The notes under the pieces: model-generated
Database searches by the model: none
The model's input: the letters and a program-made list of their open reading frames with translations, nothing else
What the model was told of the DNA's origin: nothing
Part shown: piece after piece, positions 1-64,000 of the stretch
Position numbering within the stretch: position 1 is the first letter of the stretch
Layout: each line of letters starts with the position of its first letter
NCBI GenBank assembly: GCA_944319935.1
Contig: CALUFM010000006.1
Location: forward strand, 1 to 64,000
DNA length: 64,000 bases
Reading direction: 5' to 3'
DNA from: an uncultured Prevotella sp.
Lineage (GTDB): Bacteria > Bacteroidota > Bacteroidia > Bacteroidales > Bacteroidaceae
Made by a program: the position numbers and the translations under genes

Positions 1-52
1 GTCCGTATACCCCAATAACCGTATAACCTTAAACCTTACAACCGTAAATGCC
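1..52. repeat. Right arm of a long inverted repeat, cut by window edge
   Basis: C/A-rich tandem units (ccgtataacc, ttaaacctt, acaaccgtaaa) of about 9 bases. They match the right arms of the inverted repeats at 36506-36656 and 53017-53127. The left arm would lie before the window. Confidence 0.5.
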
Positions 53-575
53 GTTCGCCCTCTTCGAGGACGATATTGTTTGCGCATACATACCGCAAGT
101 TACGCTTCGCTCCACATGCGGCTAAGCAACGTTGGACGTCTTCGACGCCATGCTACGCATTGTTGCCATCCAAAGGGGTTGCGAATGACCCCCATTTGCA
201 CCGCCGCCTGAAATATAGGACATCCCCGCATGCCATGACGCGGACGGAAAGCGGGCGGGGAGCTACAGACCGAAAGTTTACAAATTGTCAGGAAACGGCG
301 GCCGCAGGGCCTCGTTTGCTGTCTTTTAGTAACAAAACAGGGCTTAGCAGTGTGATTATGACACGGCAAGCGGCATGCTCCCGTATGGCAAATGAGTAAA
401 AATCAAATATTTATTTAAAAACATTTTGTTATTTCAATAATCTTTCCGACCTTTGCAAAATGCAAGCAGGACTGTGAAAAACGGGGGTCAATCCAAATCT
501 GCGTGTTTCCATACGTCACACTTGTACTGTGAAAAGCAAGCGTTAAATTAAGTAAAGCTAATAATACTTTGATTT
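53..575. other. Intergenic region upstream of korA, no convincing gene
   Basis: An open frame spans 76-399, but it has no recognisable domain, a low-complexity composition and an equally long open frame on the other strand, so I do not call it. The only supported element is the korA promoter near 425-455. The stretch 60-360 contains short GC-rich inverted segments that I cannot assign. Confidence 0.5.
425..455 (+). promoter_or_regulatory. Predicted Bacteroidota promoter of korA
   Basis: TTTG at 425-428, a 19-base gap, then GACCTTTG at 448-455. This fits the -33/-7 pattern (TTTG, TAnnTTTG) apart from G for T in the first -7 base. It leaves a leader of about 110 bases before the korA start. 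Confidence 0.5.
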
Positions 576-2426
576 ATGGCAGAAGAATTGGAAGTAAAAC
601 AATTAGACGACGTAGTTGTGCGTTTCTCGGGCGACTCGGGCGACGGCATGCAACTGGCGGGAAACATCTTCTCGACAGTATCGGCTACGGTAGGTAACGG
701 TATCTCGACGTTCCCCGACTATCCGGCGGACATCCGCGCCCCGCAAGGCTCGCTTACGGGCGTCTCGGGATACCAGGTTCACATCGCCAGCGGCCGCGCT
801 TACACGCCGGGCGACAAGTGTGACGTCTTGGTTGCGATGAACGCAGCCGCCCTGAAGACGCAATACAAGTTCGCCAAGCCGCAGGCCACCATCATCATCG
901 ACACCGACAGTTTCGGCCCGAAAGACCTGCAGAAGGCTGAATTCAAGACGCCAGACTACCTTGAGGAAATGGGCATCGACAGCGACCGCGTAGTGGCTTG
1001 CCCCATCACGCAGATGGTGAAGGACTGCCTCGCCGACACGGGCATGGACAACAAGGCCATACTTAAATGCCGCAACATGTTCGCCCTGGGCATCGTCTGC
1101 TGGCTGTTCAACCGCGACATAAAATACGTCGAGGCATTCTTGCGCGAGAAGTTCGACAAGAAACCGGCCATAGCCGAAAGCAACATAAAGGTGGTCAACG
1201 CGGGCTTCAACTACGCCCACAACACCCACCAGAGCGTACCGGCCACTTACCGCATAGAATCGAAGAACAAGGTGAAGGGCCGCTACATGGACATCACCGG
1301 CAACAAGGCCACGGCCTACGGACTAATAGCCGCCGCCGAGAAGGCCGGACTGAAGCTTTACCTCGGCTCATACCCCATAACTCCTGCTACAGACATACTG
1401 CACGAGCTGGCCAAGCACAAGTCATTGGGCGTGGTAACGGTGCAGTGCGAAGACGAGATTTCGGGCTGCGCAAGCGCCATCGGGGCATCGTTCGCCGGCG
1501 CGCTGGCCGCCACGTCTACGTCAGGCCCGGGCATCTGCCTGAAGTCTGAGGCTATGAACCTGGCGGTAATCGACGAGCTGCCGCTCGTGGTAATCGACGT
1601 GCAGCGCGGCGGACCGTCAACCGGTCTGCCCACAAAGAGCGAGCAGACCGACCTGCTGCAAGCCCTGTTCGGCCGCAACGGCGAGTCACCCATGCCGGTA
1701 ATAGCCGCCACTAGCCCGACAAACTGCTTCGACGCGGTATACCAGGCGGCAAAAATCGCCCTTGAACACCTCACCCCCGTGGTGCTGCTCACCGACGCCT
1801 TCGTGGCCAACGGCTCTGGCGCGTGGAAGCTGCCGAACATCGACGAGCTGCCGGAAATCCACCCGCACTACGTCACCCCCGAGCAGAAAGGCCACTACAC
1901 GCCGTACATGCGCGACCCGGAGACAGGCGTGCGCTACTGGGCAATCCCCGGACAGGAGGGCTACGAACACATACTGGGCGGCCTGGAGAAAGACGGCAAC
2001 ACCGGAGCCATATCCACCGACCCCGAGAACCACGACAAGATGTGCCACCTGCGCGCGATGAAGGTGTTCAAAATCCCCGTGCCCGACGTCGAGGTGATGG
2101 GCGACGCTGACGACGCTGACCTGCTAATCGTAGGCTTCGGCGGCACGTTCGGCCACCTCTACTCGGCAATGAACGAGCTTAGGGAGCGCGGCGAGAAAGT
2201 GGCCTTGGCCCACTTCAGCTACATCAACCCGCTGCCGAAGAACACCGCCCACGTGCTGACAAAATACAAGAAAGTCGTCGTTGCGGAGCAGAACCTCGGC
2301 CAGTTCGCCGGATACCTGCGCATGAAGGTTGACAACTTCACCCCCTACCAGTTCAACCAAGTCAAGGGCCAGCCTTTCGTCGTGGAAGAACTTGTAAAGG
2401 CGTTCACCAAGATAATTAAGAATTAA
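576..2426 (+). CDS. korA: 2-oxoacid:ferredoxin oxidoreductase, fused gamma-alpha subunit (2-oxoglutarate type)
   Basis: Subunit of the cytoplasmic enzyme that oxidatively decarboxylates a 2-oxoacid, probably 2-oxoglutarate, to its acyl-CoA while reducing ferredoxin. Residues about 10-195 form the gamma domain (RFSGDSGDGM, then DYPADIRAPQG). Residues about 240-616 form the alpha thiamine-pyrophosphate pyrimidine domain, with SYPITPATD, QCEDEISG and QRGGPSTGLPTKSEQ. The fused gamma-alpha layout and the 616-residue length are normal for KorA. The beta subunit follows 162 bases downstream. The exact 2-oxoacid is inferred from family resemblance; pyruvate or branched-chain versions are less likely because those usually have other subunit splits. 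Confidence 0.9.
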   Translation: MAEELEVKQLDDVVVRFSGDSGDGMQLAGNIFSTVSATVGNGISTFPDYPADIRAPQGSLTGVSGYQVHIASGRAYTPGDKCDVLVAMNAAALKTQYKFAKPQATIIIDTDSFGPKDLQKAEFKTPDYLEEMGIDSDRVVACPITQMVKDCLADTGMDNKAILKCRNMFALGIVCWLFNRDIKYVEAFLREKFDKKPAIAESNIKVVNAGFNYAHNTHQSVPATYRIESKNKVKGRYMDITGNKATAYGLIAAAEKAGLKLYLGSYPITPATDILHELAKHKSLGVVTVQCEDEISGCASAIGASFAGALAATSTSGPGICLKSEAMNLAVIDELPLVVIDVQRGGPSTGLPTKSEQTDLLQALFGRNGESPMPVIAATSPTNCFDAVYQAAKIALEHLTPVVLLTDAFVANGSGAWKLPNIDELPEIHPHYVTPEQKGHYTPYMRDPETGVRYWAIPGQEGYEHILGGLEKDGNTGAISTDPENHDKMCHLRAMKVFKIPVPDVEVMGDADDADLLIVGFGGTFGHLYSAMNELRERGEKVALAHFSYINPLPKNTAHVLTKYKKVVVAEQNLGQFAGYLRMKVDNFTPYQFNQVKGQPFVVEELVKAFTKIIKN

Positions 2427-2445
2427 AGAAAGGATAGTGAGTACA

Positions 2446-2571
2446 GTGAGCAAAGGAGCAACGGAGCAGAGGAGCCAAGACAAGCCATCGAATCACCGCC
2501 ATGACTTCGCAACCGGCGGACAAGGCGCCAGCCTTGGCTCATTCGCCCAACGCCTCCCGAACTCCCCAAAA
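2446..2571. repeat. Decayed inverted repeat with 8-base units between korA and korB
   Basis: The left arm (2446-2480) is four near-perfect 8-mers: gagcaaag, gagcaacg, gagcagag, gagccaag. The right arm (2531-2571), read on the other strand, keeps a G-rich triplet every 8 bases and ends in the same ccaag. Only the inner tip still pairs well. It looks like an eroded member of the dispersed inverted-repeat family. Confidence 0.45.
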
Positions 2572-2588
2572 CTAAAAAAACACAAGCA

Positions 2589-3593
2589 ATGGAATACACT
2601 GCCTTAGATTATAAAAAGGGACAACCGCGCTGGTGTCCCGGTTGCGGAGACCACTTCTTCTTGGCTTCGCTTCACAAGGCCATGGCGGAAATCGGCGTGC
2701 CGCCTTACCAAACAGCCGTAATATCGGGCATCGGCTGCTCAAGCCGACTGCCGTATTATGTCAGCACGTATGCCATGCAGACAATCCACGGCCGTGCCGC
2801 AGCCATCGCCACAGGCGCGAAAGTGGCCAACCCCGACCTCGCCATCTGGCAAATCAGCGGCGACGGCGACGGCCTCGCCATCGGCGGCAATCACTTCATC
2901 CATGCCATGCGCCGCAACATCGACCTGAACATGATTCTCCTGAACAACCGCATCTACGGCTTGACGAAAGGCCAGTATTCGCCGACGTCGCCGCGCGGCT
3001 TTGTCAGCAAGTCGTCGCCTTACGGCACGGTTGAAGACCCGTTCCTTCCCGCCGAGCTGTGCTTCGGCGCAAGGGGGCACTTCTTCGCGCGCGCCGTAGC
3101 CACCGACGCTGAAGGAACGGTTGACATACTGAAGGCCGCCTACTATCACAAGGGTGCGTCGGTATGCGAAATCCTGCAGAACTGCGTCATCTTCAACAAC
3201 GGCTGCTACGACTCCATCTATAAGAAAGAGGTGCGCGCCAAGAACGCAATCTACGTTCGCCACGGCCAGCCCCTGGTGTTCGGCGAGAACAACGAGTACG
3301 GCTTAGTGCAGGAAGGCTTCGGCCTGAAGGTTGTCAAAATCGGCGACGACGGCGTAAGCATCGACGACATCCTCGTGCATGACGCCCACTGCATGGACAA
3401 CACCCTGCAGTTGAAGCTCGCCATGATGGACAACGAACATGGCTTCCCCGTGGCCTTGGGCGTAATCCGCGACGTGGAGGCCCCGACATACGAGGCCGCC
3501 GTGGAAGAGCAGATTGAGGAAGTGAAGGGCAAGAAGAAATACCACAACTTCATGGAGCTGCTCGAGACAAACGACACATGGGTGGTTGAGTGA
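2589..3593 (+). CDS. korB: 2-oxoacid:ferredoxin oxidoreductase, beta subunit
   Basis: Catalytic thiamine-pyrophosphate subunit partnering KorA. Near the N-terminus WCPGCGDH carries two cysteines typical of the [4Fe-4S] site; a further conserved cysteine sits in GIGCSSRLPYY. The cofactor motif starts at GDGDGLAIGGNH and runs to the NN of ILLNNRIYG. TKGQYSPTSPRG is a typical OFOR-beta segment. The length of 334 residues is normal. It is co-directional with korA, so the two are probably one transcript. A strong terminator-like hairpin follows at 3613-3666. Confidence 0.92.
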   Translation: MEYTALDYKKGQPRWCPGCGDHFFLASLHKAMAEIGVPPYQTAVISGIGCSSRLPYYVSTYAMQTIHGRAAAIATGAKVANPDLAIWQISGDGDGLAIGGNHFIHAMRRNIDLNMILLNNRIYGLTKGQYSPTSPRGFVSKSSPYGTVEDPFLPAELCFGARGHFFARAVATDAEGTVDILKAAYYHKGASVCEILQNCVIFNNGCYDSIYKKEVRAKNAIYVRHGQPLVFGENNEYGLVQEGFGLKVVKIGDDGVSIDDILVHDAHCMDNTLQLKLAMMDNEHGFPVALGVIRDVEAPTYEAAVEEQIEEVKGKKKYHNFMELLETNDTWVVE

Positions 3594-3612
3594 CCCAGGC
3601 TATCCAGAATAC

Positions 3613-3666
3613 AGGCATCCCCCTTGTCACCATGCCGCACGGCATTGGCAAGGGGGATGCCTTTTT
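3613..3666 (+). terminator. Rho-independent terminator after korB
   Basis: Stem of 14 pairs: aggcatcccccttg (3613-3626) with caagggggatgcct (3649-3662), followed by a run of T. A smaller nested hairpin (atgccgcacggcat) sits in the loop. Confidence 0.8.
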
Positions 3667-3715
3667 ACGTCCAATGCGCTGCGCCACGCGGCGTAACGCA
3701 TTGTGCCCCAGCATA

Positions 3716-3805
3716 TTGCGAAAGGCCGTCTTTTACAGTGCGAAAGGCGGCCTTCCGCTTTATGAAATACGGCCTTTCGCAAAGCGGTTTGCCGCCTTTC
3801 ACTGC
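3716..3805. repeat. GC-rich 22-base-period palindrome cluster, copy 1
   Basis: Four units of about 22 bases built on gcgaaaggccgtctttt and its complement (ggcctttcgc). Neighbouring units are mutually complementary, so several hairpins can form. It lies 3' of korB, after the terminator. Confidence 0.7.
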
Positions 3806-3998
3806 CTGCAAGCAGCCAACGCACACGAAAGCCTATGGCAAGAGAACGCCGAAGGCACAACCCCCGCCACATGGCACAGTACTTGGATATTTGCCACAAG
3901 CGTCACGACAACAGTAACATATTAACGTGCAAAACGCTGTTTTAACTCCATAAAACCGTATTTTTATACTGAAAACTTTAAAAAAACGAGGGAAAAGC

Positions 3999-4147
3999 TT
4001 TGACGAATGAAAAAAAATCTATAATATTGCAAACGAGATGCAAGGTTTTCACAAACCTCCGTATCAACCATGACAAGCACGGTTTGAAGTCTAAAAGTCC
4101 TGCTCCAACCATGTGCAAAGTATAACAAGGACTATCATTCAACCATT
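3999..4147 (+). promoter_or_regulatory. Promoter and conserved leader of the first secreted paralogue
   Basis: TTTG at 3999-4002, 19 bases, then TAATATTG at 4022-4029. The following leader of about 118 bases is strongly conserved with the leader of the second paralogue (5731-5881), including tgacaagcacggtttgaag and aaaagtcctgctccaacca. Conservation outside the coding region may reflect recent duplication or a structured regulatory leader. Confidence 0.6.
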
Positions 4148-5545
4148 ATGAAGAAACAATTACTTTTCACGGCGGCGTTGTCACTGCTCGCGGCCACAGG
4201 CGTCCAAGCACAAGGAGGTTATCAGTTTGAAAGGTTCTTTGACACCCCTTACACCGACATCGACGGGCAGTCAAGCCCCGGAGTGTTCGGAGTGTTCAAC
4301 AAGGTGTCAGGCAACGGCAAGTACGCCGTTGGCTATGACGACCAGATGGCTTCAGGAGCCGTATACATGTGGAGCTTGGAGAAGCCAGACGAACTGCAGT
4401 TCATCGGCAACGACTACACCTGCCCGGGCGCGGCGTGCGACGTAACGAACGAAGGCTTGGTTGTCGGAGCTTTCAAGGGCAGCGTGGAAAACACCAACAT
4501 AGAGACTGGCGAGCTTGAGACCGTGACATGCCCCGTGCCCGCATACAGGACTCAGGACGGCGAATGGCACTACCTGCCAATACCGGCAGACTACTCAGGC
4601 TCGAAGGCGTCAGGCATGAACCTCAGCATGGCGCGCGCCGTGACGTCTGACGGCAAGACCATAGTCGGGCACTTCTACGTGAGGACTGGCATCGTTGAGC
4701 GCCCATGGCTCATGGAAAAGGTGGCCATGTTCCCCGTGCTGTGGGAGCTTGAGGACGGCGAATACGTACTGAAAGACGACTTCCGCGAAGCCGGCAAGAA
4801 CAGCATGCTCTACAAAGACGGCGAACTCAAGGAAGTAGGCGAGGCGGAATACAACGTGTTCTACGTATACGGCCTCAGCGAGGACGGCAAGACAATCGTC
4901 GGCATGAACACGTCGGCCACGGGCGGCTTCAACCCGGCGTTCATCCGTGACGGCAGGCTCGTGCAGCTGTTCGACTGCGCCGACCCTGACACACCGTCGT
5001 TCGACGGCGGCATCTGCAACAACATTGACGCGGCGGGCAATATATACGGCTACTTCAACTACGAGGTAGGCACAGAAGGCAACGCCAATTACAACTTCGT
5101 ATACACGGCCGACGGCAAGTTGGAGTTCACCGACACATGGTACATCTGCGGAACGAAAGACGGCAAGACGAGGTTCCCGCAATACTACAACGGCCTTACA
5201 AACGTGATGGACTGCAGCGACGACGGCAAGGTTGTGGTTGGCGGAACAATGGAGTCGGCCATGGGCGGCGCTGTCAACGGCCCCGGCGTAACATATGACG
5301 ACGACGTGGTGTCAGGCGTAGACCGCGTCGAAGCCATCCGCAACAACGTGGGCGTCGACTACCGCGGCGGCATCCTCGTTGTAACAGGAGAATATGACCG
5401 CGCAGACGTTTACAACGCTCAGGGCGCGCTCGTGGCCACCGGCGGACAGGGCAAGGCGTTCAGCATGGAGGGCAACCCGGCCGGAGCGTACATCGTGAAA
5501 GTGACCACAGCCGACGGCGTGAAGAGCTACAAGTTCGCAAGATAA
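4148..5545 (+). CDS. Secreted repeat protein with C-terminal sorting tail, paralogue 1
   Basis: Signal peptide at residues 1-21 (ends GVQAQ). The body contains repeated segments of the form S-x-D-G-K-x-x-V-G (SGNGKYAVG, TSDGKTIVG, SEDGKTIVG, SDDGKVVVG), each followed by a W- or F-containing strand, as in HAF-repeat extracellular proteins that probably fold as beta-propellers. The last 75 residues (a VVTGEYDRADVYNAQG strand, then GAYIVKVTTADG and a basic end) resemble a type IX secretion sorting domain. The protein is therefore probably exported to the surface or medium. Substrate and role are unknown. It is a close tandem paralogue of the next gene, with which it shares promoter and leader. 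Nothing indicates an enzymatic active site. Confidence 0.75.
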   Translation: MKKQLLFTAALSLLAATGVQAQGGYQFERFFDTPYTDIDGQSSPGVFGVFNKVSGNGKYAVGYDDQMASGAVYMWSLEKPDELQFIGNDYTCPGAACDVTNEGLVVGAFKGSVENTNIETGELETVTCPVPAYRTQDGEWHYLPIPADYSGSKASGMNLSMARAVTSDGKTIVGHFYVRTGIVERPWLMEKVAMFPVLWELEDGEYVLKDDFREAGKNSMLYKDGELKEVGEAEYNVFYVYGLSEDGKTIVGMNTSATGGFNPAFIRDGRLVQLFDCADPDTPSFDGGICNNIDAAGNIYGYFNYEVGTEGNANYNFVYTADGKLEFTDTWYICGTKDGKTRFPQYYNGLTNVMDCSDDGKVVVGGTMESAMGGAVNGPGVTYDDDVVSGVDRVEAIRNNVGVDYRGGILVVTGEYDRADVYNAQGALVATGGQGKAFSMEGNPAGAYIVKVTTADGVKSYKFAR

Positions 5546-5569
5546 GCGGCAAGAACACAACAAAACAAA

Positions 5570-5616
5570 CATGTAAAGAGGGGCGCACGCGGTCAACGTG
5601 CGCCCCTCTTTACATG
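5570..5616 (+). terminator. Strong terminator after paralogue 1
   Basis: Perfect 20-base-pair stem: catgtaaagaggggcgcacg (5570-5589) pairs with 5597-5616 around a 7-base loop. The symmetry would work on both strands. No long T tract follows outside the stem, but the stem contains cccctcttt. Confidence 0.7.
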
Positions 5617-5730
5617 CGTCAGCCCCACGCCTAAACATGTACATGAGCAAGAGACCGACCACACCCAAAGGCTCAAGCAACAGGAAAACGTATTTTTATG
5701 CCGAAAAAAATCAAAAAAAAGCGGAAAACC

Positions 5731-5881
5731 TTTGATAAATGAAAAAAATACTATAATATTGCAAACGAGACGCAAGATTTTCGAAATACGACATAAACAT
5801 CTATGACAAGCACGGTTTGAAGCCTAAAAGTCCTGCTCCAACCATGTGCAAAATACAAACAAGGACTGTCATTCAACCATT
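5731..5881 (+). promoter_or_regulatory. Promoter and conserved leader of the second secreted paralogue
   Basis: TTTG at 5731-5734, 19 bases, then TAATATTG at 5754-5761. The leader to the start codon matches the one upstream of 4148 nearly base for base in several blocks, showing that the whole unit (promoter, leader, gene) was duplicated. Confidence 0.6.
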
Positions 5882-7285
5882 ATGAAAAAACAATTACTTT
5901 TCACCGCTGCACTGTCGCTGCTCGCAGCCACAGGCGTTCAAGCGCAAGGAGAGAACCATCTCGAAAGTTTCTTCAACACGACTTACACCGACATCGACGG
6001 GCAGTCAAGCCCGGGAGTGTTCGGAGTGTTCAACAAGGTGTCAGGCAACGGCAAATACGCCGTGGGTTATGACGACCAGATGAACTCGGGAGCGGTATTC
6101 CTTTGGAACGTGGAAAACCCCGGGGAAATAACGTTCATCGGCAACGACTACGCCTGCCCCGGCGCGGCTTGCGACGTGACGAACGACGGCCTTATTGTAG
6201 GCGCGTACAAAGGCAGCGTGGAAGAGGAAAACATCAACACCAAAGAGGTTGAGACGGTTACGTGCCCCGTGCCGGCGTACAGGACACCTGAAGGTGAATG
6301 GAAGCACCTGCCAATCCCCGCCGACTACTCTGGTTCGAAAGCTGCCGGCATGATGCTCAGCATGGCACGCGCCGTGACATCAGACGGCAAGACAATAGCC
6401 GGACACTTCTACGTAAGGACAGGCGTAGGCGAGAGCCCGTTGGGCGGATTAGTTGAAAAGGCGCAAATGATACCAGTGCTGTGGCAGCTTGAGGACGGCG
6501 AATACGTACTGAAGGACGACTTCCGCAAACTCGGCACGAACAGTCTGCTTTACAAGGACGGCGAACTGCAGGAAGTAAAGGAGACCGAATACAGCGTGTT
6601 CTACATCTACGGCCTCAGCGAGGACGGCAAGACAATCGTCGGCATGAACACTTCAGGCACCGGAGGCTTCAACCCGGCGTTCATCCGTGACGGCAAGCTC
6701 GTGCAACTGTTCGACTGCACCGACCCCGACAACCCGTCGTTCGACGGTGGCATCTGCAACAACGTTGACGCCGCTGGCAACATATACGGCTACTTCAACT
6801 ACGAGGTTGGCGACGACTCTTACAGCTCAAACTATTTCGTGTACACGGCCGACGGAAAGTTGGAATTCACCGATACATGGTACATCTGCGGAACAAAGGA
6901 CGGACAGACAAAGTTCACACAGTCTTATGAAGGTCTCAGCAACGTGATGGACTGCAGCGACGACGGCAAAGTTGTGGTTGGCGGAACCATGGAGTCAGCC
7001 ATGGGCGGCGCAGTCAACGGCCCCGGCGTGGTATATAACGAAAGCGTACTGACGGGCGTAGAGCGCGTCGACGCAATACGCAACAACGTAGGCATAGACT
7101 ACCGCGGAGGACTGCTTGTTGTCACAGGAGAATATGACCGCGCAGACGTATACAACGCGCAAGGCGCGCTCGTGGCAACCGGCGGACAGGGCAAGGCGTT
7201 CAGCATGGAGGGCAACCCCGCGGGAGCCTACATCGTGAAGGTGACCACAGCCGACGGCGTGAAGAGCTACAAGTTCGCAAGATAA
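5882..7285 (+). CDS. Secreted repeat protein with C-terminal sorting tail, paralogue 2
   Basis: Starts at the ATG giving MKKQLLFTAALSLLAATG, the same signal peptide as the upstream paralogue; an ATG 36 bases earlier would only add a non-signal extension. The same D-G-K-x-x-V-G repeats occur through the body and the last 75 residues are almost identical to the neighbour, ending SYKFAR. Differences are concentrated in the middle region (for example GVGESPLGGLVEKAQM against GIVERPWLMEKVAM). A tandem duplication with later divergence of surface loops is the simplest reading. The function is not known. It is followed 21 bases later by an Omp28-like gene in the same direction, possibly one transcript. 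Confidence 0.75.
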   Translation: MKKQLLFTAALSLLAATGVQAQGENHLESFFNTTYTDIDGQSSPGVFGVFNKVSGNGKYAVGYDDQMNSGAVFLWNVENPGEITFIGNDYACPGAACDVTNDGLIVGAYKGSVEEENINTKEVETVTCPVPAYRTPEGEWKHLPIPADYSGSKAAGMMLSMARAVTSDGKTIAGHFYVRTGVGESPLGGLVEKAQMIPVLWQLEDGEYVLKDDFRKLGTNSLLYKDGELQEVKETEYSVFYIYGLSEDGKTIVGMNTSGTGGFNPAFIRDGKLVQLFDCTDPDNPSFDGGICNNVDAAGNIYGYFNYEVGDDSYSSNYFVYTADGKLEFTDTWYICGTKDGQTKFTQSYEGLSNVMDCSDDGKVVVGGTMESAMGGAVNGPGVVYNESVLTGVERVDAIRNNVGIDYRGGLLVVTGEYDRADVYNAQGALVATGGQGKAFSMEGNPAGAYIVKVTTADGVKSYKFAR

Positions 7286-7306
7286 GATGAAAAGCGAAAT
7301 AAAAAC

Positions 7307-9163
7307 ATGCAAATGAACAGAAGCATAACCAAAACCTTGAAGACCGCATGCCTACTGCTTGCGGTCTTCGTGTCTTGTCCGGCCATGGCCGACAACGACA
7401 CAGAAGTGAAGCTCGGCTACTGCAAGGAGAACAGCGTGACGTTCGAGCTTGTGCAAGACAAGGGCACTGGAGGCTCCGCGCTGTACTTCCCAGAAAGCAC
7501 CATGCAGATGTACACCGGGAACTACGTGACCAGCGTGCGCTTGGACGTGCAGACGGCGACAGCAGAAGACGCCGTGAGGATATTCATAACCCACGACCTT
7601 GACGAGGAGCCGCTGTACGAGCAGCGATGCACCATAAGCAAGGGCGGATGGACGACGGTCACGCTTGACACTCCGTTCCCCATCGACGGCTCGGCCCTGT
7701 ACATAGGATACGAGGTGACAGGCCAGTACTACCTGCGCTACAGCAACCGCCTGCTGGCCGGCGAGGAATACATCAAGACAGACGACAAGGGCTGGAGGAA
7801 GTACACAAACATCTACAGCGCGTCGTTCTACGCACTGGTTGACGGCGACAACATGCCGGCCGGCAACGTGCGCGTTGACCATGTGTACATGCCAGGCTAC
7901 GCCGTGACAGGGGAACCGCTGAAATTCAGCGGCGAGTTCACCAACCTCGCGCCAAACGACGTTGACAACCTTACGCTGACCTATTACGTTGACGGCAAGG
8001 CGGCAAAAGAAGAGACTGTTGACGTCAACAGGACGTCATACCTCGCCACAGGCTCGTTCGAGGCGAGCGGCCTGACACTCGAAGCCGGACGCCACGACGT
8101 GAGCATAGAGCTGACGGGGGTGAACGGCAAGGAGGACTCCGACCCTACCGACAACACCACGAGGACAAAAAACGTGCTTGTGATTGACGAGTTCACGCCG
8201 CGCAACATGCTGTTCGAGGTGTTCTCGACCGAGAAATGCGTCAACTGCCCACAGGCCCATACAGTAATCGCCAACACTTACAAAGACTTCAAGGACGTCA
8301 TCGAATTAGGCCACCACTCGGCTTACTACGACGACAAGTTCACCATCCAGGCAAGCCTGGACTACGAATGGTTCTACACCAACCAGTCAATGCTGTTCGC
8401 CCCGGCGGGCATGTTCGACCGCACATGCTTCGACGACAACCTGCCTATGTTCTACGACGTAAAGTCGCCGGTAACGGGGTTAGGCTCTTCAGAACTGCTC
8501 GTGATACGCCAAGAGGCGTTGTCAGTACCGGCGTTCACCACGGTCAACATCGAGAAGAGCCTTGACAAGGAAGCCCGCAAACTGACGCTCGACGTCAGCG
8601 GAAAGGCCCTGCTGCCAATCGACAACCCTGAAAAGGTGCGCCTGTACGTCTTCCTGAAAGAGGACAGCATCTACACCGAGACACAGAACGGAGCCAGCGG
8701 GGGCTTCTACCAACGCCACGTGGCGCGCCTCAGCATGACGCCCACATGGGGCGACCCGATAGACGTTGAGAACGGATTTGAAGCGACCTACTCGGCCGAC
8801 ATCCCCGAAGAGTGCAACATCGACAACATGTACGCGGTGGCTTTCGTGGCTTACTACGACCCGGAAGACCACCTGAATTGCAACGTGCTGAACACGAGCG
8901 AGTTGCGCCTCGTGGAGAAACCGGCCACGGGCATCGGCATAACGGAAATAGACAAGGCCGAGGCCGGCATGAAGTTTGACGGCGAACATGTCATCGTGCC
9001 CGGCGGATATGACAGGCTCTGCATCTACGACATGTCAGGATGCTGCCGCCTCAACATGGCCGACGGCGGCACGTTCACGGCCATTGGCCACCTGCCCAAA
9101 GGCGTGTACATCGTAAAGGCGGAGAAAGACGGCGCCGCAAGCACCCTGAAGATAAAGTTGTAA
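7307..9163 (+). CDS. Omp28-related secreted protein with sorting tail
   Basis: The signal peptide ends at about residue 28 (SCPAMA); a second ATG two codons on is also possible. Residues about 30-180 look like a beta-sandwich region. From about residue 295 the segment FEVFSTEKCVNCPQAHTVI, with its CxxC, followed by a thioredoxin-like core (ELGHHSAYYDDKF, then PAGMFDR) matches the Omp28 family of outer-membrane or surface lipoproteins in Bacteroidota. The last 80 residues (GYDRLCIYDMSG, then LPKGVYIVKAEKDG) resemble a type IX sorting domain. It lies directly downstream of the two secreted paralogues. The CxxC suggests a fold relationship with thioredoxins; redox activity is not shown. Confidence 0.72.
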   Translation: MQMNRSITKTLKTACLLLAVFVSCPAMADNDTEVKLGYCKENSVTFELVQDKGTGGSALYFPESTMQMYTGNYVTSVRLDVQTATAEDAVRIFITHDLDEEPLYEQRCTISKGGWTTVTLDTPFPIDGSALYIGYEVTGQYYLRYSNRLLAGEEYIKTDDKGWRKYTNIYSASFYALVDGDNMPAGNVRVDHVYMPGYAVTGEPLKFSGEFTNLAPNDVDNLTLTYYVDGKAAKEETVDVNRTSYLATGSFEASGLTLEAGRHDVSIELTGVNGKEDSDPTDNTTRTKNVLVIDEFTPRNMLFEVFSTEKCVNCPQAHTVIANTYKDFKDVIELGHHSAYYDDKFTIQASLDYEWFYTNQSMLFAPAGMFDRTCFDDNLPMFYDVKSPVTGLGSSELLVIRQEALSVPAFTTVNIEKSLDKEARKLTLDVSGKALLPIDNPEKVRLYVFLKEDSIYTETQNGASGGFYQRHVARLSMTPTWGDPIDVENGFEATYSADIPEECNIDNMYAVAFVAYYDPEDHLNCNVLNTSELRLVEKPATGIGITEIDKAEAGMKFDGEHVIVPGGYDRLCIYDMSGCCRLNMADGGTFTAIGHLPKGVYIVKAEKDGAASTLKIKL

Positions 9164-9182
9164 AACTAAAGAACTACAACAC

Positions 9183-9242
9183 AACGGCATTGCCAGACAT
9201 CATCCTGGCAATGCCGTTTTTTCTTTTCCATACCACAAGGGA
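9183..9242 (+). terminator. Rho-independent terminator after the Omp28-like gene
   Basis: aacggcattgccag (9183-9196) pairs perfectly with ctggcaatgccgtt (9225-9238), followed directly by a T-rich tract. Confidence 0.85.
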
Positions 9243-9297
9243 ACCAGACTGGCACCAAGCGCGGAGCGGAAACGCGCAACGCGCTCAACACCAACAA

Positions 9298-9378
9298 CTT
9301 ACGAAAGACGGTCTTTTGCCATGCAAGAGACCGTCTTTCAGCGCATGAAAGGCGGCATTCCGCCACGCCGTTTGGCGC
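9298..9378. repeat. GC-rich 22-base-period palindrome cluster, copy 2
   Basis: Units built on acgaaagacggtcttttgc and its complement gcaagagaccgtcttt, then gaaaggcggcattccgcc. Same period and letters as the other copies; located 3' of the Omp28-like gene. Confidence 0.7.
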
Positions 9379-9401
9379 AAGACGCGAACAGGGCGGCCAC
9401 A

Positions 9402-9433
9402 CTTGTAAAACTCGCAAAAAAGCTGTAACTTTG
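9402..9433 (+). promoter_or_regulatory. Predicted promoter of the PH-like gene
   Basis: CTTG at 9402-9405, a 20-base gap, then TAACTTTG at 9426-9433, a full match to the -7 consensus. Confidence 0.55.
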
Positions 9434-9459
9434 TAAATGACAAAAAACAGTTGGCAGAC

Positions 9460-9969
9460 ATGGAAGGACAAACCATTTTCAAGGTGACGAAAAGCAAGAC
9501 GGTAAGAATAGCAACCGCGTGCGTATGGGCGTTGGTGGCAGCCGTATTCGCGGTGACGTGGTATTTGGTTTTCATCGAACCTTTTTACATCCTGCCGTTC
9601 ATAATCATGCTTGCCACCACGTTGTTCGTGTTCGGACTGCTGTTCTACTATTTCGCGATTTCACCGAAAAACGTGGAGGTGACCGACGATGCGCTCGTGC
9701 TGCGCCGCGTCATGGGGCGCAAAGTGTTCCCTTATGCCGACATAGAAGACATCGGCCTGTGGCACGGCAAGGCGTCCGAGATGTTTCGCTTCTGCGGTTG
9801 CGGTGGCTTCCACGGCTTCATAGGTTGGTTCTCAGGCGGAGGGTTAGGCTCTCATTTCGAGTATGTAGGCCGTTACGCCGACGCCTTTTACATCAAACTG
9901 CGCAGCGGAAGGACATACCTGTTGAGCTGCGACGACGCGGAAAAAGCGGTTGAAAAGGTGAAAAGGTGA
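9460..9969 (+). CDS. Small membrane protein with PH-like domain
   Basis: 169 residues from the ATG at 9460; a TTG 9 bases upstream is less likely. Two adjacent hydrophobic segments (about residues 18-38 and 46-66) are followed by a cytoplasmic beta-rich part: NVEVTDDALVLRRVMGRKVFPYADIEDIG, here cited in part as VFPYADIEDIG, and YADAFYIKLRSGRTYLLS. This is the usual look of bacterial PH-domain membrane proteins (YdbS/YdbT-like). A glycine-rich stretch with two cysteines (FCGCGGFHGF) sits in between. The role is unknown. The last codons (EKVKR and the stop) lie in gaaaaggtgaaaagg units that continue as the downstream inverted repeat. Confidence 0.6.
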   Translation: MEGQTIFKVTKSKTVRIATACVWALVAAVFAVTWYLVFIEPFYILPFIIMLATTLFVFGLLFYYFAISPKNVEVTDDALVLRRVMGRKVFPYADIEDIGLWHGKASEMFRFCGCGGFHGFIGWFSGGGLGSHFEYVGRYADAFYIKLRSGRTYLLSCDDAEKAVEKVKR

Positions 9970-10042
9970 AAGGTTGAAAAAGTGAAAAGGTAAAACATAT
10001 ATTCACGTCAGTGTTTTCACCTTTTCAACCTTTTCAACCTTT
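9969..10042. repeat. Inverted repeat A, gtgaaaag units
   Basis: Left arm 9969-9998 (aggttgaaaaagtgaaaagg), right arm 10011-10042, short loop between. It lies between convergent genes and the left arm runs into the 3' end of the PH-like gene. It could also act as a two-way terminator. Confidence 0.75.
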
Positions 10043-10044
10043 AA

Positions 10045-10737
10045 TCACAGTCTTCCCTCCTCAACATAGCTGTAATAGCGGCCGTCGGTGATGATTAGAT
10101 GGTCGAGGAAATGCAGGCGCATCAGCTCGCACGCCTTCTTCATGCGCTGTGTCAGGCGGTCGTCGTCACCGCTGGGGCGCGCGTTGCCGCTGGGATGGTT
10201 GTGGCAGAGGGCGACGACCGTGGCGTTGCACAGCAGGGCGTTCTTTATGGCGAGGCGTATGTCAACAGCGGTCTCGGTTATTCCTCCGTGCGACAGGCGC
10301 ACACAGTCAATCAGCCCGAAGTTTTGGTTCATCAGCATCACCCAGGCCTCCTCCTCGCCGAGGTCTTGCATCTGCGGGCGCATGTACTCATAAATGGCCA
10401 TGGCATTGTCGAACCGCTTGCGCTCCACGGCCGTCTCGCGCTGCCGCCGCTTGCCGAGTTCGCACGCCGCAAGCACCGCCACGGCCTTAGCCGGGCCAAG
10501 CCCCTTGTAACGCCCGCCGGCAAGTTCGGAGATAGTCTTCTTGCCCAATGTGTTGAGGTTGTTGCCGCAGTCGGCAAGCACCCGCTTCATCAGGTCTACC
10601 GCGCTTTCATCCTGCGAACCCGACCCGATGAGGATGGCCAGCAGTTCGGCGTTTGACAACGCCCCTGCCCCGAGCCTCATCATCTTCTCACGCGGGCGGT
10701 CCTCCTCGGCCCACTGGTTGATTGAAAGTTTTTGCAT
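10045..10737 (-). CDS. radC: RadC family JAB/MPN-domain protein
   Basis: 230 residues starting at ATG (MQKLSINQWAEEDRP); a GTG two codons upstream is possible. The N-terminal half has the helical region with the helix-hairpin-helix-like ISELAGGRYKGLGPAKAVAV. The C-terminal half is a JAB metalloprotease-like domain with HNHPSGNARPSGDD at about residues 179-192, the complete zinc-binding JAMM signature. RadC was historically linked to DNA repair, but its biochemical role is unsettled. The gene stands alone between two inverted repeats. Confidence 0.92.
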   Translation of the reverse strand: MQKLSINQWAEEDRPREKMMRLGAGALSNAELLAILIGSGSQDESAVDLMKRVLADCGNNLNTLGKKTISELAGGRYKGLGPAKAVAVLAACELGKRRQRETAVERKRFDNAMAIYEYMRPQMQDLGEEEAWVMLMNQNFGLIDCVRLSHGGITETAVDIRLAIKNALLCNATVVALCHNHPSGNARPSGDDDRLTQRMKKACELMRLHFLDHLIITDGRYYSYVEEGRL

Positions 10738-10743
10738 AATCAC

Positions 10744-10910
10744 GAGGAGTTAAAGAAGTTAAGGTAGTTAAAGGAGTTAAAGACAAATGCTTCTTAAATG
10801 AAAAACGAATAATCAAGCGAGGATACGATTGTTCTCTTTTCAATTTGGTATTTCATTAGAAAATGCATTTGTCTTTAACTCCTTTAACTACCTTAACTCC
10901 TTTAACTACT
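10744..10910. repeat. Inverted repeat B, gttaaagga units
   Basis: Left arm 10744-10792 (gttaaagaa, gttaaggta, gttaaagga, gttaaagac, then aaatgc); right arm 10862-10910 is its near-exact complement. A loop of about 70 bases has no open frame. It lies just upstream of radC and downstream of the glycosyltransferase gene. Confidence 0.85.
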
Positions 10911-10914
10911 AAAA

Positions 10915-11952
10915 TCAATTATAAAACGTCTTGTCAAATGCGTGAAACTCGTCCTTGCCCCTGACGCACCGCTTCCACCACGCGGTAAGGAAGCCGCAGC
11001 CGTAACCGTAGAGCTGGATGAACGCCGCGGGGACACTGAGCAGCCCCACCTTCAGGCTCTTGTTGGCGGCGGAAGAGCCGATGAATATCAACAGGCAGTA
11101 GAGCAATATGGGCAGCCACGGGCCGGCGCAAAGCCAATACCAGCGGTCGATGTCGTCATACTCCATCAGGACACGGCCGACAGCGGAGACAAGCACAAGC
11201 GCGGTGACGCCTACGGTGAACACCATGGGCAGCAGGTGGACAAGCTTCAACGACTCGGGGTATTTCTTATACAGGTTTATGCGCGCAATGCCGCTGTTGA
11301 ACACCTGGCGGAAGAACTTGCGGAAGTCGGTGCGGCGTTTGTGCCACACCCACGCTTCGGGAAACAGGCGGCAGCTACAGCCGGCCTTGAATATGCGTAT
11401 GCTGAAGTCGATGTCCTCGCCGAAACGCATCTTCGAGAAGCCTCCAAGGCGCAGGTAGACGTCGCGGCGCACGCCCATGTTGTAAGAACGTGGATAAAAC
11501 TTGTCAAGCTTTTTCTTCCCCCCGCGTATCCCGCCCGTGGTGAAGAAGCTCGTCATTGAGTAGCTGATGGCTTTCTGCGTATCGGTGAACGAGGCGTGGG
11601 CGCGGTCAGGGCCGCCGAAAGCGTCGGCCGGGCGGTGGCTCAGCTCATCGTCAACAGCCAGCAAGTAACCGTCAGGCAGCACCACGTCGGAATCGAGTAC
11701 TATCAGATATTCGCCCTTGGCGCGCTCAGCTCCGTAGTTGCGGCTCTGCCCGGGGCCGCTGTTAGGCTTCATGTAATAATGCAGGTCGAGCTGGCTTTCG
11801 TATTTCTCGCAAACGCTTTTGCAGGGCGTCGAGCTGCCGTCTTCCACGATTATGACCTCAAAATCGTTGACGGTCTGCGTAAGGAGGCTCGCCAGAAGCT
11901 CGTCGACCTCGTCAGGACGGTTGTATACGGGAACGATGAATGAGTATTTCAT
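10915..11952 (-). CDS. Membrane-associated family 2 glycosyltransferase
   Basis: Starts at ATG 11952 (MKYSFIVPVYNRPDEV). The open frame upstream of this is repeat-derived (TTLTPLTT) and excluded. Residues 1-220 form a GT-A fold: IVPVYNRPDEVDELL, IIVEDGSS, the DSD metal motif in LIVLDSDVVLPDGYL, and GEDIDFSIRIFKAG. Three or so hydrophobic segments lie at the C-terminus (LLPMVFTVGVTALVLVSAVG, WLPILLYCLLIF, and a last one near FIQLYGYGCGFL). It probably transfers a sugar to a lipid-linked or cell-envelope acceptor at the inner membrane. Donor and acceptor cannot be told from sequence. Confidence 0.82.
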   Translation of the reverse strand: MKYSFIVPVYNRPDEVDELLASLLTQTVNDFEVIIVEDGSSTPCKSVCEKYESQLDLHYYMKPNSGPGQSRNYGAERAKGEYLIVLDSDVVLPDGYLLAVDDELSHRPADAFGGPDRAHASFTDTQKAISYSMTSFFTTGGIRGGKKKLDKFYPRSYNMGVRRDVYLRLGGFSKMRFGEDIDFSIRIFKAGCSCRLFPEAWVWHKRRTDFRKFFRQVFNSGIARINLYKKYPESLKLVHLLPMVFTVGVTALVLVSAVGRVLMEYDDIDRWYWLCAGPWLPILLYCLLIFIGSSAANKSLKVGLLSVPAAFIQLYGYGCGFLTAWWKRCVRGKDEFHAFDKTFYN

Positions 11953-11960
11953 GTTGTCAG

Positions 11961-12137
11961 TAGTTAAAGGAGTCAAGGTAGTCAAAGGAACAAAAGACGC
12001 ATGCCGGGTCTTTAATGCCAGAGTAATTAAAGAAGTCAAGGAAGCCGAAGGAGTTAAAGACGCATGCTTTGGTGTTACGTAAAACGGTGAAAGCTATAGT
12101 CTTTAACTCCTTCGGCTCCCTTGACTTCTTTGACTAC
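11961..12137. repeat. Inverted repeat C with an extra unpaired arm
   Basis: Two left-type arms (11961-12004 and 12030-12068) and one right arm (12097-12137). The inner left arm and the right arm share a site-specific variant (gaagccgaagg / ccttcggctcc). The outer left arm lacks it and has no partner. Confidence 0.75.
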
Positions 12138-12147
12138 AAAAATAAGA

Positions 12148-12714
12148 TTATTCCTTCACGCGGCTGAGGTAGCTGCCGTCGCGCGTGTCTATCTGGATGA
12201 GGTCGCCCTCGTTGATGAACAGCGGCACGCGAACCTCCACGCCTGTCTCGAGCGTTGCGGGCTTGGTGGCGTTGGTCGCCGTGTCGCCCTTCACGCCCGG
12301 CTCGCTGTGAGCTACGCGCAGGTTTGTCTTGACGGGCATCTCGGCGTAAAGTATGGTGCCGTCAGTAGTGTCGGTTACAACCTCAACCACATCGCCCTCT
12401 TTCATATAGTCAACGCCGATGATTGAGTCACGGTTGATTGGTATCTGCTCGAAAGTCTCCTGGTTCATGAAGATGAGGCCTGTCGGGTCTTCATACAGAT
12501 ACTGGTAAGGACGATGCTCAATGCGCACGTCTTCAAGTTTGAAACCGATTTGGAACGTGCGCTCGAGAACGCGGCCGTCAGTGACGTTCTTCAACTTTGT
12601 ACGCATTACGGTGTTACCCTTACCTGGCTTTACATGCTGAAAATCGATGCAAATCCATACTTGATTGTCCATGCGGATGCATGTACCTTTCTTAATTTCC
12701 TGTGAGTTAATCAT
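12148..12714 (-). CDS. efp: Translation elongation factor P
   Basis: 188 residues from ATG 12714 (MINSQEIKKGTCIRMDNQVW), exactly the standard EF-P length; the longer open frame upstream has no homology. EF-P binds between the P and E sites of the ribosome and relieves stalling at polyproline runs. The KOW-like N-terminal domain carries HVKPGKGNTVMRTK, where the lysine of PGKG is the position modified or functional in EF-P. OB domains follow (EDPTGLIFMNQETFEQI, and the end VRVPLFINEGDLIQIDTRDG). It is divergent from rpmH across a shared promoter region, a common Bacteroidota arrangement. Confidence 0.97.
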   Translation of the reverse strand: MINSQEIKKGTCIRMDNQVWICIDFQHVKPGKGNTVMRTKLKNVTDGRVLERTFQIGFKLEDVRIEHRPYQYLYEDPTGLIFMNQETFEQIPINRDSIIGVDYMKEGDVVEVVTDTTDGTILYAEMPVKTNLRVAHSEPGVKGDTATNATKPATLETGVEVRVPLFINEGDLIQIDTRDGSYLSRVKE

Positions 12715-12824
12715 ATTATATTCGTGTAAATTAATTTTATCGACTTGCAAAATGACATGCGGCATGCCGACGGCAACGGCGCGAAAAACAGCCGCACGAA
12801 CTCAAAATGCTGGTTTTCAGGATG

Positions 12825-12855
12825 CAAAGTTACTATTTTTTCAGAAAAAAGCATA
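12825..12855 (-). promoter_or_regulatory. Predicted promoter of efp
   Basis: On the minus strand TATG (12852-12855), 19 bases, then TAACTTTG (12825-12832), a perfect -7 box. Confidence 0.55.
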
Positions 12856-12883
12856 AAAGAAGCACCTAAAAAACGCATGTTTC

Positions 12884-12914
12884 TTGGTTATTTAAAAAGA
12901 AATGTGTACTTTTG
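12884..12914 (+). promoter_or_regulatory. Predicted promoter of rpmH
   Basis: TTGG at 12884-12887, 19 bases, then TACTTTTG at 12907-12914. The predicted start of transcription near 12921 gives a leader of about 40 bases. Confidence 0.65.
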
Positions 12915-12960
12915 CAGCCCAAAGCGTGAAAACAAATAACAATAAAATAACAAGACAACA

Positions 12961-13116
12961 ATGAAAAGAACATTTCAGCCGCACAACAGGAGAAGAGTGA
13001 ACAAGCACGGCTTCCGTGAGAGAATGGCTACAAAGAACGGTCGCCGCGTGCTTGCCGCACGCCGCGCAAAGGGACGTAAGAAGCTTACAGTTTCAGACGA
13101 ACATCACGGGAAATAA
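12961..13116 (+). CDS. rpmH: 50S ribosomal protein L34
   Basis: 51 codons: begins [20 protein letters not shown] and continues [20 protein letters not shown], the universally conserved L34 sequence, with a short extension [12 protein letters not shown] typical of Bacteroidota. It is highly basic and contributes to the large ribosomal subunit. It is too short for many gene finders but unmistakable. Confidence 0.97.
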
Positions 13117-13169
13117 CCGCCAGTTCGGAAGATTTTTGAACAGTAATGGGAAAGAAGTAAAGCAATGTC

Positions 13170-13200
13170 TTTGCTTCTTTCTGTTTTTTTCATACCTTTG
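13170..13200 (+). promoter_or_regulatory. Predicted promoter of the PASTA-rluD-ddl operon
   Basis: TTTG at 13170-13173, 19 bases, TACCTTTG at 13193-13200: both boxes match the consensus. Confidence 0.7.
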
Positions 13201-13221
13201 CATTTAAAACAACGACAAGGG

Positions 13222-13935
13222 ATGAAGGCTAACGAATTCTTCAGGAAGATATTCAGCTTGCGGCTTTGGGCAAACCTTGCGGCAATGCTGGTTGTCGTCG
13301 TACTGCTGTGCTTGGGCGTGAAATTCGGCATCGACCTGTACACCCACCACGGAGAAGAGATAGAAGTGCCGGACATAAAGCACAAGCTCTTCGCCGACGC
13401 CGAACACATATTGGAGGCGAAAGGACTGAAGATTGTGGTGAGCGACACGGGATACGTGAAGACCCTCCAACCTGACTGCATATTGGAACAATCGCCAGAA
13501 CCGGGCAAGGATGTGAAGTCAGGGCGCGTTATATACGTTGTCATAAACTCGTCGCACTCGCCAATGCTGACAATCCCCGACATCATTGACAACTGCTCAT
13601 ACCGCGAGGCTCGCGCCAAGCTGACGGCCATGGGCTTCAAGGTGGGGCCTACTGAATACATCCCGGGCGAGAAAGACTGGGTGTACGGCCTGAAGTCAAA
13701 AGGCAAACTGCTGAGAACGGGGCAGAAAGTGTCTGTAAACGACATGGTAATCCTGCAAGTAGGCGACGGCATGCGCGACATGGAGGACTCCGTGACATAC
13801 GCCGAACCCGAGTATTATTTCGACGAAGGTGAAGATTCGACGGCACAGCCGATGAGGCAGTCGGGCGAATATTACACCGGGGCCGAGCAGGAAAGCGACG
13901 TTGACGAATTTGAAGTGGTGACAGGCCCGGAATAG
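13222..13935 (+). CDS. PASTA-domain membrane protein
   Basis: 237 residues from ATG 13222 (MKANEFFRKIF); the promoter boxes overlap any longer version. One transmembrane segment (about residues 14-35, ANLAAMLVVVVLLCLGVKFG) is followed by extracytoplasmic PASTA domains: EVPDIKHKLFADAEHILEAKG, cited in part as EVPDIKHKLFADAEHIL; LTIPDIIDNCSYREARAKL; and a shorter third. The acidic C-terminal tail (about 45 residues) is rich in D/E/Y. PASTA domains bind peptidoglycan fragments in kinases and PBPs; here there is no kinase or transpeptidase domain. It precedes rluD (41-base gap) and ddl, a conserved Bacteroidota gene order that suggests a cell-wall role. Confidence 0.85.
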   Translation: MKANEFFRKIFSLRLWANLAAMLVVVVLLCLGVKFGIDLYTHHGEEIEVPDIKHKLFADAEHILEAKGLKIVVSDTGYVKTLQPDCILEQSPEPGKDVKSGRVIYVVINSSHSPMLTIPDIIDNCSYREARAKLTAMGFKVGPTEYIPGEKDWVYGLKSKGKLLRTGQKVSVNDMVILQVGDGMRDMEDSVTYAEPEYYFDEGEDSTAQPMRQSGEYYTGAEQESDVDEFEVVTGPE

Positions 13936-13976
13936 TAACGTGACCTCAAGCACCAGCATCTGAAACAGGAGACACA

Positions 13977-15029
13977 ATGGCCGAAGACTACATTGAAGAG
14001 ATAGAAGACGAAGAGGGACAACAACTATATGAACACTTGCGCGTCGTGGTTGACAAGGGGCAAGAGCCTTTGCGCATAGACAAGTTCCTGCTGAAAAAGC
14101 TGCAACACACCAGCCGCAACCGCATACAACGTGCGGCCGACGCGGGGTTTGTGCATGTCAACGACCGCCCTGTGAAGAGCAGCTACAAGGTTCGGCCTTC
14201 AGATGTCATAACACTGATGCTCGACCGTCCGCAATACGACAACACCATCGAGCCGGAAGACATTCCGATAGACGTGGTTTACGAAGACACCGAGCTTATG
14301 GTGATAAACAAGCCTGCGGGCCTTGTTGTACACCCGGGATGCGGCAACTGGCACGAGACGCTGGTAAACGCCGTGGCGTGGCACTTGAAAGACGTGCCGT
14401 CGTATGACCCCAACGACCCGGAAGTGGGCTTGGTTCACCGCATAGACAAAGACACCAGCGGCCTGTTGGTCATAGCGAAGACGCCTAACGCAAAGACGAA
14501 GCTCGGCCTACAGTTCTTCAACAAGACCACAACACGACGCTACAACGCCTTGGTGTGGGGTAACTTCACCGAAGACGAAGGCCGCATCGAGGGCAACATA
14601 GGGCGCGACCCGAAAGAACGCATGCGCATGGCGGTGTTCCCACCAGACTCAGACACGGGCAAACACGCCGTGACCCATTACCGCGTGATGGAACGCTTCG
14701 GGTATGTGACGCTTGTGGAATGCATCCTCGAAACGGGGCGCACCCACCAGATAAGGGCGCACATGCGCCACATAGGCCACCCGCTGTTCGCCGACGAGCG
14801 TTATGGAGGCATGGAAATACTGCGCGGCAACCGTACCGGCAGCTACAAGCAGTTCATAGAAAACTGCTTCAGGACATGCCCCCGCCAAGCCCTGCACGCA
14901 CGGACACTGGGCTTCGTCCACCCCACCACGGGCAAGCAGATGGACTTCACGTCACCGCTCCCGGCCGACATGGAGGAGCTGATAGACAGGTGGCGCACAT
15001 ACATTAAAGGAAACATATTAAAACAATAA
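13977..15029 (+). CDS. rluD: 23S rRNA pseudouridine synthase, RluA/RluD family
   Basis: Isomerises uridines in 23S rRNA to pseudouridine. An S4 RNA-binding domain occupies about residues 30-90 (LRIDKFLLKKLQHTSRNRIQ). The catalytic domain contains VINKPAGLVVHPG and the catalytic motif VHRIDKDTSGLLVIAKT with its active-site aspartate. The C-terminal part has LETGRTHQIRAHMRHIGHPL. The length of 350 residues is normal. The gene ends 7 bases before ddl, so the two are translationally close. The choice of RluD over other RluA members is by similarity and context. Confidence 0.92.
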   Translation: MAEDYIEEIEDEEGQQLYEHLRVVVDKGQEPLRIDKFLLKKLQHTSRNRIQRAADAGFVHVNDRPVKSSYKVRPSDVITLMLDRPQYDNTIEPEDIPIDVVYEDTELMVINKPAGLVVHPGCGNWHETLVNAVAWHLKDVPSYDPNDPEVGLVHRIDKDTSGLLVIAKTPNAKTKLGLQFFNKTTTRRYNALVWGNFTEDEGRIEGNIGRDPKERMRMAVFPPDSDTGKHAVTHYRVMERFGYVTLVECILETGRTHQIRAHMRHIGHPLFADERYGGMEILRGNRTGSYKQFIENCFRTCPRQALHARTLGFVHPTTGKQMDFTSPLPADMEELIDRWRTYIKGNILKQ

Positions 15030-15036
15030 CGACAAT

Positions 15037-16053
15037 ATGAAAAATCTCAAGAGAACCATAGCCATCGTGTGCGGAGGGGATTCCTCTGAATATGGCGTCT
15101 CTTTACGCTCTGCACAGGGACTTTACTCTTTCTTCGACAAGGAAAGGTACAATGTTTACATCGTTGTGGTAAAAGGGCTTGACTGGCACGTCGAACTGCC
15201 AGACGGCACAACTACGCCTGTTGACCGCAACGACTTCTCGTTCATGGAGAACGGAAAGCTCGTACAGTTTGATTACGCTTACATCACCATACACGGCACA
15301 CCGGGCGAGAACGGCATACTGCAAGGTTACTTCGAGCTTGTGCATGTGCCTTATTCCACAAGCGGAGTGCTGGTTGAAGCACTGACATTCAACAAGTTCG
15401 TGCTTAACCAATACCTGCGCGGCTACGGTGTCCGCGTGGCTGACAGCTTGCTCATCCGCAAGGGATACGAGGAGATTGTAAGCGACGACGAGATTGAAGA
15501 GCGCATCGGCATGCCGTGTTTCGTCAAGCCCGCGGCCGACGGCAGCAGCTTCGGAGTGTCGAAAGTGAAGAACAAAGACCAGCTCGCCCCTGCCATACGC
15601 AAGGCCATGATGGAAAGTGAAGACGTCATGGTGGAACAATATATCGAAGGAACGGAAATCTCGATAGGTTGCTACAAGACACGCGAAAAGAGCGTGGTGC
15701 TGCCTGCCACTGAGGTCGTGACACAGCACGAGTTCTTCGACTATGACGCAAAATACAACGGACAGGTCGAGGAAATCACACCGGCACGCCTCAAGCCGGA
15801 AACCACCAAGCGCGTCGCAGAGATTACAAGCCAGATTTACGACATACTGCACTGCAACGGCATGATACGCATCGACTACATCATAAGCCGCGGAACAGGC
15901 AGCGACGGGCAGGAAGTGGACAAGGTGAACATGATTGAAATCAACACCACTCCAGGCATGACGGCCACAAGCTTCATCCCGCAACAAGTGAAAGCCGCAG
16001 GGCTAAACATCACAGACGTGCTTACCGACATCGTGGAAAACCAGTTCAGGTAA
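15037..16053 (+). CDS. ddl: D-alanine--D-alanine ligase
   Basis: ATP-dependent joining of two D-alanines for peptidoglycan precursors in the cytoplasm. The ATP-grasp fold is clear: IVCGGDSSEYGVSLRSA at the N-terminus, HGTPGENGILQGYFE (substrate site), PCFVKPAADGSSFGVSKVK (nucleotide binding) and NMIEINTTPGMTATSFIP with the metal-binding E and N. The length of 338 residues is typical. It is the third gene of the PASTA-rluD-ddl unit. Confidence 0.95.
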   Translation: MKNLKRTIAIVCGGDSSEYGVSLRSAQGLYSFFDKERYNVYIVVVKGLDWHVELPDGTTTPVDRNDFSFMENGKLVQFDYAYITIHGTPGENGILQGYFELVHVPYSTSGVLVEALTFNKFVLNQYLRGYGVRVADSLLIRKGYEEIVSDDEIEERIGMPCFVKPAADGSSFGVSKVKNKDQLAPAIRKAMMESEDVMVEQYIEGTEISIGCYKTREKSVVLPATEVVTQHEFFDYDAKYNGQVEEITPARLKPETTKRVAEITSQIYDILHCNGMIRIDYIISRGTGSDGQEVDKVNMIEINTTPGMTATSFIPQQVKAAGLNITDVLTDIVENQFR

Positions 16054-16070
16054 TCTTATATTCAAGGCAT

Positions 16071-16193
16071 AAGGGAGTTAAGAAGTAAAAGAACAAAGGA
16101 GTTAAGACATGTTAGTATGACGCTTGAAGCACATTATGACATTCCAACAAGGCATTTGCCTTGACTCCATTGCTCCTTTACTTCTTAACTATT
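16071..16193. repeat. Inverted repeat D between ddl and the acyltransferase gene
   Basis: Left arm 16071-16111 (gttaagaagtaaaagaac, aaaggagttaagac); right arm 16151-16193 is the imperfect complement. The loop is about 40 bases. The right arm ends 17 bases before the next start codon, so it would form in the leader of that gene. Confidence 0.75.
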
Positions 16194-16210
16194 TAATAAA
16201 GATACACACA

Positions 16211-17365
16211 ATGAAAGTTCCCGCTGAATTTGACAACATACGCCCTTTCGAGCCTGAAGAACTGCCACAAGCATTCAGTAGGATGCTCGCCGACCCGCAG
16301 TTCAGGCAAGTTTTGGCGTTCGCCCTGCCCGGCGTACCGTTTGAAAAGGTGCGTGACAAGATGCTTGCGTGCAAGACCAACTTTGAATTCCAGCTATCTT
16401 TCTGCTACGGTTTCGTGCAACTTCTCATCGACAAGCTGACCACAGGCTGCGACATGGACGCCTCGGCGATAGACAAGGACGGGCGTTACACCTTCGTAAG
16501 CAACCACCGCGACATCGTGCTTGACTCCGGTTTCCTTGACAAACTGCTTATCGACGCAGGATTCAAGACAACATGCGAGATTGCCATTGGCGACAACCTG
16601 CTGTCACTGCCGTGGGTGAAAGACTTGGTAAGGGTCAACAAATCGTTCATCGTAAGGCGCGGCCTGTCGCCACGTGAGACGCTAACAGCCAGCAAACTGA
16701 TGGCCGACTACATGCATTTCGTCATCAACGAAAAGCACGACAACATCTGGATTGCACAGCGGGAAGGCAGAGCAAAAGACTCCAACGACCGCACACAGCC
16801 CGCCATACTGAAGATGATGGCCATGGGAGGCGGCAAGGACAGCATAGTGAACAAGCTGCTGCGACTGCACATCGTGCCACTGTCAATATCATACGAATAC
16901 GACCCCTGCGACTTCCTCAAGGCCAAGGAGTTCCAACAGAAGCGCGACAACCCCGACTGGAAGAAGTCTGCCGAAGACGACATCACGAGCATGCAGACAG
17001 GCATCACCGGCTACAAGGGGCGCGTGCATTACCAGTGCGCGCCGTGCATCGACGCATGGCTCGGCACAATCAGCCACGACACGCCCAAGACCGAAGTGTT
17101 TGACATCATAGCCAAGCACATCGACCACGAAATCCACCGCAACTACCGCATGTACCCGTCAAACTACATCGCGCTCGACATGCTTGAAGGAGGTGACACC
17201 CATGCCGGCCACTATACCGACAACGACAAGGCAGCGTTCACGAAATACCTTGACGGGCAGCTTGCGAAAATCGACCTGCCGCAAAAAGACGAGCCGTACC
17301 TCACCGAGCGCATGCTCACCATGTACGCCAACCCCGCAATCAACTTCATCAACGCCACAAAATGA
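16211..17365 (+). CDS. Lysophospholipid-type acyltransferase
   Basis: 384 residues from ATG 16211 (MKVPAEFDNIRPFEPEEL); the upstream open frame is repeat-derived. The block VSNHRDIVLDSGFLDKLL is the NHx4D acyltransferase signature, and IWIAQREGRAKDSNDRTQP matches the later glycerophosphate acyltransferase motif (REGR). It likely acylates a glycerol-phosphate or related lipid at the membrane. It is longer than PlsC and lacks obvious transmembrane helices; a C-terminal part of about 130 residues is unassigned. It overlaps the next gene by 4 bases (ATGA). Confidence 0.75.
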   Translation: MKVPAEFDNIRPFEPEELPQAFSRMLADPQFRQVLAFALPGVPFEKVRDKMLACKTNFEFQLSFCYGFVQLLIDKLTTGCDMDASAIDKDGRYTFVSNHRDIVLDSGFLDKLLIDAGFKTTCEIAIGDNLLSLPWVKDLVRVNKSFIVRRGLSPRETLTASKLMADYMHFVINEKHDNIWIAQREGRAKDSNDRTQPAILKMMAMGGGKDSIVNKLLRLHIVPLSISYEYDPCDFLKAKEFQQKRDNPDWKKSAEDDITSMQTGITGYKGRVHYQCAPCIDAWLGTISHDTPKTEVFDIIAKHIDHEIHRNYRMYPSNYIALDMLEGGDTHAGHYTDNDKAAFTKYLDGQLAKIDLPQKDEPYLTERMLTMYANPAINFINATK

Positions 17366-18054
17366 ACATACGGCTAAGACATGCCCTGCTGCCGCTGGCG
17401 ATGTTGCTCGCCGCGTGCGGCTCCGACCCTTACGACACGGGAGAAGGCTCGCTGTCACAGATGAGGGCTGACTTCGTCGAGGCGCACACCGATGCCAACG
17501 CCTGCATGACAAGCGTTGAGACCGACGGCGGCGAACGGATAACGCTGACCCCGCCCGTGGCTTTGGAGTGGGCGGCCAAGCCCGACACCACTTACCGCGC
17601 GCTGCTTTATTACAACAAGACCGCTGACGCCAACGGTACGCTTACGGCCGAACCGATAGCCATGCAACAGGTACTCGTACCGCAAATAGTGACAGCCGAA
17701 GACATTGAAGGCGGCATGAAGACCGACCCCGTGGAGTTCATCAGCGCATGGAAAAGCGTCAACGGCAAGTACCTCAACCTTGAAATCGCGGTAAAGACAG
17801 GCACAAACGACGGCACATACAACGCCCAGACGATAGGCGTGACCTGCGACGGCGTGACAGAAAACGCCGACGGCACACGACACATAAGCCTCACCCTGTA
17901 CCACGACCAAGGCGACGCGCCTGAATATTACAGCGCAGAGACATACGTCAGCGTGGCTATCACGAGACTGCCCGTCACACCTGCCGCCGGCGACGAGGTA
18001 AGTATAAGCCTCAACACTTACGACGGTGTCGTCACCCGAACATTCACACTCTAA
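17362..18054 (+). CDS. NigD-like lipoprotein
   Basis: Signal peptide with lipobox (MLLAACGSDP, lipidated Cys at about residue 20), so anchored in a membrane facing the periplasm or surface. The body is a beta-rich domain (ITLTPPVALEWAAKPDTTYRALLYYN) resembling the N-terminal OB-like domain of NigD proteins, and the end YVSVAITRLPV fits the C-terminal beta domain. The function of this family is unknown; NigD was named from a bacteriocin cluster in Prevotella nigrescens. Translational coupling (ATGA overlap) with the acyltransferase gene suggests co-expression. A terminator follows. Confidence 0.55.
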   Translation: MNIRLRHALLPLAMLLAACGSDPYDTGEGSLSQMRADFVEAHTDANACMTSVETDGGERITLTPPVALEWAAKPDTTYRALLYYNKTADANGTLTAEPIAMQQVLVPQIVTAEDIEGGMKTDPVEFISAWKSVNGKYLNLEIAVKTGTNDGTYNAQTIGVTCDGVTENADGTRHISLTLYHDQGDAPEYYSAETYVSVAITRLPVTPAAGDEVSISLNTYDGVVTRTFTL

Positions 18055-18062
18055 ACCAAACA

Positions 18063-18098
18063 AAGCCTCCGTCCCACACCCATGGCGGAGGCTTTTTT
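18063..18098 (+). terminator. Rho-independent terminator after the NigD-like gene
   Basis: gcctccg (18065-18071) pairs with cggaggc (18086-18092) and is followed by six T. Confidence 0.8.
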
Positions 18099-18247
18099 CA
18101 TGAAAAGCATAAAAAATTTTACTTATTGATGTCACAAAAACGACTTTTCTGCGTAATAAGCATAAAAATACTTGCGAACCCGTCCTTAACGAGGGCGCAA
18201 TACACGTCACTATAGGCAAACAAAGTTTAACATAAAAAAGGCACATC

Positions 18248-19183
18248 ATGAACATCAAGACACTGGCAATAGCAATCACCGCGGCGGCATTGTCGCTGTC
18301 GGCTTGCAACGTAACGGGCAAGAACGCCCAATCGTACAACAGCGGCAACGCGGCAGCCCTTGCATCAGAAGGCAAGGTTACGAAGACGCTCAACCTGAAG
18401 AACTTCAGCAAAATCAAGTCTTCGCTGAACGTTGACATAAGCTACACGCAGGGCAACAGTTACAAAGTCACGGTAAGCGGCACGGCGAAAGCCCTCGCAC
18501 GCGCCGACATATCGGTAAGCAACGGCATGCTTGTCATTGAAAAGAAAGCAAACAGAACAAACGCGAACAACAGCTATGACGACACAAACATCGTGATTGA
18601 CATCACGTCGCCAAGGCTCACAGCCATCAGCAACACCAGTTCGCTGACATTCAGTTCCGACAGCCTAACCACTGACAAATTCTGCATAGACAACAACGGG
18701 ACTCTGCAACTTAGTCCGGGTTTGGTGAAATGCGTACACGCCAAGATAAGCAATCAGGGAGTGCTCAACACTGACGGACAGATACTTGCATCCTCGGCAA
18801 GCATTGTAAACTCCGGCGTAAGCACGCTTGGCACGAGGTTCAGCGTTGACGGCGACTTCATTATGGCAAACAACGGACACATGACAATGGGCGGCAAGGT
18901 GACAGCCTACAGCGTGGACATGGACAACTCTGGAATAACTACTTACTCCGTCGGCATCAACGCCGACAAACTCAACCTCAAAGTAACGGGCATAGAGACG
19001 GGCGACATGAGCTATAAGGGCGGCGACATGAACATAAACTGCCTCGGGAACCTGACCTTAAAACTCGACGCCGACTGTGACAACCTTTTTTCAAATACCA
19101 ATGGACGCTTAACAATTGACATAAAAGGCCAAGTTAACCAATGCGCAAACTACGGAGCCATCACGAGGGTCAGGCGGCTGTAG
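18248..19183 (+). CDS. GIN-domain (DUF2807) lipoprotein, copy 1
   Basis: Lipobox LSACN (Cys at about residue 20). Residues 45-310 form the right-handed beta-solenoid-like GIN domain: LNLKNFSKIKSSLNVDISY, then KVTVSGTAKALARADISVS and a ladder of short N/G/S-rich strands (ISNTSSLTFS, IDNNGTLQLS, MDNSGITTYS). Such proteins are cell-surface or periplasmic with no defined activity. The first 273 coding bases are identical to the next gene except one change (position 18488, K to E). The C-terminus is atypical, ending ITRVRRL rather than the NIDT-K-LNKF end of the family, and an orphan 3' fragment of another copy follows. It was probably remodelled by recombination. Confidence 0.75.
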   Translation: MNIKTLAIAITAAALSLSACNVTGKNAQSYNSGNAAALASEGKVTKTLNLKNFSKIKSSLNVDISYTQGNSYKVTVSGTAKALARADISVSNGMLVIEKKANRTNANNSYDDTNIVIDITSPRLTAISNTSSLTFSSDSLTTDKFCIDNNGTLQLSPGLVKCVHAKISNQGVLNTDGQILASSASIVNSGVSTLGTRFSVDGDFIMANNGHMTMGGKVTAYSVDMDNSGITTYSVGINADKLNLKVTGIETGDMSYKGGDMNINCLGNLTLKLDADCDNLFSNTNGRLTIDIKGQVNQCANYGAITRVRRL

Positions 19184-19217
19184 CCACAATGGGAACAACA
19201 CCATTCGGCACTAAAGC

Positions 19218-19313
19218 AACTCCAGCCTCACGCTGTCAGGCACAGCCGATTACATTGAATTCACGGGCAAGGGAGCGGCCAACATCGACACCAAAGCCCT
19301 CAACAAGTTCTGA
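19218..19313 (+). pseudogene. Orphan 3' fragment of a third GIN-domain gene
   Basis: In frame with the stop at 19311-19313 the bases encode LTLSGTADYIEFTGKGAANI and then DTKALNKF. This matches the end of the following gene (RLSGTADNTEFTGAGISNI, then DTSKLNKF). A stop lies in frame at 19212, so the fragment is not expressed from the upstream gene. It is a leftover of a deletion or conversion event between tandem copies. Confidence 0.7.
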
Positions 19314-19361
19314 CCTATGCGAATATCAAACTAAATCTCGTCAAACATAAAAAGGCACATC

Positions 19362-20444
19362 ATGAACATCAAGACACTGGCAATAGCAATCACCGCGGCG
19401 GCATTGTCGCTGTCGGCTTGCAACGTAACGGGCAAGAACGCCCAATCGTACAACAGCGGCAACGCGGCAGCCCTTGCATCAGAAGGCAAGGTTACGAAGA
19501 CGCTCAACCTGAAGAACTTCAGCAAAATCAAGTCTTCGCTGAACGTTGACATAAGCTACACGCAGGGCAACAGTTACAAAGTCACGGTAAGCGGCACGGC
19601 GGAAGCCCTCGCACGCGCCGACATATCGGTAAGCGGCGGCACGCTGACCATCGAACAAGACAATAGCCGCGACAACACCTACAGCAACGGCTCAAACAAG
19701 CTGCACTTCAACATCACCGCCCCGCACATCAGCGACATAACCAACCATGGCAGGATGGACTTCACCACAAGCCGCCTGAAAGGCAAAGGCACTGACATTG
19801 AGAACAACGGCGTGTTACAGTTCTCGGCCGATGAAGTCGTGGTTGAAACGTATGGCGCAGGGCTGAAGCTCACCAACCACGGCAGGGCCGACATCACCAT
19901 TGGGACAACCTCAGCAGGGAAAACCGCCATTGACAACAACGGCATCCTCACGCTCAGCAGCGACAAGATGAACGCAGGTTCGATGAAACTGTCCAACTAC
20001 GGCAGGATGGACTTCTCGGCCGATGTAAAAGCCTCATCGGCCGACCTCGACAACAACGGTATCTTCGAATCTGATGCGTCATTCACCGTCGAGGACTCCT
20101 ACGAATACACAAACTACGGGCGATGTGACTTCACGGGAGACATCACGGCCAAAAGCATCGACATCAGCAATTCGGGCATTGACCAGCAAGACGGCAAGCT
20201 GAAAGCCGACGCCCTGAGCATGGACGTCAACGGCCGCAGCGACTACAACTTGAGCTTCAGCGGCGGCACGGCCAAACTGACATGCAGCGGCATTGGCGAC
20301 TTCAACCTCTCGGTTGACTGCCAACGCCTCAACGTTGAAGCGAGCGGACGCATCGACGTGAGGCTGTCAGGCACGGCGGACAATACTGAATTCACAGGAG
20401 CTGGAATATCCAACATCGACACGTCAAAGCTCAATAAGTTTTAA
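19362..20444 (+). CDS. GIN-domain (DUF2807) lipoprotein, copy 2
   Basis: 360 residues with the same signal peptide and lipobox as copy 1 (LSACNVTGKN) and an identical first quarter. The solenoid is longer, with many repeats of the type NHGRMDFT, NNGVLQFS, NYGRMDFS, NNGIFESD, NYGRCDFT, about 20 residues apart, as expected of a beta-helix. It has the complete family C-terminus (TEFTGAGISNIDTSKLNKF). It is probably a surface-exposed structural or adhesin-like protein; the database name head-GIN autotransporter adhesin is not a proven function. It lies upstream of an ECF sigma operon, separated by an inverted-repeat cluster. Confidence 0.78.
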   Translation: MNIKTLAIAITAAALSLSACNVTGKNAQSYNSGNAAALASEGKVTKTLNLKNFSKIKSSLNVDISYTQGNSYKVTVSGTAEALARADISVSGGTLTIEQDNSRDNTYSNGSNKLHFNITAPHISDITNHGRMDFTTSRLKGKGTDIENNGVLQFSADEVVVETYGAGLKLTNHGRADITIGTTSAGKTAIDNNGILTLSSDKMNAGSMKLSNYGRMDFSADVKASSADLDNNGIFESDASFTVEDSYEYTNYGRCDFTGDITAKSIDISNSGIDQQDGKLKADALSMDVNGRSDYNLSFSGGTAKLTCSGIGDFNLSVDCQRLNVEASGRIDVRLSGTADNTEFTGAGISNIDTSKLNKF

Positions 20445-20690
20445 GGAGTAGAGGAGAAAAGGAGTAAAGGAGTAAAGGAGTAAAGGAGTAAAGAAATAAA
20501 AGGGGTAAAAGGGGTAAAAGTAAAAAAGCATTTGTCTTTAACTACTTTGACTTCATTAACTCCTTTAACTACAAAGAACAAGCAGCAGAGCATTTGTCTT
20601 TAACTACTTAGCGAGTGAAACGAGCGTTAACTACTTTAACTCCTTTAACTACCAAAAACCACCTTAACTCCTTTAACTACTATACTAAAA
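20445..20690. repeat. Inverted repeat E, complex cluster of arms
   Basis: Purine-rich left side of tandem gagtaaag units (20445-20526), then three successive pyrimidine-rich right arms (20530-20572, 20590-20653, 20661-20682), each starting or running as gcatttgtctttaacta or cttaactcctttaacta. The middle arm carries an insert tagcgagtgaaacgagcg. There are more right arms than left arms. Confidence 0.7.
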
Positions 20691-20696
20691 AACATC

Positions 20697-21179
20697 ATGA
20701 CAACGGAAGACTTTGAACGCGAGGCGGAGCGGCTGCGGCCGATGCTTGTGGCCGTGGCCGTAAGGACGCTGGGCGACGCGCGCTATGCCGAAGACGCGGC
20801 GCAAGACGCCCTGGCGAAGCTGTGGGCCATGCACGCCGACCTTCGCCTGCCCGTGGCAGCCCTCGCCCGCGCCGTTGTCAGGAACTTGTGCATCGACTCC
20901 ATGCGCCGACGTCGCTCCACGTTCACCAGCCAATACATTGAGCGCGGCGAAGCGGCCGAGGAAGAGAGCAACGAGGACGCCTTCACGCAAGTGATGAGGG
21001 TGGTTGACACGCTGCCGGCGGCCTGGCAGGTGGTGATACGCCTGCGCCACATCGACGGCATGTCCACAGCCGACATCGCGCGGCTGACCGGGGCGAGCGA
21101 AGACGCCGTGCGCAAGCAGCTCAGCCGCGCGCGCATGGCAATAAGGAAACATTATCTTGACAATTTGGGAAATGAATAA
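20697..21179 (+). CDS. ECF-type RNA polymerase sigma factor
   Basis: 160 residues. Region 2: LVAVAVRTLGDARYAEDAAQ, then DALAKLWAM. Region 4: LPAAWQVVIRLRHIDGMST, then ADIARLTGASEDAVRKQLSR with the helix-turn-helix. Typical of Bacteroidota ECF sigma factors that control envelope functions. The following gene overlaps by 8 bases and encodes a single-pass membrane protein, the usual place for an anti-sigma factor. Targets are not known from the sequence. Confidence 0.9.
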   Translation: MTTEDFEREAERLRPMLVAVAVRTLGDARYAEDAAQDALAKLWAMHADLRLPVAALARAVVRNLCIDSMRRRRSTFTSQYIERGEAAEEESNEDAFTQVMRVVDTLPAAWQVVIRLRHIDGMSTADIARLTGASEDAVRKQLSRARMAIRKHYLDNLGNE

Positions 21180-21681
21180 CAGGAAGACAAGGGAAATGGA
21201 AGAACTCGTGGAACGCTTCTTCAACGGCGACACCACGACTGCCGAGGAGGCCCGCCTCTACCGCCTTTTCAGGCGCAAAAGGCTGCCCGCCGAACTTGAG
21301 CGCATGCGCCCTATGTTCGCGGCTTTCGCTTCAATGCAGTGTGAGGAGCCACGGCGCGTGGCGATAATGAGGACGTTGCGCCGCGCCGCAATAGGCACTG
21401 CGGCCGCGCTGGCAATCACCTTGTGCCTTACACTGTATGCCAACTTCCGCGAAGACCGCACCCTGGCGCGCCTCTACGGCGGCAGCTACGTCATAGAAAA
21501 CGGGCGGCGCATCGACGACCTCAGCTCCATCCGCGAAGACATCGAGCAGACCCTCGACGACGCCCGGCGCATAGAGAGCCGCACCCACCACGACTTCATT
21601 GACAACGCCGAACAAGAGGTGCTTGACAACATAACCGACCCGGAAATGCAAAAAGAGGTGGAACAAATGTTGAACGAATAA
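21172..21681 (+). CDS. Single-pass membrane protein, putative anti-sigma partner
   Basis: 169 residues from ATG 21172 (MNNRKTREMEELVERFFNGD), overlapping the sigma gene stop by 8 bases. The N-terminal cytoplasmic part of about 70 residues (FFNGDTTTAEEARLYRLFRR) resembles the short helical start of Bacteroidota anti-sigma proteins. One transmembrane helix lies at about 72-92 (AAIGTAAALAITLCLTLYAN), followed by a charged, helical outer part (RIDDLSSIREDIEQTLDDAR). It lacks the FecR domain. Role as sigma regulator is inferred from overlap and topology only. Confidence 0.6.
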   Translation: MNNRKTREMEELVERFFNGDTTTAEEARLYRLFRRKRLPAELERMRPMFAAFASMQCEEPRRVAIMRTLRRAAIGTAAALAITLCLTLYANFREDRTLARLYGGSYVIENGRRIDDLSSIREDIEQTLDDARRIESRTHHDFIDNAEQEVLDNITDPEMQKEVEQMLNE

Positions 21682-21691
21682 ACAAACGGCC

Positions 21692-22105
21692 ATGAACAAA
21701 CTCAGGACAATGATAACCGCGCTGCTGCTTGCGGTGGCACTGATGCCCGCCGCGGCGCAGAACAGCATCGACCGCATGATGGAAAACTACTCGTCGCGCG
21801 GCTCAAGCAGGTACACTTCCGCCGTGGAGCGCGACCCCGCCACGCGCCAAGTGAAAAGAGTGGTCAACGTGCTTGAGCTGCACTACTTCGGGATAGACGA
21901 GTTCATAAGCGCATTCAGGCGCGAGGCGCAAACGGGCAACTTCACCGAGAAGCGCGACGAAGACGGCCTGACGCTGATGCTGACCGTGCGCGGCACGCGG
22001 CAAAACCGCATATACATGCTGCGCTGCACCGAACCTTACGCATACGGGAGGCGTGACTCACGATACAACAACGCCAAGGTGACGGTGATTGTCAAGTACA
22101 AGTAA
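21692..22105 (+). CDS. Small exported protein, DUF5024-like
   Basis: 137 residues with a signal peptide ending AAAQ (about residue 23). The mature part is a small alpha/beta domain (VVNVLELHYFGIDEFISAFR, GLTLMLTVRGTRQNRIYML). It follows the membrane protein by 10 bases, so the three genes form one operon. The resemblance to DUF5024 is from memory of similar Prevotella proteins in sigma-factor operons and is tentative. It may be the periplasmic sensor or output of the system. Confidence 0.5.
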   Translation: MNKLRTMITALLLAVALMPAAAQNSIDRMMENYSSRGSSRYTSAVERDPATRQVKRVVNVLELHYFGIDEFISAFRREAQTGNFTEKRDEDGLTLMLTVRGTRQNRIYMLRCTEPYAYGRRDSRYNNAKVTVIVKYK

Positions 22106-22174
22106 ACCCAAATCGGCCATAAGACTGAAGTCCAATGACCGATTTGGGTTAAGCCAAGACATGGCAAACAGCCC

Positions 22175-22250
22175 CGCAAAAGGCCGTGTTTTACAACGCA
22201 AAAGGCCATCTTTCGCAACGTGAAAGATGGCCTTTCGGTTTTACGCTGAC
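22175..22250. repeat. GC-rich 22-base-period palindrome cluster, copy 3
   Basis: Units gcaaaaggccgtgttttac, gcaaaaggccatctttcgc and the complement gaaagatggcctttcgg. It sits between convergent genes. Confidence 0.7.
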
Positions 22251-22310
22251 AGTCAATGCGTTACAAGATAGTTTGCAATCAATCTCCAAGAACATGTTTC
22301 CGCCTTGCGG

Positions 22311-23510
22311 TTACTTTACGGTCTCGGTCTTCAAGAACTTCTTGAAGTCGTCATGATAGCCGTTGAACACGTTGATGTCAACCTCGCCCACAATGCCGCT
22401 GACGCGCCCGTCGGGACAAAGCTGCCAGATGGCGAGGCGCACGTCGGGGCGGTATTCGCCGTAGCGGGCTATCCACACCTTGTAGTCACGCGTGATGTCG
22501 GGGGCTGACGGCAGGTATTTGTTCACGAACTGCTGGCTCACGTAAAGTATCGGGCGCACGCCGGTCCGCTTGTGTACTATGCTCATCCATGTGCGCACAC
22601 GGCTGAGCATGGCCTCCGTTCCGCCCATCTTCCTGACCTGCGAGGGCGTAGGCTCAACGTCAAGCACGGGCGGCAAATCGCCTTTCGAGAACTTTGAGTT
22701 GCGCAAGAAATAGCTGGCCTGCTCTGAAGCCTTCGACGTCGGCGAGAAGAAGTGGTACGCCCCGCAGGGTATGCCGCGGCGGCGCGCCGCGCGGTAGTCG
22801 GAGAGATAATACGGATTGCGCACGCTCTTGCCCTCGGTTGACTTGATGTAGACGAACGAAACGGGATAATCCACCCGTCCGCTCACCTTCTTCTGGCTGA
22901 TGTCTCCAAGGTGGGTTATGCGCAGTCGGCTCCAGTCGATGGCGTACTTCTTGCGCCCCTTGCCGTGCTGATAGCGCGAGATGTCTATGCCGTAAATGCG
23001 CTCTGCGGTGTAAGTCATGCGCTCGCCGCGGTAACGGCCGGCTTTCCACTCCCCCACTTGCGCCTTGCCCGACGCCGTGACGCCGCAGCCGAAACCGTTT
23101 CTCGCGCCCTGCCGCCACGCGCCGTCATACCACGCGCCGTCAAATCCGTCATATATGCCATGCCCCGAAGGCACATGGCAAGAGTCAAACTCGCCTTTGT
23201 ACACGCCAAGACTGTCGGCCACCATGCCGCGCACGATGGTATCCCCACGCCACAAGGCCGTCACCTTGCGCCCCAAAGAGTCAAAGGCCACGCCGTAACC
23301 ATGGCGTTTTCCCTCCTTCCATTGCCCGCTGTACACGATACTGTCGCCGGCATACAACACGCCGTAGCCGCTGTATTTGCCGCCTGACAGGCCGCCCACA
23401 TAGCGATACTTGCCGTCGGCCACGGTGCCGCTGTCGCCGGGCGTGGTGTCAACACACGACGATACGAGGCACATCAAGATGAAAGTGAATATCAAAGCAA
23501 TGTTTCTCAT
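22311..23510 (-). CDS. MORN-repeat plus GH25 lysozyme-like lipoprotein
   Basis: Lipobox LVSSC (Cys at residue 19). Residues about 36-180 hold MORN-type repeats (GKYSGYGVLYAGDSIVYSGQ, WKEGKRHGYGVAF, GAWRQGARNGFGCGV). Residues about 186-395 form a GH25 muramidase domain: YGIDISRYQHGKG with the first catalytic Asp, FVYIKSTEGKS, GAYHFFSP and LPPVLDVEPTPSQ with the second acidic pair. It probably binds to and cleaves peptidoglycan between MurNAc and GlcNAc from the periplasm or surface. It overlaps the upstream gene by 4 bases (ATGA), so it is the third gene of the inositol-phosphate synthase operon. The combination of MORN and GH25 is unusual but is seen in Bacteroidota. Confidence 0.85.
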   Translation of the reverse strand: MRNIALIFTFILMCLVSSCVDTTPGDSGTVADGKYRYVGGLSGGKYSGYGVLYAGDSIVYSGQWKEGKRHGYGVAFDSLGRKVTALWRGDTIVRGMVADSLGVYKGEFDSCHVPSGHGIYDGFDGAWYDGAWRQGARNGFGCGVTASGKAQVGEWKAGRYRGERMTYTAERIYGIDISRYQHGKGRKKYAIDWSRLRITHLGDISQKKVSGRVDYPVSFVYIKSTEGKSVRNPYYLSDYRAARRRGIPCGAYHFFSPTSKASEQASYFLRNSKFSKGDLPPVLDVEPTPSQVRKMGGTEAMLSRVRTWMSIVHKRTGVRPILYVSQQFVNKYLPSAPDITRDYKVWIARYGEYRPDVRLAIWQLCPDGRVSGIVGEVDINVFNGYHDDFKKFLKTETVK

Positions 23511-24553
23511 GGCAGCAAACGTTTTAGTCCGAACCCGAAACTTGACGGCCTCACAATCCTGCCGTCCACGCTTACGCCCTCAAGCTGGCCGCCGCTGCTG
23601 AACACGAGCGAACCGTCAGGCGCAAGCAACGGCGGCAAAGCGTGGCGCGCCTTGCCCGCAGCCGCGCCCTTGAACGTCTGCGCCTTGGCTCCGGCTGGTG
23701 AGAACCCGTAGAGCGCGCAGCCTGGATAAGAGGCCACGACCACGCTGTCACCCGCATCGGCTACGGGCGTAAGCCACTGGTGCAGGTACACGGCCGACGC
23801 CCCGTCGGGCTTGCGCTTGTCCACTGTTTGCAGCAACATGAAGGGCGAAGTCTTGTCCGCCGTCAGGCAAACGCACGCCGTGCGCGCCACTCCTCCGGCC
23901 GTGTCAGCCGTGAGAAGGGTGTATTTCTCGACAAGCTCCACCGTCAGCCGCCTCTTGCCCAATGCCGACCGCAACGCCCCGACGACCTTCGTCAGGCTGT
24001 CCCTCTCGGCCTTCACGCTGACATCATAGGCCGCCATTACATTGTAACCGTCGTCGTTCACGTTGTGTATGCGCATGTAATAGTCTATATCTTCTATCTT
24101 CCGCCCTATCAGCGAAAGCCGTCTTTCCATCGCGCCGATTGCGTTTTCCAACACGGGACGCACGTTGCCGCCCGCCGCTGACAACCGCTTGTGAGCCATG
24201 CTGTCAGCGTTGGCCACAAGCAACAAGCCCGGGCACGAGGGGATAAACGGATACTTGTCAACCCACGCGGCAGTGACATGGCTGACGGTCACGACCGTAG
24301 AGTCAGCCGAAGGCGACAACCCTACCGGCCGAAGGCTGTCACCCAGTTCCCTGAACCACGCCACCGGCTTGCCGTCGGCGCACACCCTGTAATACGACAC
24401 GCGCTCGACCAACGCCACGGCGCGCCGCATACGCTCCGCCGAACGCGGCAGGAACGACAGCGCGTATATAACAACGGCAATCGCCGCCAGGGCTACCGGC
24501 AGCGATTGCAACACTTTCTTATATGTCAGCTTGACGTCAATCAATCTCCTCAT
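23507..24553 (-). CDS. Unknown single-pass membrane protein
   Basis: 348 residues from ATG 24553 (MRRLIDVKLTYKKVL), overlapping the end of the synthase gene by 17 bases; two earlier ATGs within that gene are possible. One transmembrane helix near the N-terminus (LPVALAAIAVVIYALSFLP), then an extracytoplasmic part with coiled-coil-like segments (ENAIGAMERRLSLIGRKIED, SLTKVVGALRSALGKRRLTV). PDGSLVFSSGGQLEGVSVDG near the end looks like one beta-propeller blade. There are no catalytic signatures I recognise. Its position between an inositol-phosphate synthase and a muramidase suggests an envelope role. Confidence 0.6.
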   Translation of the reverse strand: MRRLIDVKLTYKKVLQSLPVALAAIAVVIYALSFLPRSAERMRRAVALVERVSYYRVCADGKPVAWFRELGDSLRPVGLSPSADSTVVTVSHVTAAWVDKYPFIPSCPGLLLVANADSMAHKRLSAAGGNVRPVLENAIGAMERRLSLIGRKIEDIDYYMRIHNVNDDGYNVMAAYDVSVKAERDSLTKVVGALRSALGKRRLTVELVEKYTLLTADTAGGVARTACVCLTADKTSPFMLLQTVDKRKPDGASAVYLHQWLTPVADAGDSVVVASYPGCALYGFSPAGAKAQTFKGAAAGKARHALPPLLAPDGSLVFSSGGQLEGVSVDGRIVRPSSFGFGLKRLLP

Positions 24554-25841
24554 CGGCCTCATATCCGCCCATCTCACGGATGGCGTTCTTCAACATGGTA
24601 TACTGCTGGAACAAGTCATGTACGGGTTTGTGTTCATCGTCGTGCATGGGGCTCTTCAGGTAGAACGACAGCCATGTCTGTATTCCGCTCTTGCCGGCAC
24701 GTGCGGCCAGGTCGCCGAAGAGCGCGAGGTCGAGCAGCAGCGGCGCGGCGAGTATGGAGTCCTTGCAGAGGAAGTCAACTTTTATCTGCATGGGGTAGCC
24801 CATCCAGCCGAAGATGTCGATGTTGTCCCATCCCTCCTTGTCATCGTTGCGGGGCGGATAGTAGTTGATGCGCACCTTGTGGAAGATGTCCTGGTACAGG
24901 TCGGGGTATTCGTCGCCGCTCAGTATGGTGTCGATTACGCCCAGCTTGCTGACCTCCTTTGTCTTGAAGTTCTCGGGAACGTCAAGCACAAGGCCGTCGC
25001 GGTTGCCGAGGATGTTGGTTGAGAACCATCCGCTTACGCCCAACATGCGCGTGCGGAAGGCGGCTGACAGCACGGTCTTCATCATCGTCTGGCCGGTCTT
25101 GAAGTCCTTTCCGGCTATCGGCATGCGTGTCTTCTCGGCGTACTGCCACATCGCCGGGATGTCAAGGCACGTGTTCGGCGCGCCCATTATGAACGGCGCA
25201 CCCTCTGACATTGCGGCGTAAGCGTAACACATTGACGGCGATATGTGGGCTCGGTCGTCAGCCTTCATGGCCGCCTCGAAGGCGTCAAGGCTGTCGTGTA
25301 CGTCCTTGCAGCGCGGCACGTAGATTTCTGTTGAGGCCGCCCAGATGACCACCACGCGCGAGCAACCGTTCTCCTTCTTGAACGCGCGTATGTCCTCGCG
25401 AACCAGCTCCATCAGTTCCCAGCGCGTCAGCTTGGGCTCTTTGGTCCACGTCCCTTCAAGAGCCTTGACGTAATCGGGGTCGTAAATGCCCTTCATGGGC
25501 ACAATTTTCTCAAGCTCCTGCTTTACGGGATAGATGTCCCTGTCCTTCAACACCTCGGCGTGCATCGCGCTCTCGAAGGCGTTATCGGGCAGGATGTCCC
25601 ACGCACCGAACACAATATCGTCGAGCGCAGGCATCGACACTATCTCTGATACGTGCTTGTACTGCTTGGCGTCGCCGCGCCCCACGCGGATTTTGGCCAT
25701 CTGGCTTATCGAGCCTACGGGCTTGCCCATGCCCTTGCGAACCATCAACACGCCCGTGATGAACGTCGAGCTTACCGCGCCGAGGCCGACGCACAAGACG
25801 CCCAACTTGCCCTCAGCCGGCTTTACCATGTTATTTTCCAT
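24537..25841 (-). CDS. myo-inositol-1-phosphate synthase
   Basis: Converts glucose-6-phosphate to inositol-phosphate using NAD, the entry step to inositol lipids. The N-terminus GKLGVLCVGLGAVSSTFITG is the NAD-binding Rossmann motif; DFKTGQTMMKTVLS carries the conserved catalytic lysine region; SGWFSTNILGNRDGLVLD and CKDSILAAPLLLDL are typical family blocks. I chose ATG 25841 (MENNMVKPAEGK), 434 residues; an ATG 33 bases upstream is possible. Gut Bacteroidota use this enzyme for phosphatidylinositol and inositol sphingolipids, but the lipid genes that accompany it in Bacteroides thetaiotaomicron are absent here and an unknown membrane protein and a muramidase follow instead. Confidence 0.9.
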   Translation of the reverse strand: MENNMVKPAEGKLGVLCVGLGAVSSTFITGVLMVRKGMGKPVGSISQMAKIRVGRGDAKQYKHVSEIVSMPALDDIVFGAWDILPDNAFESAMHAEVLKDRDIYPVKQELEKIVPMKGIYDPDYVKALEGTWTKEPKLTRWELMELVREDIRAFKKENGCSRVVVIWAASTEIYVPRCKDVHDSLDAFEAAMKADDRAHISPSMCYAYAAMSEGAPFIMGAPNTCLDIPAMWQYAEKTRMPIAGKDFKTGQTMMKTVLSAAFRTRMLGVSGWFSTNILGNRDGLVLDVPENFKTKEVSKLGVIDTILSGDEYPDLYQDIFHKVRINYYPPRNDDKEGWDNIDIFGWMGYPMQIKVDFLCKDSILAAPLLLDLALFGDLAARAGKSGIQTWLSFYLKSPMHDDEHKPVHDLFQQYTMLKNAIREMGGYEADEEID

Positions 25842-26066
25842 GTCGTTTATTTTTGTTTTTGTCATTGAATTCATGCTTTTGCCGCATGAGAGGAGATGTC
25901 TCCTTACAAATTGCGAAAGTACAAAAAAATATCAATCAACGTATGGTTTTATTCCCAATTTGGACACATTTCATGAAAAAACCACGTTTGGCGCACGCCG
26001 ACATGACGCTTTGCGCGATTTATTGAGTAACTTTGCGCTATGTAAAACAACTTAAACGACAAACGT

Positions 26067-27248
26067 ATGGCAACTTTCAACTTTGACGAAATAGTCAACC
26101 GCAGGGGTACTGACTGTGAGAAATGGGACGGCGGCGAGACCGAAGGACTGCTGCCGATGTGGGTGGCCGACATGGACTTCCGCACCGCCCCGTGCGTGAC
26201 CGACGCCCTCAGGAAGCGCGTTGAGCATGGAGTGTTCGGTTACGAACACGTGCCCGAGGCGTATTACGAGGCCGCAATAAACTGGTTCAGCCGCCGTTAC
26301 GGCTGGACGATGCGGCGCGAATGGATGATTTACACCAGCGGAGTGGTGCCCGCCGTGTCGGCCGTAATCAAGGCGATGACCTCGCCCGGCGACAAGGTCA
26401 TGGTGCAGTCGCCGGTGTACAACTGCTTCTTCTCGTCGATAAGGAACAACGGCTGCCTGATGGAAGACAACCACTTGGTGTACGCCGGAGGCACTTACGC
26501 CATAGACTTCGACGACTTCGAGCGGCGCGCGGCCGACCCGCAGGTGAAAGTCTTCCTGCTATGCAACCCGCACAACCCCGCCGGCCGCGTATGGACGGCC
26601 GACGAGCTGCGCCGCATGGGCGACATCTGCATGAGGCACGGCGTGTTCGTCATCTCAGACGAAATACACTGCGACCTCGCCATGCCTGGCTACAAGTACA
26701 CACCGTTCGCGTCGCTGTCTGACGACTTCCTGCTCAACTCGGCCACATGCACCGCCCCGACAAAGACATTCAACATAGCGGGCACGCAAATAGCCAACAT
26801 CACCGCGGCCGACCCTGACGTGCGACGCCGCATAGACCGGGCCATCAACATCAACGAGGTATGCGACGTCAACCCCTTCGGCGTGACCGCCCTGCAAGCC
26901 GCCTACAACGAAGGCGAAGAGTGGCTTGACGCCCTCATCGCCTACCTGCACGCCAACTACGAACACCTGCGCGGGTATTTCGCAAAGCACCTGCCGCAAA
27001 TACCCGTGACGAAACTCGAGGGGACATACCTCGTATGGCTCGACTGCGCCGCCCTGGGCAAGCCCTCGCCCGTAATAGTAGAGGAACTGAAGCGGCAGGA
27101 AAAGCTGTGGCTCAACGACGGCGAGATGTACGGCGAACACGAGCGTCCGTTCGTCAGGATGAACATAGCCTGCCCCCGCGCCACGCTGGAGCGGGGTCTC
27201 GACATGTTCCACCGCTACGCGGAGCGCGAGCTGAGACAACAGCCGTGA
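26067..27248 (+). CDS. PLP-dependent MalY/PatB-type cystathionine beta-lyase or aminotransferase
   Basis: 393 residues of fold-type I PLP enzyme. Start motif FDEIVNRRGTDCEKWD with WVADMDFRTAP is characteristic of the MalY/PatB subfamily. Other blocks: LLCNPHNPAGRVWTADELRR, VISDEIHCDLAM (PLP-contacting Asp and His) and the Schiff-base lysine at about residue 233 in TAPTKTFNIAG. The C-terminal FVRMNIACPRATLERGL carries the substrate carboxylate arginine. It likely cleaves cystathionine or cysteine to a thiol, pyruvate and ammonia. A TAACTTTG -7 box lies at 26028-26035. Confidence 0.88.
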   Translation: MATFNFDEIVNRRGTDCEKWDGGETEGLLPMWVADMDFRTAPCVTDALRKRVEHGVFGYEHVPEAYYEAAINWFSRRYGWTMRREWMIYTSGVVPAVSAVIKAMTSPGDKVMVQSPVYNCFFSSIRNNGCLMEDNHLVYAGGTYAIDFDDFERRAADPQVKVFLLCNPHNPAGRVWTADELRRMGDICMRHGVFVISDEIHCDLAMPGYKYTPFASLSDDFLLNSATCTAPTKTFNIAGTQIANITAADPDVRRRIDRAININEVCDVNPFGVTALQAAYNEGEEWLDALIAYLHANYEHLRGYFAKHLPQIPVTKLEGTYLVWLDCAALGKPSPVIVEELKRQEKLWLNDGEMYGEHERPFVRMNIACPRATLERGLDMFHRYAERELRQQP

Positions 27249-27271
27249 CGCCACATGGCAACCACCCGCTT

Positions 27272-27357
27272 TCCAACAGGCCACCTTTTGCACGCCAAAA
27301 GGTGGCCTGTTGGCTTGTAAAAGGCCGCGTTTGGGGCGGCGAAAGGCGGCATCCTGC
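27272..27357. repeat. GC-rich 22-base-period palindrome cluster, copy 4
   Basis: aacaggccaccttttgc pairs with gccaaaaggtggcctgtt; then gtaaaaggccgcgtttgg and gcgaaaggcggcatcctgc. It starts 24 bases after the lyase stop and may double as its terminator. Confidence 0.7.
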
Positions 27358-27459
27358 AAACCCTTTGACTGCCAACGACTTACAAGGAGGCACACCCCCG
27401 GCAAGACAAAAGGGAGGAAACGCCGTGGAAACAGCTTTTACAAAAAACACGGAATAAAT

Positions 27460-27490
27460 TTTGCCATGCGTCGGTTTTTCATTATCTTTG
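27460..27490 (+). promoter_or_regulatory. Predicted promoter of the DUF59 gene
   Basis: TTTG at 27460-27463, 19 bases, TATCTTTG at 27483-27490; both boxes perfect. Confidence 0.7.
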
Positions 27491-27514
27491 TAGATAGCAA
27501 ACATCAAAAAAGAC

Positions 27515-27835
27515 ATGACGCAGGAAGAAAAGACCAGCATTGAGGAAAGAATCGTTGACGTGCTGAAGACCGTCTACGACCCCGAAATACCCGTGAACAT
27601 ATACGACCTCGGCCTGATTTACAAGATTGACGTGAAAGACGACGCCACGGTTGACATCGACATGACGTTCACCGCGCCAACATGCCCCGCGGCAGACTTC
27701 ATACTTGAGGACGTAAGGCAGAAGGTTGACGCCCTCGACGGGGTGAAGTCGGCCACGGTGAACCTCGTGTTCGAACCGGCTTGGGACCAGAGCATGCTGA
27801 GCGAGGAGGCCCGTTTGGAACTGGGGTTGGAGTGA
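27515..27835 (+). CDS. DUF59/MIP18-type Fe-S cluster assembly factor
   Basis: 106 residues. YDPEIPVNIYDLGLIYKI and MTFTAPTCPAADFILEDV, including the single conserved cysteine of the TCP motif, define the DUF59 (PaaD/SufT-like) family, which helps mature iron-sulfur proteins in the cytoplasm. The length is normal for the stand-alone form found in Bacteroidota. It is not next to suf genes here. It has its own promoter, and an inverted repeat begins 9 bases after the stop. Confidence 0.88.
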   Translation: MTQEEKTSIEERIVDVLKTVYDPEIPVNIYDLGLIYKIDVKDDATVDIDMTFTAPTCPAADFILEDVRQKVDALDGVKSATVNLVFEPAWDQSMLSEEARLELGLE

Positions 27836-27843
27836 AAAAACTT

Positions 27844-27985
27844 GTAGTTAAAGGAGTTAAGGCAGTTAAAGGAGTTAAAGACAAATGCCTTGTCGCTTTC
27901 AACTACACAGCCGACACACGCATATAACACGATATAAGGCATTTGTCTTTAACTCCTTTAACTGCCTTAACTCCTTTAACTACCT
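27844..27985. repeat. Inverted repeat F, gttaaagga units
   Basis: Left arm 27844-27891 and right arm 27936-27985 are complementary over about 45 bases (gttaaagga, gttaaggca, gttaaagga, gttaaagac, aaatgcctt). The loop of about 44 bases shows no reading frame. It sits between two co-directional genes; the right arm ends 15 bases before the next ATG. Confidence 0.85.
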
Positions 27986-27999
27986 TAAAACAGACAACT

Positions 28000-28767
28000 A
28001 TGCACAAGAACATCTACATACTGTCCGACGCCCACTTGGGCTCATGGGCCATCGACCACGCACGCACGCAGGAACGCCGCTTGGTGCGATTCCTTGACGA
28101 CATCAAGACAAAGGCGGCGGCGGTGTACCTCCTTGGCGACATGTTCGACTTCTGGTACGAATACAAGTACGTCGTGCCCAAGGGCTACACGCGCTTCCTC
28201 GGCAAGCTTTCCGAACTGACGGACATGGGCGTTGAGGTGCATTTCTTCACCGGCAACCACGACATCTGGGCGTATGACTACCTCGAAAAGGAGTGCGGCG
28301 TCATACTGCACACCAAGCCGATAACCACCGAAATCTACGGCAAAATATTCTACTTGGCTCATGGCGACGGCCTCGGCGACCACGACCCGAAGTTCAACTT
28401 CATACGCCGCATGTTCCACAACCGTGCGTGCCAGCGGATGTTCAGCGCGCTGCACCCCCGCTGGGGCGTGTGGTTCGGCCTGACATGGGCTAAGCACAGC
28501 CGCCTGAAACGCGCCGACGGGAAGGAACCTCCATACCAGGGCGAGGACAAGGAAGCCCTCGTGCGCTACACCAAGCAGTACATGAAGACCCACCCGGACA
28601 TCGACTACTTCATCTACGGGCACCGCCACATAGAACTTGACCTCATGCTCTCGCGCAAGACGCGGATGATGATTATCGGTGACTGGATATGGCAGTTCAC
28701 CTACGTTGTGTACGACGGCCAGCACCTGTTCCTCGAAGAATATGTAGAAGGGGAAAGCAAACTATAA
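28000..28767 (+). CDS. UDP-2,3-diacylglucosamine diphosphatase-like metallophosphoesterase
   Basis: 255 residues from ATG 28000 (MHKNIYILSDAHLG); the longer open frame reads through the repeat. Calcineurin-type motifs are complete: SDAHLG, GDMFDFWYE, TGNHD, LAHGDGLGDHD and YGHRH. The length and FDFWYE fit the LpxH branch, which releases UMP to give lipid X in lipid A synthesis at the inner membrane. Bacteroidota are known to carry LpxH-type enzymes, so this is probable; other phosphoesterases of the family remain possible. Confidence 0.82.
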   Translation: MHKNIYILSDAHLGSWAIDHARTQERRLVRFLDDIKTKAAAVYLLGDMFDFWYEYKYVVPKGYTRFLGKLSELTDMGVEVHFFTGNHDIWAYDYLEKECGVILHTKPITTEIYGKIFYLAHGDGLGDHDPKFNFIRRMFHNRACQRMFSALHPRWGVWFGLTWAKHSRLKRADGKEPPYQGEDKEALVRYTKQYMKTHPDIDYFIYGHRHIELDLMLSRKTRMMIIGDWIWQFTYVVYDGQHLFLEEYVEGESKL

Positions 28768-28769
28768 GA

Positions 28770-28880
28770 AAAGGTGTGAAGGTGAGAAAGTGAGAAGGTG
28801 AGAAAGCGCAAGCGTTTCATAATAAACAATGAACGCGGCTGCGCTTTCTCACCTTCTCACTTTCTCACCTTCACACCTTA
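28770..28880. repeat. Inverted repeat G, gtgagaaa units
   Basis: Left arm 28770-28812 (gtgtgaag, gtgagaaa, gtgagaag, gtgagaaa, gcgcaag) and right arm 28838-28880, exact complements over about 40 bases. The loop is about 25 bases. It lies between convergent genes, 3 bases from the ackA stop. Confidence 0.85.
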
Positions 28881-28882
28881 AA

Positions 28883-30076
28883 TCATAGCAGGTTCATCGT
28901 GTCGGTGGCAATCATCAGCTCCTCGTCTGTCGGTATTACGCACACCGTAACTTTCGAGTCTGGAGTTGATATGACCGCTTCCTCGCCGCGGATGGTCTTG
29001 TTCTTCTCGACGTCAAGCTTCACTCCCATGTACTCCAAGCCTGTGCAAGCAGCCTCACGGGTAGAGCATTGGTTCTCACCTACACCAGCAGTGAACACTA
29101 TGATGTCACATCCGCCCATGGCGGCGGCGTAAGCTCCGATGTACTTCTTTATGCGGTAGTTGTACATGTCGAGGGCGAGCTTGGCGCGCTCGTTGCCGTG
29201 TTCGATGGCGTCTTCTATCTCACGCATGTCTGACGAGATGCCGGTTATGCCGAGTACGCCGCTCTTCTTGTTGAGAAGGTTTGACATTCCGTCGGCGTCG
29301 AGACCGAGTTTCTTCTCGATGAAGGTTATCGCTCCGCCGTCGATGTCGCCGCTACGGGTGCCCATCATCAGGCCCTCAAGCGGCGTGAGGCCCATTGACG
29401 TGTCAACACACTTGCCGTTCTGCACGGCGGCGATGCTGGCTCCGTTGCCTATGTGGCAGGTGATGATTTTCTTGTCCTCCATCTTCACGCCGAGATAATC
29501 GCACACACGCTGCGACACATAGCGGTGACTTGTGCCGTGGAAGCCGTAGCGGCGCACTCCGTATTGCTCGTAAAGGTCATACGGTATGGCGTAAAGGTAA
29601 GAGTGGGCGGGCATAGTCTGGTGGAAAGCCGTGTCGAAAACGCCCACCTGCGGGAGTCCGGGCATGAGTTCGCTGACGGCCTGCACGCCCTTGAGGTTGG
29701 CCGGGTTGTGCAGCGGAGCAAGGTCGATGCACTCCTCAAAGGTCTTGAGGACCTCGTCGGTCAGCACCACGCTCTTATTGAACTTCTCGCCTCCGTGAAC
29801 CATGCGGTGGCCTACGGCGTCGATTTCGTCAAGGCTCTTAATCACCCCGATTTCAGGGTCGGTGAGCAGGGAGAAGATGAACTTCACGCCCTCCGTGTGT
29901 TCAGGGATGTCGTGCATCACCTTTTTCTTCGTGCCGTCTGGCATCTTCACCTTCACAAACGCTTCGTCAAGACCTACGCGCTCTGCGCCGCCTGACGTCA
30001 TGACAGACTTGTCGTCCATGTTGTAAAGCGCGTATTTGATGGACGAACTGCCGCAATTCAATACTAATATTTTCAT
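28883..30076 (-). CDS. ackA: Acetate kinase
   Basis: Converts acetyl phosphate and ADP to acetate and ATP, the last step of acetate fermentation. 397 residues, standard. Signatures: ILVLNCGSSSIKYALYN at the N-terminus, GHRMVHGGEKFNKSV, VFDTAFHQTMP, GFHGTSHRYVS, and GNGASIAAVQNGKCVDTSMG. The C-terminal FTAGVGENQCSTR completes the ASKHA fold. Partner pta is upstream in the same direction, with a four-helix-bundle gene and an inverted repeat interposed. Confidence 0.97.
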   Translation of the reverse strand: MKILVLNCGSSSIKYALYNMDDKSVMTSGGAERVGLDEAFVKVKMPDGTKKKVMHDIPEHTEGVKFIFSLLTDPEIGVIKSLDEIDAVGHRMVHGGEKFNKSVVLTDEVLKTFEECIDLAPLHNPANLKGVQAVSELMPGLPQVGVFDTAFHQTMPAHSYLYAIPYDLYEQYGVRRYGFHGTSHRYVSQRVCDYLGVKMEDKKIITCHIGNGASIAAVQNGKCVDTSMGLTPLEGLMMGTRSGDIDGGAITFIEKKLGLDADGMSNLLNKKSGVLGITGISSDMREIEDAIEHGNERAKLALDMYNYRIKKYIGAYAAAMGGCDIIVFTAGVGENQCSTREAACTGLEYMGVKLDVEKNKTIRGEEAVISTPDSKVTVCVIPTDEELMIATDTMNLL

Positions 30077-30091
30077 TGGATGTTATTTTTT

Positions 30092-30569
30092 AGGAGTTAA
30101 AGGAGTTAATGAAGTCAAAGGAGTTAAAGACAAATGCCTTACAAACTATCTGTTGGGTGTGTGTTATTGACCACACCCCTACAATACGCATTCAGGAACT
30201 TACTTGCCTCCTCAAGACTTGAATAAAGAGTATTGTAAGTTTCCAAGTTGACATATCCAAGGTCTTTAGACAAATGGACATAACACCGGCACTCCTCCAA
30301 GCTGCCTTGCGCAATATTGAAAAAGCGCAGCTTGTCAGCCTTGCTGATTTTCTTGTAGCCCTCAGCGATATTGGCAGGAACGGACACTGCGGCACGTTGG
30401 AACTGTGAACACAGGCCAAAACGCTCACTCTCAGGGAACGCCTCGGTAGCCTTATACGTCGCCAAAGCAAACTTATAAGCTTTCTGCCAAGCTATTATGT
30501 CCTCAAAACGAACTGTCATCAAGACATTTGTCTTTAACTCCTTATAACTTCCTTAACTTCTTTAACTAC
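30092..30569. repeat. Inverted repeat H enclosing the four-helix-bundle gene
   Basis: Left arm 30092-30140 (gttaaagga, gttaatgaa, gtcaaagga, gttaaagac, aaatgcctt) and right arm 30520-30569 are complementary over about 47 bases with scattered mismatches. Everything between them (30141-30519) is one gene, whose stop codon touches the left arm and whose start codon touches the right arm. The other members of the family have short non-coding loops. Confidence 0.88.
30139..30519 (-). CDS. S23-type four-helix-bundle protein inside an inverted repeat
   Basis: 126 residues from ATG 30519 (MTVRFEDIIAWQKAYKF); a TTG one codon earlier is disregarded. Family markers: WQKAYKFALATYKATEAFPESE cited in part as WQKAYKFALATYKATEAFP, FGLCSQFQRAAVSVPANIAE, RFFNIAQGSLEECRCYVHLS and LEEASKFLNAYCRG. 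These match the four-helix-bundle family (23S rRNA intervening-sequence proteins), a basic fold thought to bind nucleic acid; a distant member (Avd) assists retroelement reverse transcriptases. No reverse transcriptase is nearby. The gene splits pta from ackA and is transcribed in the same direction. Its precise fit in the loop of inverted repeat H suggests that gene and repeat travelled together. Confidence 0.88.
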   Translation of the reverse strand: MTVRFEDIIAWQKAYKFALATYKATEAFPESERFGLCSQFQRAAVSVPANIAEGYKKISKADKLRFFNIAQGSLEECRCYVHLSKDLGYVNLETYNTLYSSLEEASKFLNAYCRGVVNNTHPTDSL

Positions 30570-30583
30570 AGATAAGATTCAAC

Positions 30584-31594
30584 TTACTTCTTCGCATCCA
30601 TCGCCTGGCAGGCGGTGATTGCAACCAACTTGTAGATGTCATCGACAGAGCAGCCGCGGCTGAGGTCGTTTACCGGGCGGGCGATGCCCTGCAGGATGGG
30701 GCCTATGGCGTCAGCCCCGCCGAGACGCTGGACCATCTTGTATGAGATGTTGCCCACCTCAAGGCAGGGGAACACAAGCACGTTGGCCTTGCCGGCGATG
30801 TCGCTTCCGGGAGCCTTCTTCGCCCCAACTTCGGGCACGAGGGCCGCGTCGGCCTGCATCTCGCCGTCAATCTTCAACGCCGGGTCAAGCTCCTTGGCCA
30901 GCTTCGTGGCCTCGACAACCTTGTCAACTACTTCGTGTGACGCGCTGCCCTTGGTCGAGAAGCTGAGCATGGCTACGCGCGGGTCGGCAAATCCGGCCAC
31001 CGATTTCGCGGTCTTAGCCGTGCATACGGCTATCTGCGCCAACTGTCCTGCGTCGGGAACGGGCGTCACAGCCACGTCGCCTACTACGAGGACGCCGTTC
31101 TCCCCATACTGGGGCTGCTTGGTGATGAGCAGCATCGCGCCGCTGACGCAAGTGATGCCGGGCTCGCACTTGATGATTTGCAGGGCCGGGCGAAGCGTCT
31201 CGGCCGTTGTACTCAACGCGCCTGAAATCTGTCCGTCCGCGCCTCCAGTCTTGATTATCATGCATCCGAGGTAGAGCGGGTCCTTGACAAGTTCGCGGGC
31301 CTGCTCTATGGTCATGCCCTTCTTCTTGCGCAGCTCAGCCAGCAGGGCGGCGTATTCCTCGCTCTTGGGATTGTTCTCCGGGTCGATGATGGTAGCCTTT
31401 CCGATGTTCTTCAGGCCCCATTTTTCGGCGAGAGAGCCGATTTCGGCCGGGTTGCCGATAAGGATTATGTCGGCCACCTCGTCGGCCAGCACCATGTCGG
31501 CCGCCCTCAACGTGCGCTCCTCAGTGGCCTCGGGGAGTACGATGCGCTGCTTGTTGCTCTTAGCGCGCTCAACGATTTGTTGTACTAAATCCAT
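30584..31594 (-). CDS. pta: Phosphate acetyltransferase
   Basis: Transfers acetyl from acetyl-CoA to phosphate, feeding acetate kinase. 336 residues, the short single-domain form. Signatures: RIVLPEATEERTLRAADMVL, GGADGQISGALSTTAETLRP, VSGAMLLITKQPQYGENGVL and GKANVLVFPCLEVGNISYKM, with the end NDLSRGCSVDDIY. A TAATTTTG -7 box lies on the minus strand at 31643-31650. It is the first gene of the pta-(S23)-ackA unit. Confidence 0.96.
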   Translation of the reverse strand: MDLVQQIVERAKSNKQRIVLPEATEERTLRAADMVLADEVADIILIGNPAEIGSLAEKWGLKNIGKATIIDPENNPKSEEYAALLAELRKKKGMTIEQARELVKDPLYLGCMIIKTGGADGQISGALSTTAETLRPALQIIKCEPGITCVSGAMLLITKQPQYGENGVLVVGDVAVTPVPDAGQLAQIAVCTAKTAKSVAGFADPRVAMLSFSTKGSASHEVVDKVVEATKLAKELDPALKIDGEMQADAALVPEVGAKKAPGSDIAGKANVLVFPCLEVGNISYKMVQRLGGADAIGPILQGIARPVNDLSRGCSVDDIYKLVAITACQAMDAKK

Positions 31595-31756
31595 AGTTTT
31601 TTAGTTTATAGGTATATATGTGTTTTTGTAATTCCGATGTTGCAAAATTAGAAAAAATTATCCGAACCGAGATGGCCGCCGCCGTTTTTTTCACTATAAA
31701 AATGCAAGAAAAACAGCAGCTCCGCGGCTATCGCCCGGAAGCCTGCCGCCGCAAGG

Positions 31757-31850
31757 TTTGCAAAAGGCCGCATTCCGCCTTGCAAAAGACGGCAAACGGC
31801 GCGCCGAAAGGCCATGTTTTGCGCCGCGAAAGGCCACCTTTTGCGACACG
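31757..31850. repeat. GC-rich 22-base-period palindrome cluster, copy 5
   Basis: Units gcaaaaggccgcattccgcc, gcaaaagacggcaaacggc, gccgaaaggccatgttttgc, gcgaaaggccaccttttgc. Unusual for this family because it lies between divergent genes (pta and rnr), not at a 3' end. The rest of the 31595-32015 gap shows only the pta -7 box and a TAACTTCG at 31944-31951 that may serve rnr. Confidence 0.7.
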
Positions 31851-32015
31851 CCGCGCAACATGTTGACATTCAACGGCTTGCGTGGCAGTGACGGATTAAT
31901 GCAAAATAATCATAACAAAACGCCGGAATACAGGATTAAATTCGTAACTTCGCACGTACAAGCACAAGCCGCGCACGCGGCCTGTGCAACCATGAAACAA
32001 TAAAAACGCTACAAT

Positions 32016-34214
32016 ATGGCAAAAGAAAAGAAAAGAGGCAAAAGGCTGACAAAAAACAAATTGGCGGAAATTCTGCAAGACCTGTTCCTGCGGAACCCCG
32101 ACAAGACGCTCAGCTTCAAGCAGATATTCAAGGAACTGCGGCTGGCCACCCACCCCGCAAAGATGCTCGCCGTAGAGACCGTGGAGGACATGGCGTGGGA
32201 CGACTTCCTGAGCAAGGTGAGCGACAACTCGTACAAGCTGAACCTGAAAGGCCAGGTGCAGGAGGGCAAGTTCATACGCAAGCCCAACGGCAAGAACAGC
32301 TTCGTGCCCGACGACGGCAGCCAGCCGGTGTTCGTGGCCGAGCGCAACTCGAAGTCGGCACTGACCGGCGACCGCGTGCGCGTGACCTTCATGGCGCGCC
32401 GCAAGAAGCACATCAAGGAGGCCATGGTCACCGAAATACTCGAGCGCGCCCGCGACACGTTCGTCGGGCGGCTGAAGGTGGAGCGCGACTTCGCCTTCCT
32501 CGTGCCCGACGGGGGCGTCTTCGCCAACAACATCATACTGCCCAAGAACAAGCTGAAGGGCGGCAAGGCGGGCGAGAAAGCCGTGGTGAAAGTCACCAAA
32601 TGGCCTGACGAGGACAACAAGAACATCATAGGCGAAGTGGTTGACGTCCTCGGCGAACAGGGCGACAACGACGTGGAGATGAACTCCATCCTGGCCCAAT
32701 ACGGCCTGCCCTACAAGTACCCCAAGCGCGTAGAGGAAGCCGCCGACAAGATAACGGGCGAAATCACCGCCGAGGACTACGCCGAGCGCGAGGACTTCCG
32801 CGACGTGACGACCTTCACCATCGACCCGCGCGACGCCAAGGACTTTGACGACGCCCTCTCCATACGCCAGCTCGGCAAGAACCTCTGGGAGGTGGGCGTA
32901 CACATAGCCGACGTGTCACACTACGTGACCGAAGGCTCCATCATCGACAAGGAGGCGCAGAAGCGCGCCACGAGCGTCTACTTGGTTGACCGCACCATAC
33001 CCATGCTGCCCGAACGCCTGTGCAACTTCGTATGCTCGCTGCGCCCCGACGAGGAGAAGCTGACGTACAGCGCGGTGTTCGACATGGACGAGAACGCCGA
33101 GGTGAAGTCGTGGAGATTGGTGCATACCGTCATAAAGAGCAACCGCCGCTTCGCCTACGAGGAGGTGCAGCAAATCCTTGAAGACAACGGCGTGGTTGAC
33201 AGCACGGGGCAGCCCGCGCCGCCGGCCGGCCCTGAAGGGTACAAGGGCGAATACGCCACCGAGCTTGTAACGCTCGACATGCTGGCCAAGAAGCTGCGCG
33301 CGGCGAGGTTCAAGCACGGCTCGGTGAAGTTCGACCGCGAGGAGATGCGCTTTGATGTCGACGAGAAAGGCAAGCCCGTGCGCTGCTATTTCAAGAAGTC
33401 GAAAGACGCCAACAAGCTCATAGAGGAGTTCATGCTCCTGGCCAACAAGTACGTGGCCGAAAGCATAGGGAAGGTGAAGAAAGGGCAAAAGGCCAAGACA
33501 CTGCCCTACCGAATACACGACCAACCCGACCCTACGAAGCTCGAGATGCTGAGGTCTTTCATCGTGAAATTCGGCTACAAGCTGAAGACGGCGGGCACGA
33601 AGGGCGAAATATCGCGCAGCCTCAACAAGCTGATGGACGACTGCAACGGCAAGAACGAGCAGAAGCTCATCGAGAGCGTGGCCCTGCGCGCCATGATGAA
33701 AGCCAAGTACAGCATCCACAACATAGGGCACTACGGCCTGGCCTTCGAGTATTACACCCACTTCACAAGCCCCATACGCCGCTATCCCGACATGATGGTA
33801 CACCGCCTGCTGACGCGCTACCAGAACGGCGGACGCAGCGCGAACAAGGAGTATTACGAAGAGTTGTGCGAACACGCGAGCGACATGGAGCAAATCGCCC
33901 AAAACGCCGAGCGCGACTCAATAAAGTACAAGATGGTGGAATTCATGGCGGACAAAATCGGCAACGAGTATGACGCGCACATCAGCGGCATAACGTCATA
34001 CGGCATATACTGCGAAATCGACGAGAACCACTGCGAGGGCATGGTGCCCATGCACGACCTTGACGACGACTATTACGACTTCGACGAGCGCAACTACCGC
34101 CTCGTTGGCCGACGCCATCACCACAAATACCAGCTTGGCGACCCTATCAGGATAGTGGTGGCCAAGGCCAACCTGGAGAAGAAGCAGCTTGACTTCGCGC
34201 TGGCGGAGGACTGA
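32016..34214 (+). CDS. rnr: Ribonuclease R
   Basis: Processive 3'-5' exoribonuclease of 732 residues. N-terminal basic and helix-turn-helix part (KKRGKRLTKNKLAEILQDLF), cold-shock-like domains, then the RNB catalytic domain: FTIDPRDAKDFDDALSIRQL with the metal-binding aspartates, VGVHIADVSHYVTEGS, VYLVDRTIPMLPERLCN and FTSPIRRYPDMMVHRL. The C-terminal S1 domain (DAHISGITSYGIYCEIDENH) ends in QLDFALAED. It degrades structured RNA, so the many long hairpins encoded in this region could be substrates (inference). Confidence 0.96.
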   Translation: MAKEKKRGKRLTKNKLAEILQDLFLRNPDKTLSFKQIFKELRLATHPAKMLAVETVEDMAWDDFLSKVSDNSYKLNLKGQVQEGKFIRKPNGKNSFVPDDGSQPVFVAERNSKSALTGDRVRVTFMARRKKHIKEAMVTEILERARDTFVGRLKVERDFAFLVPDGGVFANNIILPKNKLKGGKAGEKAVVKVTKWPDEDNKNIIGEVVDVLGEQGDNDVEMNSILAQYGLPYKYPKRVEEAADKITGEITAEDYAEREDFRDVTTFTIDPRDAKDFDDALSIRQLGKNLWEVGVHIADVSHYVTEGSIIDKEAQKRATSVYLVDRTIPMLPERLCNFVCSLRPDEEKLTYSAVFDMDENAEVKSWRLVHTVIKSNRRFAYEEVQQILEDNGVVDSTGQPAPPAGPEGYKGEYATELVTLDMLAKKLRAARFKHGSVKFDREEMRFDVDEKGKPVRCYFKKSKDANKLIEEFMLLANKYVAESIGKVKKGQKAKTLPYRIHDQPDPTKLEMLRSFIVKFGYKLKTAGTKGEISRSLNKLMDDCNGKNEQKLIESVALRAMMKAKYSIHNIGHYGLAFEYYTHFTSPIRRYPDMMVHRLLTRYQNGGRSANKEYYEELCEHASDMEQIAQNAERDSIKYKMVEFMADKIGNEYDAHISGITSYGIYCEIDENHCEGMVPMHDLDDDYYDFDERNYRLVGRRHHHKYQLGDPIRIVVAKANLEKKQLDFALAED

Positions 34215-34414
34215 ACCGCAACCGGCCATCAGGGCGCGATGTCACGATTTTGCCGTCTGCATCATGCCCTTCGTGTTGTATTATGTCCCGCCGCCCATGT
34301 AACAATCATACGACCGGCAAACAACTTTCAGCGGTTAAAGGCAAGCCCGCGACAGCTTTTTTGCGACAATGCGCACGGCATGGCGGCGACAACGGGGAAG
34401 CCGTAGGCGGCGAG

Positions 34415-34497
34415 CCGTTTTGCGAAAGACGGCAAACGGCAATGCGAAAGGCCGCGTTTTGCAACGCAAGAGACGGCCTTTCGCACAACAAAACACG
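34415..34497. repeat. GC-rich 22-base-period palindrome cluster, copy 6
   Basis: Units gcgaaagacggcaaacggc, gcgaaaggccgcgttttgc and gcaagagacggcctttcgc, in the gap after rnr. Bases 34215-34414 contain nothing I can assign. Confidence 0.7.
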
Positions 34498-34543
34498 GCA
34501 TGCCGGGAAGCAACTGGCACCCAGGCAGTTACGCTGACACCAT

Positions 34544-34603
34544 AAAAAGGCGCGACGGCGACGTGTACCGATAAACAGCAACACGTCGCCGCCGCGCCTT
34601 TTT
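34544..34603. terminator. Bidirectional terminator between rnr and the DUF4294 gene
   Basis: aaaaaggcgcgacggcgacg plus tgt (34544-34566) pairs with acacgtcgccgccgcgcc plus ttttt (34581-34603), flanked by A run and T run, so it can serve both convergent genes. Confidence 0.85.
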
Positions 34604-34622
34604 GGCCGCCCGCCAGCTTGCG

Positions 34623-35276
34623 TCAGATTTGCCCTGACTCCACCATAAGCACCACGCGCTCTGTCAGGCGGTCGGTCTTCTCAGGGTCGTATTTCTTCGT
34701 CAGGCTCGCGCCGAACGCCCAGGCGAATGCCTGGTAGAAGCCGGCGCGCACGGGACTGATGAACGAGCGTATCAAGTCATACGCCGAAGAGTCACACTCG
34801 CGGTAGACAAGCTTTATGAGGAGTTTGCCCTGCGAGTATGACAGTTTCTTCATCCTCGGCGTATACCGCCGCTTGATGTCGGCCTCAACACGCTTCATGT
34901 GTTCGTCGCGCGCCTTCTTGTCGGGCAGCGTCTGCAGGTATTCGTAAGTCTCAATGATGATTTTGTTCACTTCCTTCGCGATTGGCAGCACCTTCTTGAC
35001 GTTGGCCACAAGACGGTTGTAGGCCATGCGCTTCTTGGCGTTCTTGAACACAGGCTGGGGGTAAACGTAGATGTTGTTCAGCTCGACGTACTGCAGGCTG
35101 TCGCCGTCAACCAGCACCTTGCTCACCTTCACCATGGGCACGAACGTGGGGTTGTCCATGTCCACGGGCCTGTCTTCAGGCTTCACGCCGTCAGCCTTGC
35201 CCGCGCCCTGCGCCATAGAAACGGCTGGCATGAGCGTCATCAGCAATGTCATTATGGATAAAAAACGTCTTGTCAT
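34623..35276 (-). CDS. DUF4294 exported protein
   Basis: 217 residues from ATG 35276 (MTRRFLSIMTLLMTLMPAVS), with a signal peptide cleaved after AVSMAQ. The mature part matches DUF4294 of Bacteroidota: YVELNNIYVYPQPVFKNAKK, LVANVKKVLPIAKEVNKII, RRYTPRMKKLSYSQGKLLIK and LVYRECDSSAYDLIRSF. Predicted periplasmic, mainly helical. The biochemical role is unknown. It stands alone between a terminator and inverted repeat I. Confidence 0.82.
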   Translation of the reverse strand: MTRRFLSIMTLLMTLMPAVSMAQGAGKADGVKPEDRPVDMDNPTFVPMVKVSKVLVDGDSLQYVELNNIYVYPQPVFKNAKKRMAYNRLVANVKKVLPIAKEVNKIIIETYEYLQTLPDKKARDEHMKRVEADIKRRYTPRMKKLSYSQGKLLIKLVYRECDSSAYDLIRSFISPVRAGFYQAFAWAFGASLTKKYDPEKTDRLTERVVLMVESGQI

Positions 35277-35391
35277 GGGTGCAAAAATAGTGCTTTTTAT
35301 CTGTAAGTGTGACAAGATGGTAGTTAAAGTAGTTATAAAATCGAGGATTTTAAAGAATTTGGAGATGTTGAAGAAGTTATATGATGAAAGA

Positions 35392-35501
35392 ACTTAAATA
35401 AGTTAGAGAAGTTAAAGAAGTTACAGCCAAATGCTTTATGGCAGCATTCGAAAAAGGTAATGGCTATAACTTCTTTAACTTCTCTAAATTCTTTAAATTC
35501 C
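35392..35501. repeat. Inverted repeat I, gttaaagaa units
   Basis: Left arm 35392-35431 (agttagagaa, gttaaagaa, gttacagcc) with right arm 35460-35501 as complement; loop about 28 bases. Additional left-type units (tagttaaagtagttataaaa, ttggagatgttgaagaag) at 35320-35391 have no partner. It lies downstream of the PAP2 gene and upstream of the DUF4294 gene. Confidence 0.75.
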
Positions 35502-35507
35502 CAAAAC

Positions 35508-36473
35508 CTACCGACACACCCGCTTGGCCACGCGCATCAGCACGAAATAGAACACCACGCCCGTTGCAAGTCCGGCTATGGCGTCAATCGCGTAGTGGGC
35601 TTGTATGTACACGGTTGACAGGCACAGCAGCACGTACAGCGGCAACAGGATGTACAGCAGTCGGCGGCTGCCACTGTGCCATGCCAGCAGCATCAGCACA
35701 GTGCTTATGCCCACATGGCTGCTCGGGAAAGCCGCCGTAGGCCTCTCGCCCGCCGCCTTCGCGCTCTCAACAAACTGATAGAACAGCCCGTCCTTGTATC
35801 CTGGCGTTTCGAGGCAGTCTTGGAAGTAGTTGAAATGGTCGTGTACGTTGGGGAAAATGCCCTGCGTTATGTTGGTCAGGCCCACCGCCTTATAATAGAA
35901 TGTGGGCCCGGTGACAGGCAAGGCGATGAATATCAGATAATAAAGGAAGAACGCCGCCAGCACCACGAACGCCGCACGCTCGTACTCATTGTAACGACAC
36001 GCGAAATAATACACCACCACGACCACTATCATCGGATAATAAGCGGCGTACCCGAGGCTCATAAGCTCGCTAACGACGGGCCACGGCATGGCCTTGCAAA
36101 ACAGCAAGGCGGGCTGGCATCCGAACAAGTCCTGCTCCCATTGGGCGAACAAGTGGTCGAGGTTCGGCAGCATCCGGTTTATCTCGTAAGTGTCGGGATA
36201 CCACCATCCGAGCAAGGCCAGTTGCACCGTTATGCGCAAGAACAGCGTCAGCCGGCACGGCATCATGCGGTAAACGGCCCACATGCCCGCCGTCATTGCG
36301 GCTATCCTGATGCGCCCCCAAATCATTTCGTTGGGGTTTTCAGCCTTCGTATATGTGAAGAACACTATCAGGAGGGTCAGCAGGAGATAGGCCACCATGA
36401 CCCATTCCATAGCCAACAATCCCTTCTTCGGGTGTTTGTCTATCGTAAAAAGTTGCTTGGTGAATTTAAACAT
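35508..36473 (-). CDS. PAP2-family membrane phosphatase or lipid head-group transferase
   Basis: 321 residues with about six to seven transmembrane helices (VMVAYLLLTLLIVFFTYT, MIVVVVVYYFAC, ILLPLYVLLCLSTVYIQ, IAGLATGVVFYFVLMR). The two catalytic boxes are visible: PSSHVGIST (nucleophile-assisting His) and HYAIDAIAG (His and Asp). The arrangement with a long N-terminal membrane region is like the AUR1/IPC-synthase branch of the PAP2 superfamily, which moves phospho-inositol or similar head groups to ceramide. Plain phosphatase activity on an undecaprenyl or phosphatidyl substrate is equally possible. Substrate unknown. Confidence 0.72.
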   Translation of the reverse strand: MFKFTKQLFTIDKHPKKGLLAMEWVMVAYLLLTLLIVFFTYTKAENPNEMIWGRIRIAAMTAGMWAVYRMMPCRLTLFLRITVQLALLGWWYPDTYEINRMLPNLDHLFAQWEQDLFGCQPALLFCKAMPWPVVSELMSLGYAAYYPMIVVVVVYYFACRYNEYERAAFVVLAAFFLYYLIFIALPVTGPTFYYKAVGLTNITQGIFPNVHDHFNYFQDCLETPGYKDGLFYQFVESAKAAGERPTAAFPSSHVGISTVLMLLAWHSGSRRLLYILLPLYVLLCLSTVYIQAHYAIDAIAGLATGVVFYFVLMRVAKRVCR

Positions 36474-36505
36474 TGTCTGTTCCTGTTGTTTTGTATTTGG
36501 GCATG

Positions 36506-36656
36506 AGGCCTTCCGGTTGTCAGGTTATAAGGTCTCATTGCCGTTAGCCTGTCGTTTTTTTACGGTTGTCCTGACGGAGAACTTGCGCTCTTTACACCTT
36601 GAGAACGACGTCCCCGAAAACCGTAAAACCTAACGACCTTATAACCGCACGGCCTC
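36506..36656. repeat. Inverted repeat J, G/T-rich and C/A-rich arms
   Basis: Left arm 36506-36570 (gaggccttccggttgtcagg, ttataagg, ttacggtt) and right arm 36617-36656 (aaaaccgtaaaacctaacga, ccttataaccgcacggcctc). Outer ends gaggcc/ggcctc pair exactly; the middle is looser. It lies between the PAP2 and epimerase genes, with the right arm touching the epimerase stop codon. Confidence 0.65.
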
Positions 36657-37650
36657 AAATCCACTTGTTTTCCTTATACCACTGCATCGCCTCATGCACC
36701 CCGCGGCGCAGGTCATACTGTGGTTTGTAGCCCAGTTCGGCCACGGCCGGGGCGATGTCGCACCGCCAATTGCGCTGCTTCATGATTTTATACTTGTCGT
36801 TGTTCAGTGCCGTCATGCGCCCCGTAAGCCGCCCGACGCACTCGCCGCAGGCTGTTATCACGCGCAGAAGCCACAACGGCGACTTGACACGCAGCAGCCA
36901 AGGGTCGCCCAGTTCGTGGCGGATGAGGTCGCTGAAGGCGCGCGACGAATACACGTTGCCGTCGCTGAGAAGGTAGCGAGAGCCTGTTTTCCCGTTGTCC
37001 AAAGCCTTGAACACGGCTTGCACGAGGTCTTTGACGTAGATGAAAGTCAGGTCTTGCGGCTTCAGTCCGGCGGCGAAGTCAACATGCCTCTTTATGCTTT
37101 GCGCCATCATGAAATAGTCTTTCTCACGAGGGCCGTACACCCCCGTGGGGCGCAATATTATGTAAGGGAAGCCCGGCATGCCGTCCAACGCCCGTTCGGC
37201 GGCGAGCTTGCTTCGCCCGTAAGCGGTGTCGGGACGTGGTGTGTCATCGCTTGTTATGTCGGCGTATGGCGCGTTTTCCCTGACAGGACCGCACACGCTG
37301 AGGCTGCTTATGAAGACAAAGCGCGCCAAGTCGGGGCAAGCCTCACGCGCGGCGACGGCCAAGTTCTCAGTCCCCGTGGTGTTCACGCGGAAGAAGTCGT
37401 CAGCGTGCAGACACTTTGTCGCGCCCGCCGCATGTACGATATAATTGAAGTCATGCTGCGCCAGCTTGCGTTTCAGGTCGTCGGGGTCGCCCAAGTCCAG
37501 TTCGATGAAGTTAATCCTGCCGTCAGCAAGGTATCGCTTCGAACTGCTTTTGCGCACCGCCGCACACGCCTCGAAGCCTTGCCTCAACGCCTCTTCGACT
37601 ATAAAGCTGCCTATGAAGCCGCTCGCTCCGGTTACCAATATCTTCTTCAT
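36655..37650 (-). CDS. NAD-dependent sugar epimerase/dehydratase
   Basis: 331 residues from ATG 37650 (MKKILVTGASGFIGSFIVEE). Extended short-chain dehydrogenase fold: Rossmann GASGFIG at the N-terminus, catalytic pair YGRSK in DTAYGRSKLAAERALDG, and LRPTGVYGPRE. It probably acts on a nucleotide-linked or lipid-linked sugar, or a related alcohol (3-beta-hydroxysteroid-like members look similar). The substrate cannot be read from the sequence. A minus-strand -7 box TACCTTTG lies at 37702-37709. Confidence 0.8.
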   Translation of the reverse strand: MKKILVTGASGFIGSFIVEEALRQGFEACAAVRKSSSKRYLADGRINFIELDLGDPDDLKRKLAQHDFNYIVHAAGATKCLHADDFFRVNTTGTENLAVAAREACPDLARFVFISSLSVCGPVRENAPYADITSDDTPRPDTAYGRSKLAAERALDGMPGFPYIILRPTGVYGPREKDYFMMAQSIKRHVDFAAGLKPQDLTFIYVKDLVQAVFKALDNGKTGSRYLLSDGNVYSSRAFSDLIRHELGDPWLLRVKSPLWLLRVITACGECVGRLTGRMTALNNDKYKIMKQRNWRCDIAPAVAELGYKPQYDLRRGVHEAMQWYKENKWI

Positions 37651-37790
37651 AAGTGTCAATGTATGTCATGCAGCCTTGTCTCGAAGGCTGTAAAACGGGC
37701 GCAAAGGTAATCATAAATTCTGACATTCGCCGTTGTTGTGACGATTAAAGGCTGTTGTTTCATTTTTATTACAATTTTTTATGTAGTTCG

Positions 37791-38627
37791 TTACAGGGCT
37801 ATGCTGACCGTAAGTCCGAACGAACCGCCGCCAAGCGGAACCGCCCACGGCGTGCTGCTGACCTTTCGCCCCTTGCCCCCTTTCAGTCCCTCGCGGCACG
37901 GATTGCCAGCAAACAGGCCGATGACTTCGTTCACAGGATCGATGAGAAAGGCCACAATGTTGCCCCATACACGCGAACCCCACAGGCGGTAACCGTCGCT
38001 TACGAGCTTGCGCTTGAGCTTATAGAACGCCTCGCCGAGGAAAAGGCCCGACAACGGGGTGATGATTAAGTCCTGTATGGACGGCTTTTCCATGAAAGCC
38101 TCTATGCCGTATTCCCAGAAAATGGTTGATATAGCCGTGCAATAGAGGAACGAGCCGAGGACGTTGAAGCCTATGCTGCGCGCTCCCATGTAGTAAGCCG
38201 CGCCGGCGTAGGGATGCAGTATGTAGTTGAAGATGAAGCTGTCACCGTCCCACACAGGGCCGCTCCTCACGTGGTAGCTCCACCGTTTCCAGAAAGGGCG
38301 CGACGTCACGCGCTCCTTGTTCCAATTGGTGGCACCGTCAGGCAGCAACTGCAGCACTCCGAGCGTGGTCACTCCGCCGGCGAACAGCACGCCCGTGTGC
38401 AGCCACATGCGCCCCCAGTCAGGATGGCTTTCACGCCTCGAGTAAGGCAGGTCGTAGATGTTTACCTTGGCTTTGCGCCTTTTCGGCTCCGCATCGGCAT
38501 TCCGGGCGCACACCCCAATGCTGTCTTCCACGCAAAGGGAGTCGGCCGCCACCTGCGCCGACGCCGGCATGGCGTTGCATGCCAGCAGCATTATCGCGTT
38601 GACCAAGTTGTGTAAAAATTTCTTCAT
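37791..38627 (-). CDS. DUF3943 outer-membrane-like protein
   Basis: 278 residues with signal peptide (cleavage after MPASAQ, residue about 25). The conserved DUF3943 core is clear: WSYHVRSGPVWDGDSFIFNY, ILHPYAGAAYYMGARS, FWEYGIEAFMEKPSIQDLII and TPLSGLFLGEAFYKLKRKL. Hydrophobic, aromatic-rich segments are compatible with an envelope location. No activity is known. A minus-strand TAAGTTTG box at 38659-38666 may be its -7 element. Confidence 0.85.
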   Translation of the reverse strand: MKKFLHNLVNAIMLLACNAMPASAQVAADSLCVEDSIGVCARNADAEPKRRKAKVNIYDLPYSRRESHPDWGRMWLHTGVLFAGGVTTLGVLQLLPDGATNWNKERVTSRPFWKRWSYHVRSGPVWDGDSFIFNYILHPYAGAAYYMGARSIGFNVLGSFLYCTAISTIFWEYGIEAFMEKPSIQDLIITPLSGLFLGEAFYKLKRKLVSDGYRLWGSRVWGNIVAFLIDPVNEVIGLFAGNPCREGLKGGKGRKVSSTPWAVPLGGGSFGLTVSIAL

Positions 38628-38780
38628 AAGCGGGTAGTGATATGGTGTCTTTATGCTGCAAACTTAATAAAAACGCCATATCCGATGAAGAAACACGGAC
38701 GTAATAAAAATTGAGAAAACTTAAATAAAGTATATAGTTTTCCCGTTTTGCGCCATTCGTGGCCTGAAACGACAAACAGG

Positions 38781-38876
38781 GAAAAGTAAAAAGGTGAAAA
38801 AGTAAAAAGATGAAAAGCCGTTCGGGCAGCGTCAATCAGGTTTCACCTTTTTACTTTTTCACCTTTTCACCTTTAC
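38781..38876. repeat. Inverted repeat K, gtaaaaag/gtgaaaaa units
   Basis: Left arm 38781-38816 and right arm 38840-38876, complementary over about 35 bases with a loop of about 24. The right arm runs to the stop codon of the CoA-transferase gene. Units are close to those of repeats A and G. Confidence 0.8.
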
Positions 38877-40378
38877 TTCACGTACTCGGCGAAGTCAGTC
38901 AAGTGCATGTCGCCCTTGCGCGCCAGCGTGTCGTGCATGGCGAAGGCGGCGGTGAGGCAGTGGCCGGTATGGCCTACGGACGCCATCTTGACATACTCGC
39001 GCAACAGCGGGCGGTAGTCAGGATGGGCGCAGTTGTCGATGATAAGTTGCGCGCGCTGAGCCGGACTCTTGCCGCGCAGGTCGGCCACGCCCTGCTCGGT
39101 CACGATGACGTTGACGTCGTGTTCCGAGCTGTCCTGATGGCTGACGAAGGGCACGATGGAGCTGATGAGGCCGCCCTTGGCCGTTGACGGGCAGGTGAAG
39201 ATACTGATGTAGGCGTTGCGCTCGAAGTCGCCCGAGCCGCCAATGCCGTTCATCATCTTCGTGCCCGATATGTGGGTTGAGTTGGCGTTGCCGTAGATGT
39301 CAACCTCGATGGCCGTGTTGATGGCGATGACGCCGAGGCGGCGGATCACCTCGGGCGAGTTGGAAATCTCGCTGGGGCGCAGCGTCAGGTGCTGCTTGAA
39401 GTAGTCGATGTTGTCGTAGATTTGCTTGAGGCACTCGTTTGAGACGGTCAGCGAGCATGACGAGGCGTCCTTCACGCGCCCCTCGAGCATCATGCCGACG
39501 ACGCTGTCCTGAAGCACCTCGGTGTAGACGTTGAAGTCAGGCACGCTCTTCTCGTGCCCCAGCGCGCCGAGTATGGCGTTGGCCGTGCTGCCCACGCCGC
39601 TCTGCAGGGGCAGGAACGACGGCGGGATGATGCCGCGGCGCATGTCGGCCACAAGGAATTCGGCCACGTTGTGCCCGATTTGGTCGGTCACGGGGTCAGA
39701 GTCCTTGAACGCCCTGGCCTCGTCGGCCAAGTCGCATTCAACCACGCCCACAACCTTCCTGGCGTCAATCTCTACGTAAGGCGTGCCTATGCGGTCGCTC
39801 ACGCGGGTGATGGGTATGGGCTGGCGCATGGGCGGGTCGAGCGGCTCGTAGACGTCGTGCAGGTATTTCGCCTCAGGGCTGTGGAACGAGTTAAGCTCCA
39901 GTATTACGTGCTTTGCCAGGCGGGCCACCGTAGGGCTGATGCCTCCGGCCGCCGTAAGGTAGGCGCGGCAGGTGTCGGCCCCCTCGTCGATGTCGCACAC
40001 TTCGAGTATTGCCCAGTCCATCTCGCCGAAGAACCCGTAGCGCAGTTCTTGCGCCATCTGGCTCAAGTGGACGTCGTTGTAGGCTATTTTGCCGGCGTTG
40101 ACATGCTTGCGGAAGTCGCCGTTGGTGGTGTACGGCGCGCGGTAGCGTATCGCATTGGCGTTGGCCAGGTCGCCGTCCGCGCTCTGGCCGGTTGACGCTC
40201 CCGTGAAAATGCTTACCTGGAACTCGCGCCCGGCGTCGTGTTCGGCCTGGGCCCGCTTGGCCAGTTCCTTCGTCACGGCCTTCGCCGTACCAGCCGGAGT
40301 GAAGCCGCTGAGGCCGATGTTCTCGCCGTTTTGTATCATCGAGGCGGCCTCGGCCGCCGTTATCCGTTTGTATGCCAT
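38873..40378 (-). CDS. Acetyl-CoA hydrolase/transferase family protein (succinate or acetate CoA-transferase)
   Basis: 501 residues of a class I CoA-transferase. YTEVLQDSVVGMMLEG holds the glutamate (about residue 287) that carries the CoA thioester in the family; LPLQSGVGSTANAILGALG and GIGGSGDFERNAYISIF are typical blocks; VTEQGVADLRGKSPAQRAQ is near the end. In propionate- or succinate-forming Bacteroidota such enzymes move CoA between succinate, acetate or propionate. Exact specificity is not shown. It may work with pta-ackA. A TATCTTTG box on the minus strand at 40427-40434 is the probable -7 element. Confidence 0.88.
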   Translation of the reverse strand: MAYKRITAAEAASMIQNGENIGLSGFTPAGTAKAVTKELAKRAQAEHDAGREFQVSIFTGASTGQSADGDLANANAIRYRAPYTTNGDFRKHVNAGKIAYNDVHLSQMAQELRYGFFGEMDWAILEVCDIDEGADTCRAYLTAAGGISPTVARLAKHVILELNSFHSPEAKYLHDVYEPLDPPMRQPIPITRVSDRIGTPYVEIDARKVVGVVECDLADEARAFKDSDPVTDQIGHNVAEFLVADMRRGIIPPSFLPLQSGVGSTANAILGALGHEKSVPDFNVYTEVLQDSVVGMMLEGRVKDASSCSLTVSNECLKQIYDNIDYFKQHLTLRPSEISNSPEVIRRLGVIAINTAIEVDIYGNANSTHISGTKMMNGIGGSGDFERNAYISIFTCPSTAKGGLISSIVPFVSHQDSSEHDVNVIVTEQGVADLRGKSPAQRAQLIIDNCAHPDYRPLLREYVKMASVGHTGHCLTAAFAMHDTLARKGDMHLTDFAEYVK

Positions 40379-40599
40379 AATGGAATATTTTAAGGTTTAT
40401 GTTATCATAGTTGCATGGTGTGGCTGCAAAGATAATAATTTTTCGCCAACATGCGCGCGAAATGGCAATTATATTTGTTCACGTCCGCCGCGCCGGCAAC
40501 CCACGGCGCGGCTGCGCCCGCCCGCCTCAGCCACGCCGCCAAGGCTTCGATTTTTGGCGCGACCGCAACATCCTGACAGCCAGCCACTTGCGGCACGCC

Positions 40600-40688
40600 A
40601 TGCAAAACGTGGCATTTCGCCTTGCAAAACATGGCCTTCCGCCACGCCGTTTGCGGCCTTTCGCACGGCAAAAGGCCGCATATCGCAG
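40600..40688. repeat. GC-rich 22-base-period palindrome cluster, copy 7
   Basis: Units gcaaaacgtggcatttcgcc, gcaaaacatggccttccgcc, gccgtttgcggcctttcgc and gcaaaaggccgcatatcgc. It lies between the divergent CoA-transferase and vapD units. Bases 40440-40599 hold no other feature I can support. Confidence 0.7.
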
Positions 40689-40733
40689 AACCGTGGAAAA
40701 TGACACGCAATTTTGTTTTTATCTTGATTATTT

Positions 40734-40764
40734 TTTGATATACGGCGATATTTGCTTAACTTTG
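40734..40764 (+). promoter_or_regulatory. Predicted promoter of the small gene-vapD operon
   Basis: TTTG at 40734-40737, exactly 19 bases, TAACTTTG at 40757-40764: the best consensus promoter in the window. The leader would be only about 20 bases. Confidence 0.75.
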
Positions 40765-40793
40765 TATGGTTGTTCATTTAACATTTCATGCTT

Positions 40794-40994
40794 ATGAATA
40801 TCAAAGTTGGAGACAGGGTTTTGATTTCGCCCGATTTGACAATGCGCAAGGATTGGTGCGAGGGGACAGTCATCCAAGTGGAAAACAATCCTTTCGTGGG
40901 AATTGTAGTGTCCGCCGAGACAGAGGATGCCAACATCTTTTTCGGCCGGGCTGACATGTTTAAACTATTGAAAGGGGAAACATGTTTGCAATAA
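40794..40994 (+). CDS. Small protein overlapping vapD, putative antitoxin
   Basis: 66 residues from ATG 40794 ([20 protein letters not shown]); an ATG 6 bases upstream is possible. The start resembles an SH3/KOW-like small beta barrel: [38 protein letters not shown]. No family name comes to mind. It overlaps vapD by 13 bases, so the two are translationally coupled, and together they have a strong consensus promoter. The position matches that of the antitoxin VapX before VapD in Haemophilus; the antitoxin role here is inference. Confidence 0.75.
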
Positions 40995-41263
40995 GTTTTG
41001 ACATGCTCGTATCCGACCTTGAAGCCAACTACGGCAAGCCGTACAACCGGGCATATTACGAAATAAAAGAAAGCCTGAAGCAAAACGGCTTCGAGTGGAT
41101 ACAAGGCAGCACATACCTTACGGTTGACGGCAACTTAGGCAACCTTTACAAGGCGATTAACGACCTTTCAAAATACGAATGGTTCAGACGCTCCGTAAGG
41201 GACATACGCGCCTACAAGGTAGAAGACTGGTCGGACTTCACGCAGATAGTAAGAAATGGTTGA
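40982..41263 (+). CDS. vapD: VapD-family endoribonuclease (toxin)
   Basis: 93 residues. Cas2-like ferredoxin fold: [20 protein letters not shown] with the conserved catalytic aspartate at position 7, [20 protein letters not shown], and the highly conserved end [20 protein letters not shown]. VapD proteins of Haemophilus and Helicobacter cut RNA and act in toxin-antitoxin modules and intracellular persistence. The length fits the family (about 90-95). The partner is the overlapping upstream gene. No plasmid or phage genes surround it. Confidence 0.88.
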
Positions 41264-41306
41264 CACATTTTTTGCCACTCATATCAATAAAGAACGCCTG
41301 ATTAAT

Positions 41307-41337
41307 TTTCACACACGGCAAAATTACACTAAATTTG
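41307..41337 (+). promoter_or_regulatory. Predicted promoter of cysS
   Basis: TTTC at 41307-41310, 19 bases, TAAATTTG at 41330-41337, 24 bases before the start codon. Confidence 0.6.
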
Positions 41338-41361
41338 CATCTCAAACAAACATATAAAGAC

Positions 41362-42852
41362 ATGGAACAGAATTTCTTAATCTACAATACGCTCACAAGG
41401 AGGAAGGAACGCTTCGAACCGCTGCACGCCCCCAACGTGGGCATGTACGTATGCGGCCCCACCGTCTACGGCGACCCGCACCTGGGACACGCACGCCCCG
41501 CCATCACGTTTGACGTGCTTTTCCGCTACCTGAGGCACCTCGGCTACAAGGTGAGGTACGTGCGCAACATAACCGACGTTGGCCACCTTGAGCATGACGC
41601 CGACGAAGGCGAGGACAAAATAGCGAAAAAAGCGCGCCTCGAGCAGCTTGAGCCGATGGAAATAGCGCAGTATTACACCAACCGCTACCACGAGGCCATG
41701 CGCGCCCTGAACGTGCTGCCGCCCAGCATAGAGCCGCACGCCACGGGGCACATCATCGAACAGGAGGAACTGGTAAAGGAAATCCTGGCCAACGGCTTCG
41801 CCTACGAGAGCAACGGCAGCGTGTACTTCGACACGGCGAAATACAACGAGAAGCACCGCTACGGCATACTCTCAGGCCGCAACCTGGACGACGTGAAAGA
41901 CGCCAGCCGGCAGCTTGACGGCGTGGGAGAAAAGCGCAACCAGGCCGACTTCGCGCTGTGGAAGAAAGCACAGCCCGAGCATATCATGCGCTGGCCGAGC
42001 CCCTGGAGCGACGGATTCCCCGGCTGGCACTGCGAATGCACGGCCATGGGCAGGAAGTATCTGGGCGAGCATTTCGACATCCACGGCGGCGGCATGGACC
42101 TCATCTTCCCGCACCACGAGTGCGAAATAGCGCAAGCCGTGGCCTCGCAGGGCAGCCAAATGGTGAAATACTGGATGCACAACAACATGATAACCATCAA
42201 CGGACAGAAGATGGGCAAGAGCCTCGGCAACTTCATCACGCTGGAGCAGTTCTTCAAAGGGGAACACAAGCTGCTGTCAAAGGCTTACTCGCCCATGACA
42301 ATCCGCTTCTTCATACTCTCCGCCCACTACCGCGGCACGGTGGACTTCTCTGACGAAGCCCTGCAAGCCAGCGAAAAGGGGCTTGCCCGCCTGCTATCGG
42401 GCATAGCCGACCTGAAGCGCGTAAAGGCGTCGGCCGACAGCGACGCGAAGGTGAAAGAGTTTGTCGCCGCCCTGCGCCAGAAGTGCTACGACGCGATGAA
42501 CGACGACATGCAGACGCCAATAGTCATCAGCATCCTCTTTGAGGCTTGCCACCTTATAAACACCATCATCGACCACAAGGCCGCCATATCGGCAGCCGAC
42601 CTCGACGAGCTTTCAGCCGTGATGCGCCTTTTCGCGTTCGACGTTCTCGGACTGCAAGAGGCTGAAAGCGGCGGCAGCAAGGAGCGCGAAGAGGCTTTCG
42701 GCAAAGTGGTTGACATGGTTCTCGACCTGCGCGCCAAGGCGAAAGCCGCCAAGGACTGGGCCACGAGCGACCGCATACGCGACGAACTGGCCGCCGCCGG
42801 CTTCGAGGTTAACGACACAAAGGACGGCAGCGTGTGGCGGCTTGACAAGTAG
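41362..42852 (+). CDS. cysS: Cysteine--tRNA ligase
   Basis: 496 residues from ATG 41362 ([20 protein letters not shown]); an earlier ATG would overlap the promoter. Class I synthetase motifs: [15 protein letters not shown] (HIGH-type) with the zinc cysteine just before it (YVCGP), [39 protein letters not shown] and [11 protein letters not shown] (KMSKS-type). Charges tRNA-Cys in the cytoplasm. It stands alone with its own promoter. Confidence 0.97.
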
Positions 42853-42856
42853 GCAG

Positions 42857-42990
42857 CCCCAAGCCCCACCCATCCTCCCCATAAGGGGAGGGGACAGATA
42901 GCTTTGTTTTATATCTAATATGATGAAAATAAAATATAAAATCAGGGGTAATCATGTTCCTCCCCTTATGGGGAGGTTAGGTGGGGCTTT
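42857..42990. repeat. Inverted repeat L, spanning the start of the sensor-regulator gene
   Basis: Left arm 42857-42893 (agccccacccatcctcccc, ataaggggagggg) and right arm 42957-42990 (cctccccttatggggagg, ttaggtggggct). Each arm also has its own small palindrome (cctccccataaggggagg). Here the 5' arm is C-rich, the opposite of the other inverted repeats, so it may be a different family. The right arm is translated as part of the N-terminus of the next protein. Confidence 0.75.
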
Positions 42991-45700
42991 GTTTTGCGCG
43001 TTCTTGTTATCCCTCATCCTTGCTTGTTCCAACAGCAAAAAAACATACGTCATCGGCGTTTCGCAGTGCAGCGAGGACAACTGGCGCGAGAAGCTTAACG
43101 GCGAACTGCGCGACGCCACATACCTGCACGACAACGTGGAGCTGCGCTTCGTCTCGGCCGACGACAACGACAAGCAGCAAACGGAGCAAATCAACGCCCT
43201 CACGGACGGGGACGTTGACCTGCTGATTGTCTCCCCGAACCAGATGAACACGGTGACAAAGCCAATTGACCGGGCGTACGACAAGGGCATACCCGTAATC
43301 CTTTTCGACCGCAAGACAAGCTCAGGCAAGTACACGGCGTTCATCGGGGCGGACAACGAAAAGATAGGACGCACCATCGGGGAGTACGTCGCCACGCAAT
43401 TGGGAGGCCGCGGCACAGTGGCCGAAATACGTGGACTTGAAGGCTCGTCGCCCGCCATCGAGCGTCACAGGGGTTTCGTCACAGCCATCAAGAAATACCC
43501 CGGCATACGCCTGTTGGCAAGCGAAAGCGGCAATTGGTTGCAGCAAAGCGGCTCGGATGTGGCCGCCGGCATGTTCGCGAAAGGCATCGTGCCTGACTAC
43601 ATCTTCGCCCAAAACGACCGCATGGCACTGGGCGCGTGGAGCGAGGCCAAGCGCAGGGGATTGGACAAAAAGATAAGGTTTGTAGGCATCGACGCGCTTC
43701 CCGGCAATGACGGAGGCATAAAACTGGTGCGCGACGGGGTGCTTGAAGCGTCATACATCTACCCCACCCGCGGCGACCTCGTCATGCACTTGGCCCTCAA
43801 CATACTTGAAGGCAAGCCTTACCAGCGCGACAATTACATGAAGGCGGCCCTCGTAACGAGAGACAACGCCGAGACGATGCTGATGCAAACGGAGGAAATG
43901 GGCTACCTCAGCGGCCAACTGGAAAAGCTGCACGGGCGCATAGACTTCTTCTTCACACAGTACAGCCACCAGAAAGTTTACTTCATACTGAGCGTCGTCA
44001 TACTCGTACTTGTGGCCGTGGTGCTGGCCGCGCTTTACCGCATGGCCATAGTGAAGCGGCGCATGGAGTGCGAGACGGCCGACGCCAAGCTGTCGTTCTT
44101 CACCGACATGAGCCACGACCTGCGCACCCCGCTGACGCTTATAGCCGACCCCGTGGAGCGCATCCTCGACGACAGCAACCTCACTTCGCGCCAACGCGAC
44201 ATGCTGGCTGTGGTCAGGCGCAACTCCGCCTTGCTGCAAAGGCTTGTCAGCGAGATACTCGACCTGCGGCGGATACAGGAGGGGAAGATGCAGCTTACGG
44301 TGACGGAGTTCAACCTCGCCGACTACATGAGGCTGTGGGTGGACGGTTTCCTGACGCTTGCCGCCACCCATAAGGTGAGCCTCACGCTTGAGGCGGGACA
44401 TGCGCTGGCCATCAAGGCTGATTATTATAAGGTGGAGCGCATTTGTTACAACCTAATCAGCAACGCCCTGAAATACAACAAACCGGGAGGAACGGTCACC
44501 GTGAGCCTGACGTCACGTGACGGGAAAGCCGTCATATCAGTGGCCGACACGGGCATAGGCATGTCGAAAGCCAACGCGCAACACGCCTTCGAGAAGTTCT
44601 TCCGCGCCCGCCAAGGAGGCGGGGGCACGGGCGTGGGACTGGCCATCGTCAAGGCGTTTGCCGAACTCCACGGCGGCAGCGTGTCAGTAAACAGCGTCGA
44701 GGGCGAAGGCTCAAAGTTCGTTGTAGAGCTGCCATTGTCGCCAGCCGGCAAGCAAACAAGCAGACAAGCAGACAAGCAAACTAGGCCGGTAGACACCCCA
44801 ACCAGCCAAACAGACACCCTCCCCAGCCCTCACGAAGGAAGAGAATCTGACACGCAGAGGCAAGGAAAGGAGTGGACAGGAAGCGTGAATGTTGACATTG
44901 ACGACACCATCAAGGCAAGTCAAACGCAGTCACCTGGGGAGGGCGGGGATGGACTTGCACGCCCCATCATCCTCGTCGTTGACGACAACGCCGACGTGCG
45001 CCAATACGTAGCGGGGATATTGGCTGACAATTACGACGTAAGACAGGCCGCCGACGGCAAAGAAGGGCTTGACGCCGCACTGAAAGACGTGCCCGACCTC
45101 ATCGTCTGCGACGTGATGATGCCCGTGATGGACGGCCTCGAAATGTGCCGCCACGTGAAACGGGAGACGGCCACGAGCCACGTGCCTGTCATCCTGCTGA
45201 CATCCAACACGCAGGAAAACCAGCGCGCCGAGGGCTACGACTGCGGCGCGGACGCCTACATAACAAAGCCCTTCAGCAGCAAAGTGCTACTATCGCGCGT
45301 GCGCAACCTATTGGAAAACCGCAAGCGGCTGAAATACATTTACGGCACGGCGGCAGACGCGCAAGAGCCTGAACCGGCCGACGCCGACAGCCGCTTCATG
45401 GCCGACTTCCGCCGAGTGGTGGGCGAACACATCGCCGACTCAAGCATGAGCGTAGAGACCATAAGCACGGCCTTGGGGCTTAGCCGCGTGCAGATGTACC
45501 GCAAGGTGAAGCAGCTCACGGGCCAGTCGCCCGTCGAAATCATCCGCATAACACGCCTGAAGCGCGCCGAACACCTGCTGAAGACCACCAACCGCACCGT
45601 GTCAGAAATTTCATACGACGTCGGCTTCTCGTCGCCGTCATACTTCTCGAAGTGCTTCAAGGACCACTTCGGCCGCCAGCCGGGCGAGAACAGGAACTGA
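42920..45700 (+). CDS. Hybrid two-component sensor-regulator with periplasmic sugar-binding domain (fructan locus regulator)
   Basis: 926 residues. Signal and lipobox-like segment (LLSLILACSNSK) then a periplasmic-binding-protein domain (about 45-335: VIGVSQCSEDNWREKLNGEL, PVILFDRKTSSGKYTAFIGA). One transmembrane helix at about 353-375. Histidine kinase core with His about 399 (DMSHDLRTPLTL), N-box NLISNALKYNKPGG and ADTGIGMS. Receiver domain with phospho-Asp about 731 (VCDVMMPVMDG) and a C-terminal AraC-type DNA-binding domain (ISTALGLSRVQMYRKVKQLT). Same architecture and context as the fructose sensor BT_1754 of B. thetaiotaomicron, so it likely senses fructose and switches on the genes that follow. 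The linker before the receiver contains repeat-derived residues (KQTSRQADKQTRP). An alternative start at 42968 is possible. Confidence 0.93.
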   Translation: MMKIKYKIRGNHVPPLMGRLGGALFCAFLLSLILACSNSKKTYVIGVSQCSEDNWREKLNGELRDATYLHDNVELRFVSADDNDKQQTEQINALTDGDVDLLIVSPNQMNTVTKPIDRAYDKGIPVILFDRKTSSGKYTAFIGADNEKIGRTIGEYVATQLGGRGTVAEIRGLEGSSPAIERHRGFVTAIKKYPGIRLLASESGNWLQQSGSDVAAGMFAKGIVPDYIFAQNDRMALGAWSEAKRRGLDKKIRFVGIDALPGNDGGIKLVRDGVLEASYIYPTRGDLVMHLALNILEGKPYQRDNYMKAALVTRDNAETMLMQTEEMGYLSGQLEKLHGRIDFFFTQYSHQKVYFILSVVILVLVAVVLAALYRMAIVKRRMECETADAKLSFFTDMSHDLRTPLTLIADPVERILDDSNLTSRQRDMLAVVRRNSALLQRLVSEILDLRRIQEGKMQLTVTEFNLADYMRLWVDGFLTLAATHKVSLTLEAGHALAIKADYYKVERICYNLISNALKYNKPGGTVTVSLTSRDGKAVISVADTGIGMSKANAQHAFEKFFRARQGGGGTGVGLAIVKAFAELHGGSVSVNSVEGEGSKFVVELPLSPAGKQTSRQADKQTRPVDTPTSQTDTLPSPHEGRESDTQRQGKEWTGSVNVDIDDTIKASQTQSPGEGGDGLARPIILVVDDNADVRQYVAGILADNYDVRQAADGKEGLDAALKDVPDLIVCDVMMPVMDGLEMCRHVKRETATSHVPVILLTSNTQENQRAEGYDCGADAYITKPFSSKVLLSRVRNLLENRKRLKYIYGTAADAQEPEPADADSRFMADFRRVVGEHIADSSMSVETISTALGLSRVQMYRKVKQLTGQSPVEIIRITRLKRAEHLLKTTNRTVSEISYDVGFSSPSYFSKCFKDHFGRQPGENRN
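44748..44786 (+). repeat. Tandem aagcaaac/aagcagac units inside the sensor-regulator gene
   Basis: About four 8-base units (aagcaaac, aagcagac, aagcagac, aagcaaac) in frame, encoding KQTSRQADKQT in the linker between kinase and receiver. They match the left arm of inverted repeat N and have no complementary arm nearby. Confidence 0.7.
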
Positions 45701-45731
45701 CCTGACAGCCAAGCAGTTATACACCGTATTC

Positions 45732-45816
45732 CAATAGGCCGCCTTTCGTATCGTGAAAGGTGGCCTATTGCGTCGTAAAAGGCATCCTTTCGCAACGCCG
45801 TTTGCCGCCGTTTGCT
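45732..45816. repeat. GC-rich 22-base-period palindrome cluster, copy 8
   Basis: aataggccgcctttcgtatc pairs with gaaaggtggcctatt; then gtaaaaggcatcctttcgc and gccgtttgccgccgtttgc. It follows the sensor-regulator stop by about 30 bases. Bases 45817-45990 contain nothing else I can assign. Confidence 0.7.
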
Positions 45817-45992
45817 ACGCCGCCGCTTCATCCCCGCCTTTCCGCCGCAGGCCAAAATCGGGCATCAGACTTCCGTTTTGTTTTTTCGTTGACAACTTGC
45901 AATAATCGTTCAAAACCATATCAAATTTGTTTCATGAACGTTTTTTTACAACAAATGAAATAAAACTTTCATAAAACAACACGTCTTACTTA

Positions 45993-46000
45993 TAATTTTG
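45993..46000 (+). promoter_or_regulatory. Predicted -7 box of the susC promoter
   Basis: TAATTTTG, with transcription expected to start near 46007. No good -33 box lies at the usual distance, as expected for a promoter that needs an activator such as the upstream regulator. Confidence 0.5.
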
Positions 46001-46044
46001 CGGCATCGAGAACATGAAAATTTTACTAATCTAAACGTAAAGTT

Positions 46045-49000
46045 ATGATGAAAAACATTAGACGTATGCTGCTAAGCGCAGTATTCTTCGCCATCGGCGC
46101 AACCGCTTTCGCCCAACAACAGGTTGACGTTAGCGGCAATGTGAAAGACGATACTGGCGAAGCCGTCATCGGCGCAACGGTGATGGAAGAAGGCACGAAG
46201 AATGCCACAGTGACCGACTTCGACGGAAACTTCCGCCTGAAAACCGCCCAAGGGGCAAAGCTGAAAATATCCTACATAGGATACAAGACGGTGACCGTTG
46301 CCGCCGGAGCAGCGGTAAATGTTGTCTTGCAGGAAGACAACGCCCAGTTGAATGAACTCGTGGTGACCGGTTACACCACACAAAGGAAAGCCGACTTGAC
46401 AGGTTCAGTTGCGGTAGTATCCACAGACGACCTGAAAACCAGCCCCGACCCAGACCCCATGCGCGCCTTGCAAGGACGTGTGCCAGGCATGACGGTGACG
46501 GGCAACGGTTCGCCTATCGGCACAGGTACGGTGCGCATCCGTGGCGTGGGTTCAATCAATTCGTCGCAAGACCCGCTGTTCATCATCGACGGAGTGCCCA
46601 CAACCATGTCGCTAAACTCACTCAACACGAACGACATCGAGTCAATGCAAGTGCTGAAAGACGCGGCCTCAGCCTCAATCTACGGTTCACGCGCGGCCAA
46701 CGGTGTCATCATCATCACCACCAAGCAAGGCAAGAAAGGCGGCAAGCTGAAGGTGGACTTCTCGGCCAACCTTACCGCCTCGTTCTACACTTCGCAGTCG
46801 CTGATGAAGCTTTGCAACACGAAACAGTACGCCACGGCCATGGCTCAGGCCGCCCTCAACGACGGTCTCGACCCCGTGGCTTACGCCTCCAATTACGGGC
46901 TTGACCTCAACGCCGCCAGCGGAACGCCCATAACCGTATGGGACCCCGCCACCGGACAATATGTAGATTACACGGTGAACGGCCGTTATGACGGCTTTAT
47001 CAATGCCGACAAGACGATGCGCTTCTCTGACACTGACTGGCTCGATGAAATCTCACGCACTGGTTTCTCGCAGAACTATGACCTCTCAATCTCCAACGCC
47101 ACTGACAAGTATTCGGCTCTGTTCTCGCTCGGCTACAAGAAAAACGAGGGAATATTGAAGTATTCTTCTTTTGAAAACATCTCGGCCAGGATAAACACCT
47201 CTTACAATATAAACAAGATGCTGAAAGTAGGAGAGAACTTTACGCTCACATGGTCGAAACAAGTTGACAGCGCGCCGATGGAAAACGCGTTGAAGATGGC
47301 ACCCATCGTGCCTGTCTACGAAACTGACGGCGAGACGTTCGGAGGCCCCGTAGGCAGCATGCCTGACCGCCAAAACCCATTGCGCGAGATGTACATGAAC
47401 AAGGACAACCACCTTGACTACTGGCGGCTCTTTGGCAACGCGTACGCAGAGTTGACACCTATCAAGGGCTTGACGCTGCGCTCAAGCTTCGGCATAGATT
47501 ATTACACGTCGTTCATACAGTCGATGTCGCACACCTTCCACTCCGACATCGTGAACAACGACATCGCCAGCACCACCCTCTCTAACAAGAACGACATGAA
47601 CTGGACGTGGTCCAATACGGCCACATACAACTTCACCTTGGCACAAAAACATGACTTCCAAGTATTGCTCGGAGCTGAAATGTCAAAGCAAAGCTCTATC
47701 GACTGGTCTGGCTACAACGAAGGTTACGCCCTTGAAGACCCCGACTACATGTGGCCAAACGCCGCAACCGGCACAGCCCGCGTTACCGGAGCGAGGGTCG
47801 GTTACCGCCTCGCCTCGTTCTTCGGCAAGGTTGATTACAACTTCGACGACTTCATCTTGGCCTCGTTCACGATACGCCATGATGGTTCGTCACGCTTCGG
47901 CAAGGACCACCGTTGGGGTACTTTCCCCGCCGCAACGCTTGGTGTCCGCCTATCAAAGCTAATAAAGGCCGACTGGCTTGACGACTGGAAGGTGCGCGCT
48001 TCATGGGGAAAGACCGGCAACCAGGCCATCGACAACAACGCGCAGTTCGGCCTTTACGTAGTGGATTACGGTCTCGACCGTGTCACTTCGACAGCATACG
48101 ACATTCTCTTGCAAGGCTCTGGCACATTCCCATCAGGCTATCGCGCCACCCAGCTGCCAAATCCCAACCTGAAATGGGAGGCCGCCACACAATACAACAT
48201 AGGTACAGACTTCACTCTTTTCCGCAATTCGTTGTATGGTTCTATCGACTGGTACATCAAGGATGTTGACGACATGCTCATCAACCCGGCCTACATCGGC
48301 ACGAAAGGAGAAGGCGGAGCAAGCTGGATGAACGGCGCGTCGCTGCGCAACTGGGGTATGGAGTTCATGCTGGGATACAGGAACACGTTGCCATGCGGCC
48401 TCGGAATAGACATCAATGCGAATGCTGACTTCTATCGGAACAAGGTCACTTACCTGCCATCGGTGGCAACCGGCTCTTACGCCCACACTTCCAAGGAGAA
48501 CCTTGTGCAGTCAGGCGAGCCTTACGGGTCGATTGTAGGCTATGTCGTAGAGGGTCTTTTCCAGAATCAGGAGGAAGTTGACGCATCAGGACAGACCAAC
48601 GCCCGCGTCGGAGGACTTAAATACAAGGACGTTGACGGCAACGGAATAATCACCGCCGACGACCAAGACTGGATTTACAATCCCGTGCCCAAGTTCTCTT
48701 ACGGCATCAACATAGCACTCACGTACAAAGGTTTCGACTTCTCGATGTTCTGGCAAGGCGTCTGCGACAAGGACGTTTACAACAACCAGAAGTTCCAGAC
48801 TGACTTCTGGTCGGTCACCGACATCGGCTCGAACAAGGGCAACCGCCTGCTTGATGCATGGAACACCAACAACACGGACTCTAACATTCCGCGCCTGACT
48901 ACTGTCAACAACGGCGACGAAGGGCGCGCCTCAAGCTATTTCGTGGAGAACGGCTCTTACCTGAAACTGCGCACATTGCAGGTTGGATACACGTTCCCGC

Positions 49001-49167
49001 TGAAGCTGATATCAAAGCTCAAGATGACAAACGCACGCGTCTACCTGTCAGGGCAGAACCTTTGCACCATCAAGAGCAGCAGCCTTACTTGCCCCGACCC
49101 TGAGAACCCTGACTGGAATTACCCGTTGTCAACATCGGTGTCGTTCGGCTTGCAATTAACATTCTAA
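46045..49167 (+). CDS. susC: SusC-like TonB-dependent outer-membrane transporter, fructan type
   Basis: 1040 residues. Signal peptide ending ATAFAQ; carboxypeptidase-regulatory-like domain (VDVSGNVKDDTGEAVIGATV, LKISYIGYKTVTV); plug domain beginning near NELVVTGYTTQRKADLTGS with RIRGVGSINSSQDPLFIIDG; then the 22-strand barrel to the C-terminal SVSFGLQLTF, with the terminal Phe typical of outer-membrane proteins. It imports oligosaccharides bound by the SusD partner using TonB energy. The next gene is susD, 18 bases away. Fructan as substrate is inferred from the GH32, fructose transporter and fructokinase in the locus. Confidence 0.95.
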   Translation: MMKNIRRMLLSAVFFAIGATAFAQQQVDVSGNVKDDTGEAVIGATVMEEGTKNATVTDFDGNFRLKTAQGAKLKISYIGYKTVTVAAGAAVNVVLQEDNAQLNELVVTGYTTQRKADLTGSVAVVSTDDLKTSPDPDPMRALQGRVPGMTVTGNGSPIGTGTVRIRGVGSINSSQDPLFIIDGVPTTMSLNSLNTNDIESMQVLKDAASASIYGSRAANGVIIITTKQGKKGGKLKVDFSANLTASFYTSQSLMKLCNTKQYATAMAQAALNDGLDPVAYASNYGLDLNAASGTPITVWDPATGQYVDYTVNGRYDGFINADKTMRFSDTDWLDEISRTGFSQNYDLSISNATDKYSALFSLGYKKNEGILKYSSFENISARINTSYNINKMLKVGENFTLTWSKQVDSAPMENALKMAPIVPVYETDGETFGGPVGSMPDRQNPLREMYMNKDNHLDYWRLFGNAYAELTPIKGLTLRSSFGIDYYTSFIQSMSHTFHSDIVNNDIASTTLSNKNDMNWTWSNTATYNFTLAQKHDFQVLLGAEMSKQSSIDWSGYNEGYALEDPDYMWPNAATGTARVTGARVGYRLASFFGKVDYNFDDFILASFTIRHDGSSRFGKDHRWGTFPAATLGVRLSKLIKADWLDDWKVRASWGKTGNQAIDNNAQFGLYVVDYGLDRVTSTAYDILLQGSGTFPSGYRATQLPNPNLKWEAATQYNIGTDFTLFRNSLYGSIDWYIKDVDDMLINPAYIGTKGEGGASWMNGASLRNWGMEFMLGYRNTLPCGLGIDINANADFYRNKVTYLPSVATGSYAHTSKENLVQSGEPYGSIVGYVVEGLFQNQEEVDASGQTNARVGGLKYKDVDGNGIITADDQDWIYNPVPKFSYGINIALTYKGFDFSMFWQGVCDKDVYNNQKFQTDFWSVTDIGSNKGNRLLDAWNTNNTDSNIPRLTTVNNGDEGRASSYFVENGSYLKLRTLQVGYTFPLKLISKLKMTNARVYLSGQNLCTIKSSSLTCPDPENPDWNYPLSTSVSFGLQLTF

Positions 49168-49185
49168 CATTAACCGTTTACAACA

Positions 49186-51006
49186 ATGAAAAAGATATAT
49201 AACATATTGGCGGCTTGCGCATTGGGACTCACGCTTTCGAGCTGCAACGATTTCCTTGATTACGAACCTACGGCGGTGGTCAATGAAGACAAGGCTTTTT
49301 CCGACCCTGCCGGCATGGTGACGTCGGCTTACGCAATGTTGGGCGACTGTTGGTACACGTATCCGTTCAACTTGTTCCCATACGGCGACGTTGCTTCGGA
49401 TGATTGCCTCAAGGGCGGCGGCAGCACCGGCGACACAGGTTACCACGCTTTCGACATTTGGACAACGCTTGCGCCAAACACTCCGGGCGAGATGGACGAG
49501 CTGTGGTATCGCCTTTACTGCGCGGTGTCACGTTGCAACCGCGCCCTTCTGTCGCTCGACAAATACGGAGAGGACGTTCTCGGGGCTGAGACGACGCGGC
49601 AGCGCGTGGCTGAAGTCAAGTTCCTCCGCGGCCATTTCTACTATAAGTTGCTGACCGTTTTCCGCAAAATTCCTTGGATTGACGAGAACGTAGAGGCAGC
49701 GGGAACGCAAGAACAGACAAGGAACGACGAGTTCACATACGACCAGTTGTTCCACAAGGTCATCGACGATTTCAAGGCGGCATACGACGTGCTGCCCGTC
49801 AAGGGCCCCGGACAGGACGGCCGCGCCAACAAGGTTGCCGCCGCAGCTTATCTCGCCAAGTGCTACCTCAACCTTGCCTGGGGCGACGGCTACGAGGCAA
49901 ACACTGGCGTTGACCACATCAACCGCGACTACATGGACAGCGTGATTGTGTACACAAACGACGTTGAGAACTCTGATTACGACTATCTTGAGGACTATGG
50001 CGACATATTCCTGCCCGAATACAACAACAGCAAGGAATCGGTGTTTGCCGTACAGACGTCAGACTACGAGGACGACCACACGACTTACGGACGCGCCAAC
50101 TGGTCGAACACGCTTAACGGATGCTGGGGCATGTGGTCGTGCGGATGGGACTTCCACAAGCCTTCGCAGGACCTCGTAAACGCTTTCAAGACCAAGAACG
50201 GGCTGCCGATGTTCGACGATTACGACAAGACCCAGGACTACCCCATCAACGGACAGCCCACCACGCAGAAGTGGGACCCGAGGTTGTTCCACACCGTAGG
50301 CATGCCGTCGTTCCCCTACAAGTATGAGGCCGAATACACTCAGACGATGGCGAACTCGCGCGATGCCAACGACTACGGCTATTACACGTCGCTCAAGGAA
50401 GTGCCGCAACGCTCAAAGGGCGAGACCTTCAACGGTTCTTGGCAAGCCTTCGCAATGAATGACTACGTTTTCCGTTATACAGACGTGATGCTCATGCGCG
50501 CCGAGGCTCTCATCGAACTTGACCGCCTCTCTGAGGCACGCGACATCATCAACGCCATACGCCAGCGTGCCAAGAACTCCATAACGAAGCACATAAGCTA
50601 TGCCGCCGACCAGTGCGAAATCGCCCTTTACCCTGAGTCTTACTTCCAGGACAAGGCAACGGCGCGCAAGTGCCTGCGCTGGGAACGCCGCCTGGAGATG
50701 GCCATGGAGAACGGACGCTTCTTCGACCTGCGCCGCTGGGGCGTGGCATCGACTACGCTCAACGCCTATTTCGAGAAGGAGCAGAAGGCCACTTACAGCA
50801 TCTACGACCACAACGGCAACCTGATGGCCGGCGCGCCGCAGCCCGCCGTTGACGCCCAGGGCAACGTCACCAACCGCAACCTGCCTCATGGGGCGTATTA
50901 CCGTGACGCCCACTTCACGGCCGGCAAGAACGAGTTCTTCCCCGTTCCGTACAATCAGATGTTCTACATCCCCGGGCTTTACACCCAGAACCAGAACTAC
51001 AACTGA
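49186..51006 (+). CDS. susD: SusD/RagB-like surface glycan-binding lipoprotein
   Basis: 606 residues with lipobox LTLSSCND (Cys about residue 20), anchoring it on the outer membrane as the lid of SusC. SusD/RagB family marks: NDFLDYEPTAVVNEDKAFSD, AEVKFLRGHFYYKL, the TPR-rich helices, DVMLMRAEALIELDRLSEAR and KCLRWERRLEMAMENGRFFD, with the end FFPVPYNQM. Binds the glycan and delivers it to the transporter. Confidence 0.95.
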   Translation: MKKIYNILAACALGLTLSSCNDFLDYEPTAVVNEDKAFSDPAGMVTSAYAMLGDCWYTYPFNLFPYGDVASDDCLKGGGSTGDTGYHAFDIWTTLAPNTPGEMDELWYRLYCAVSRCNRALLSLDKYGEDVLGAETTRQRVAEVKFLRGHFYYKLLTVFRKIPWIDENVEAAGTQEQTRNDEFTYDQLFHKVIDDFKAAYDVLPVKGPGQDGRANKVAAAAYLAKCYLNLAWGDGYEANTGVDHINRDYMDSVIVYTNDVENSDYDYLEDYGDIFLPEYNNSKESVFAVQTSDYEDDHTTYGRANWSNTLNGCWGMWSCGWDFHKPSQDLVNAFKTKNGLPMFDDYDKTQDYPINGQPTTQKWDPRLFHTVGMPSFPYKYEAEYTQTMANSRDANDYGYYTSLKEVPQRSKGETFNGSWQAFAMNDYVFRYTDVMLMRAEALIELDRLSEARDIINAIRQRAKNSITKHISYAADQCEIALYPESYFQDKATARKCLRWERRLEMAMENGRFFDLRRWGVASTTLNAYFEKEQKATYSIYDHNGNLMAGAPQPAVDAQGNVTNRNLPHGAYYRDAHFTAGKNEFFPVPYNQMFYIPGLYTQNQNYN

Positions 51007-51049
51007 CACTCCAAGTAAGCTCTTGAAACACAACGGGTTACGAACCGTG

Positions 51050-51141
51050 CGGCGAAAGGCGGCCTTTTGGCCTGCAAAAGACCGTCTTTCACAAGCCGAA
51101 ATGCCGCCTTTCGCAAGGCAAGAAGCCGCCTTTTGCAAACG
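51050..51141. repeat. GC-rich 22-base-period palindrome cluster, copy 9
   Basis: Units gcgaaaggcggccttttgg, gcaaaagaccgtctttcac, gaaatgccgcctttcgc and agaagccgccttttgc between susD and the GH32 gene, in the middle of the presumed operon. Confidence 0.7.
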
Positions 51142-51209
51142 CGCGGGTCGCCGCCTGTAGTGTAATGAACATTTGCCTTAAACAATAACGACGATAAACA
51201 GTGACAATA

Positions 51210-53015
51210 ATGAATACTAAGAAGAACCTATACACAGCCCTACTCGGCGCATTCATAGGCCTTTCGGCGTTGGACGCGCAGGCCGAACAGAAGCTGGCCG
51301 TGAGCCATCTGGCCAACCAACAGAACATAGTGGCCGTCACGGAAGCCGGCAAATACCTGCTGCTGCCCGTGCAAGACGACGCGCCTGAGGCCAAGGTGGG
51401 CGTCATTTCGGGCAACACGCAGGTGGGCGTCATGGCCAACGTGCGCCTCGCCCGTGAGCGGGTGGACTATTACGTGCCGTTCAGCCTGGCCGGCTTCGAG
51501 GGCAAGGACGTCAAGATTGACATCCAGGGCATGCCCGCCGAGGCCGCGTGCTGGAAGAATATGAAGCTCTCCGACACGTTCGACTTAAGCAATAAGGAGA
51601 AGCACAGGCCGCTGTACCACCACACTCCGGCCTACGGCTGGATGAACGACCCTAACGGAATGTTCTACAAGGACGGCGTGTGGCACCTCTGTTTCCAGCA
51701 CAACCCCTACGGCTCCGTATGGGGAAACCTGAGCTGGGGACACTCTACCAGCACCGACCTTGTGCATTGGAAGTATGAGGGCGACCCTGTGATGCCTGAC
51801 GCCTGGGGGCTCATCTTCAGCGGTTCCGCCGTTGTTGACAAGGACAACACCGCCGGTTTCGGGCGTGACGCCATCGTGGCTTTCTACACGTCGGCCAAGC
51901 CTACGCCGTGGGGCGACAACCAGATGCAGTGCATGGCGTACAGCACCGACGGCGGAAAGACGTTCACCAAGTATGAAAACAACCCCGTGCTGACCTCAAC
52001 CGAGCGCGACTTCCGCGACCCGAAGGTGTTCTGGTACGCCCCCGGCAAGCACTGGGTGATGATGCTCGCGGTAGGCCAGGAGATGCAAATATACTCTTCC
52101 GCCAACCTGAAAGACTGGAAGTATGAGAGCAGCTTCGGCGCGAAGCAGGGCGCGCACGGCGGCGTGTGGGAGTGCCCCGACCTCGTCGAGCTGCCCGTCG
52201 AGGGCACAAAGGAGAAGCGATGGGTACTCATCTGCAACATCAACCCCGGCGGCCCGTTCGGCGGAAGCGCGACGCAGTACTTCGTGGGGACATTCGACGG
52301 CAAGAAATTCACCAACCAGTATCCCACCAAGACGAAATGGATGGACTACGGGAAAGACCACTACGCCACCGTTACTTTCAGCAACGCGCCCGGCGGACGC
52401 TGCGTGGCCATGGGCTGGATGAGCAACTGGCAGTATGCCGCCATCGTGCCGACGAAGCAATACCGCTCGGCCAACACCATAGCGCGCGACCTCAGCCTTT
52501 ACCGACAAGGCGGCGACCTGCTGCTGCGCTGCGCCCCGTCAAAGGAGATAGAGGCGGCCAGACAGGCGAAGAACAGCCTCAAGAAGTTTGACGTGAAAGA
52601 CGCTTACAGCATTGAGAACCTGCTCGACGGCAACGAAGGTGCTTACGAGATAGAACTTGAAATAAAGAACAACGGCGCGGAAAAGATAGTCTTCACCCTG
52701 CAGAACGCCAAGGGCGAGAGCGTATTGATGTATTACGACGTGGCCACGAGGCAGTTTGTCATGGACAGAAGCGACAGCGGCGAGACATCGTTCAGCCGTG
52801 ACTTCCCCGCCATGACGGTAGCTCCCGCGCCTGACGTGAACGACGTGAAGCTGCGTTTGTTCGTTGACCGCTCAAGCATTGAGGCGTTCGGCGACGGCGG
52901 CAAGTTTGTCATGACAAACCTCGTGTTCCCCTCCGAGCCGTACAACTCGATGAAATTCGAGTCAGTACGCGGTTCGTTCACGGTGAAAGAGATGAATGTG
53001 TATAAGCTGAAATAA
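51210..53015 (+). CDS. GH32 fructan hydrolase (exo-inulinase/levanase type), periplasmic
   Basis: 601 residues from ATG 51210 (MNTKKNLYTALLGAFIGLSA); a GTG 9 bases upstream is unlikely. Signal peptide without lipobox, so probably periplasmic. A small N-terminal beta domain (about 25-125) precedes the five-bladed propeller: YGWMNDPNGMFYKDGVWHLC with the nucleophile Asp, FRDPKVFWYAPGKHWV (RDP motif) and WECPDLVELPV (acid/base Glu). A C-terminal beta-sandwich ends VFPSEPYNSMKFES. It releases fructose from fructan or sucrose ends. It is the only glycosidase in this locus. Confidence 0.93.
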   Translation: MNTKKNLYTALLGAFIGLSALDAQAEQKLAVSHLANQQNIVAVTEAGKYLLLPVQDDAPEAKVGVISGNTQVGVMANVRLARERVDYYVPFSLAGFEGKDVKIDIQGMPAEAACWKNMKLSDTFDLSNKEKHRPLYHHTPAYGWMNDPNGMFYKDGVWHLCFQHNPYGSVWGNLSWGHSTSTDLVHWKYEGDPVMPDAWGLIFSGSAVVDKDNTAGFGRDAIVAFYTSAKPTPWGDNQMQCMAYSTDGGKTFTKYENNPVLTSTERDFRDPKVFWYAPGKHWVMMLAVGQEMQIYSSANLKDWKYESSFGAKQGAHGGVWECPDLVELPVEGTKEKRWVLICNINPGGPFGGSATQYFVGTFDGKKFTNQYPTKTKWMDYGKDHYATVTFSNAPGGRCVAMGWMSNWQYAAIVPTKQYRSANTIARDLSLYRQGGDLLLRCAPSKEIEAARQAKNSLKKFDVKDAYSIENLLDGNEGAYEIELEIKNNGAEKIVFTLQNAKGESVLMYYDVATRQFVMDRSDSGETSFSRDFPAMTVAPAPDVNDVKLRLFVDRSSIEAFGDGGKFVMTNLVFPSEPYNSMKFESVRGSFTVKEMNVYKLK

Positions 53016-53016
53016 G

Positions 53017-53127
53017 GTCATACGGTTGTACGGCCATGCGGTTTTACGGTTTCACCGGAAACAGGCGGACTGACAACCGCACAACCATAAAACCGCAAGA
53101 CCGTACAACCCCATAACCGCAAAACCA
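53017..53127. repeat. Inverted repeat M, cggttgtac/gtacaaccg units
   Basis: Left arm 53017-53052 (catacggtt, gtacggcc, atgcggtt, ttacggtt) and right arm 53075-53127 (accgcacaacc, ataaaaccgc, aagaccgtacaacc, ccgcaaaaccat). The arm units match those of repeat J and of 1-52. It separates the GH32 and transporter genes and ends at the transporter start codon. Confidence 0.75.
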
Positions 53128-53128
53128 T

Positions 53129-54361
53129 ATGAAAATGAACAACAAGACTGATTATATGAAGTTGGTGCCCGTGATGCTGTGCTTCTTCGCCATGGGTTTC
53201 GTCGACCTTGTGGGCATCGCTTCAAACTATGTGAAGGAAGACTTGGGGCTGAGTGACTCGGTTGCGAACGTGTTCCCGTCGATGGTGTTCTTCTGGTTCC
53301 TCATCTTCTCCGTGCCCACGGGCATGCTGATGAACCGCATCGGGCGCAAGAACACGGTGCTGCTGTCGCTCGCCGTCACCATCGTTTCGCTCCTCTTGCC
53401 CCTCTTGGGCGACGGCTTCTACGTCATGCTGGCCTCGTTCTGCCTGCTCGGCATAGGCAACGCCCTGATGCAGACGTCGCTCAACCCGCTCATCTCCACC
53501 GTAGTAAAGGGCGGCAACCTTGCCAGCACGCTGACATTCGGCCAGTTTGTGAAGGCCATCGCCTCGTTCCTCGCCCCTTACATCGCCGTATGGGGTGCCA
53601 TGGACGTACTCCCGACGTTCGGTTATGACTGGAAAGTGCTGTTCCTCATATACCTTGTCGTGGGTGTCATCTCGGCCCTGCTGCTGTTTGTCACGCCGAT
53701 AGAGGAGGAGAAGGCCGGTGACAAGCTGACAAGCAGACAAGGCAACCAGCAAACTGACGGCAAGCAGGGCAAGTCGGCTTGCCGGCTTGTCTGCTCGTCG
53801 CTCGTTGACTGTTTCCGCCTTCTCGGACGGCCCATCGTGCTGCTGTCGTTCATCGGCATCATGTGCCATGTGGGCATCGACGTGGGCACCAACACCACCG
53901 CGCCGAAGCTCTTGATTGAACGCTTGGGCATGACGCTCAACGAGGCGGCCTTCGCCACGAGCCTTTACTTCATCTTCCGCACCGTAGGCTGCCTTACCGG
54001 CTCGTTCTTCCTGCGGGTGATAAGCAACCGTTCGTTCTTCGTCATCAGCGTCGCCATGATGGCGTTGAGCATGGTCGGCATGTTCTTCGGAGAGTCAAAG
54101 GCCGTGCTTTACGTTGCCATCGCCCTTGTAGGCTACGGCAACTCAAACATCTTCTCCATCGTGTTCTCACAGGCGTTGCTGGCCATTCCCGACAAGCAGA
54201 ACGAGGTTTCGGGGCTCATGATAATGGGACTTTTCGGCGGAACGGTGTTCCCCCTCGTCATGGGATTTGCTTCAGACGCCGTAGGACAGGCCGGAGCAGT
54301 GGCCGTGATGGCCGTCGGCGTGGCGTATCTGTTTAGTTACATAAGAAAGGTAAAACAATGA
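53129..54361 (+). CDS. MFS fructose transporter (FucP-like)
   Basis: 410 residues, about 12 transmembrane helices, major facilitator fold of the fucose/glucose/fructose permease branch: MLCFFAMGFVDLVGIASNYV at helix 1 and FFWFLIFSVPTGMLMNRIGRK with the loop 2-3 signature. It imports fructose released by GH32 across the inner membrane. The central cytoplasmic loop between helices 6 and 7 (TPIEEEKAGDKLTSRQGNQQ and onward to LVDCF) is encoded by a complete inverted repeat of the same type as that downstream. Homologue of the fructose transporter in the B. thetaiotaomicron fructan locus. Confidence 0.9.
   Translation: MKMNNKTDYMKLVPVMLCFFAMGFVDLVGIASNYVKEDLGLSDSVANVFPSMVFFWFLIFSVPTGMLMNRIGRKNTVLLSLAVTIVSLLLPLLGDGFYVMLASFCLLGIGNALMQTSLNPLISTVVKGGNLASTLTFGQFVKAIASFLAPYIAVWGAMDVLPTFGYDWKVLFLIYLVVGVISALLLFVTPIEEEKAGDKLTSRQGNQQTDGKQGKSACRLVCSSLVDCFRLLGRPIVLLSFIGIMCHVGIDVGTNTTAPKLLIERLGMTLNEAAFATSLYFIFRTVGCLTGSFFLRVISNRSFFVISVAMMALSMVGMFFGESKAVLYVAIALVGYGNSNIFSIVFSQALLAIPDKQNEVSGLMIMGLFGGTVFPLVMGFASDAVGQAGAVAVMAVGVAYLFSYIRKVKQ
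53718..53810. repeat. Inverted repeat inside the transporter coding sequence
   Basis: Left arm 53718-53750 (gtgacaagctgacaagcaga, caaggcaac) and right arm 53780-53810 (gccggcttgtctgctcgtcg, ctcgttgac) pair over about 20 of 29 positions. The whole element keeps the reading frame and encodes the central cytoplasmic loop. Units are those of repeat N and of 44748-44786. Confidence 0.75.
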
Positions 54362-54365
54362 ATAA

Positions 54366-54458
54366 CAGCAAACAAGCAGACGAGTGACAAGCAAACAAGA
54401 CATAAGCCGTCAAGGCAAATCTCCTTGTTGACTTGTCTGCTTGTCACTTGTCTGCTCC
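54366..54458. repeat. Inverted repeat N, gacaagca units
   Basis: Left arm 54366-54400 (agcaaacaagcagacgag, tgacaagcaaacaag) and right arm 54422-54458 (ttgacttgtctgcttgtcac, ttgtctgctc). Loop about 20 bases. Between the transporter and fructokinase genes. Confidence 0.8.
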
Positions 54459-54474
54459 AAAAAAACATACAATC

Positions 54475-55362
54475 ATGGAAACAAATATCATCGTAGGACT
54501 GGGCGAGGCGTTGTGGGACGTCCTGCCCGAAGGAAAGAAACTCGGCGGCGCACCAGCCAACTTCGCTTACCACACAAGGCAGTTCGGCCTCAACTCGATG
54601 GCCGTAAGCGCGGTGGGCGAAGACAAACTGGGCGACGAGACGCTGGCCGCATTGGACGAAAAGGGGCTTGAATACCACATAGCCCGCGTGCCTTACCCCA
54701 CCGGGACGGTGCAGGTGACACTCGACGAGGGCGGCATACCGACGTACAACATACGCGAGAACGTGGCGTGGGACAACATCCCCTTCACGCCCGAACTTGA
54801 GGAAATCGCCCGCCGGTGCCGCGCCGTGTGCTGGGGTTCGCTGGCCCAGAGGAACGTGGTTTCGCGCGAGACGATACACAAGTTCCTCGAAACCATGCCC
54901 GACGGAGGCGGCCGGCTGAAGATATTCGACGTGAACCTGCGCCAGAACTTCTACAACGAAGAAGTGCTGTGCGACTCGCTGCGCCACTGCAACGTGCTGA
55001 AAATCAACGACGAGGAGCTGGTCATCATAGGCCGCATGTTCGGCTATCCGGGGCTTGACATGCGCAACAAGTGCTGGCTAATCCTCGGCAAATACAACCT
55101 TGACATGCTCGTGCTGACGTGCGGGACCAACGGCAGTTACGTGTTCACGCCGGGTCGCGTGTCGTTCCAGGAGACACCGCGCGTGGAGGTGGTTGACACC
55201 GTCGGAGCGGGCGACTCGTTCACAGGGGCGTTCTGCGCCGGCATACTGAAAGGCATGTCCGTGCCTGACGCCCACAAGATGGCCGTTGACGTGTCGGCGT
55301 ACGTCTGCACGCAGAGCGGCGCGATGCCCGTGTTGCCGGGCAGCATAGTCAACAGGATATGA
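54475..55362 (+). CDS. PfkB-family fructokinase
   Basis: 295 residues from ATG 54475 (METNIIVGLGEALWDVLPEG); the open frame before it is repeat N. Ribokinase fold with LGGAPANFAYHTRQFGLNSM near the N-terminus and DTVGAGDSFTGAFCAGILKG near the C-terminus (catalytic Asp and anion hole). It phosphorylates the imported fructose in the cytoplasm. It closes the fructan locus, as in B. thetaiotaomicron. Confidence 0.92.
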   Translation: METNIIVGLGEALWDVLPEGKKLGGAPANFAYHTRQFGLNSMAVSAVGEDKLGDETLAALDEKGLEYHIARVPYPTGTVQVTLDEGGIPTYNIRENVAWDNIPFTPELEEIARRCRAVCWGSLAQRNVVSRETIHKFLETMPDGGGRLKIFDVNLRQNFYNEEVLCDSLRHCNVLKINDEELVIIGRMFGYPGLDMRNKCWLILGKYNLDMLVLTCGTNGSYVFTPGRVSFQETPRVEVVDTVGAGDSFTGAFCAGILKGMSVPDAHKMAVDVSAYVCTQSGAMPVLPGSIVNRI

Positions 55363-55517
55363 TTTGGCCGTGTTTTTTGAATGTTTTTATTCAGGTATAT
55401 AGTTCATAAAGTAAAAAGATTTTCCATGCCTGGTTGGGACAGTGACGCCTGTGACAGGCATCCTCTCCTATATCCAGGCACAAACAGTTGGTAATCAGGA
55501 TGTTATCAGACTTAAAC

Positions 55518-55600
55518 CAAAAGGGCACGTTTTGCGTCGCAAAACGTGCCCTTTTACAATACAAGAAGCCATCTTTCACAAGACGAAAGATGGCTTCTTG
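55518..55600. repeat. GC-rich 22-base-period palindrome cluster, copy 10
   Basis: aaaagggcacgttttgcg pairs with gcaaaacgtgccctttt, then aagaagccatctttcac pairs with gaaagatggcttctt: two perfect neighbouring hairpins. It lies 3' of the fructokinase gene. Bases 55363-55517 contain only a short gcctgtgacaggc palindrome. Confidence 0.75.
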
Positions 55601-55695
55601 TTCTTAGATGATTATTCGCCCGTCAGGCTTTTGGAATTATTTGGCTAATGGCCGGAAATATTTTTCACGTTGACTTAAAATCAACACAACACAAA

Positions 55696-55728
55696 AACGC
55701 CGCTTTCCGCAATGCGGAAGGCGGCGTT
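55696..55728 (-). terminator. Terminator of the M28 peptidase gene
   Basis: aacgccgctttccgc (55696-55710) pairs with gcggaaggcggcgtt (55714-55728), with the T run on the minus strand just after the stem. Confidence 0.75.
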
Positions 55729-55748
55729 CCATATTTCAACCAGCCAGG

Positions 55749-56747
55749 TTATTTCTCAGAGTACAGCACCTGCACCACAGTCTGGCCCACCGCTCCGAGC
55801 GTGGCCTTGTCGATATTCTCCATCGTGTCGTTTACCGTATGCCATGTAGGGCCGAAGCTGCTCGTCTGGCAGTCGGGGTAATACGGTATGATGTCGATGG
55901 TCGGTATCTTCGCCTTTTCGTTCACGGGGATGTGGTCGTCGGTGACATATCCGCCGTCTTGGTCGATGAAATATCCGCCAAAGCCTACCGTCTTGGCCGC
56001 CGCCCACACACGCTTCACGATGTCGGGGGCGTATTGCATGGACATGCCTTCACGCCAGAACTGCGCGCCTTGGCCGCCAACCATGTCGAGCAGGATGCCG
56101 AAACGCGCCTTGTAGCCCTGCTTGTGAGGGTTTGACGACCAGTGTTGCGCACCCAAAGCCCACGAGTCGCCGTTGTCGGTGGCGTCGCTCCAGCGCGGCA
56201 CTCCCCAGTCCTCGGCGTCAAAGCACACGAAATCTACGCCCACGTTGAGCTTCGCCGTATCGGCGGCCAGCAGCCTTGCCAACTCAAGCATCACGGCTAT
56301 GCCGCTCGCACCGTCGTTGGCCCCCACCACGGGTTTGCGCCAGTTCGCGCTGTCAGGGTCGTTGTCAGCCCAGGGGCGGGTGTCCCAATGCGCGCACAGC
56401 AGTATGCGCTCCGACAGTTCGGGGCGGTAACTTGCTATGATGTTCATGCTCTTCAGCGGCGTGCCGTCATATCCGTTGAGCGTCACGCGCTGTTCGATGA
56501 CCTCAAGACCGTACTGCTTGAACTTGCCGACTATCCACTCGCCGCACTGCTTGTGGGCGTCGCTGTTCATGACGCGAGGCCCGAAGTCGCACTGCGTTTT
56601 GCAGAATAGATACGCGCTGTCAGCGTTGAACGCCGGGCCAACCGCCTGTCCGGCGATGTCGTCACCGCCGTCTTGCGCAGCCTTCTTGTTGCTGTTGCAA
56701 GCCGCGAAAAGCAGCAACAGCGAGAATAAAAGAATGGTTTTCCTCAT
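55749..56747 (-). CDS. M28-family zinc lipoprotein, glutaminyl-cyclase-like
   Basis: 332 residues with lipobox LLFAACNSN (Cys about 17). Metal and active-site blocks of the M28/QC fold: LLCAHWDTRPWADNDPD, VVGANDGASGIAVMLELARL, VCFDAEDWGVPRWSD and a late His in SFGPTWHTVNDTMENID. The N-terminal GPRVMNSDAHKQCGEWIVGK also fits. Bacterial type II glutaminyl cyclases of Porphyromonas and Prevotella look like this; they convert N-terminal glutamine of exported proteins to pyroglutamate in the periplasm. An aminopeptidase remains the alternative. Confidence 0.85.
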   Translation of the reverse strand: MRKTILLFSLLLLFAACNSNKKAAQDGGDDIAGQAVGPAFNADSAYLFCKTQCDFGPRVMNSDAHKQCGEWIVGKFKQYGLEVIEQRVTLNGYDGTPLKSMNIIASYRPELSERILLCAHWDTRPWADNDPDSANWRKPVVGANDGASGIAVMLELARLLAADTAKLNVGVDFVCFDAEDWGVPRWSDATDNGDSWALGAQHWSSNPHKQGYKARFGILLDMVGGQGAQFWREGMSMQYAPDIVKRVWAAAKTVGFGGYFIDQDGGYVTDDHIPVNEKAKIPTIDIIPYYPDCQTSSFGPTWHTVNDTMENIDKATLGAVGQTVVQVLYSEK

Positions 56748-56765
56748 TGTTTTTTATTGTTACGG

Positions 56766-56946
56766 CTGTTAAAGAAGTTGGAGATGTTAAAGGAGTTAAG
56801 GACAAATGTCTTGCAAATCGGCAACGGAAAAATCAACAACGGGCAACCTGGCGTACCTCAAAAAAACATCGGATTACGCGCTTTCATTTCCAGTCTTCAT
56901 CTTGAAAGCATTTGTCCTTAACCTCTTAAACCGCTCTAACTCCTTA
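56766..56946. repeat. Inverted repeat O, gttaaagga units with a long loop
   Basis: Left arm 56766-56812 (gttaaagaa, gttggagat, gttaaagga, gttaaggac, aaatgtctt) and right arm 56906-56946. Loop about 93 bases, with no open frame of note. Between the M28 gene and the fusion gene. Confidence 0.78.
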
Positions 56947-58755
56947 AATACCTGATTTTACTTTCTGCACTTCAGCCATCACCCTGAGCCAGTTTCCGCC
57001 CCAAATGAGGGCTATGTCTTGCTCGCTGTAACGGCGGCGGAGCAGTTGCAAGGTGAAGTTTATCATCTCCGAAGAGTCGGCTATGCCGCTTACGCCGCCG
57101 TCGCCGTCAAAGTCAGTGCCCAAGCCTACATGCTCGACGCCCATTATCTTGATGGCGTGTTCAAGGTGGGCGACGGCGTCAAGGATGCTCGCTTCCCGTC
57201 CGTCGTTGCGCAAAAAACCGTGATACAGCGTGACATGCGCCACCCCGCCCTTGGCCGCAAGCGCACGGAGCTGGTCGTCAGAGAGGTTTCGCGGCACGTC
57301 ACAAAGGGCCTTGCAGTTGCTGTGGCTGCACACTATTGGCGTAGAACTGATGTCAATGGCGTCGTAAAAGCTCTTTTCAGCGGCGTGGCTTAGGTCCACC
57401 ATAATGCCGCATCGGTTCATCTCACGTATCACCTCCGCGCCAAACGCGCTAACGCCGCCATGTGTTTCCGCGCCGCGGGCACTGTCGCAGATGTCGTTGT
57501 CGCCGTTGTGGCAGAGCGTAATGTACACCACCCCGCGTGTCGCAAAATGCCCGACGTTGGCCAAATCATGCTCAAGTGCCAGCCCGTTCTCTATCCCGAA
57601 CATTATGGAATGCCGCCCCTCGCGCTTGTTCTTGTACAACTGGGCTGGCGAGACGGCATGGCTAAGATGCTTGTTGTTGGCTTCTATTATGCTTTCCAGC
57701 GTGTCGAAGATGTGGTCGGCGTATGCTTTCGGACTGTCAAACCTCGGCTCTACCTTGTCGGCGAACGCCTCTCCGGGCTTCGGCTGGGGCAAGTAGGCGG
57801 CCATTATGACTGCATCCTGCCGCCCGTCGGCCATCTTGTGCATGTCAACAAGTATGCGCGGGTCGCGTTGTTCAAAGTGTATGCCTTGCGGAAAGAACAT
57901 CGGCGTGTCGCAATGCGTGTCCAAAGTCAGTATCCGATGATGTAGTTCCTTCGCCTTGCTGAACTCCGCCGAACGTCCGACAAGCCACTTGAACAAAACC
58001 TGTCCGCCGTCTTCAAGCCACTCGGGATGCCACTGCACGCCGATGATTGGCTTGTGTTCGCTGCTCTCAATGCCCTCAATTATCCCGTCAGGGGACATCG
58101 CGCTAACCCTGAAACGCTTGCCGCAAGCCCTCACCGCCTGGTGATGTATCGAGTTGACGGCCATCGTCTCCACCCCATACAGCGTGTAAAGCGTTGACGA
58201 CTTGTCAACCGTCACGGTATGAGTAGGCTCACGTCGGTCGGCGTCCTGGCTGTGCTTTATCATCGGATGCACGCCTGACGCGCCGCCGTCAGCGGCAAGT
58301 CTTCCGGCGGAAAGCCCCTCGGCGATGTCTTGCTCCACCTCGCCGCCGAGCGCGGTTGCCATCACCTGTATGCCGCGGCATATCCCGAGGATGGGCAACT
58401 GGCGGTTGAAGGCAAGGCAGACTGTCATAAGTTCCGCCTTGTCACGCTCGCGGTTGATACCGTGGAGGCGAGGCGAAGGCTCTTCGCCGGCCCACAACGG
58501 ATTGACATCACCGCCGCCGGTAAGCAGCAGTCCGTCAACCCTGTCAAGCGTGTTGACTATCACATCCACGTCAGCCACGGGCGGAACGATTACCGGCACG
58601 CCGCCCGCCTCGACCACCGACTTGTAATATCGGTCGGCCAGACGGGCCTCGCCATCGGCGAAATTGCCCGTAACGCCAATCACGGGCTTGCGCTCCGCCT
58701 CGGGGAAACGTGAATAAACTTCGTCAAGGCAACCTTTAAGGTCAAACTGTCTCAT
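56944..58755 (-). CDS. Fusion of class I glutamine amidotransferase-like hydrolase and M19 dipeptidase
   Basis: 603 residues. Residues about 22-260 form a gamma-glutamyl-GABA hydrolase-type domain (PuuD-like) with nucleophile Cys126 in LGICRGIQVM and the His-Glu pair at 243/245 in GVQWHPEWLE. Residues about 270-600 form a membrane (renal-type) dipeptidase: LTLDTHCDTPMFFP with zinc ligands H281 and D283, MVDLSHAAEKSFYDAID, STPIVCSHSNCKALCDVPRN and VGLGTDFDGDGGVSG. There is no signal peptide, so cytoplasmic. The two activities on one chain could break gamma-glutamyl compounds and then dipeptides; this linkage is inference. Followed upstream by an Lrp regulator 16 bases away. Confidence 0.88.
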   Translation of the reverse strand: MRQFDLKGCLDEVYSRFPEAERKPVIGVTGNFADGEARLADRYYKSVVEAGGVPVIVPPVADVDVIVNTLDRVDGLLLTGGGDVNPLWAGEEPSPRLHGINRERDKAELMTVCLAFNRQLPILGICRGIQVMATALGGEVEQDIAEGLSAGRLAADGGASGVHPMIKHSQDADRREPTHTVTVDKSSTLYTLYGVETMAVNSIHHQAVRACGKRFRVSAMSPDGIIEGIESSEHKPIIGVQWHPEWLEDGGQVLFKWLVGRSAEFSKAKELHHRILTLDTHCDTPMFFPQGIHFEQRDPRILVDMHKMADGRQDAVIMAAYLPQPKPGEAFADKVEPRFDSPKAYADHIFDTLESIIEANNKHLSHAVSPAQLYKNKREGRHSIMFGIENGLALEHDLANVGHFATRGVVYITLCHNGDNDICDSARGAETHGGVSAFGAEVIREMNRCGIMVDLSHAAEKSFYDAIDISSTPIVCSHSNCKALCDVPRNLSDDQLRALAAKGGVAHVTLYHGFLRNDGREASILDAVAHLEHAIKIMGVEHVGLGTDFDGDGGVSGIADSSEMINFTLQLLRRRYSEQDIALIWGGNWLRVMAEVQKVKSGI

Positions 58756-58771
58756 CGTAGCGTGCTACTCT

Positions 58772-59242
58772 TTATTTCTTCGTTTCCTGCGGCACGGGCA
58801 CTTCCCTCTTGATGCTTTGCTCAAGTGAGATGAGCGTTTCCGTGGCAACCACGCCCGGGATGCTCTGCATCTGGTTGTTCAGCAAGTCCATCAACTGCTC
58901 GTTGTCACGTGCGTACAGCTTCACAAGCACCATGTAAGGGCCCGTGGTGAAGTGGCATTCCACGATTTCCGGGATATGCTCCAACTGCTCGACTACCGAC
59001 TTGTACATGCCTCCTCGCTCAAGGGTTATGCCTACGTATGTGCATGTTGAATACCCAAGGCTCTTGGCGTTGACGTCAAACCCGCTGCCTGTTATCACGC
59101 CGTTCTCGATGAGATGCTGCACGCGCTGGTGTATAGCGGCGCGTGACACGCCACACTCTGCAGCCACATCCTTGAACGGTATGCGGGCGTTCTTAGACAA
59201 TATGCTAAGTATTTTCCTGTCAAGACTGTCTATTTTTTCCAT
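58772..59242 (-). CDS. Lrp/AsnC-family transcription regulator
   Basis: 156 residues. N-terminal winged helix-turn-helix (LDRKILSILSKNARIPFKDV, ECGVSRAAIHQRVQHLIENG) and C-terminal RAM ligand domain (VAVGITL-like ERGGMYKSVVEQLEHI, GPYMVLVKLYARDNEQLMDL). Such proteins sense amino acids. It is transcribed with the amidotransferase-dipeptidase gene (16-base gap), so it may control amino acid or peptide use and its own operon. The C-terminal tail REVPVPQETKK is short and charged. Confidence 0.9.
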   Translation of the reverse strand: MEKIDSLDRKILSILSKNARIPFKDVAAECGVSRAAIHQRVQHLIENGVITGSGFDVNAKSLGYSTCTYVGITLERGGMYKSVVEQLEHIPEIVECHFTTGPYMVLVKLYARDNEQLMDLLNNQMQSIPGVVATETLISLEQSIKREVPVPQETKK

Positions 59243-59389
59243 TATTCAAGGCTTATGTTATTGTTTTTCGAGTAAAAGTTACAAATATGTTGCACTTTTG
59301 GAAATGCGAGCAAATTTAATCATTAAAAATGAAACGCACAACATTTTGACAGAAAAAAAGGCGTGTTTTACACATTATGAAACACAAGA

Positions 59390-59411
59390 GGGAGACTTTT
59401 CACAGTCTCCC
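59390..59411 (-). terminator. Possible terminator of the first FKBP gene
   Basis: gggagact (59390-59397) pairs with agtctccc (59404-59411). The following minus-strand sequence is T-rich but not a clean run. Confidence 0.4.
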
Positions 59412-59436
59412 CCGCGTCTTTCGTGACAAAAGATAG

Positions 59437-60426
59437 TTACTTGCCAGTTTTGCCCTTGCCTGTTACGGCCGGCTTGGCCACGCCTACACGCGACTTCGAC
59501 TCTGACACTTTAGGCTTCGCCGTGTCAGCCTCGGCCTTCTTGACGTCAACCACTTCGACGGTGAATACCAGTGCGCTGAAAGGCTTGATTTTCCCTGCCT
59601 GACGCTCTTTGTAAGCCAAATAATAAGGTATGTAAAGCTCCCACTTGCTGCCAACGGGCATCATCGTCAGGGCTTCAGTCCATCCCTCAATAACTTGGTT
59701 GGGGCGGAACGTGGACGTCTGGTCCTTGCGCTTGTAGCTGCTGTCAAACACCGTGCCGTCAATCAGGCGGCCCTCATACTTCACAGTGACCTCGTCGTTG
59801 ACACCGGCCACAGGGCCGTTGCCCCTCTTGAGCATCTTGTACTGCAAGCCGCTGGGCAACGTCAGCACGCCAGCCATGCGCTTGTTGCGGGCGAGAAAGT
59901 CCTCACCAGCCTTCTTGTTGGCCATGTTGCGGTCGTTGATTGCCTTCATGAAGGCGGCGTTGAAGTATTCCGACGCCACCGAGTCAGGCATCACCGACAT
60001 GTCTTTCTTCAGCGAGTTGACAAACCCCTTGACGAACAACGCATCGCTGACAGAATCCGTCTGACCGGCAAACTCTTCCTTCAGGAAGGGCAGCATGCGC
60101 TGGCTGACCATCAGGGCAACCTGCTCTCCGGCGTAGTAAGCCTTTGTCTTCTCGTCTATGCCGCGGTTCATCGCGTCCTCAAAACCACGGGTGAAGTCGG
60201 CCATGTAAGCCGTGTCAACGCCGTAGTTTTGCTTCAAGAACGGCAACAGCCCGTCCGTGCGCACCATGCCGGCGGCATAGCTGAGCGAGTCGCCGGCCGT
60301 CTTCAGCTCCACCTTGGCGTCAGCCTTGTCGCCCTTGCGGTCTTTCTTTTTCTTTCCAGCCGCGTCGGCGACATTGAAAACAACGCCCGCCGCAACGGCG
60401 AGCGTGATGATTAACGTCTTGTTCAT
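59437..60426 (-). CDS. Exported FKBP-type peptidyl-prolyl isomerase, paralogue 1
   Basis: 329 residues from ATG 60426 (MNKTLIITLAVAAGVVFNVA); the long upstream open frame is repeat sequence. Signal peptide, a lysine-rich linker, an FKBP N-terminal dimerisation domain (SYAAGMVRTDGLLPFLKQNY) and a C-terminal FKBP domain (LPSGLQYKMLKRGNGPVAGV, DGTVFDSSYKRKDQTSTFRP, PVGSKWELYIPYYLAY). A basic tail rich in K/A/T follows. It accelerates proline isomerisation during folding of envelope proteins. First of three tandem FKBP genes. Confidence 0.9.
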   Translation of the reverse strand: MNKTLIITLAVAAGVVFNVADAAGKKKKDRKGDKADAKVELKTAGDSLSYAAGMVRTDGLLPFLKQNYGVDTAYMADFTRGFEDAMNRGIDEKTKAYYAGEQVALMVSQRMLPFLKEEFAGQTDSVSDALFVKGFVNSLKKDMSVMPDSVASEYFNAAFMKAINDRNMANKKAGEDFLARNKRMAGVLTLPSGLQYKMLKRGNGPVAGVNDEVTVKYEGRLIDGTVFDSSYKRKDQTSTFRPNQVIEGWTEALTMMPVGSKWELYIPYYLAYKERQAGKIKPFSALVFTVEVVDVKKAEADTAKPKVSESKSRVGVAKPAVTGKGKTGK

Positions 60427-60445
60427 TTGTATTTTAATCAATTTA

Positions 60446-60583
60446 GAAGGAGGGAAATAGTAAAAGGACAAACAGAAATGCCAGACAATACACATCAGCT
60501 TATAGTGTACGACCGCCATGCCTTACAGGGCAGTCACAACCGCCAAGGCGTTTTCACTTGTTCTTTTGCTCTTTCCCTCCTTA
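60446..60583. repeat. Inverted repeat P, ggagggaaa/agtaaaag units
   Basis: Left arm 60446-60473 (gaaggagggaaatagtaaaa) and right arm 60557-60583 (cttgttcttttgctctttcc, ctcctt); a further right-type tract (acttcttttcccttgttctt) extends to 60606. Loop about 83 bases. Between the first and second FKBP genes. Confidence 0.6.
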
Positions 60584-60600
60584 CTTCTTTTCCCTTGTTC

Positions 60601-61482
60601 TTACTTCTTCTCAGCACCTATGCCTACGAGTTCCATCTTGAACACGAGCGCGCTGTAAGGCTTGAAGTTGGGCGTCTCACGCTCGCCGTAAGCCTGGTCT
60701 TGCGGTATCACCACTTCCCAGACGCTGCCTACGGGCATGTGTGTCAGGGCTGTGCGCCATCCCGGTATGAACTGGTTGGGGCGCAACTGGATGGGCTTGC
60801 CGTCCTCGTAAGAGCTTTCAAACACCTTGCCGTCGATGGTCTTGCCCTCATAATGCACGCGCACCACTGACGAATCCGCAGGAACCGCGCCCTTGCCTTC
60901 CTTGATTACACGGTAAAGCACGCCGCCGTCAAGCTTCTTCACACCGGCCTTCTTTGCGTACTCGGCCACAAACTTCTCGCCCGCAGCCTTGTTTGAGCCG
61001 TACTGCTTGGCCAGCTCGCGGCTCCTTATCTGCTGTATCTTGATGTTAAGCAGCATCTGCGCCTGTTCCGGAGTTATGACGGGCTTCTCGCCCTTTGCGC
61101 CGGCAAGGAAGCCTGACATGAGGTTTTTCAGCGAGATTGTCTTGGTGGAATCAGAACCGAAAAGCTGGTTGTTGATGCCCTTCACCATCTGGTTTGAAAT
61201 CATCTGGCCAATCTGGATGCCGGCGTAATAAGCCATTTTCTTCTTGTCGTCGCCGGCGTTGACACCAGCGTTGAGTCCGCGGTAGAACTCGTCCATGTAA
61301 GCGGTGTCGATGCCCATGCCGCGCACAAGATAGTCTTCCAGTCCCTGTGACTGCATGATACCGTAGGCGTAGCTAACCGAGTCGATGTCGCTCTTCAGGT
61401 TTGCCTTGGGAGTTGAGTTGCCGCATGACATGAAACCTGCGGCTACGACAGCCGCAAGGGCTGCCAATGTAAGTTTTTTCAT
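60601..61482 (-). CDS. Lipoprotein FKBP-type peptidyl-prolyl isomerase, paralogue 2
   Basis: 293 residues from ATG 61482 (MKKLTLAALAAVVAAGFMSC); lipobox GFMSCGN with Cys at residue 20. N-terminal dimerisation domain (SVSYAYGIMQSQGLEDYLVR), helical linker and C-terminal FKBP domain (LDGGVLYRVIKEGKGAVPAD, DGKVFESSYEDGKPIQLRPN, MPVGSVWEVVIPQDQAYGER). Mip/FkpA-like; membrane-anchored folding helper. The arrangement with paralogues 1 and 3 in one direction suggests ancient duplication. Confidence 0.92.
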   Translation of the reverse strand: MKKLTLAALAAVVAAGFMSCGNSTPKANLKSDIDSVSYAYGIMQSQGLEDYLVRGMGIDTAYMDEFYRGLNAGVNAGDDKKKMAYYAGIQIGQMISNQMVKGINNQLFGSDSTKTISLKNLMSGFLAGAKGEKPVITPEQAQMLLNIKIQQIRSRELAKQYGSNKAAGEKFVAEYAKKAGVKKLDGGVLYRVIKEGKGAVPADSSVVRVHYEGKTIDGKVFESSYEDGKPIQLRPNQFIPGWRTALTHMPVGSVWEVVIPQDQAYGERETPNFKPYSALVFKMELVGIGAEKK

Positions 61483-61524
61483 TGTCGTTATTTGTTTTTT
61501 GTTAATCTTCAACTTTTACAAATC

Positions 61525-61659
61525 AGGAGTTAAAGTAGTTAGAGTAGTTAAAGTAGTTAAAGACAAATGCCTTGCCATTTGCATGTCCAAAAAACATTGA
61601 TAAAGCCACAAGGCCATTGTCTTTAACTACTCTAACTACCCTAACTACTTTAACTACTG
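61525..61659. repeat. Inverted repeat Q, gttaaagta units
   Basis: Left arm 61525-61572 (gttaaagta, gttagagta, gttaaagta, gttaaagac, aaatgcctt) and right arm 61609-61659 (aaggccattgtctttaacta, ctctaactaccctaactact). The site-specific gttagagta of the left arm is matched by tactctaac in the right arm. Confidence 0.82.
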
Positions 61660-61666
61660 AAAAATT

Positions 61667-62272
61667 TTACATTACCTCTATCAGTTCGACGTCGAACACC
61701 AAGGTTGCGAACGGCGGGATTGACGCGCCCGCGCCGTGTTCGCCGTAGCCGAGGTGGTAAGGTATGAAGAAGCGGTACTTCGCGCCCTCCTGCATGAGCT
61801 GCAGGCCCTCGGTCCATCCGGCGATGACCTGGTTGAGGGGGAACACGGCGGGCTCGCCGCGCTGCACGCTGCTGTCAAACACCGTGCCGTCAACCAAGAA
61901 GCCCTCGTAGTGGCACTTCACCTTGTCCGTAGCCTTCGGCTTGTGGCCGTTGCCTTCACGTATCACCTTGTATTGCAGTCCGCTGGGCAGGGTCACCACG
62001 CCCTCTTTCCCGGCGTTCTCGGCGAGGTACTTCTCGCCTTCGGCCTTCGCCTTCTTGCCCTTTTCGGCCATGGCGGCGTTGGCTTTCTCTTCCTGTTGGC
62101 GGAAAAATTCCTGTACGATTGTCTGCGCCTCGCTGTCTTTCACCTTAGGCTCTGCGCCCGCCAGCATGTCCTTTATGGCCGCGGCGAAGTCGTCGATGTT
62201 CAAGCCCGTAGCCCCCATCTGCACCAGTTGGCGTCCGATGCCGAGACCCAAAGCGTAACTTAACTTGTCCAT
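61667..62272 (-). CDS. Cytoplasmic FKBP-type peptidyl-prolyl isomerase, FklB-like
   Basis: 201 residues without signal peptide. N-terminal helices (MDKLSYALGLGIGRQLVQMG) and central helix rich in A/E/K, then the FKBP domain (LPSGLQYKVIREGNGHKPKA, DGTVFDSSVQRGEPAVFPLN, MQEGAKYRFFIPYHLGYGEH) ending LVFDVELIEVM. Size and layout match FklB. First transcribed of the three FKBP genes; a TACCTTTG -7 box lies on the minus strand at 62317-62324. Confidence 0.92.
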   Translation of the reverse strand: MDKLSYALGLGIGRQLVQMGATGLNIDDFAAAIKDMLAGAEPKVKDSEAQTIVQEFFRQQEEKANAAMAEKGKKAKAEGEKYLAENAGKEGVVTLPSGLQYKVIREGNGHKPKATDKVKCHYEGFLVDGTVFDSSVQRGEPAVFPLNQVIAGWTEGLQLMQEGAKYRFFIPYHLGYGEHGAGASIPPFATLVFDVELIEVM

Positions 62273-62392
62273 TTCTTACTAATTGATTATTCTTTTACCT
62301 TATATTAAAAACCCTGCAAAGGTAATGTTTTTATCGGATTACGGCTGCATTATTATGGAATTTTCACTAATTTTGTAGGGAAGAAATAAGAA

Positions 62393-62577
62393 TAAGGAGT
62401 TAAAGAAGTTATCGCTCGCTGCGCTCGCTGAGAAGTTAAAGACAATAGTCCTGCTTCAAGACCGCAGCCACACAGCCAAAACAGGTCATGACCTGACCAA
62501 TATCGAACAACGGAGCATTTGTCTTTAACTTCTCAGCGAGCGCAGCGAGCGATAACTTCTTTAACTCCTTTAACTTC
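62393..62577. repeat. Inverted repeat R, with a palindromic insert in both arms
   Basis: Left arm 62393-62447 (gttaaagaagttatc, gctcgctgcgctcgctgag, aagttaaagac) and right arm 62514-62577. The gctcgctgcgctcgctgag insert is present, exactly complementary, in both arms. Loop about 66 bases. It occupies the gap before the sirtuin gene; a TAATTTTG box at 62368-62375 just before the left arm may be the sirtuin promoter. Confidence 0.85.
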
Positions 62578-62594
62578 TAAAAGACGTAACAACA

Positions 62595-63299
62595 ATGAAA
62601 AAGCTTTTTGTCCTTACAGGTGCGGGAATGTCCGTAGAGAGCGGACTTAGCACCTTCCGCGACGCCGACGGGCTGTGGGAGAACTACCCCGTGGCGCGCG
62701 TGGCCACGCATGAGGCGTGGCTCGACGACCCTGTCTACGTGAACAACTTTTACAACATGCTGCGCAAGAAGCTGCTCGACGCCAAGCCCAACGAGGGCCA
62801 CCGCCTTGTGGCTGAGCTGGAGCGGCGGTATGACGTGACCGTGGTGACGCAGAACGTTGACAACCTGCACGAGGCGGCGGGCAGCTCGCACGTCATCCAC
62901 CTGCACGGAGAACTGATGAAGACATGCTCGAGCCGCGACGTTGACAACCCGCGCTACTGGCGCACCATGACGCCCGGCGACCTTGACGTGAAGCCCGGCG
63001 AGAAGGCCGGCGACGGCTCGCTGCTCAGGCCTTACATAGTGTTCTTCGGCGAGGCCGTGCCCAACATCAGCGTGGCGGCCGACTACGCGCGCCAGGCCGA
63101 CCTGTTCGTCATCATCGGCACGTCGCTCAACGTCTACCCGGCGGCGGGCCTCGTGCAATACGCCGGGCCGCAGACGCCCGTCTACCTCATCGACCCCAAG
63201 CCCGTGATGGCCGCCGGCCGGCACAACGTCACGCACATACAGAAGGGCGCATCAGAGGGTATGCGCGAGCTGACCGGCATCCTCATGAAGGACGAATGA
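62595..63299 (+). CDS. cobB: NAD-dependent protein deacylase (sirtuin), zinc-site-less type
   Basis: 234 residues. Sirtuin motifs: LTGAGMSVESGLSTFRDADG, VVTQNVDNLHEAAGSSHVIH and HLHGE with the catalytic His, VFFGEAVPN, and IGTSLNVYPAAGL. It removes acyl groups from lysines using NAD in the cytoplasm. The four zinc-binding cysteines of classical sirtuins are absent: the region between the catalytic His and FFGE has one Cys only (KTCSSRDVDNPRYW). I recall other Bacteroidota sirtuins of this type, so this is a family trait, not damage. Confidence 0.9.
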   Translation: MKKLFVLTGAGMSVESGLSTFRDADGLWENYPVARVATHEAWLDDPVYVNNFYNMLRKKLLDAKPNEGHRLVAELERRYDVTVVTQNVDNLHEAAGSSHVIHLHGELMKTCSSRDVDNPRYWRTMTPGDLDVKPGEKAGDGSLLRPYIVFFGEAVPNISVAADYARQADLFVIIGTSLNVYPAAGLVQYAGPQTPVYLIDPKPVMAAGRHNVTHIQKGASEGMRELTGILMKDE

Positions 63300-63356
63300 C
63301 GGCGCGTTCCGCCACAGCCTGTAACCATCTGTAAACCAGCAGGTTGCAGACAGCCC

Positions 63357-63450
63357 TGCAAAAGGGCGCGTTTCACCTCGCAAAAGGGCGTCTTTTAGCT
63401 TGCAAAAGAGCGTCAACCGCAAGCCAAAAGACGCCCTTTCACATTGCAAA
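63357..63450. repeat. GC-rich 22-base-period palindrome cluster, copy 11
   Basis: Clearest example of the period: gcaaaagggcgcgtttcacc, gcaaaagggcgtcttttagc, gcaaaagagcgtcaaccgc, then the complement gccaaaagacgccctttcac. It lies 3' of the sirtuin gene. Between it and 63631 I see a possible -7 box TAATTTTG at 63576-63583 for the next gene. Confidence 0.75.
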
Positions 63451-63631
63451 AAAATTTCACCAACCATCATGTCTTCCCCATCCGGCTCATCGGCCAAATC
63501 CAATCATTTCACTAAACAAAACGCCGCCAACTTGAAAAATACCCGTTTTATTTTCTTAGTGAACGATATTTTTCTTAATTTTGCGCCAATATGCCAATCA
63601 AGAAAAACAACGAACAAACAGATAAACACTT

Positions 63632-64000
63632 ATGGAAGACTTGGAAAAAGACGGAGTGCGGCTGCCAGACAACGCATTCCGAGAACTGAAAGAGGGAGAG
63701 AAATACCGCCCGGTGATGGACCCGCAGAAGGTTTACCCGGAAGTCAACGGGTGGTCAGTGACATGGGGCGTGCTGATGGCGATGCTCTTCTCGGCCGCAG
63801 CCGCCTACTTGGGCTTGCGCGTGGGGCAGGTGTTCGAGGCGGCCATCCCCATCGCCATAATAGCCGTGGGAGTGTCAACAGCGGCCAAGAGGCGCAACCC
63901 TCTGGGCGAGAACGTCATCATACAGAGCATCGGCGCATGCTCGGGCGCGGTCGTGGCGGGCGCAATCTTCACCCTGCCGGCCATCTACATACTTGAGGAC
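63632..64000 (+). CDS. OPT-family oligopeptide transporter, N-terminal part
   Basis: First 123 codons only, cut by the window end. MEDLEKDGVRLPDNAFRELK is followed by YRPVMDPQKVYPEVNGWSVT, then two or three hydrophobic segments (VLMAMLFSAAAAYLGLRVGQ, AAIPIAIIAVGVSTA, GACSGAVVAGAIFTLPAIY) with NPLGENVIIQSIG between. These match the start of OPT (EspB-type) transporters, inner-membrane carriers for oligopeptides or metal chelates. Another frame is open over 63400-63996 but has no such similarity. Confidence 0.85.
   Translation, partial: MEDLEKDGVRLPDNAFRELKEGEKYRPVMDPQKVYPEVNGWSVTWGVLMAMLFSAAAAYLGLRVGQVFEAAIPIAIIAVGVSTAAKRRNPLGENVIIQSIGACSGAVVAGAIFTLPAIYILED

What the first reader, a model, noticed from the sequence alone, without database searches (positions are those of the whole stretch)
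30092..30569. Four-helix-bundle gene packaged exactly inside a long inverted repeat between pta and ackA
Seen: the arms (about 47 bases, tandem gttaaagga-type units) end at the stop codon on one side and at the start codon on the other, so the loop is the gene and nothing else. Known: S23/four-helix-bundle proteins are encoded in intervening sequences of 23S rRNA (Leptospira, Coxiella), which are also bounded by complementary arms and are cut out by RNase III. Inference: this may be the complete, gene-bearing form of an RNA- or DNA-level mobile element inserted in an operon, and the many gene-less inverted repeats in the window may be its non-autonomous relatives.
Basis: partly seen in the sequence, partly recalled or inferred. 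Interest (0 to 1): 0.9.

Follow-up and report, generated by a model that had tools for sequence, protein, structure and literature searches.

The report
Mobile ring-protein gene between matched repeat arms
A small gene for a ring-forming protein sits exactly between two mirror-image repeat arms, and comparison across bacteria shows that this arm-gene-arm unit inserts as one piece between other genes while gene-less copies are scattered through the genome, which points to an undescribed kind of bacterial mobile element.

Summary
In detail: a 126-aa S23/four-helix-bundle gene (30139-30519, minus strand) lies between complementary 47-nt tandem-unit arms in the pta-ackA gap. It is not local. In genus relatives 49/55 S23 genes, 18/19 divergent S23 genes and 40/49 GxxExxY nuclease genes have matched arms. 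Ordinary genes with arms: 36/907, 11 of them S23, RAYT or DUF559 genes. Arms occur on S23 genes across bacterial phyla. Each locus has its own arm sequence, matched left to right. Gene-less hairpins in the window share unit type and polarity with S23 arms; several are cleanly absent in a close relative, and one site holds an S23 gene in another. Five cyanobacterial plasmid sites exist with and without arm-S23-arm; two have 5-bp repeats at the ends. S23 arms most often carry five AG cores 7 nt apart, and S23 is a homopentamer. I conclude that S23 genes form a mobile DNA element with MITE-like derivatives, lacking any known recombinase. The binding model (one ring subunit per repeat) and the transposition chemistry are inferred. 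The rRNA-IVS/RNase III analogy is not supported by the wobble test. I found no earlier description in the searchable literature.

The parts
30139..30519 (-). S23 / four-helix-bundle gene (PF05635, TIGR02436), 126 aa, between pta and ackA
   Evidence: dN/dS 0.04 against the G052 orthologue, dS saturated
30521..30567 (+). upstream arm (5' arm in the gene's sense)
30095..30140 (+). downstream arm (3' arm in the gene's sense), overlapping the stop codon by 2 nt
28883..30076 (-). ackA (host gene, context)
30584..31594 (-). pta (host gene, context)
10745..10910 (.). gene-less hairpin, AGTTAAAG type; orthologous site in G052 holds an S23 gene with different arms
12023..12137 (.). gene-less hairpin; complete hairpin not found in the G077 stretch compared
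16076..16190 (.). gene-less hairpin; a longer hairpin of related type at the G077 site
27844..27983 (.). gene-less hairpin, 48-nt perfect arms; empty in G064, other hairpin type in G052
28762..28888 (.). gene-less hairpin, GGTGAGAAA units, same type as the arms of S23 gene L005
35345..35501 (.). gene-less hairpin, GAAGTTAAAGAA type
38782..38874 (.). gene-less hairpin, AAAAGTAAAAAGGTGAAA type
53016..53118 (.). gene-less hairpin, GGTTTTACGG type, like the arms of S23 genes L012 and L017
54375..54456 (.). gene-less hairpin, GACAAGCAGACAAG type, like the arms of S23 gene L001
56769..56948 (.). gene-less hairpin, AGTTAAAG type, absent in G064
60447..60582 (.). gene-less hairpin, absent in G064
61523..61660 (.). 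gene-less hairpin, AGTTAAAG type, absent in G064
62394..62570 (.). gene-less hairpin, 52-nt perfect arms interrupted by a CGCTCGCTGCGCTCGCT insert; empty site in G064

Best explanation
The unit arm-S23-arm is a small mobile DNA element. Its ends are inverted arrays of short tandem units; its only gene encodes the ring-forming S23 protein. It inserts as one piece into intergenic gaps, usually directly behind an upstream stop codon and in the sense of the host operon, so it can be expressed by read-through and the neighbours stay intact. Gene-less hairpins with the same arms are non-autonomous (MITE/REPIN-like) derivatives. SHOWN: matched arms far beyond chance; presence/absence of the whole unit at five plasmid sites; hairpins present or absent at orthologous sites; co-variation of arms with S23 protein similarity. 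INFERRED: the S23 pentamer binds one arm by contacting one AG-containing unit per subunit (five units, 7 nt apart), brings the two ends together as single-stranded or cruciform DNA, and host replication or repair enzymes do the cutting and joining. That arm matching is kept at the DNA level is inferred from a negative wobble test.
For: Arms: score >=16 in 49/55 S23, 18/19 S23b and 40/49 GxxExxY loci in the genus; 0 to 0.4% of shuffles and 1 to 15% of mispaired flanks; 12/29 S23 across Bacteroidota-phylum genomes, mispaired 1.0%; 46/76 across bacteria, mispaired 1.5%. Ordinary ORFs: 36/907, 11 of them S23, RAYT or DUF559. Filled/empty sites on plasmids: insert of 428 bp with GTAAT at both ends, flanks 96-100% identical; insert of 417 bp with TTCTA at both ends (read by eye in the printed junction); three more sites. 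Genus sites: empty, gene-less hairpin, S23 and GxxExxY states at pta-ackA; hairpins absent in G064; S23 at a site that is gene-less in the window. Arm polarity AGTT:AACT 35:0 among hairpins classifiable by that motif. AG cores per arm: most frequent number 5 (40 of 108 arms), shuffles 2; S23 is a homopentamer (PMC4990558 citing Lin et al. 2006; two solved S23 entries have five chains). Protein identity versus arm similarity at non-orthologous loci, Spearman 0.30. No sense G:U bias in arm mismatches.
Against: No transposition was observed; filled/empty pairs could in part be precise losses. Direct repeats at the insert ends were seen at two of five plasmid sites. No nuclease or recombinase is encoded. 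Gene-less hairpin number does not follow S23 number (G007 has 11 S23 matches but few hairpins). The extra constancy of AG positions between arms is partly definitional (other phased dinucleotides also score high). Arm tests used mostly the best-scoring S23 hits, and loci share ancestry. Sense orientation (46/53 in S23) could reflect an RNA step; antisense cases exist (8/65 pan-bacterial).
Confidence: 0.64

Rival explanations
1. RNA-level element like the 23S rRNA IVS: the arms pair in the transcript, RNase III cuts the stem, and the element spreads through an RNA intermediate.
For: Same protein family and same bordering complementary arms as IVS (PMC4990558). Strong sense orientation with both neighbours: 46/53 S23, 18/19 S23b, antisense to both 0, against 152/339 and 43/339 for ordinary genes.
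Against: Arm mismatches are not enriched for sense G:U (95) over A:C (124). No RVT_1 match in this 99.8% complete genome. Antisense insertions exist in 8/65 pan-bacterial cases. Gene-less hairpins lie in co-directional, convergent and divergent gaps about as the genome average.
Confidence: 0.13
2. The hairpins are ordinary host features (regulatory or replication-slippage palindromes) and S23 genes merely land in or are captured by them.
For: Hairpin sites are hot spots occupied by different hairpin types in different species. Arms differ from locus to locus, as template-switch palindromes would.
Against: Whole arm-gene-arm units are present or absent at plasmid sites. Closely related S23 proteins at unrelated loci carry similar arms. 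Unit period and copy number depend on the gene family: pan-bacterial S23 7 nt x 4.6, GxxExxY 9 nt x 2.8.
Confidence: 0.13
3. S23 binds only the upstream arm in its own mRNA (TRAP-like autoregulation); the element is a self-limiting regulator and the downstream arm is secondary.
For: Five AG cores 7 nt apart, a pentameric ring, and the upstream arm lies close to the start codon in many loci. The TRAP comparison is from my own knowledge.
Against: A matched downstream arm is the rule, and gene-less hairpins have two arms. In mRNA the downstream arm shows the complement, not the AG core.
Confidence: 0.05
4. The element is non-autonomous and moved in trans by a host transposase such as a RAYT.
For: The genome holds one Y1 transposase inside its own inverted arms.
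Against: The RAYT arms (CGAAGAGGTCGAA...) differ from the S23 arms. Arm type follows the S23 protein, and S23 looks conserved by selection (dN/dS 0.04, dS saturated).
Confidence: 0.05

Closest known systems
RAYT / REPIN system (Bertels and Rainey 2011, PMC3116915)
   Same: Small gene associated with inverted repeats; dispersed gene-less hairpins; intergenic location; spread inferred from genomics.
   Different: RAYT is a Y1 (HUH) transposase; S23 has no known catalytic activity. REPs are short conserved palindromes; S23 arms are tandem arrays whose sequence differs from element to element.
23S rRNA intervening sequences (IVS) with S23 ORF, e.g. Coxiella (PMC4990558)
   Same: S23 ORF bounded by complementary arms; regarded as a selfish element; sporadic distribution.
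   Different: IVS lie in rRNA helices and are cut out by RNase III. Here the element lies in protein operons and plasmids, and mismatches give no sign of RNA-pair selection.
BrickBuilt MITE of Porphyromonas gingivalis (PMC4596501)
   Same: Intergenic MITE containing a minisatellite in a Bacteroidota genome.
   Different: 23-nt unit repeated inside the element, small inverted-repeat ends, no S23 gene mentioned in the abstract; here the tandem units are the inverted ends.
Avd protein of diversity-generating retroelements
   Same: Related protein family; the window protein gives a sub-cut-off Avd match (39.5 bits, cut-off 80).
   Different: No reverse transcriptase in the genome, no DGR.
TAACTGA heptamer repeats of Beggiatoaceae, cyanobacteria and Bacteroidetes (PMC4679880) and cyanobacterial STRRs
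   Same: Intergenic heptamer tandem repeats of unknown spread mechanism in overlapping phyla.
   Different: Described as direct repeats; whether they are S23 arms was not tested here.

Membership tests
23S rRNA IVS | located in an rRNA gene | tested here: not met
   lies between pta and ackA
23S rRNA IVS | encodes S23 protein | tested here: met
   PF05635 128 bits
23S rRNA IVS | bordered by complementary arms | tested here: met
23S rRNA IVS | excised from RNA by RNase III | not testable with these tools
   no RNA data; the indirect wobble test is negative
RAYT/REPIN | Y1/HUH transposase encoded | tested here: not met
   only PF05635 and sub-cut-off bAvd match the gene
RAYT/REPIN | dispersed gene-less hairpins sharing the arms | tested here: met
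IS element / MITE | recombinase or transposase gene in the autonomous copy | tested here: not met
   the arm-to-arm unit holds only the S23 gene
IS element / MITE | terminal inverted repeats | tested here: met
IS element / MITE | target-site duplication | tested here: inconclusive
   GTAAT and TTCTA direct repeats at two of five plasmid sites; not clear at the others
DGR / retroelement | reverse transcriptase in the genome | tested here: not met
   no RVT_1 match in G000
BrickBuilt-type MITE | 23-nt internal tandem unit | tested here: not met
   units are mostly 7-10 nt and form the ends

The most novel reading that the evidence does not exclude
A pan-bacterial class of mobile DNA in which a non-recombinase, ring-forming four-helix-bundle protein reads its own ends by a numerical code (five short units per arm, one per subunit of the pentamer), with sister classes using PD-(D/E)XK-type proteins (GxxExxY with about three 9-nt units; DUF559 with CCTCACCCCC-type arms), and in which these elements are a main source of intergenic minisatellite hairpins in bacterial genomes.
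Probability: 0.4. Interest if true: 0.96.

Novelty: categorically new. Interest (0 to 1): 0.9.

Why it matters
S23/four-helix-bundle genes are abundant and have no known role outside rRNA insertions. If they are the proteins of a mobile element with MITE-like derivatives, this gives that family a testable function, offers a possible source for part of the intergenic heptamer and minisatellite repeats whose spread is described as unexplained, and adds a mobile element without a known recombinase. The five-unit/pentamer match is directly testable by binding assays.

Tried and rejected
Hairpin density versus S23 number across genomes: no clear proportionality. Reverse transcriptase partner: none in the genome. 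Host RAYT as mover: its arms differ. Sense-strand wobble test for RNA pairing: negative. Interior AG-core constancy between arms: significant, but other phased dinucleotides also score high, so weak. Rfam: nothing reaches a gathering score at 27-33 kb. Literature searches for S23 genes with inverted arms outside rRNA, GxxExxY, DUF559 with palindromes, and heptanucleotide repeats gave no description in the searchable library; this library lacks most subscription papers. The automatic junction alignments for sites D and E, and one of the two for site C, were poor, and these sites were read by eye from the printed sequence.

Full report
OBSERVATION. The window carries ackA (28883-30076, -) and pta (30584-31594, -) with a 126-aa S23 gene (30139-30519, -) between them. 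Pfam 23S_rRNA_IVP 128 bits, NCBIfam four helix bundle protein 118 bits; the Avd equivalog stays below its cut-off. The two arms align over 47 columns with score 33; 100 dinucleotide shuffles give at most 11.5. One arm overlaps the stop codon by 2 nt and the other ends 1 nt before the start codon.

OWN GENOME. G000 has five S23 genes over the Pfam cut-off and a sixth, longer S23-type gene with a four-helix suffix domain. The five have complementary arms, each pair with a different unit, and the sixth has arms too. In about 446 kb, after masking small hairpins, the long-loop inverted repeats that hold an S23-sized gene are those of S23 genes and of one Y1 transposase, whose arms are of a different, REP-like type; the other long-loop pairs either hold no clear gene, lie within coding sequence, or pair one S23 arm with a further arm beyond the next gene. 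No reverse transcriptase was found.

GENUS. In relatives (the genus looks like Prevotella; that name is my recall, not a tool result), 49/55 S23, 18/19 weaker-scoring S23 (S23b) and 40/49 GxxExxY (PF13366) loci have an inverted repeat of score 16 or more in the 300-bp flanks. Dinucleotide shuffles reach this in 0, 0 and 0.4%; flanks mispaired between genomes in 5.6, 15.4 and 1.1%. Of 907 ordinary ORFs 36 pass, and eight of these are S23-type, two Y1 transposases and one DUF559. DUF559 loci in the genus: 20/29, with a shared arm type that raises the mispaired rate to 18%.

BREADTH. Across the phylum 12/29 S23 loci pass (mispaired 1.0%). Across named genomes from many phyla (Clostridia, Planctomycetota, Acidobacteriota, Proteobacteria, candidate phyla, a cyanobacterium) 46/76 pass (mispaired 1.5%), and 62/76 exceed the highest of 40 shuffles.

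THE pta-ackA SITE. In the 30 genomes read the gap is 6-38 bp in most, a short gene-less hairpin of this type in two (L096, L109), an S23 element in L093-L095, L100, L102 and L104, and a GxxExxY gene inside its own arms in L105 and L106; a few have other hairpins. The arms of L093, L094 and L095 differ between species but match within each.

GENE-LESS HAIRPINS. In the own genome the hairpins that can be classified by AGTT/AACT all have the polarity of S23 arms (35:0). Compared with G064, window hairpins at 27844, 56769, 60447, 61523 and 62394 are missing from short intergenic gaps. The hairpin site at 10745 holds an S23b gene with another arm type in G052, and 42861 has another hairpin type in G064. 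Gene-less hairpins are found in co-directional, convergent and divergent gaps in about the genome's proportions. Hairpin number does not follow S23 number across genomes.

BOUNDARIES. On cyanobacterial plasmids the same site was found with and without the element. Trichormus variabilis ATCC 29413 and Scytonema NIES-4073 are filled; Microchaete, Nostoc linckia, N. carneum and Tolypothrix are empty, with flanks 96-100% identical in the two pairs aligned. The insert is 428 bp, GTAAT stands at both ends, and it sits at the upstream stop codon. Nostoc C052 keeps the 5' arm and a truncated S23 start at the same site. A second site (Nostoc ATCC 53789) has a 417-bp insert; TTCTA stands at both ends when the printed junction is read by eye. 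Three more sites (Calothrix, Aulosira, Nostoc C052_D) show the same difference in state with less tidy ends. Insertion and precise loss cannot be separated for each case, but the unit that comes and goes is arm-gene-arm.

ARM CODE. Pan-bacterial S23 arms have 7-nt units, median 4.6 copies; GxxExxY arms have mostly 9-nt units, median 2.8 copies. The number of AG cores in register in S23 arms is most often five (40 of 108 arms), against two in shuffles, and the CT complement does not show it. S23 from Xanthomonas is a homopentameric ring (PMC4990558 citing Lin et al. 2006), and the two S23 entries found in the PDB have five chains. I infer one unit per subunit, by analogy with TRAP (own knowledge). 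The higher constancy of AG positions between arms is weak evidence, since other phased dinucleotides also score high.

ELEMENT OR PASSIVE HAIRPIN. At loci with unrelated flanks, arm similarity rises with S23 protein identity (Spearman 0.30, 2158 pairs; similarity 0.5 or more in 27% of pairs at 70% identity or above and in none below 60%). Arms therefore tend to go with the protein. The pairs are not independent, so the P value is not meaningful.

DNA OR RNA. Arm mismatches are 95 sense G:U against 124 A:C, no sign of selection for RNA pairing. S23 genes in the genus are in sense with both neighbours in 46/53 and never antisense to both, against 152/339 and 43/339 for ordinary genes; antisense cases occur elsewhere (8/65). 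The short arm-to-ATG distance in many loci leaves little room for a promoter, so read-through expression and selection could explain the bias; an RNA step is not excluded.

VERDICT. A mobile arm-S23-arm DNA element with gene-less derivatives is well supported; who cuts and joins, and the ring-binding model, are inferred. It lacks the recombinase that defines RAYT, IS and retroelements and is not in rRNA, so it is filed under none of these, though it works like RAYT/REPIN. The choice of 'categorically new' rather than 'new variant' rests on that and on a literature search limited to open-licence papers.

Noticed in passing
L123-L152, L193-L212; L105, L106 at pta-ackA: GxxExxY (PF13366, PD-(D/E)XK) genes also lie inside complementary arms, with about three 9-nt units (CACGGATTA-like).
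   Followed up: partly
L330-L359: DUF559 (PF04480) genes lie inside CCTCACCCCCAACCCCTCTCC-type arms; some DUF559 domains appear inside long open frames of other genes (for example L349, which looks like leucyl-tRNA synthetase; L335, L338, L358).
   Followed up: partly
G000 C32:7456-8025 (L006, L051): Sixth S23-type gene, with four-helix suffix domain, flanked by arms of AAATAGGCCTGATGAGCC-type units.
   Followed up: partly
G000 C6:150896-151348 (L092): Y1 (RAYT-like) transposase flanked by inverted CGAAGAGGTCGAA-type repeats.
   Followed up: partly
window 62394-62570; L003 arms: Some arms have units interrupted by a CGCTCGCTGCGCTCGCT-type insert that is present in both arms.
   Followed up: no
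window 3716-3782, 51052-51136: Separate family of short palindromes (GCGAAAGGCGGCCTTTTG type).
   Followed up: no
L369 (Dolichospermum UHCC 0315A), between cas6 and cas4: A GTAGGTTGGGTT-type hairpin occupies the gap where Anabaena sp. 90 (L362) has an S23 element with a very long 5' arm.
   Followed up: partly
PMC4679880: TAACTGA heptamer repeats and XisH/XisI genes share a phylogenetic distribution; possible link to armed elements, not tested.
   Followed up: no
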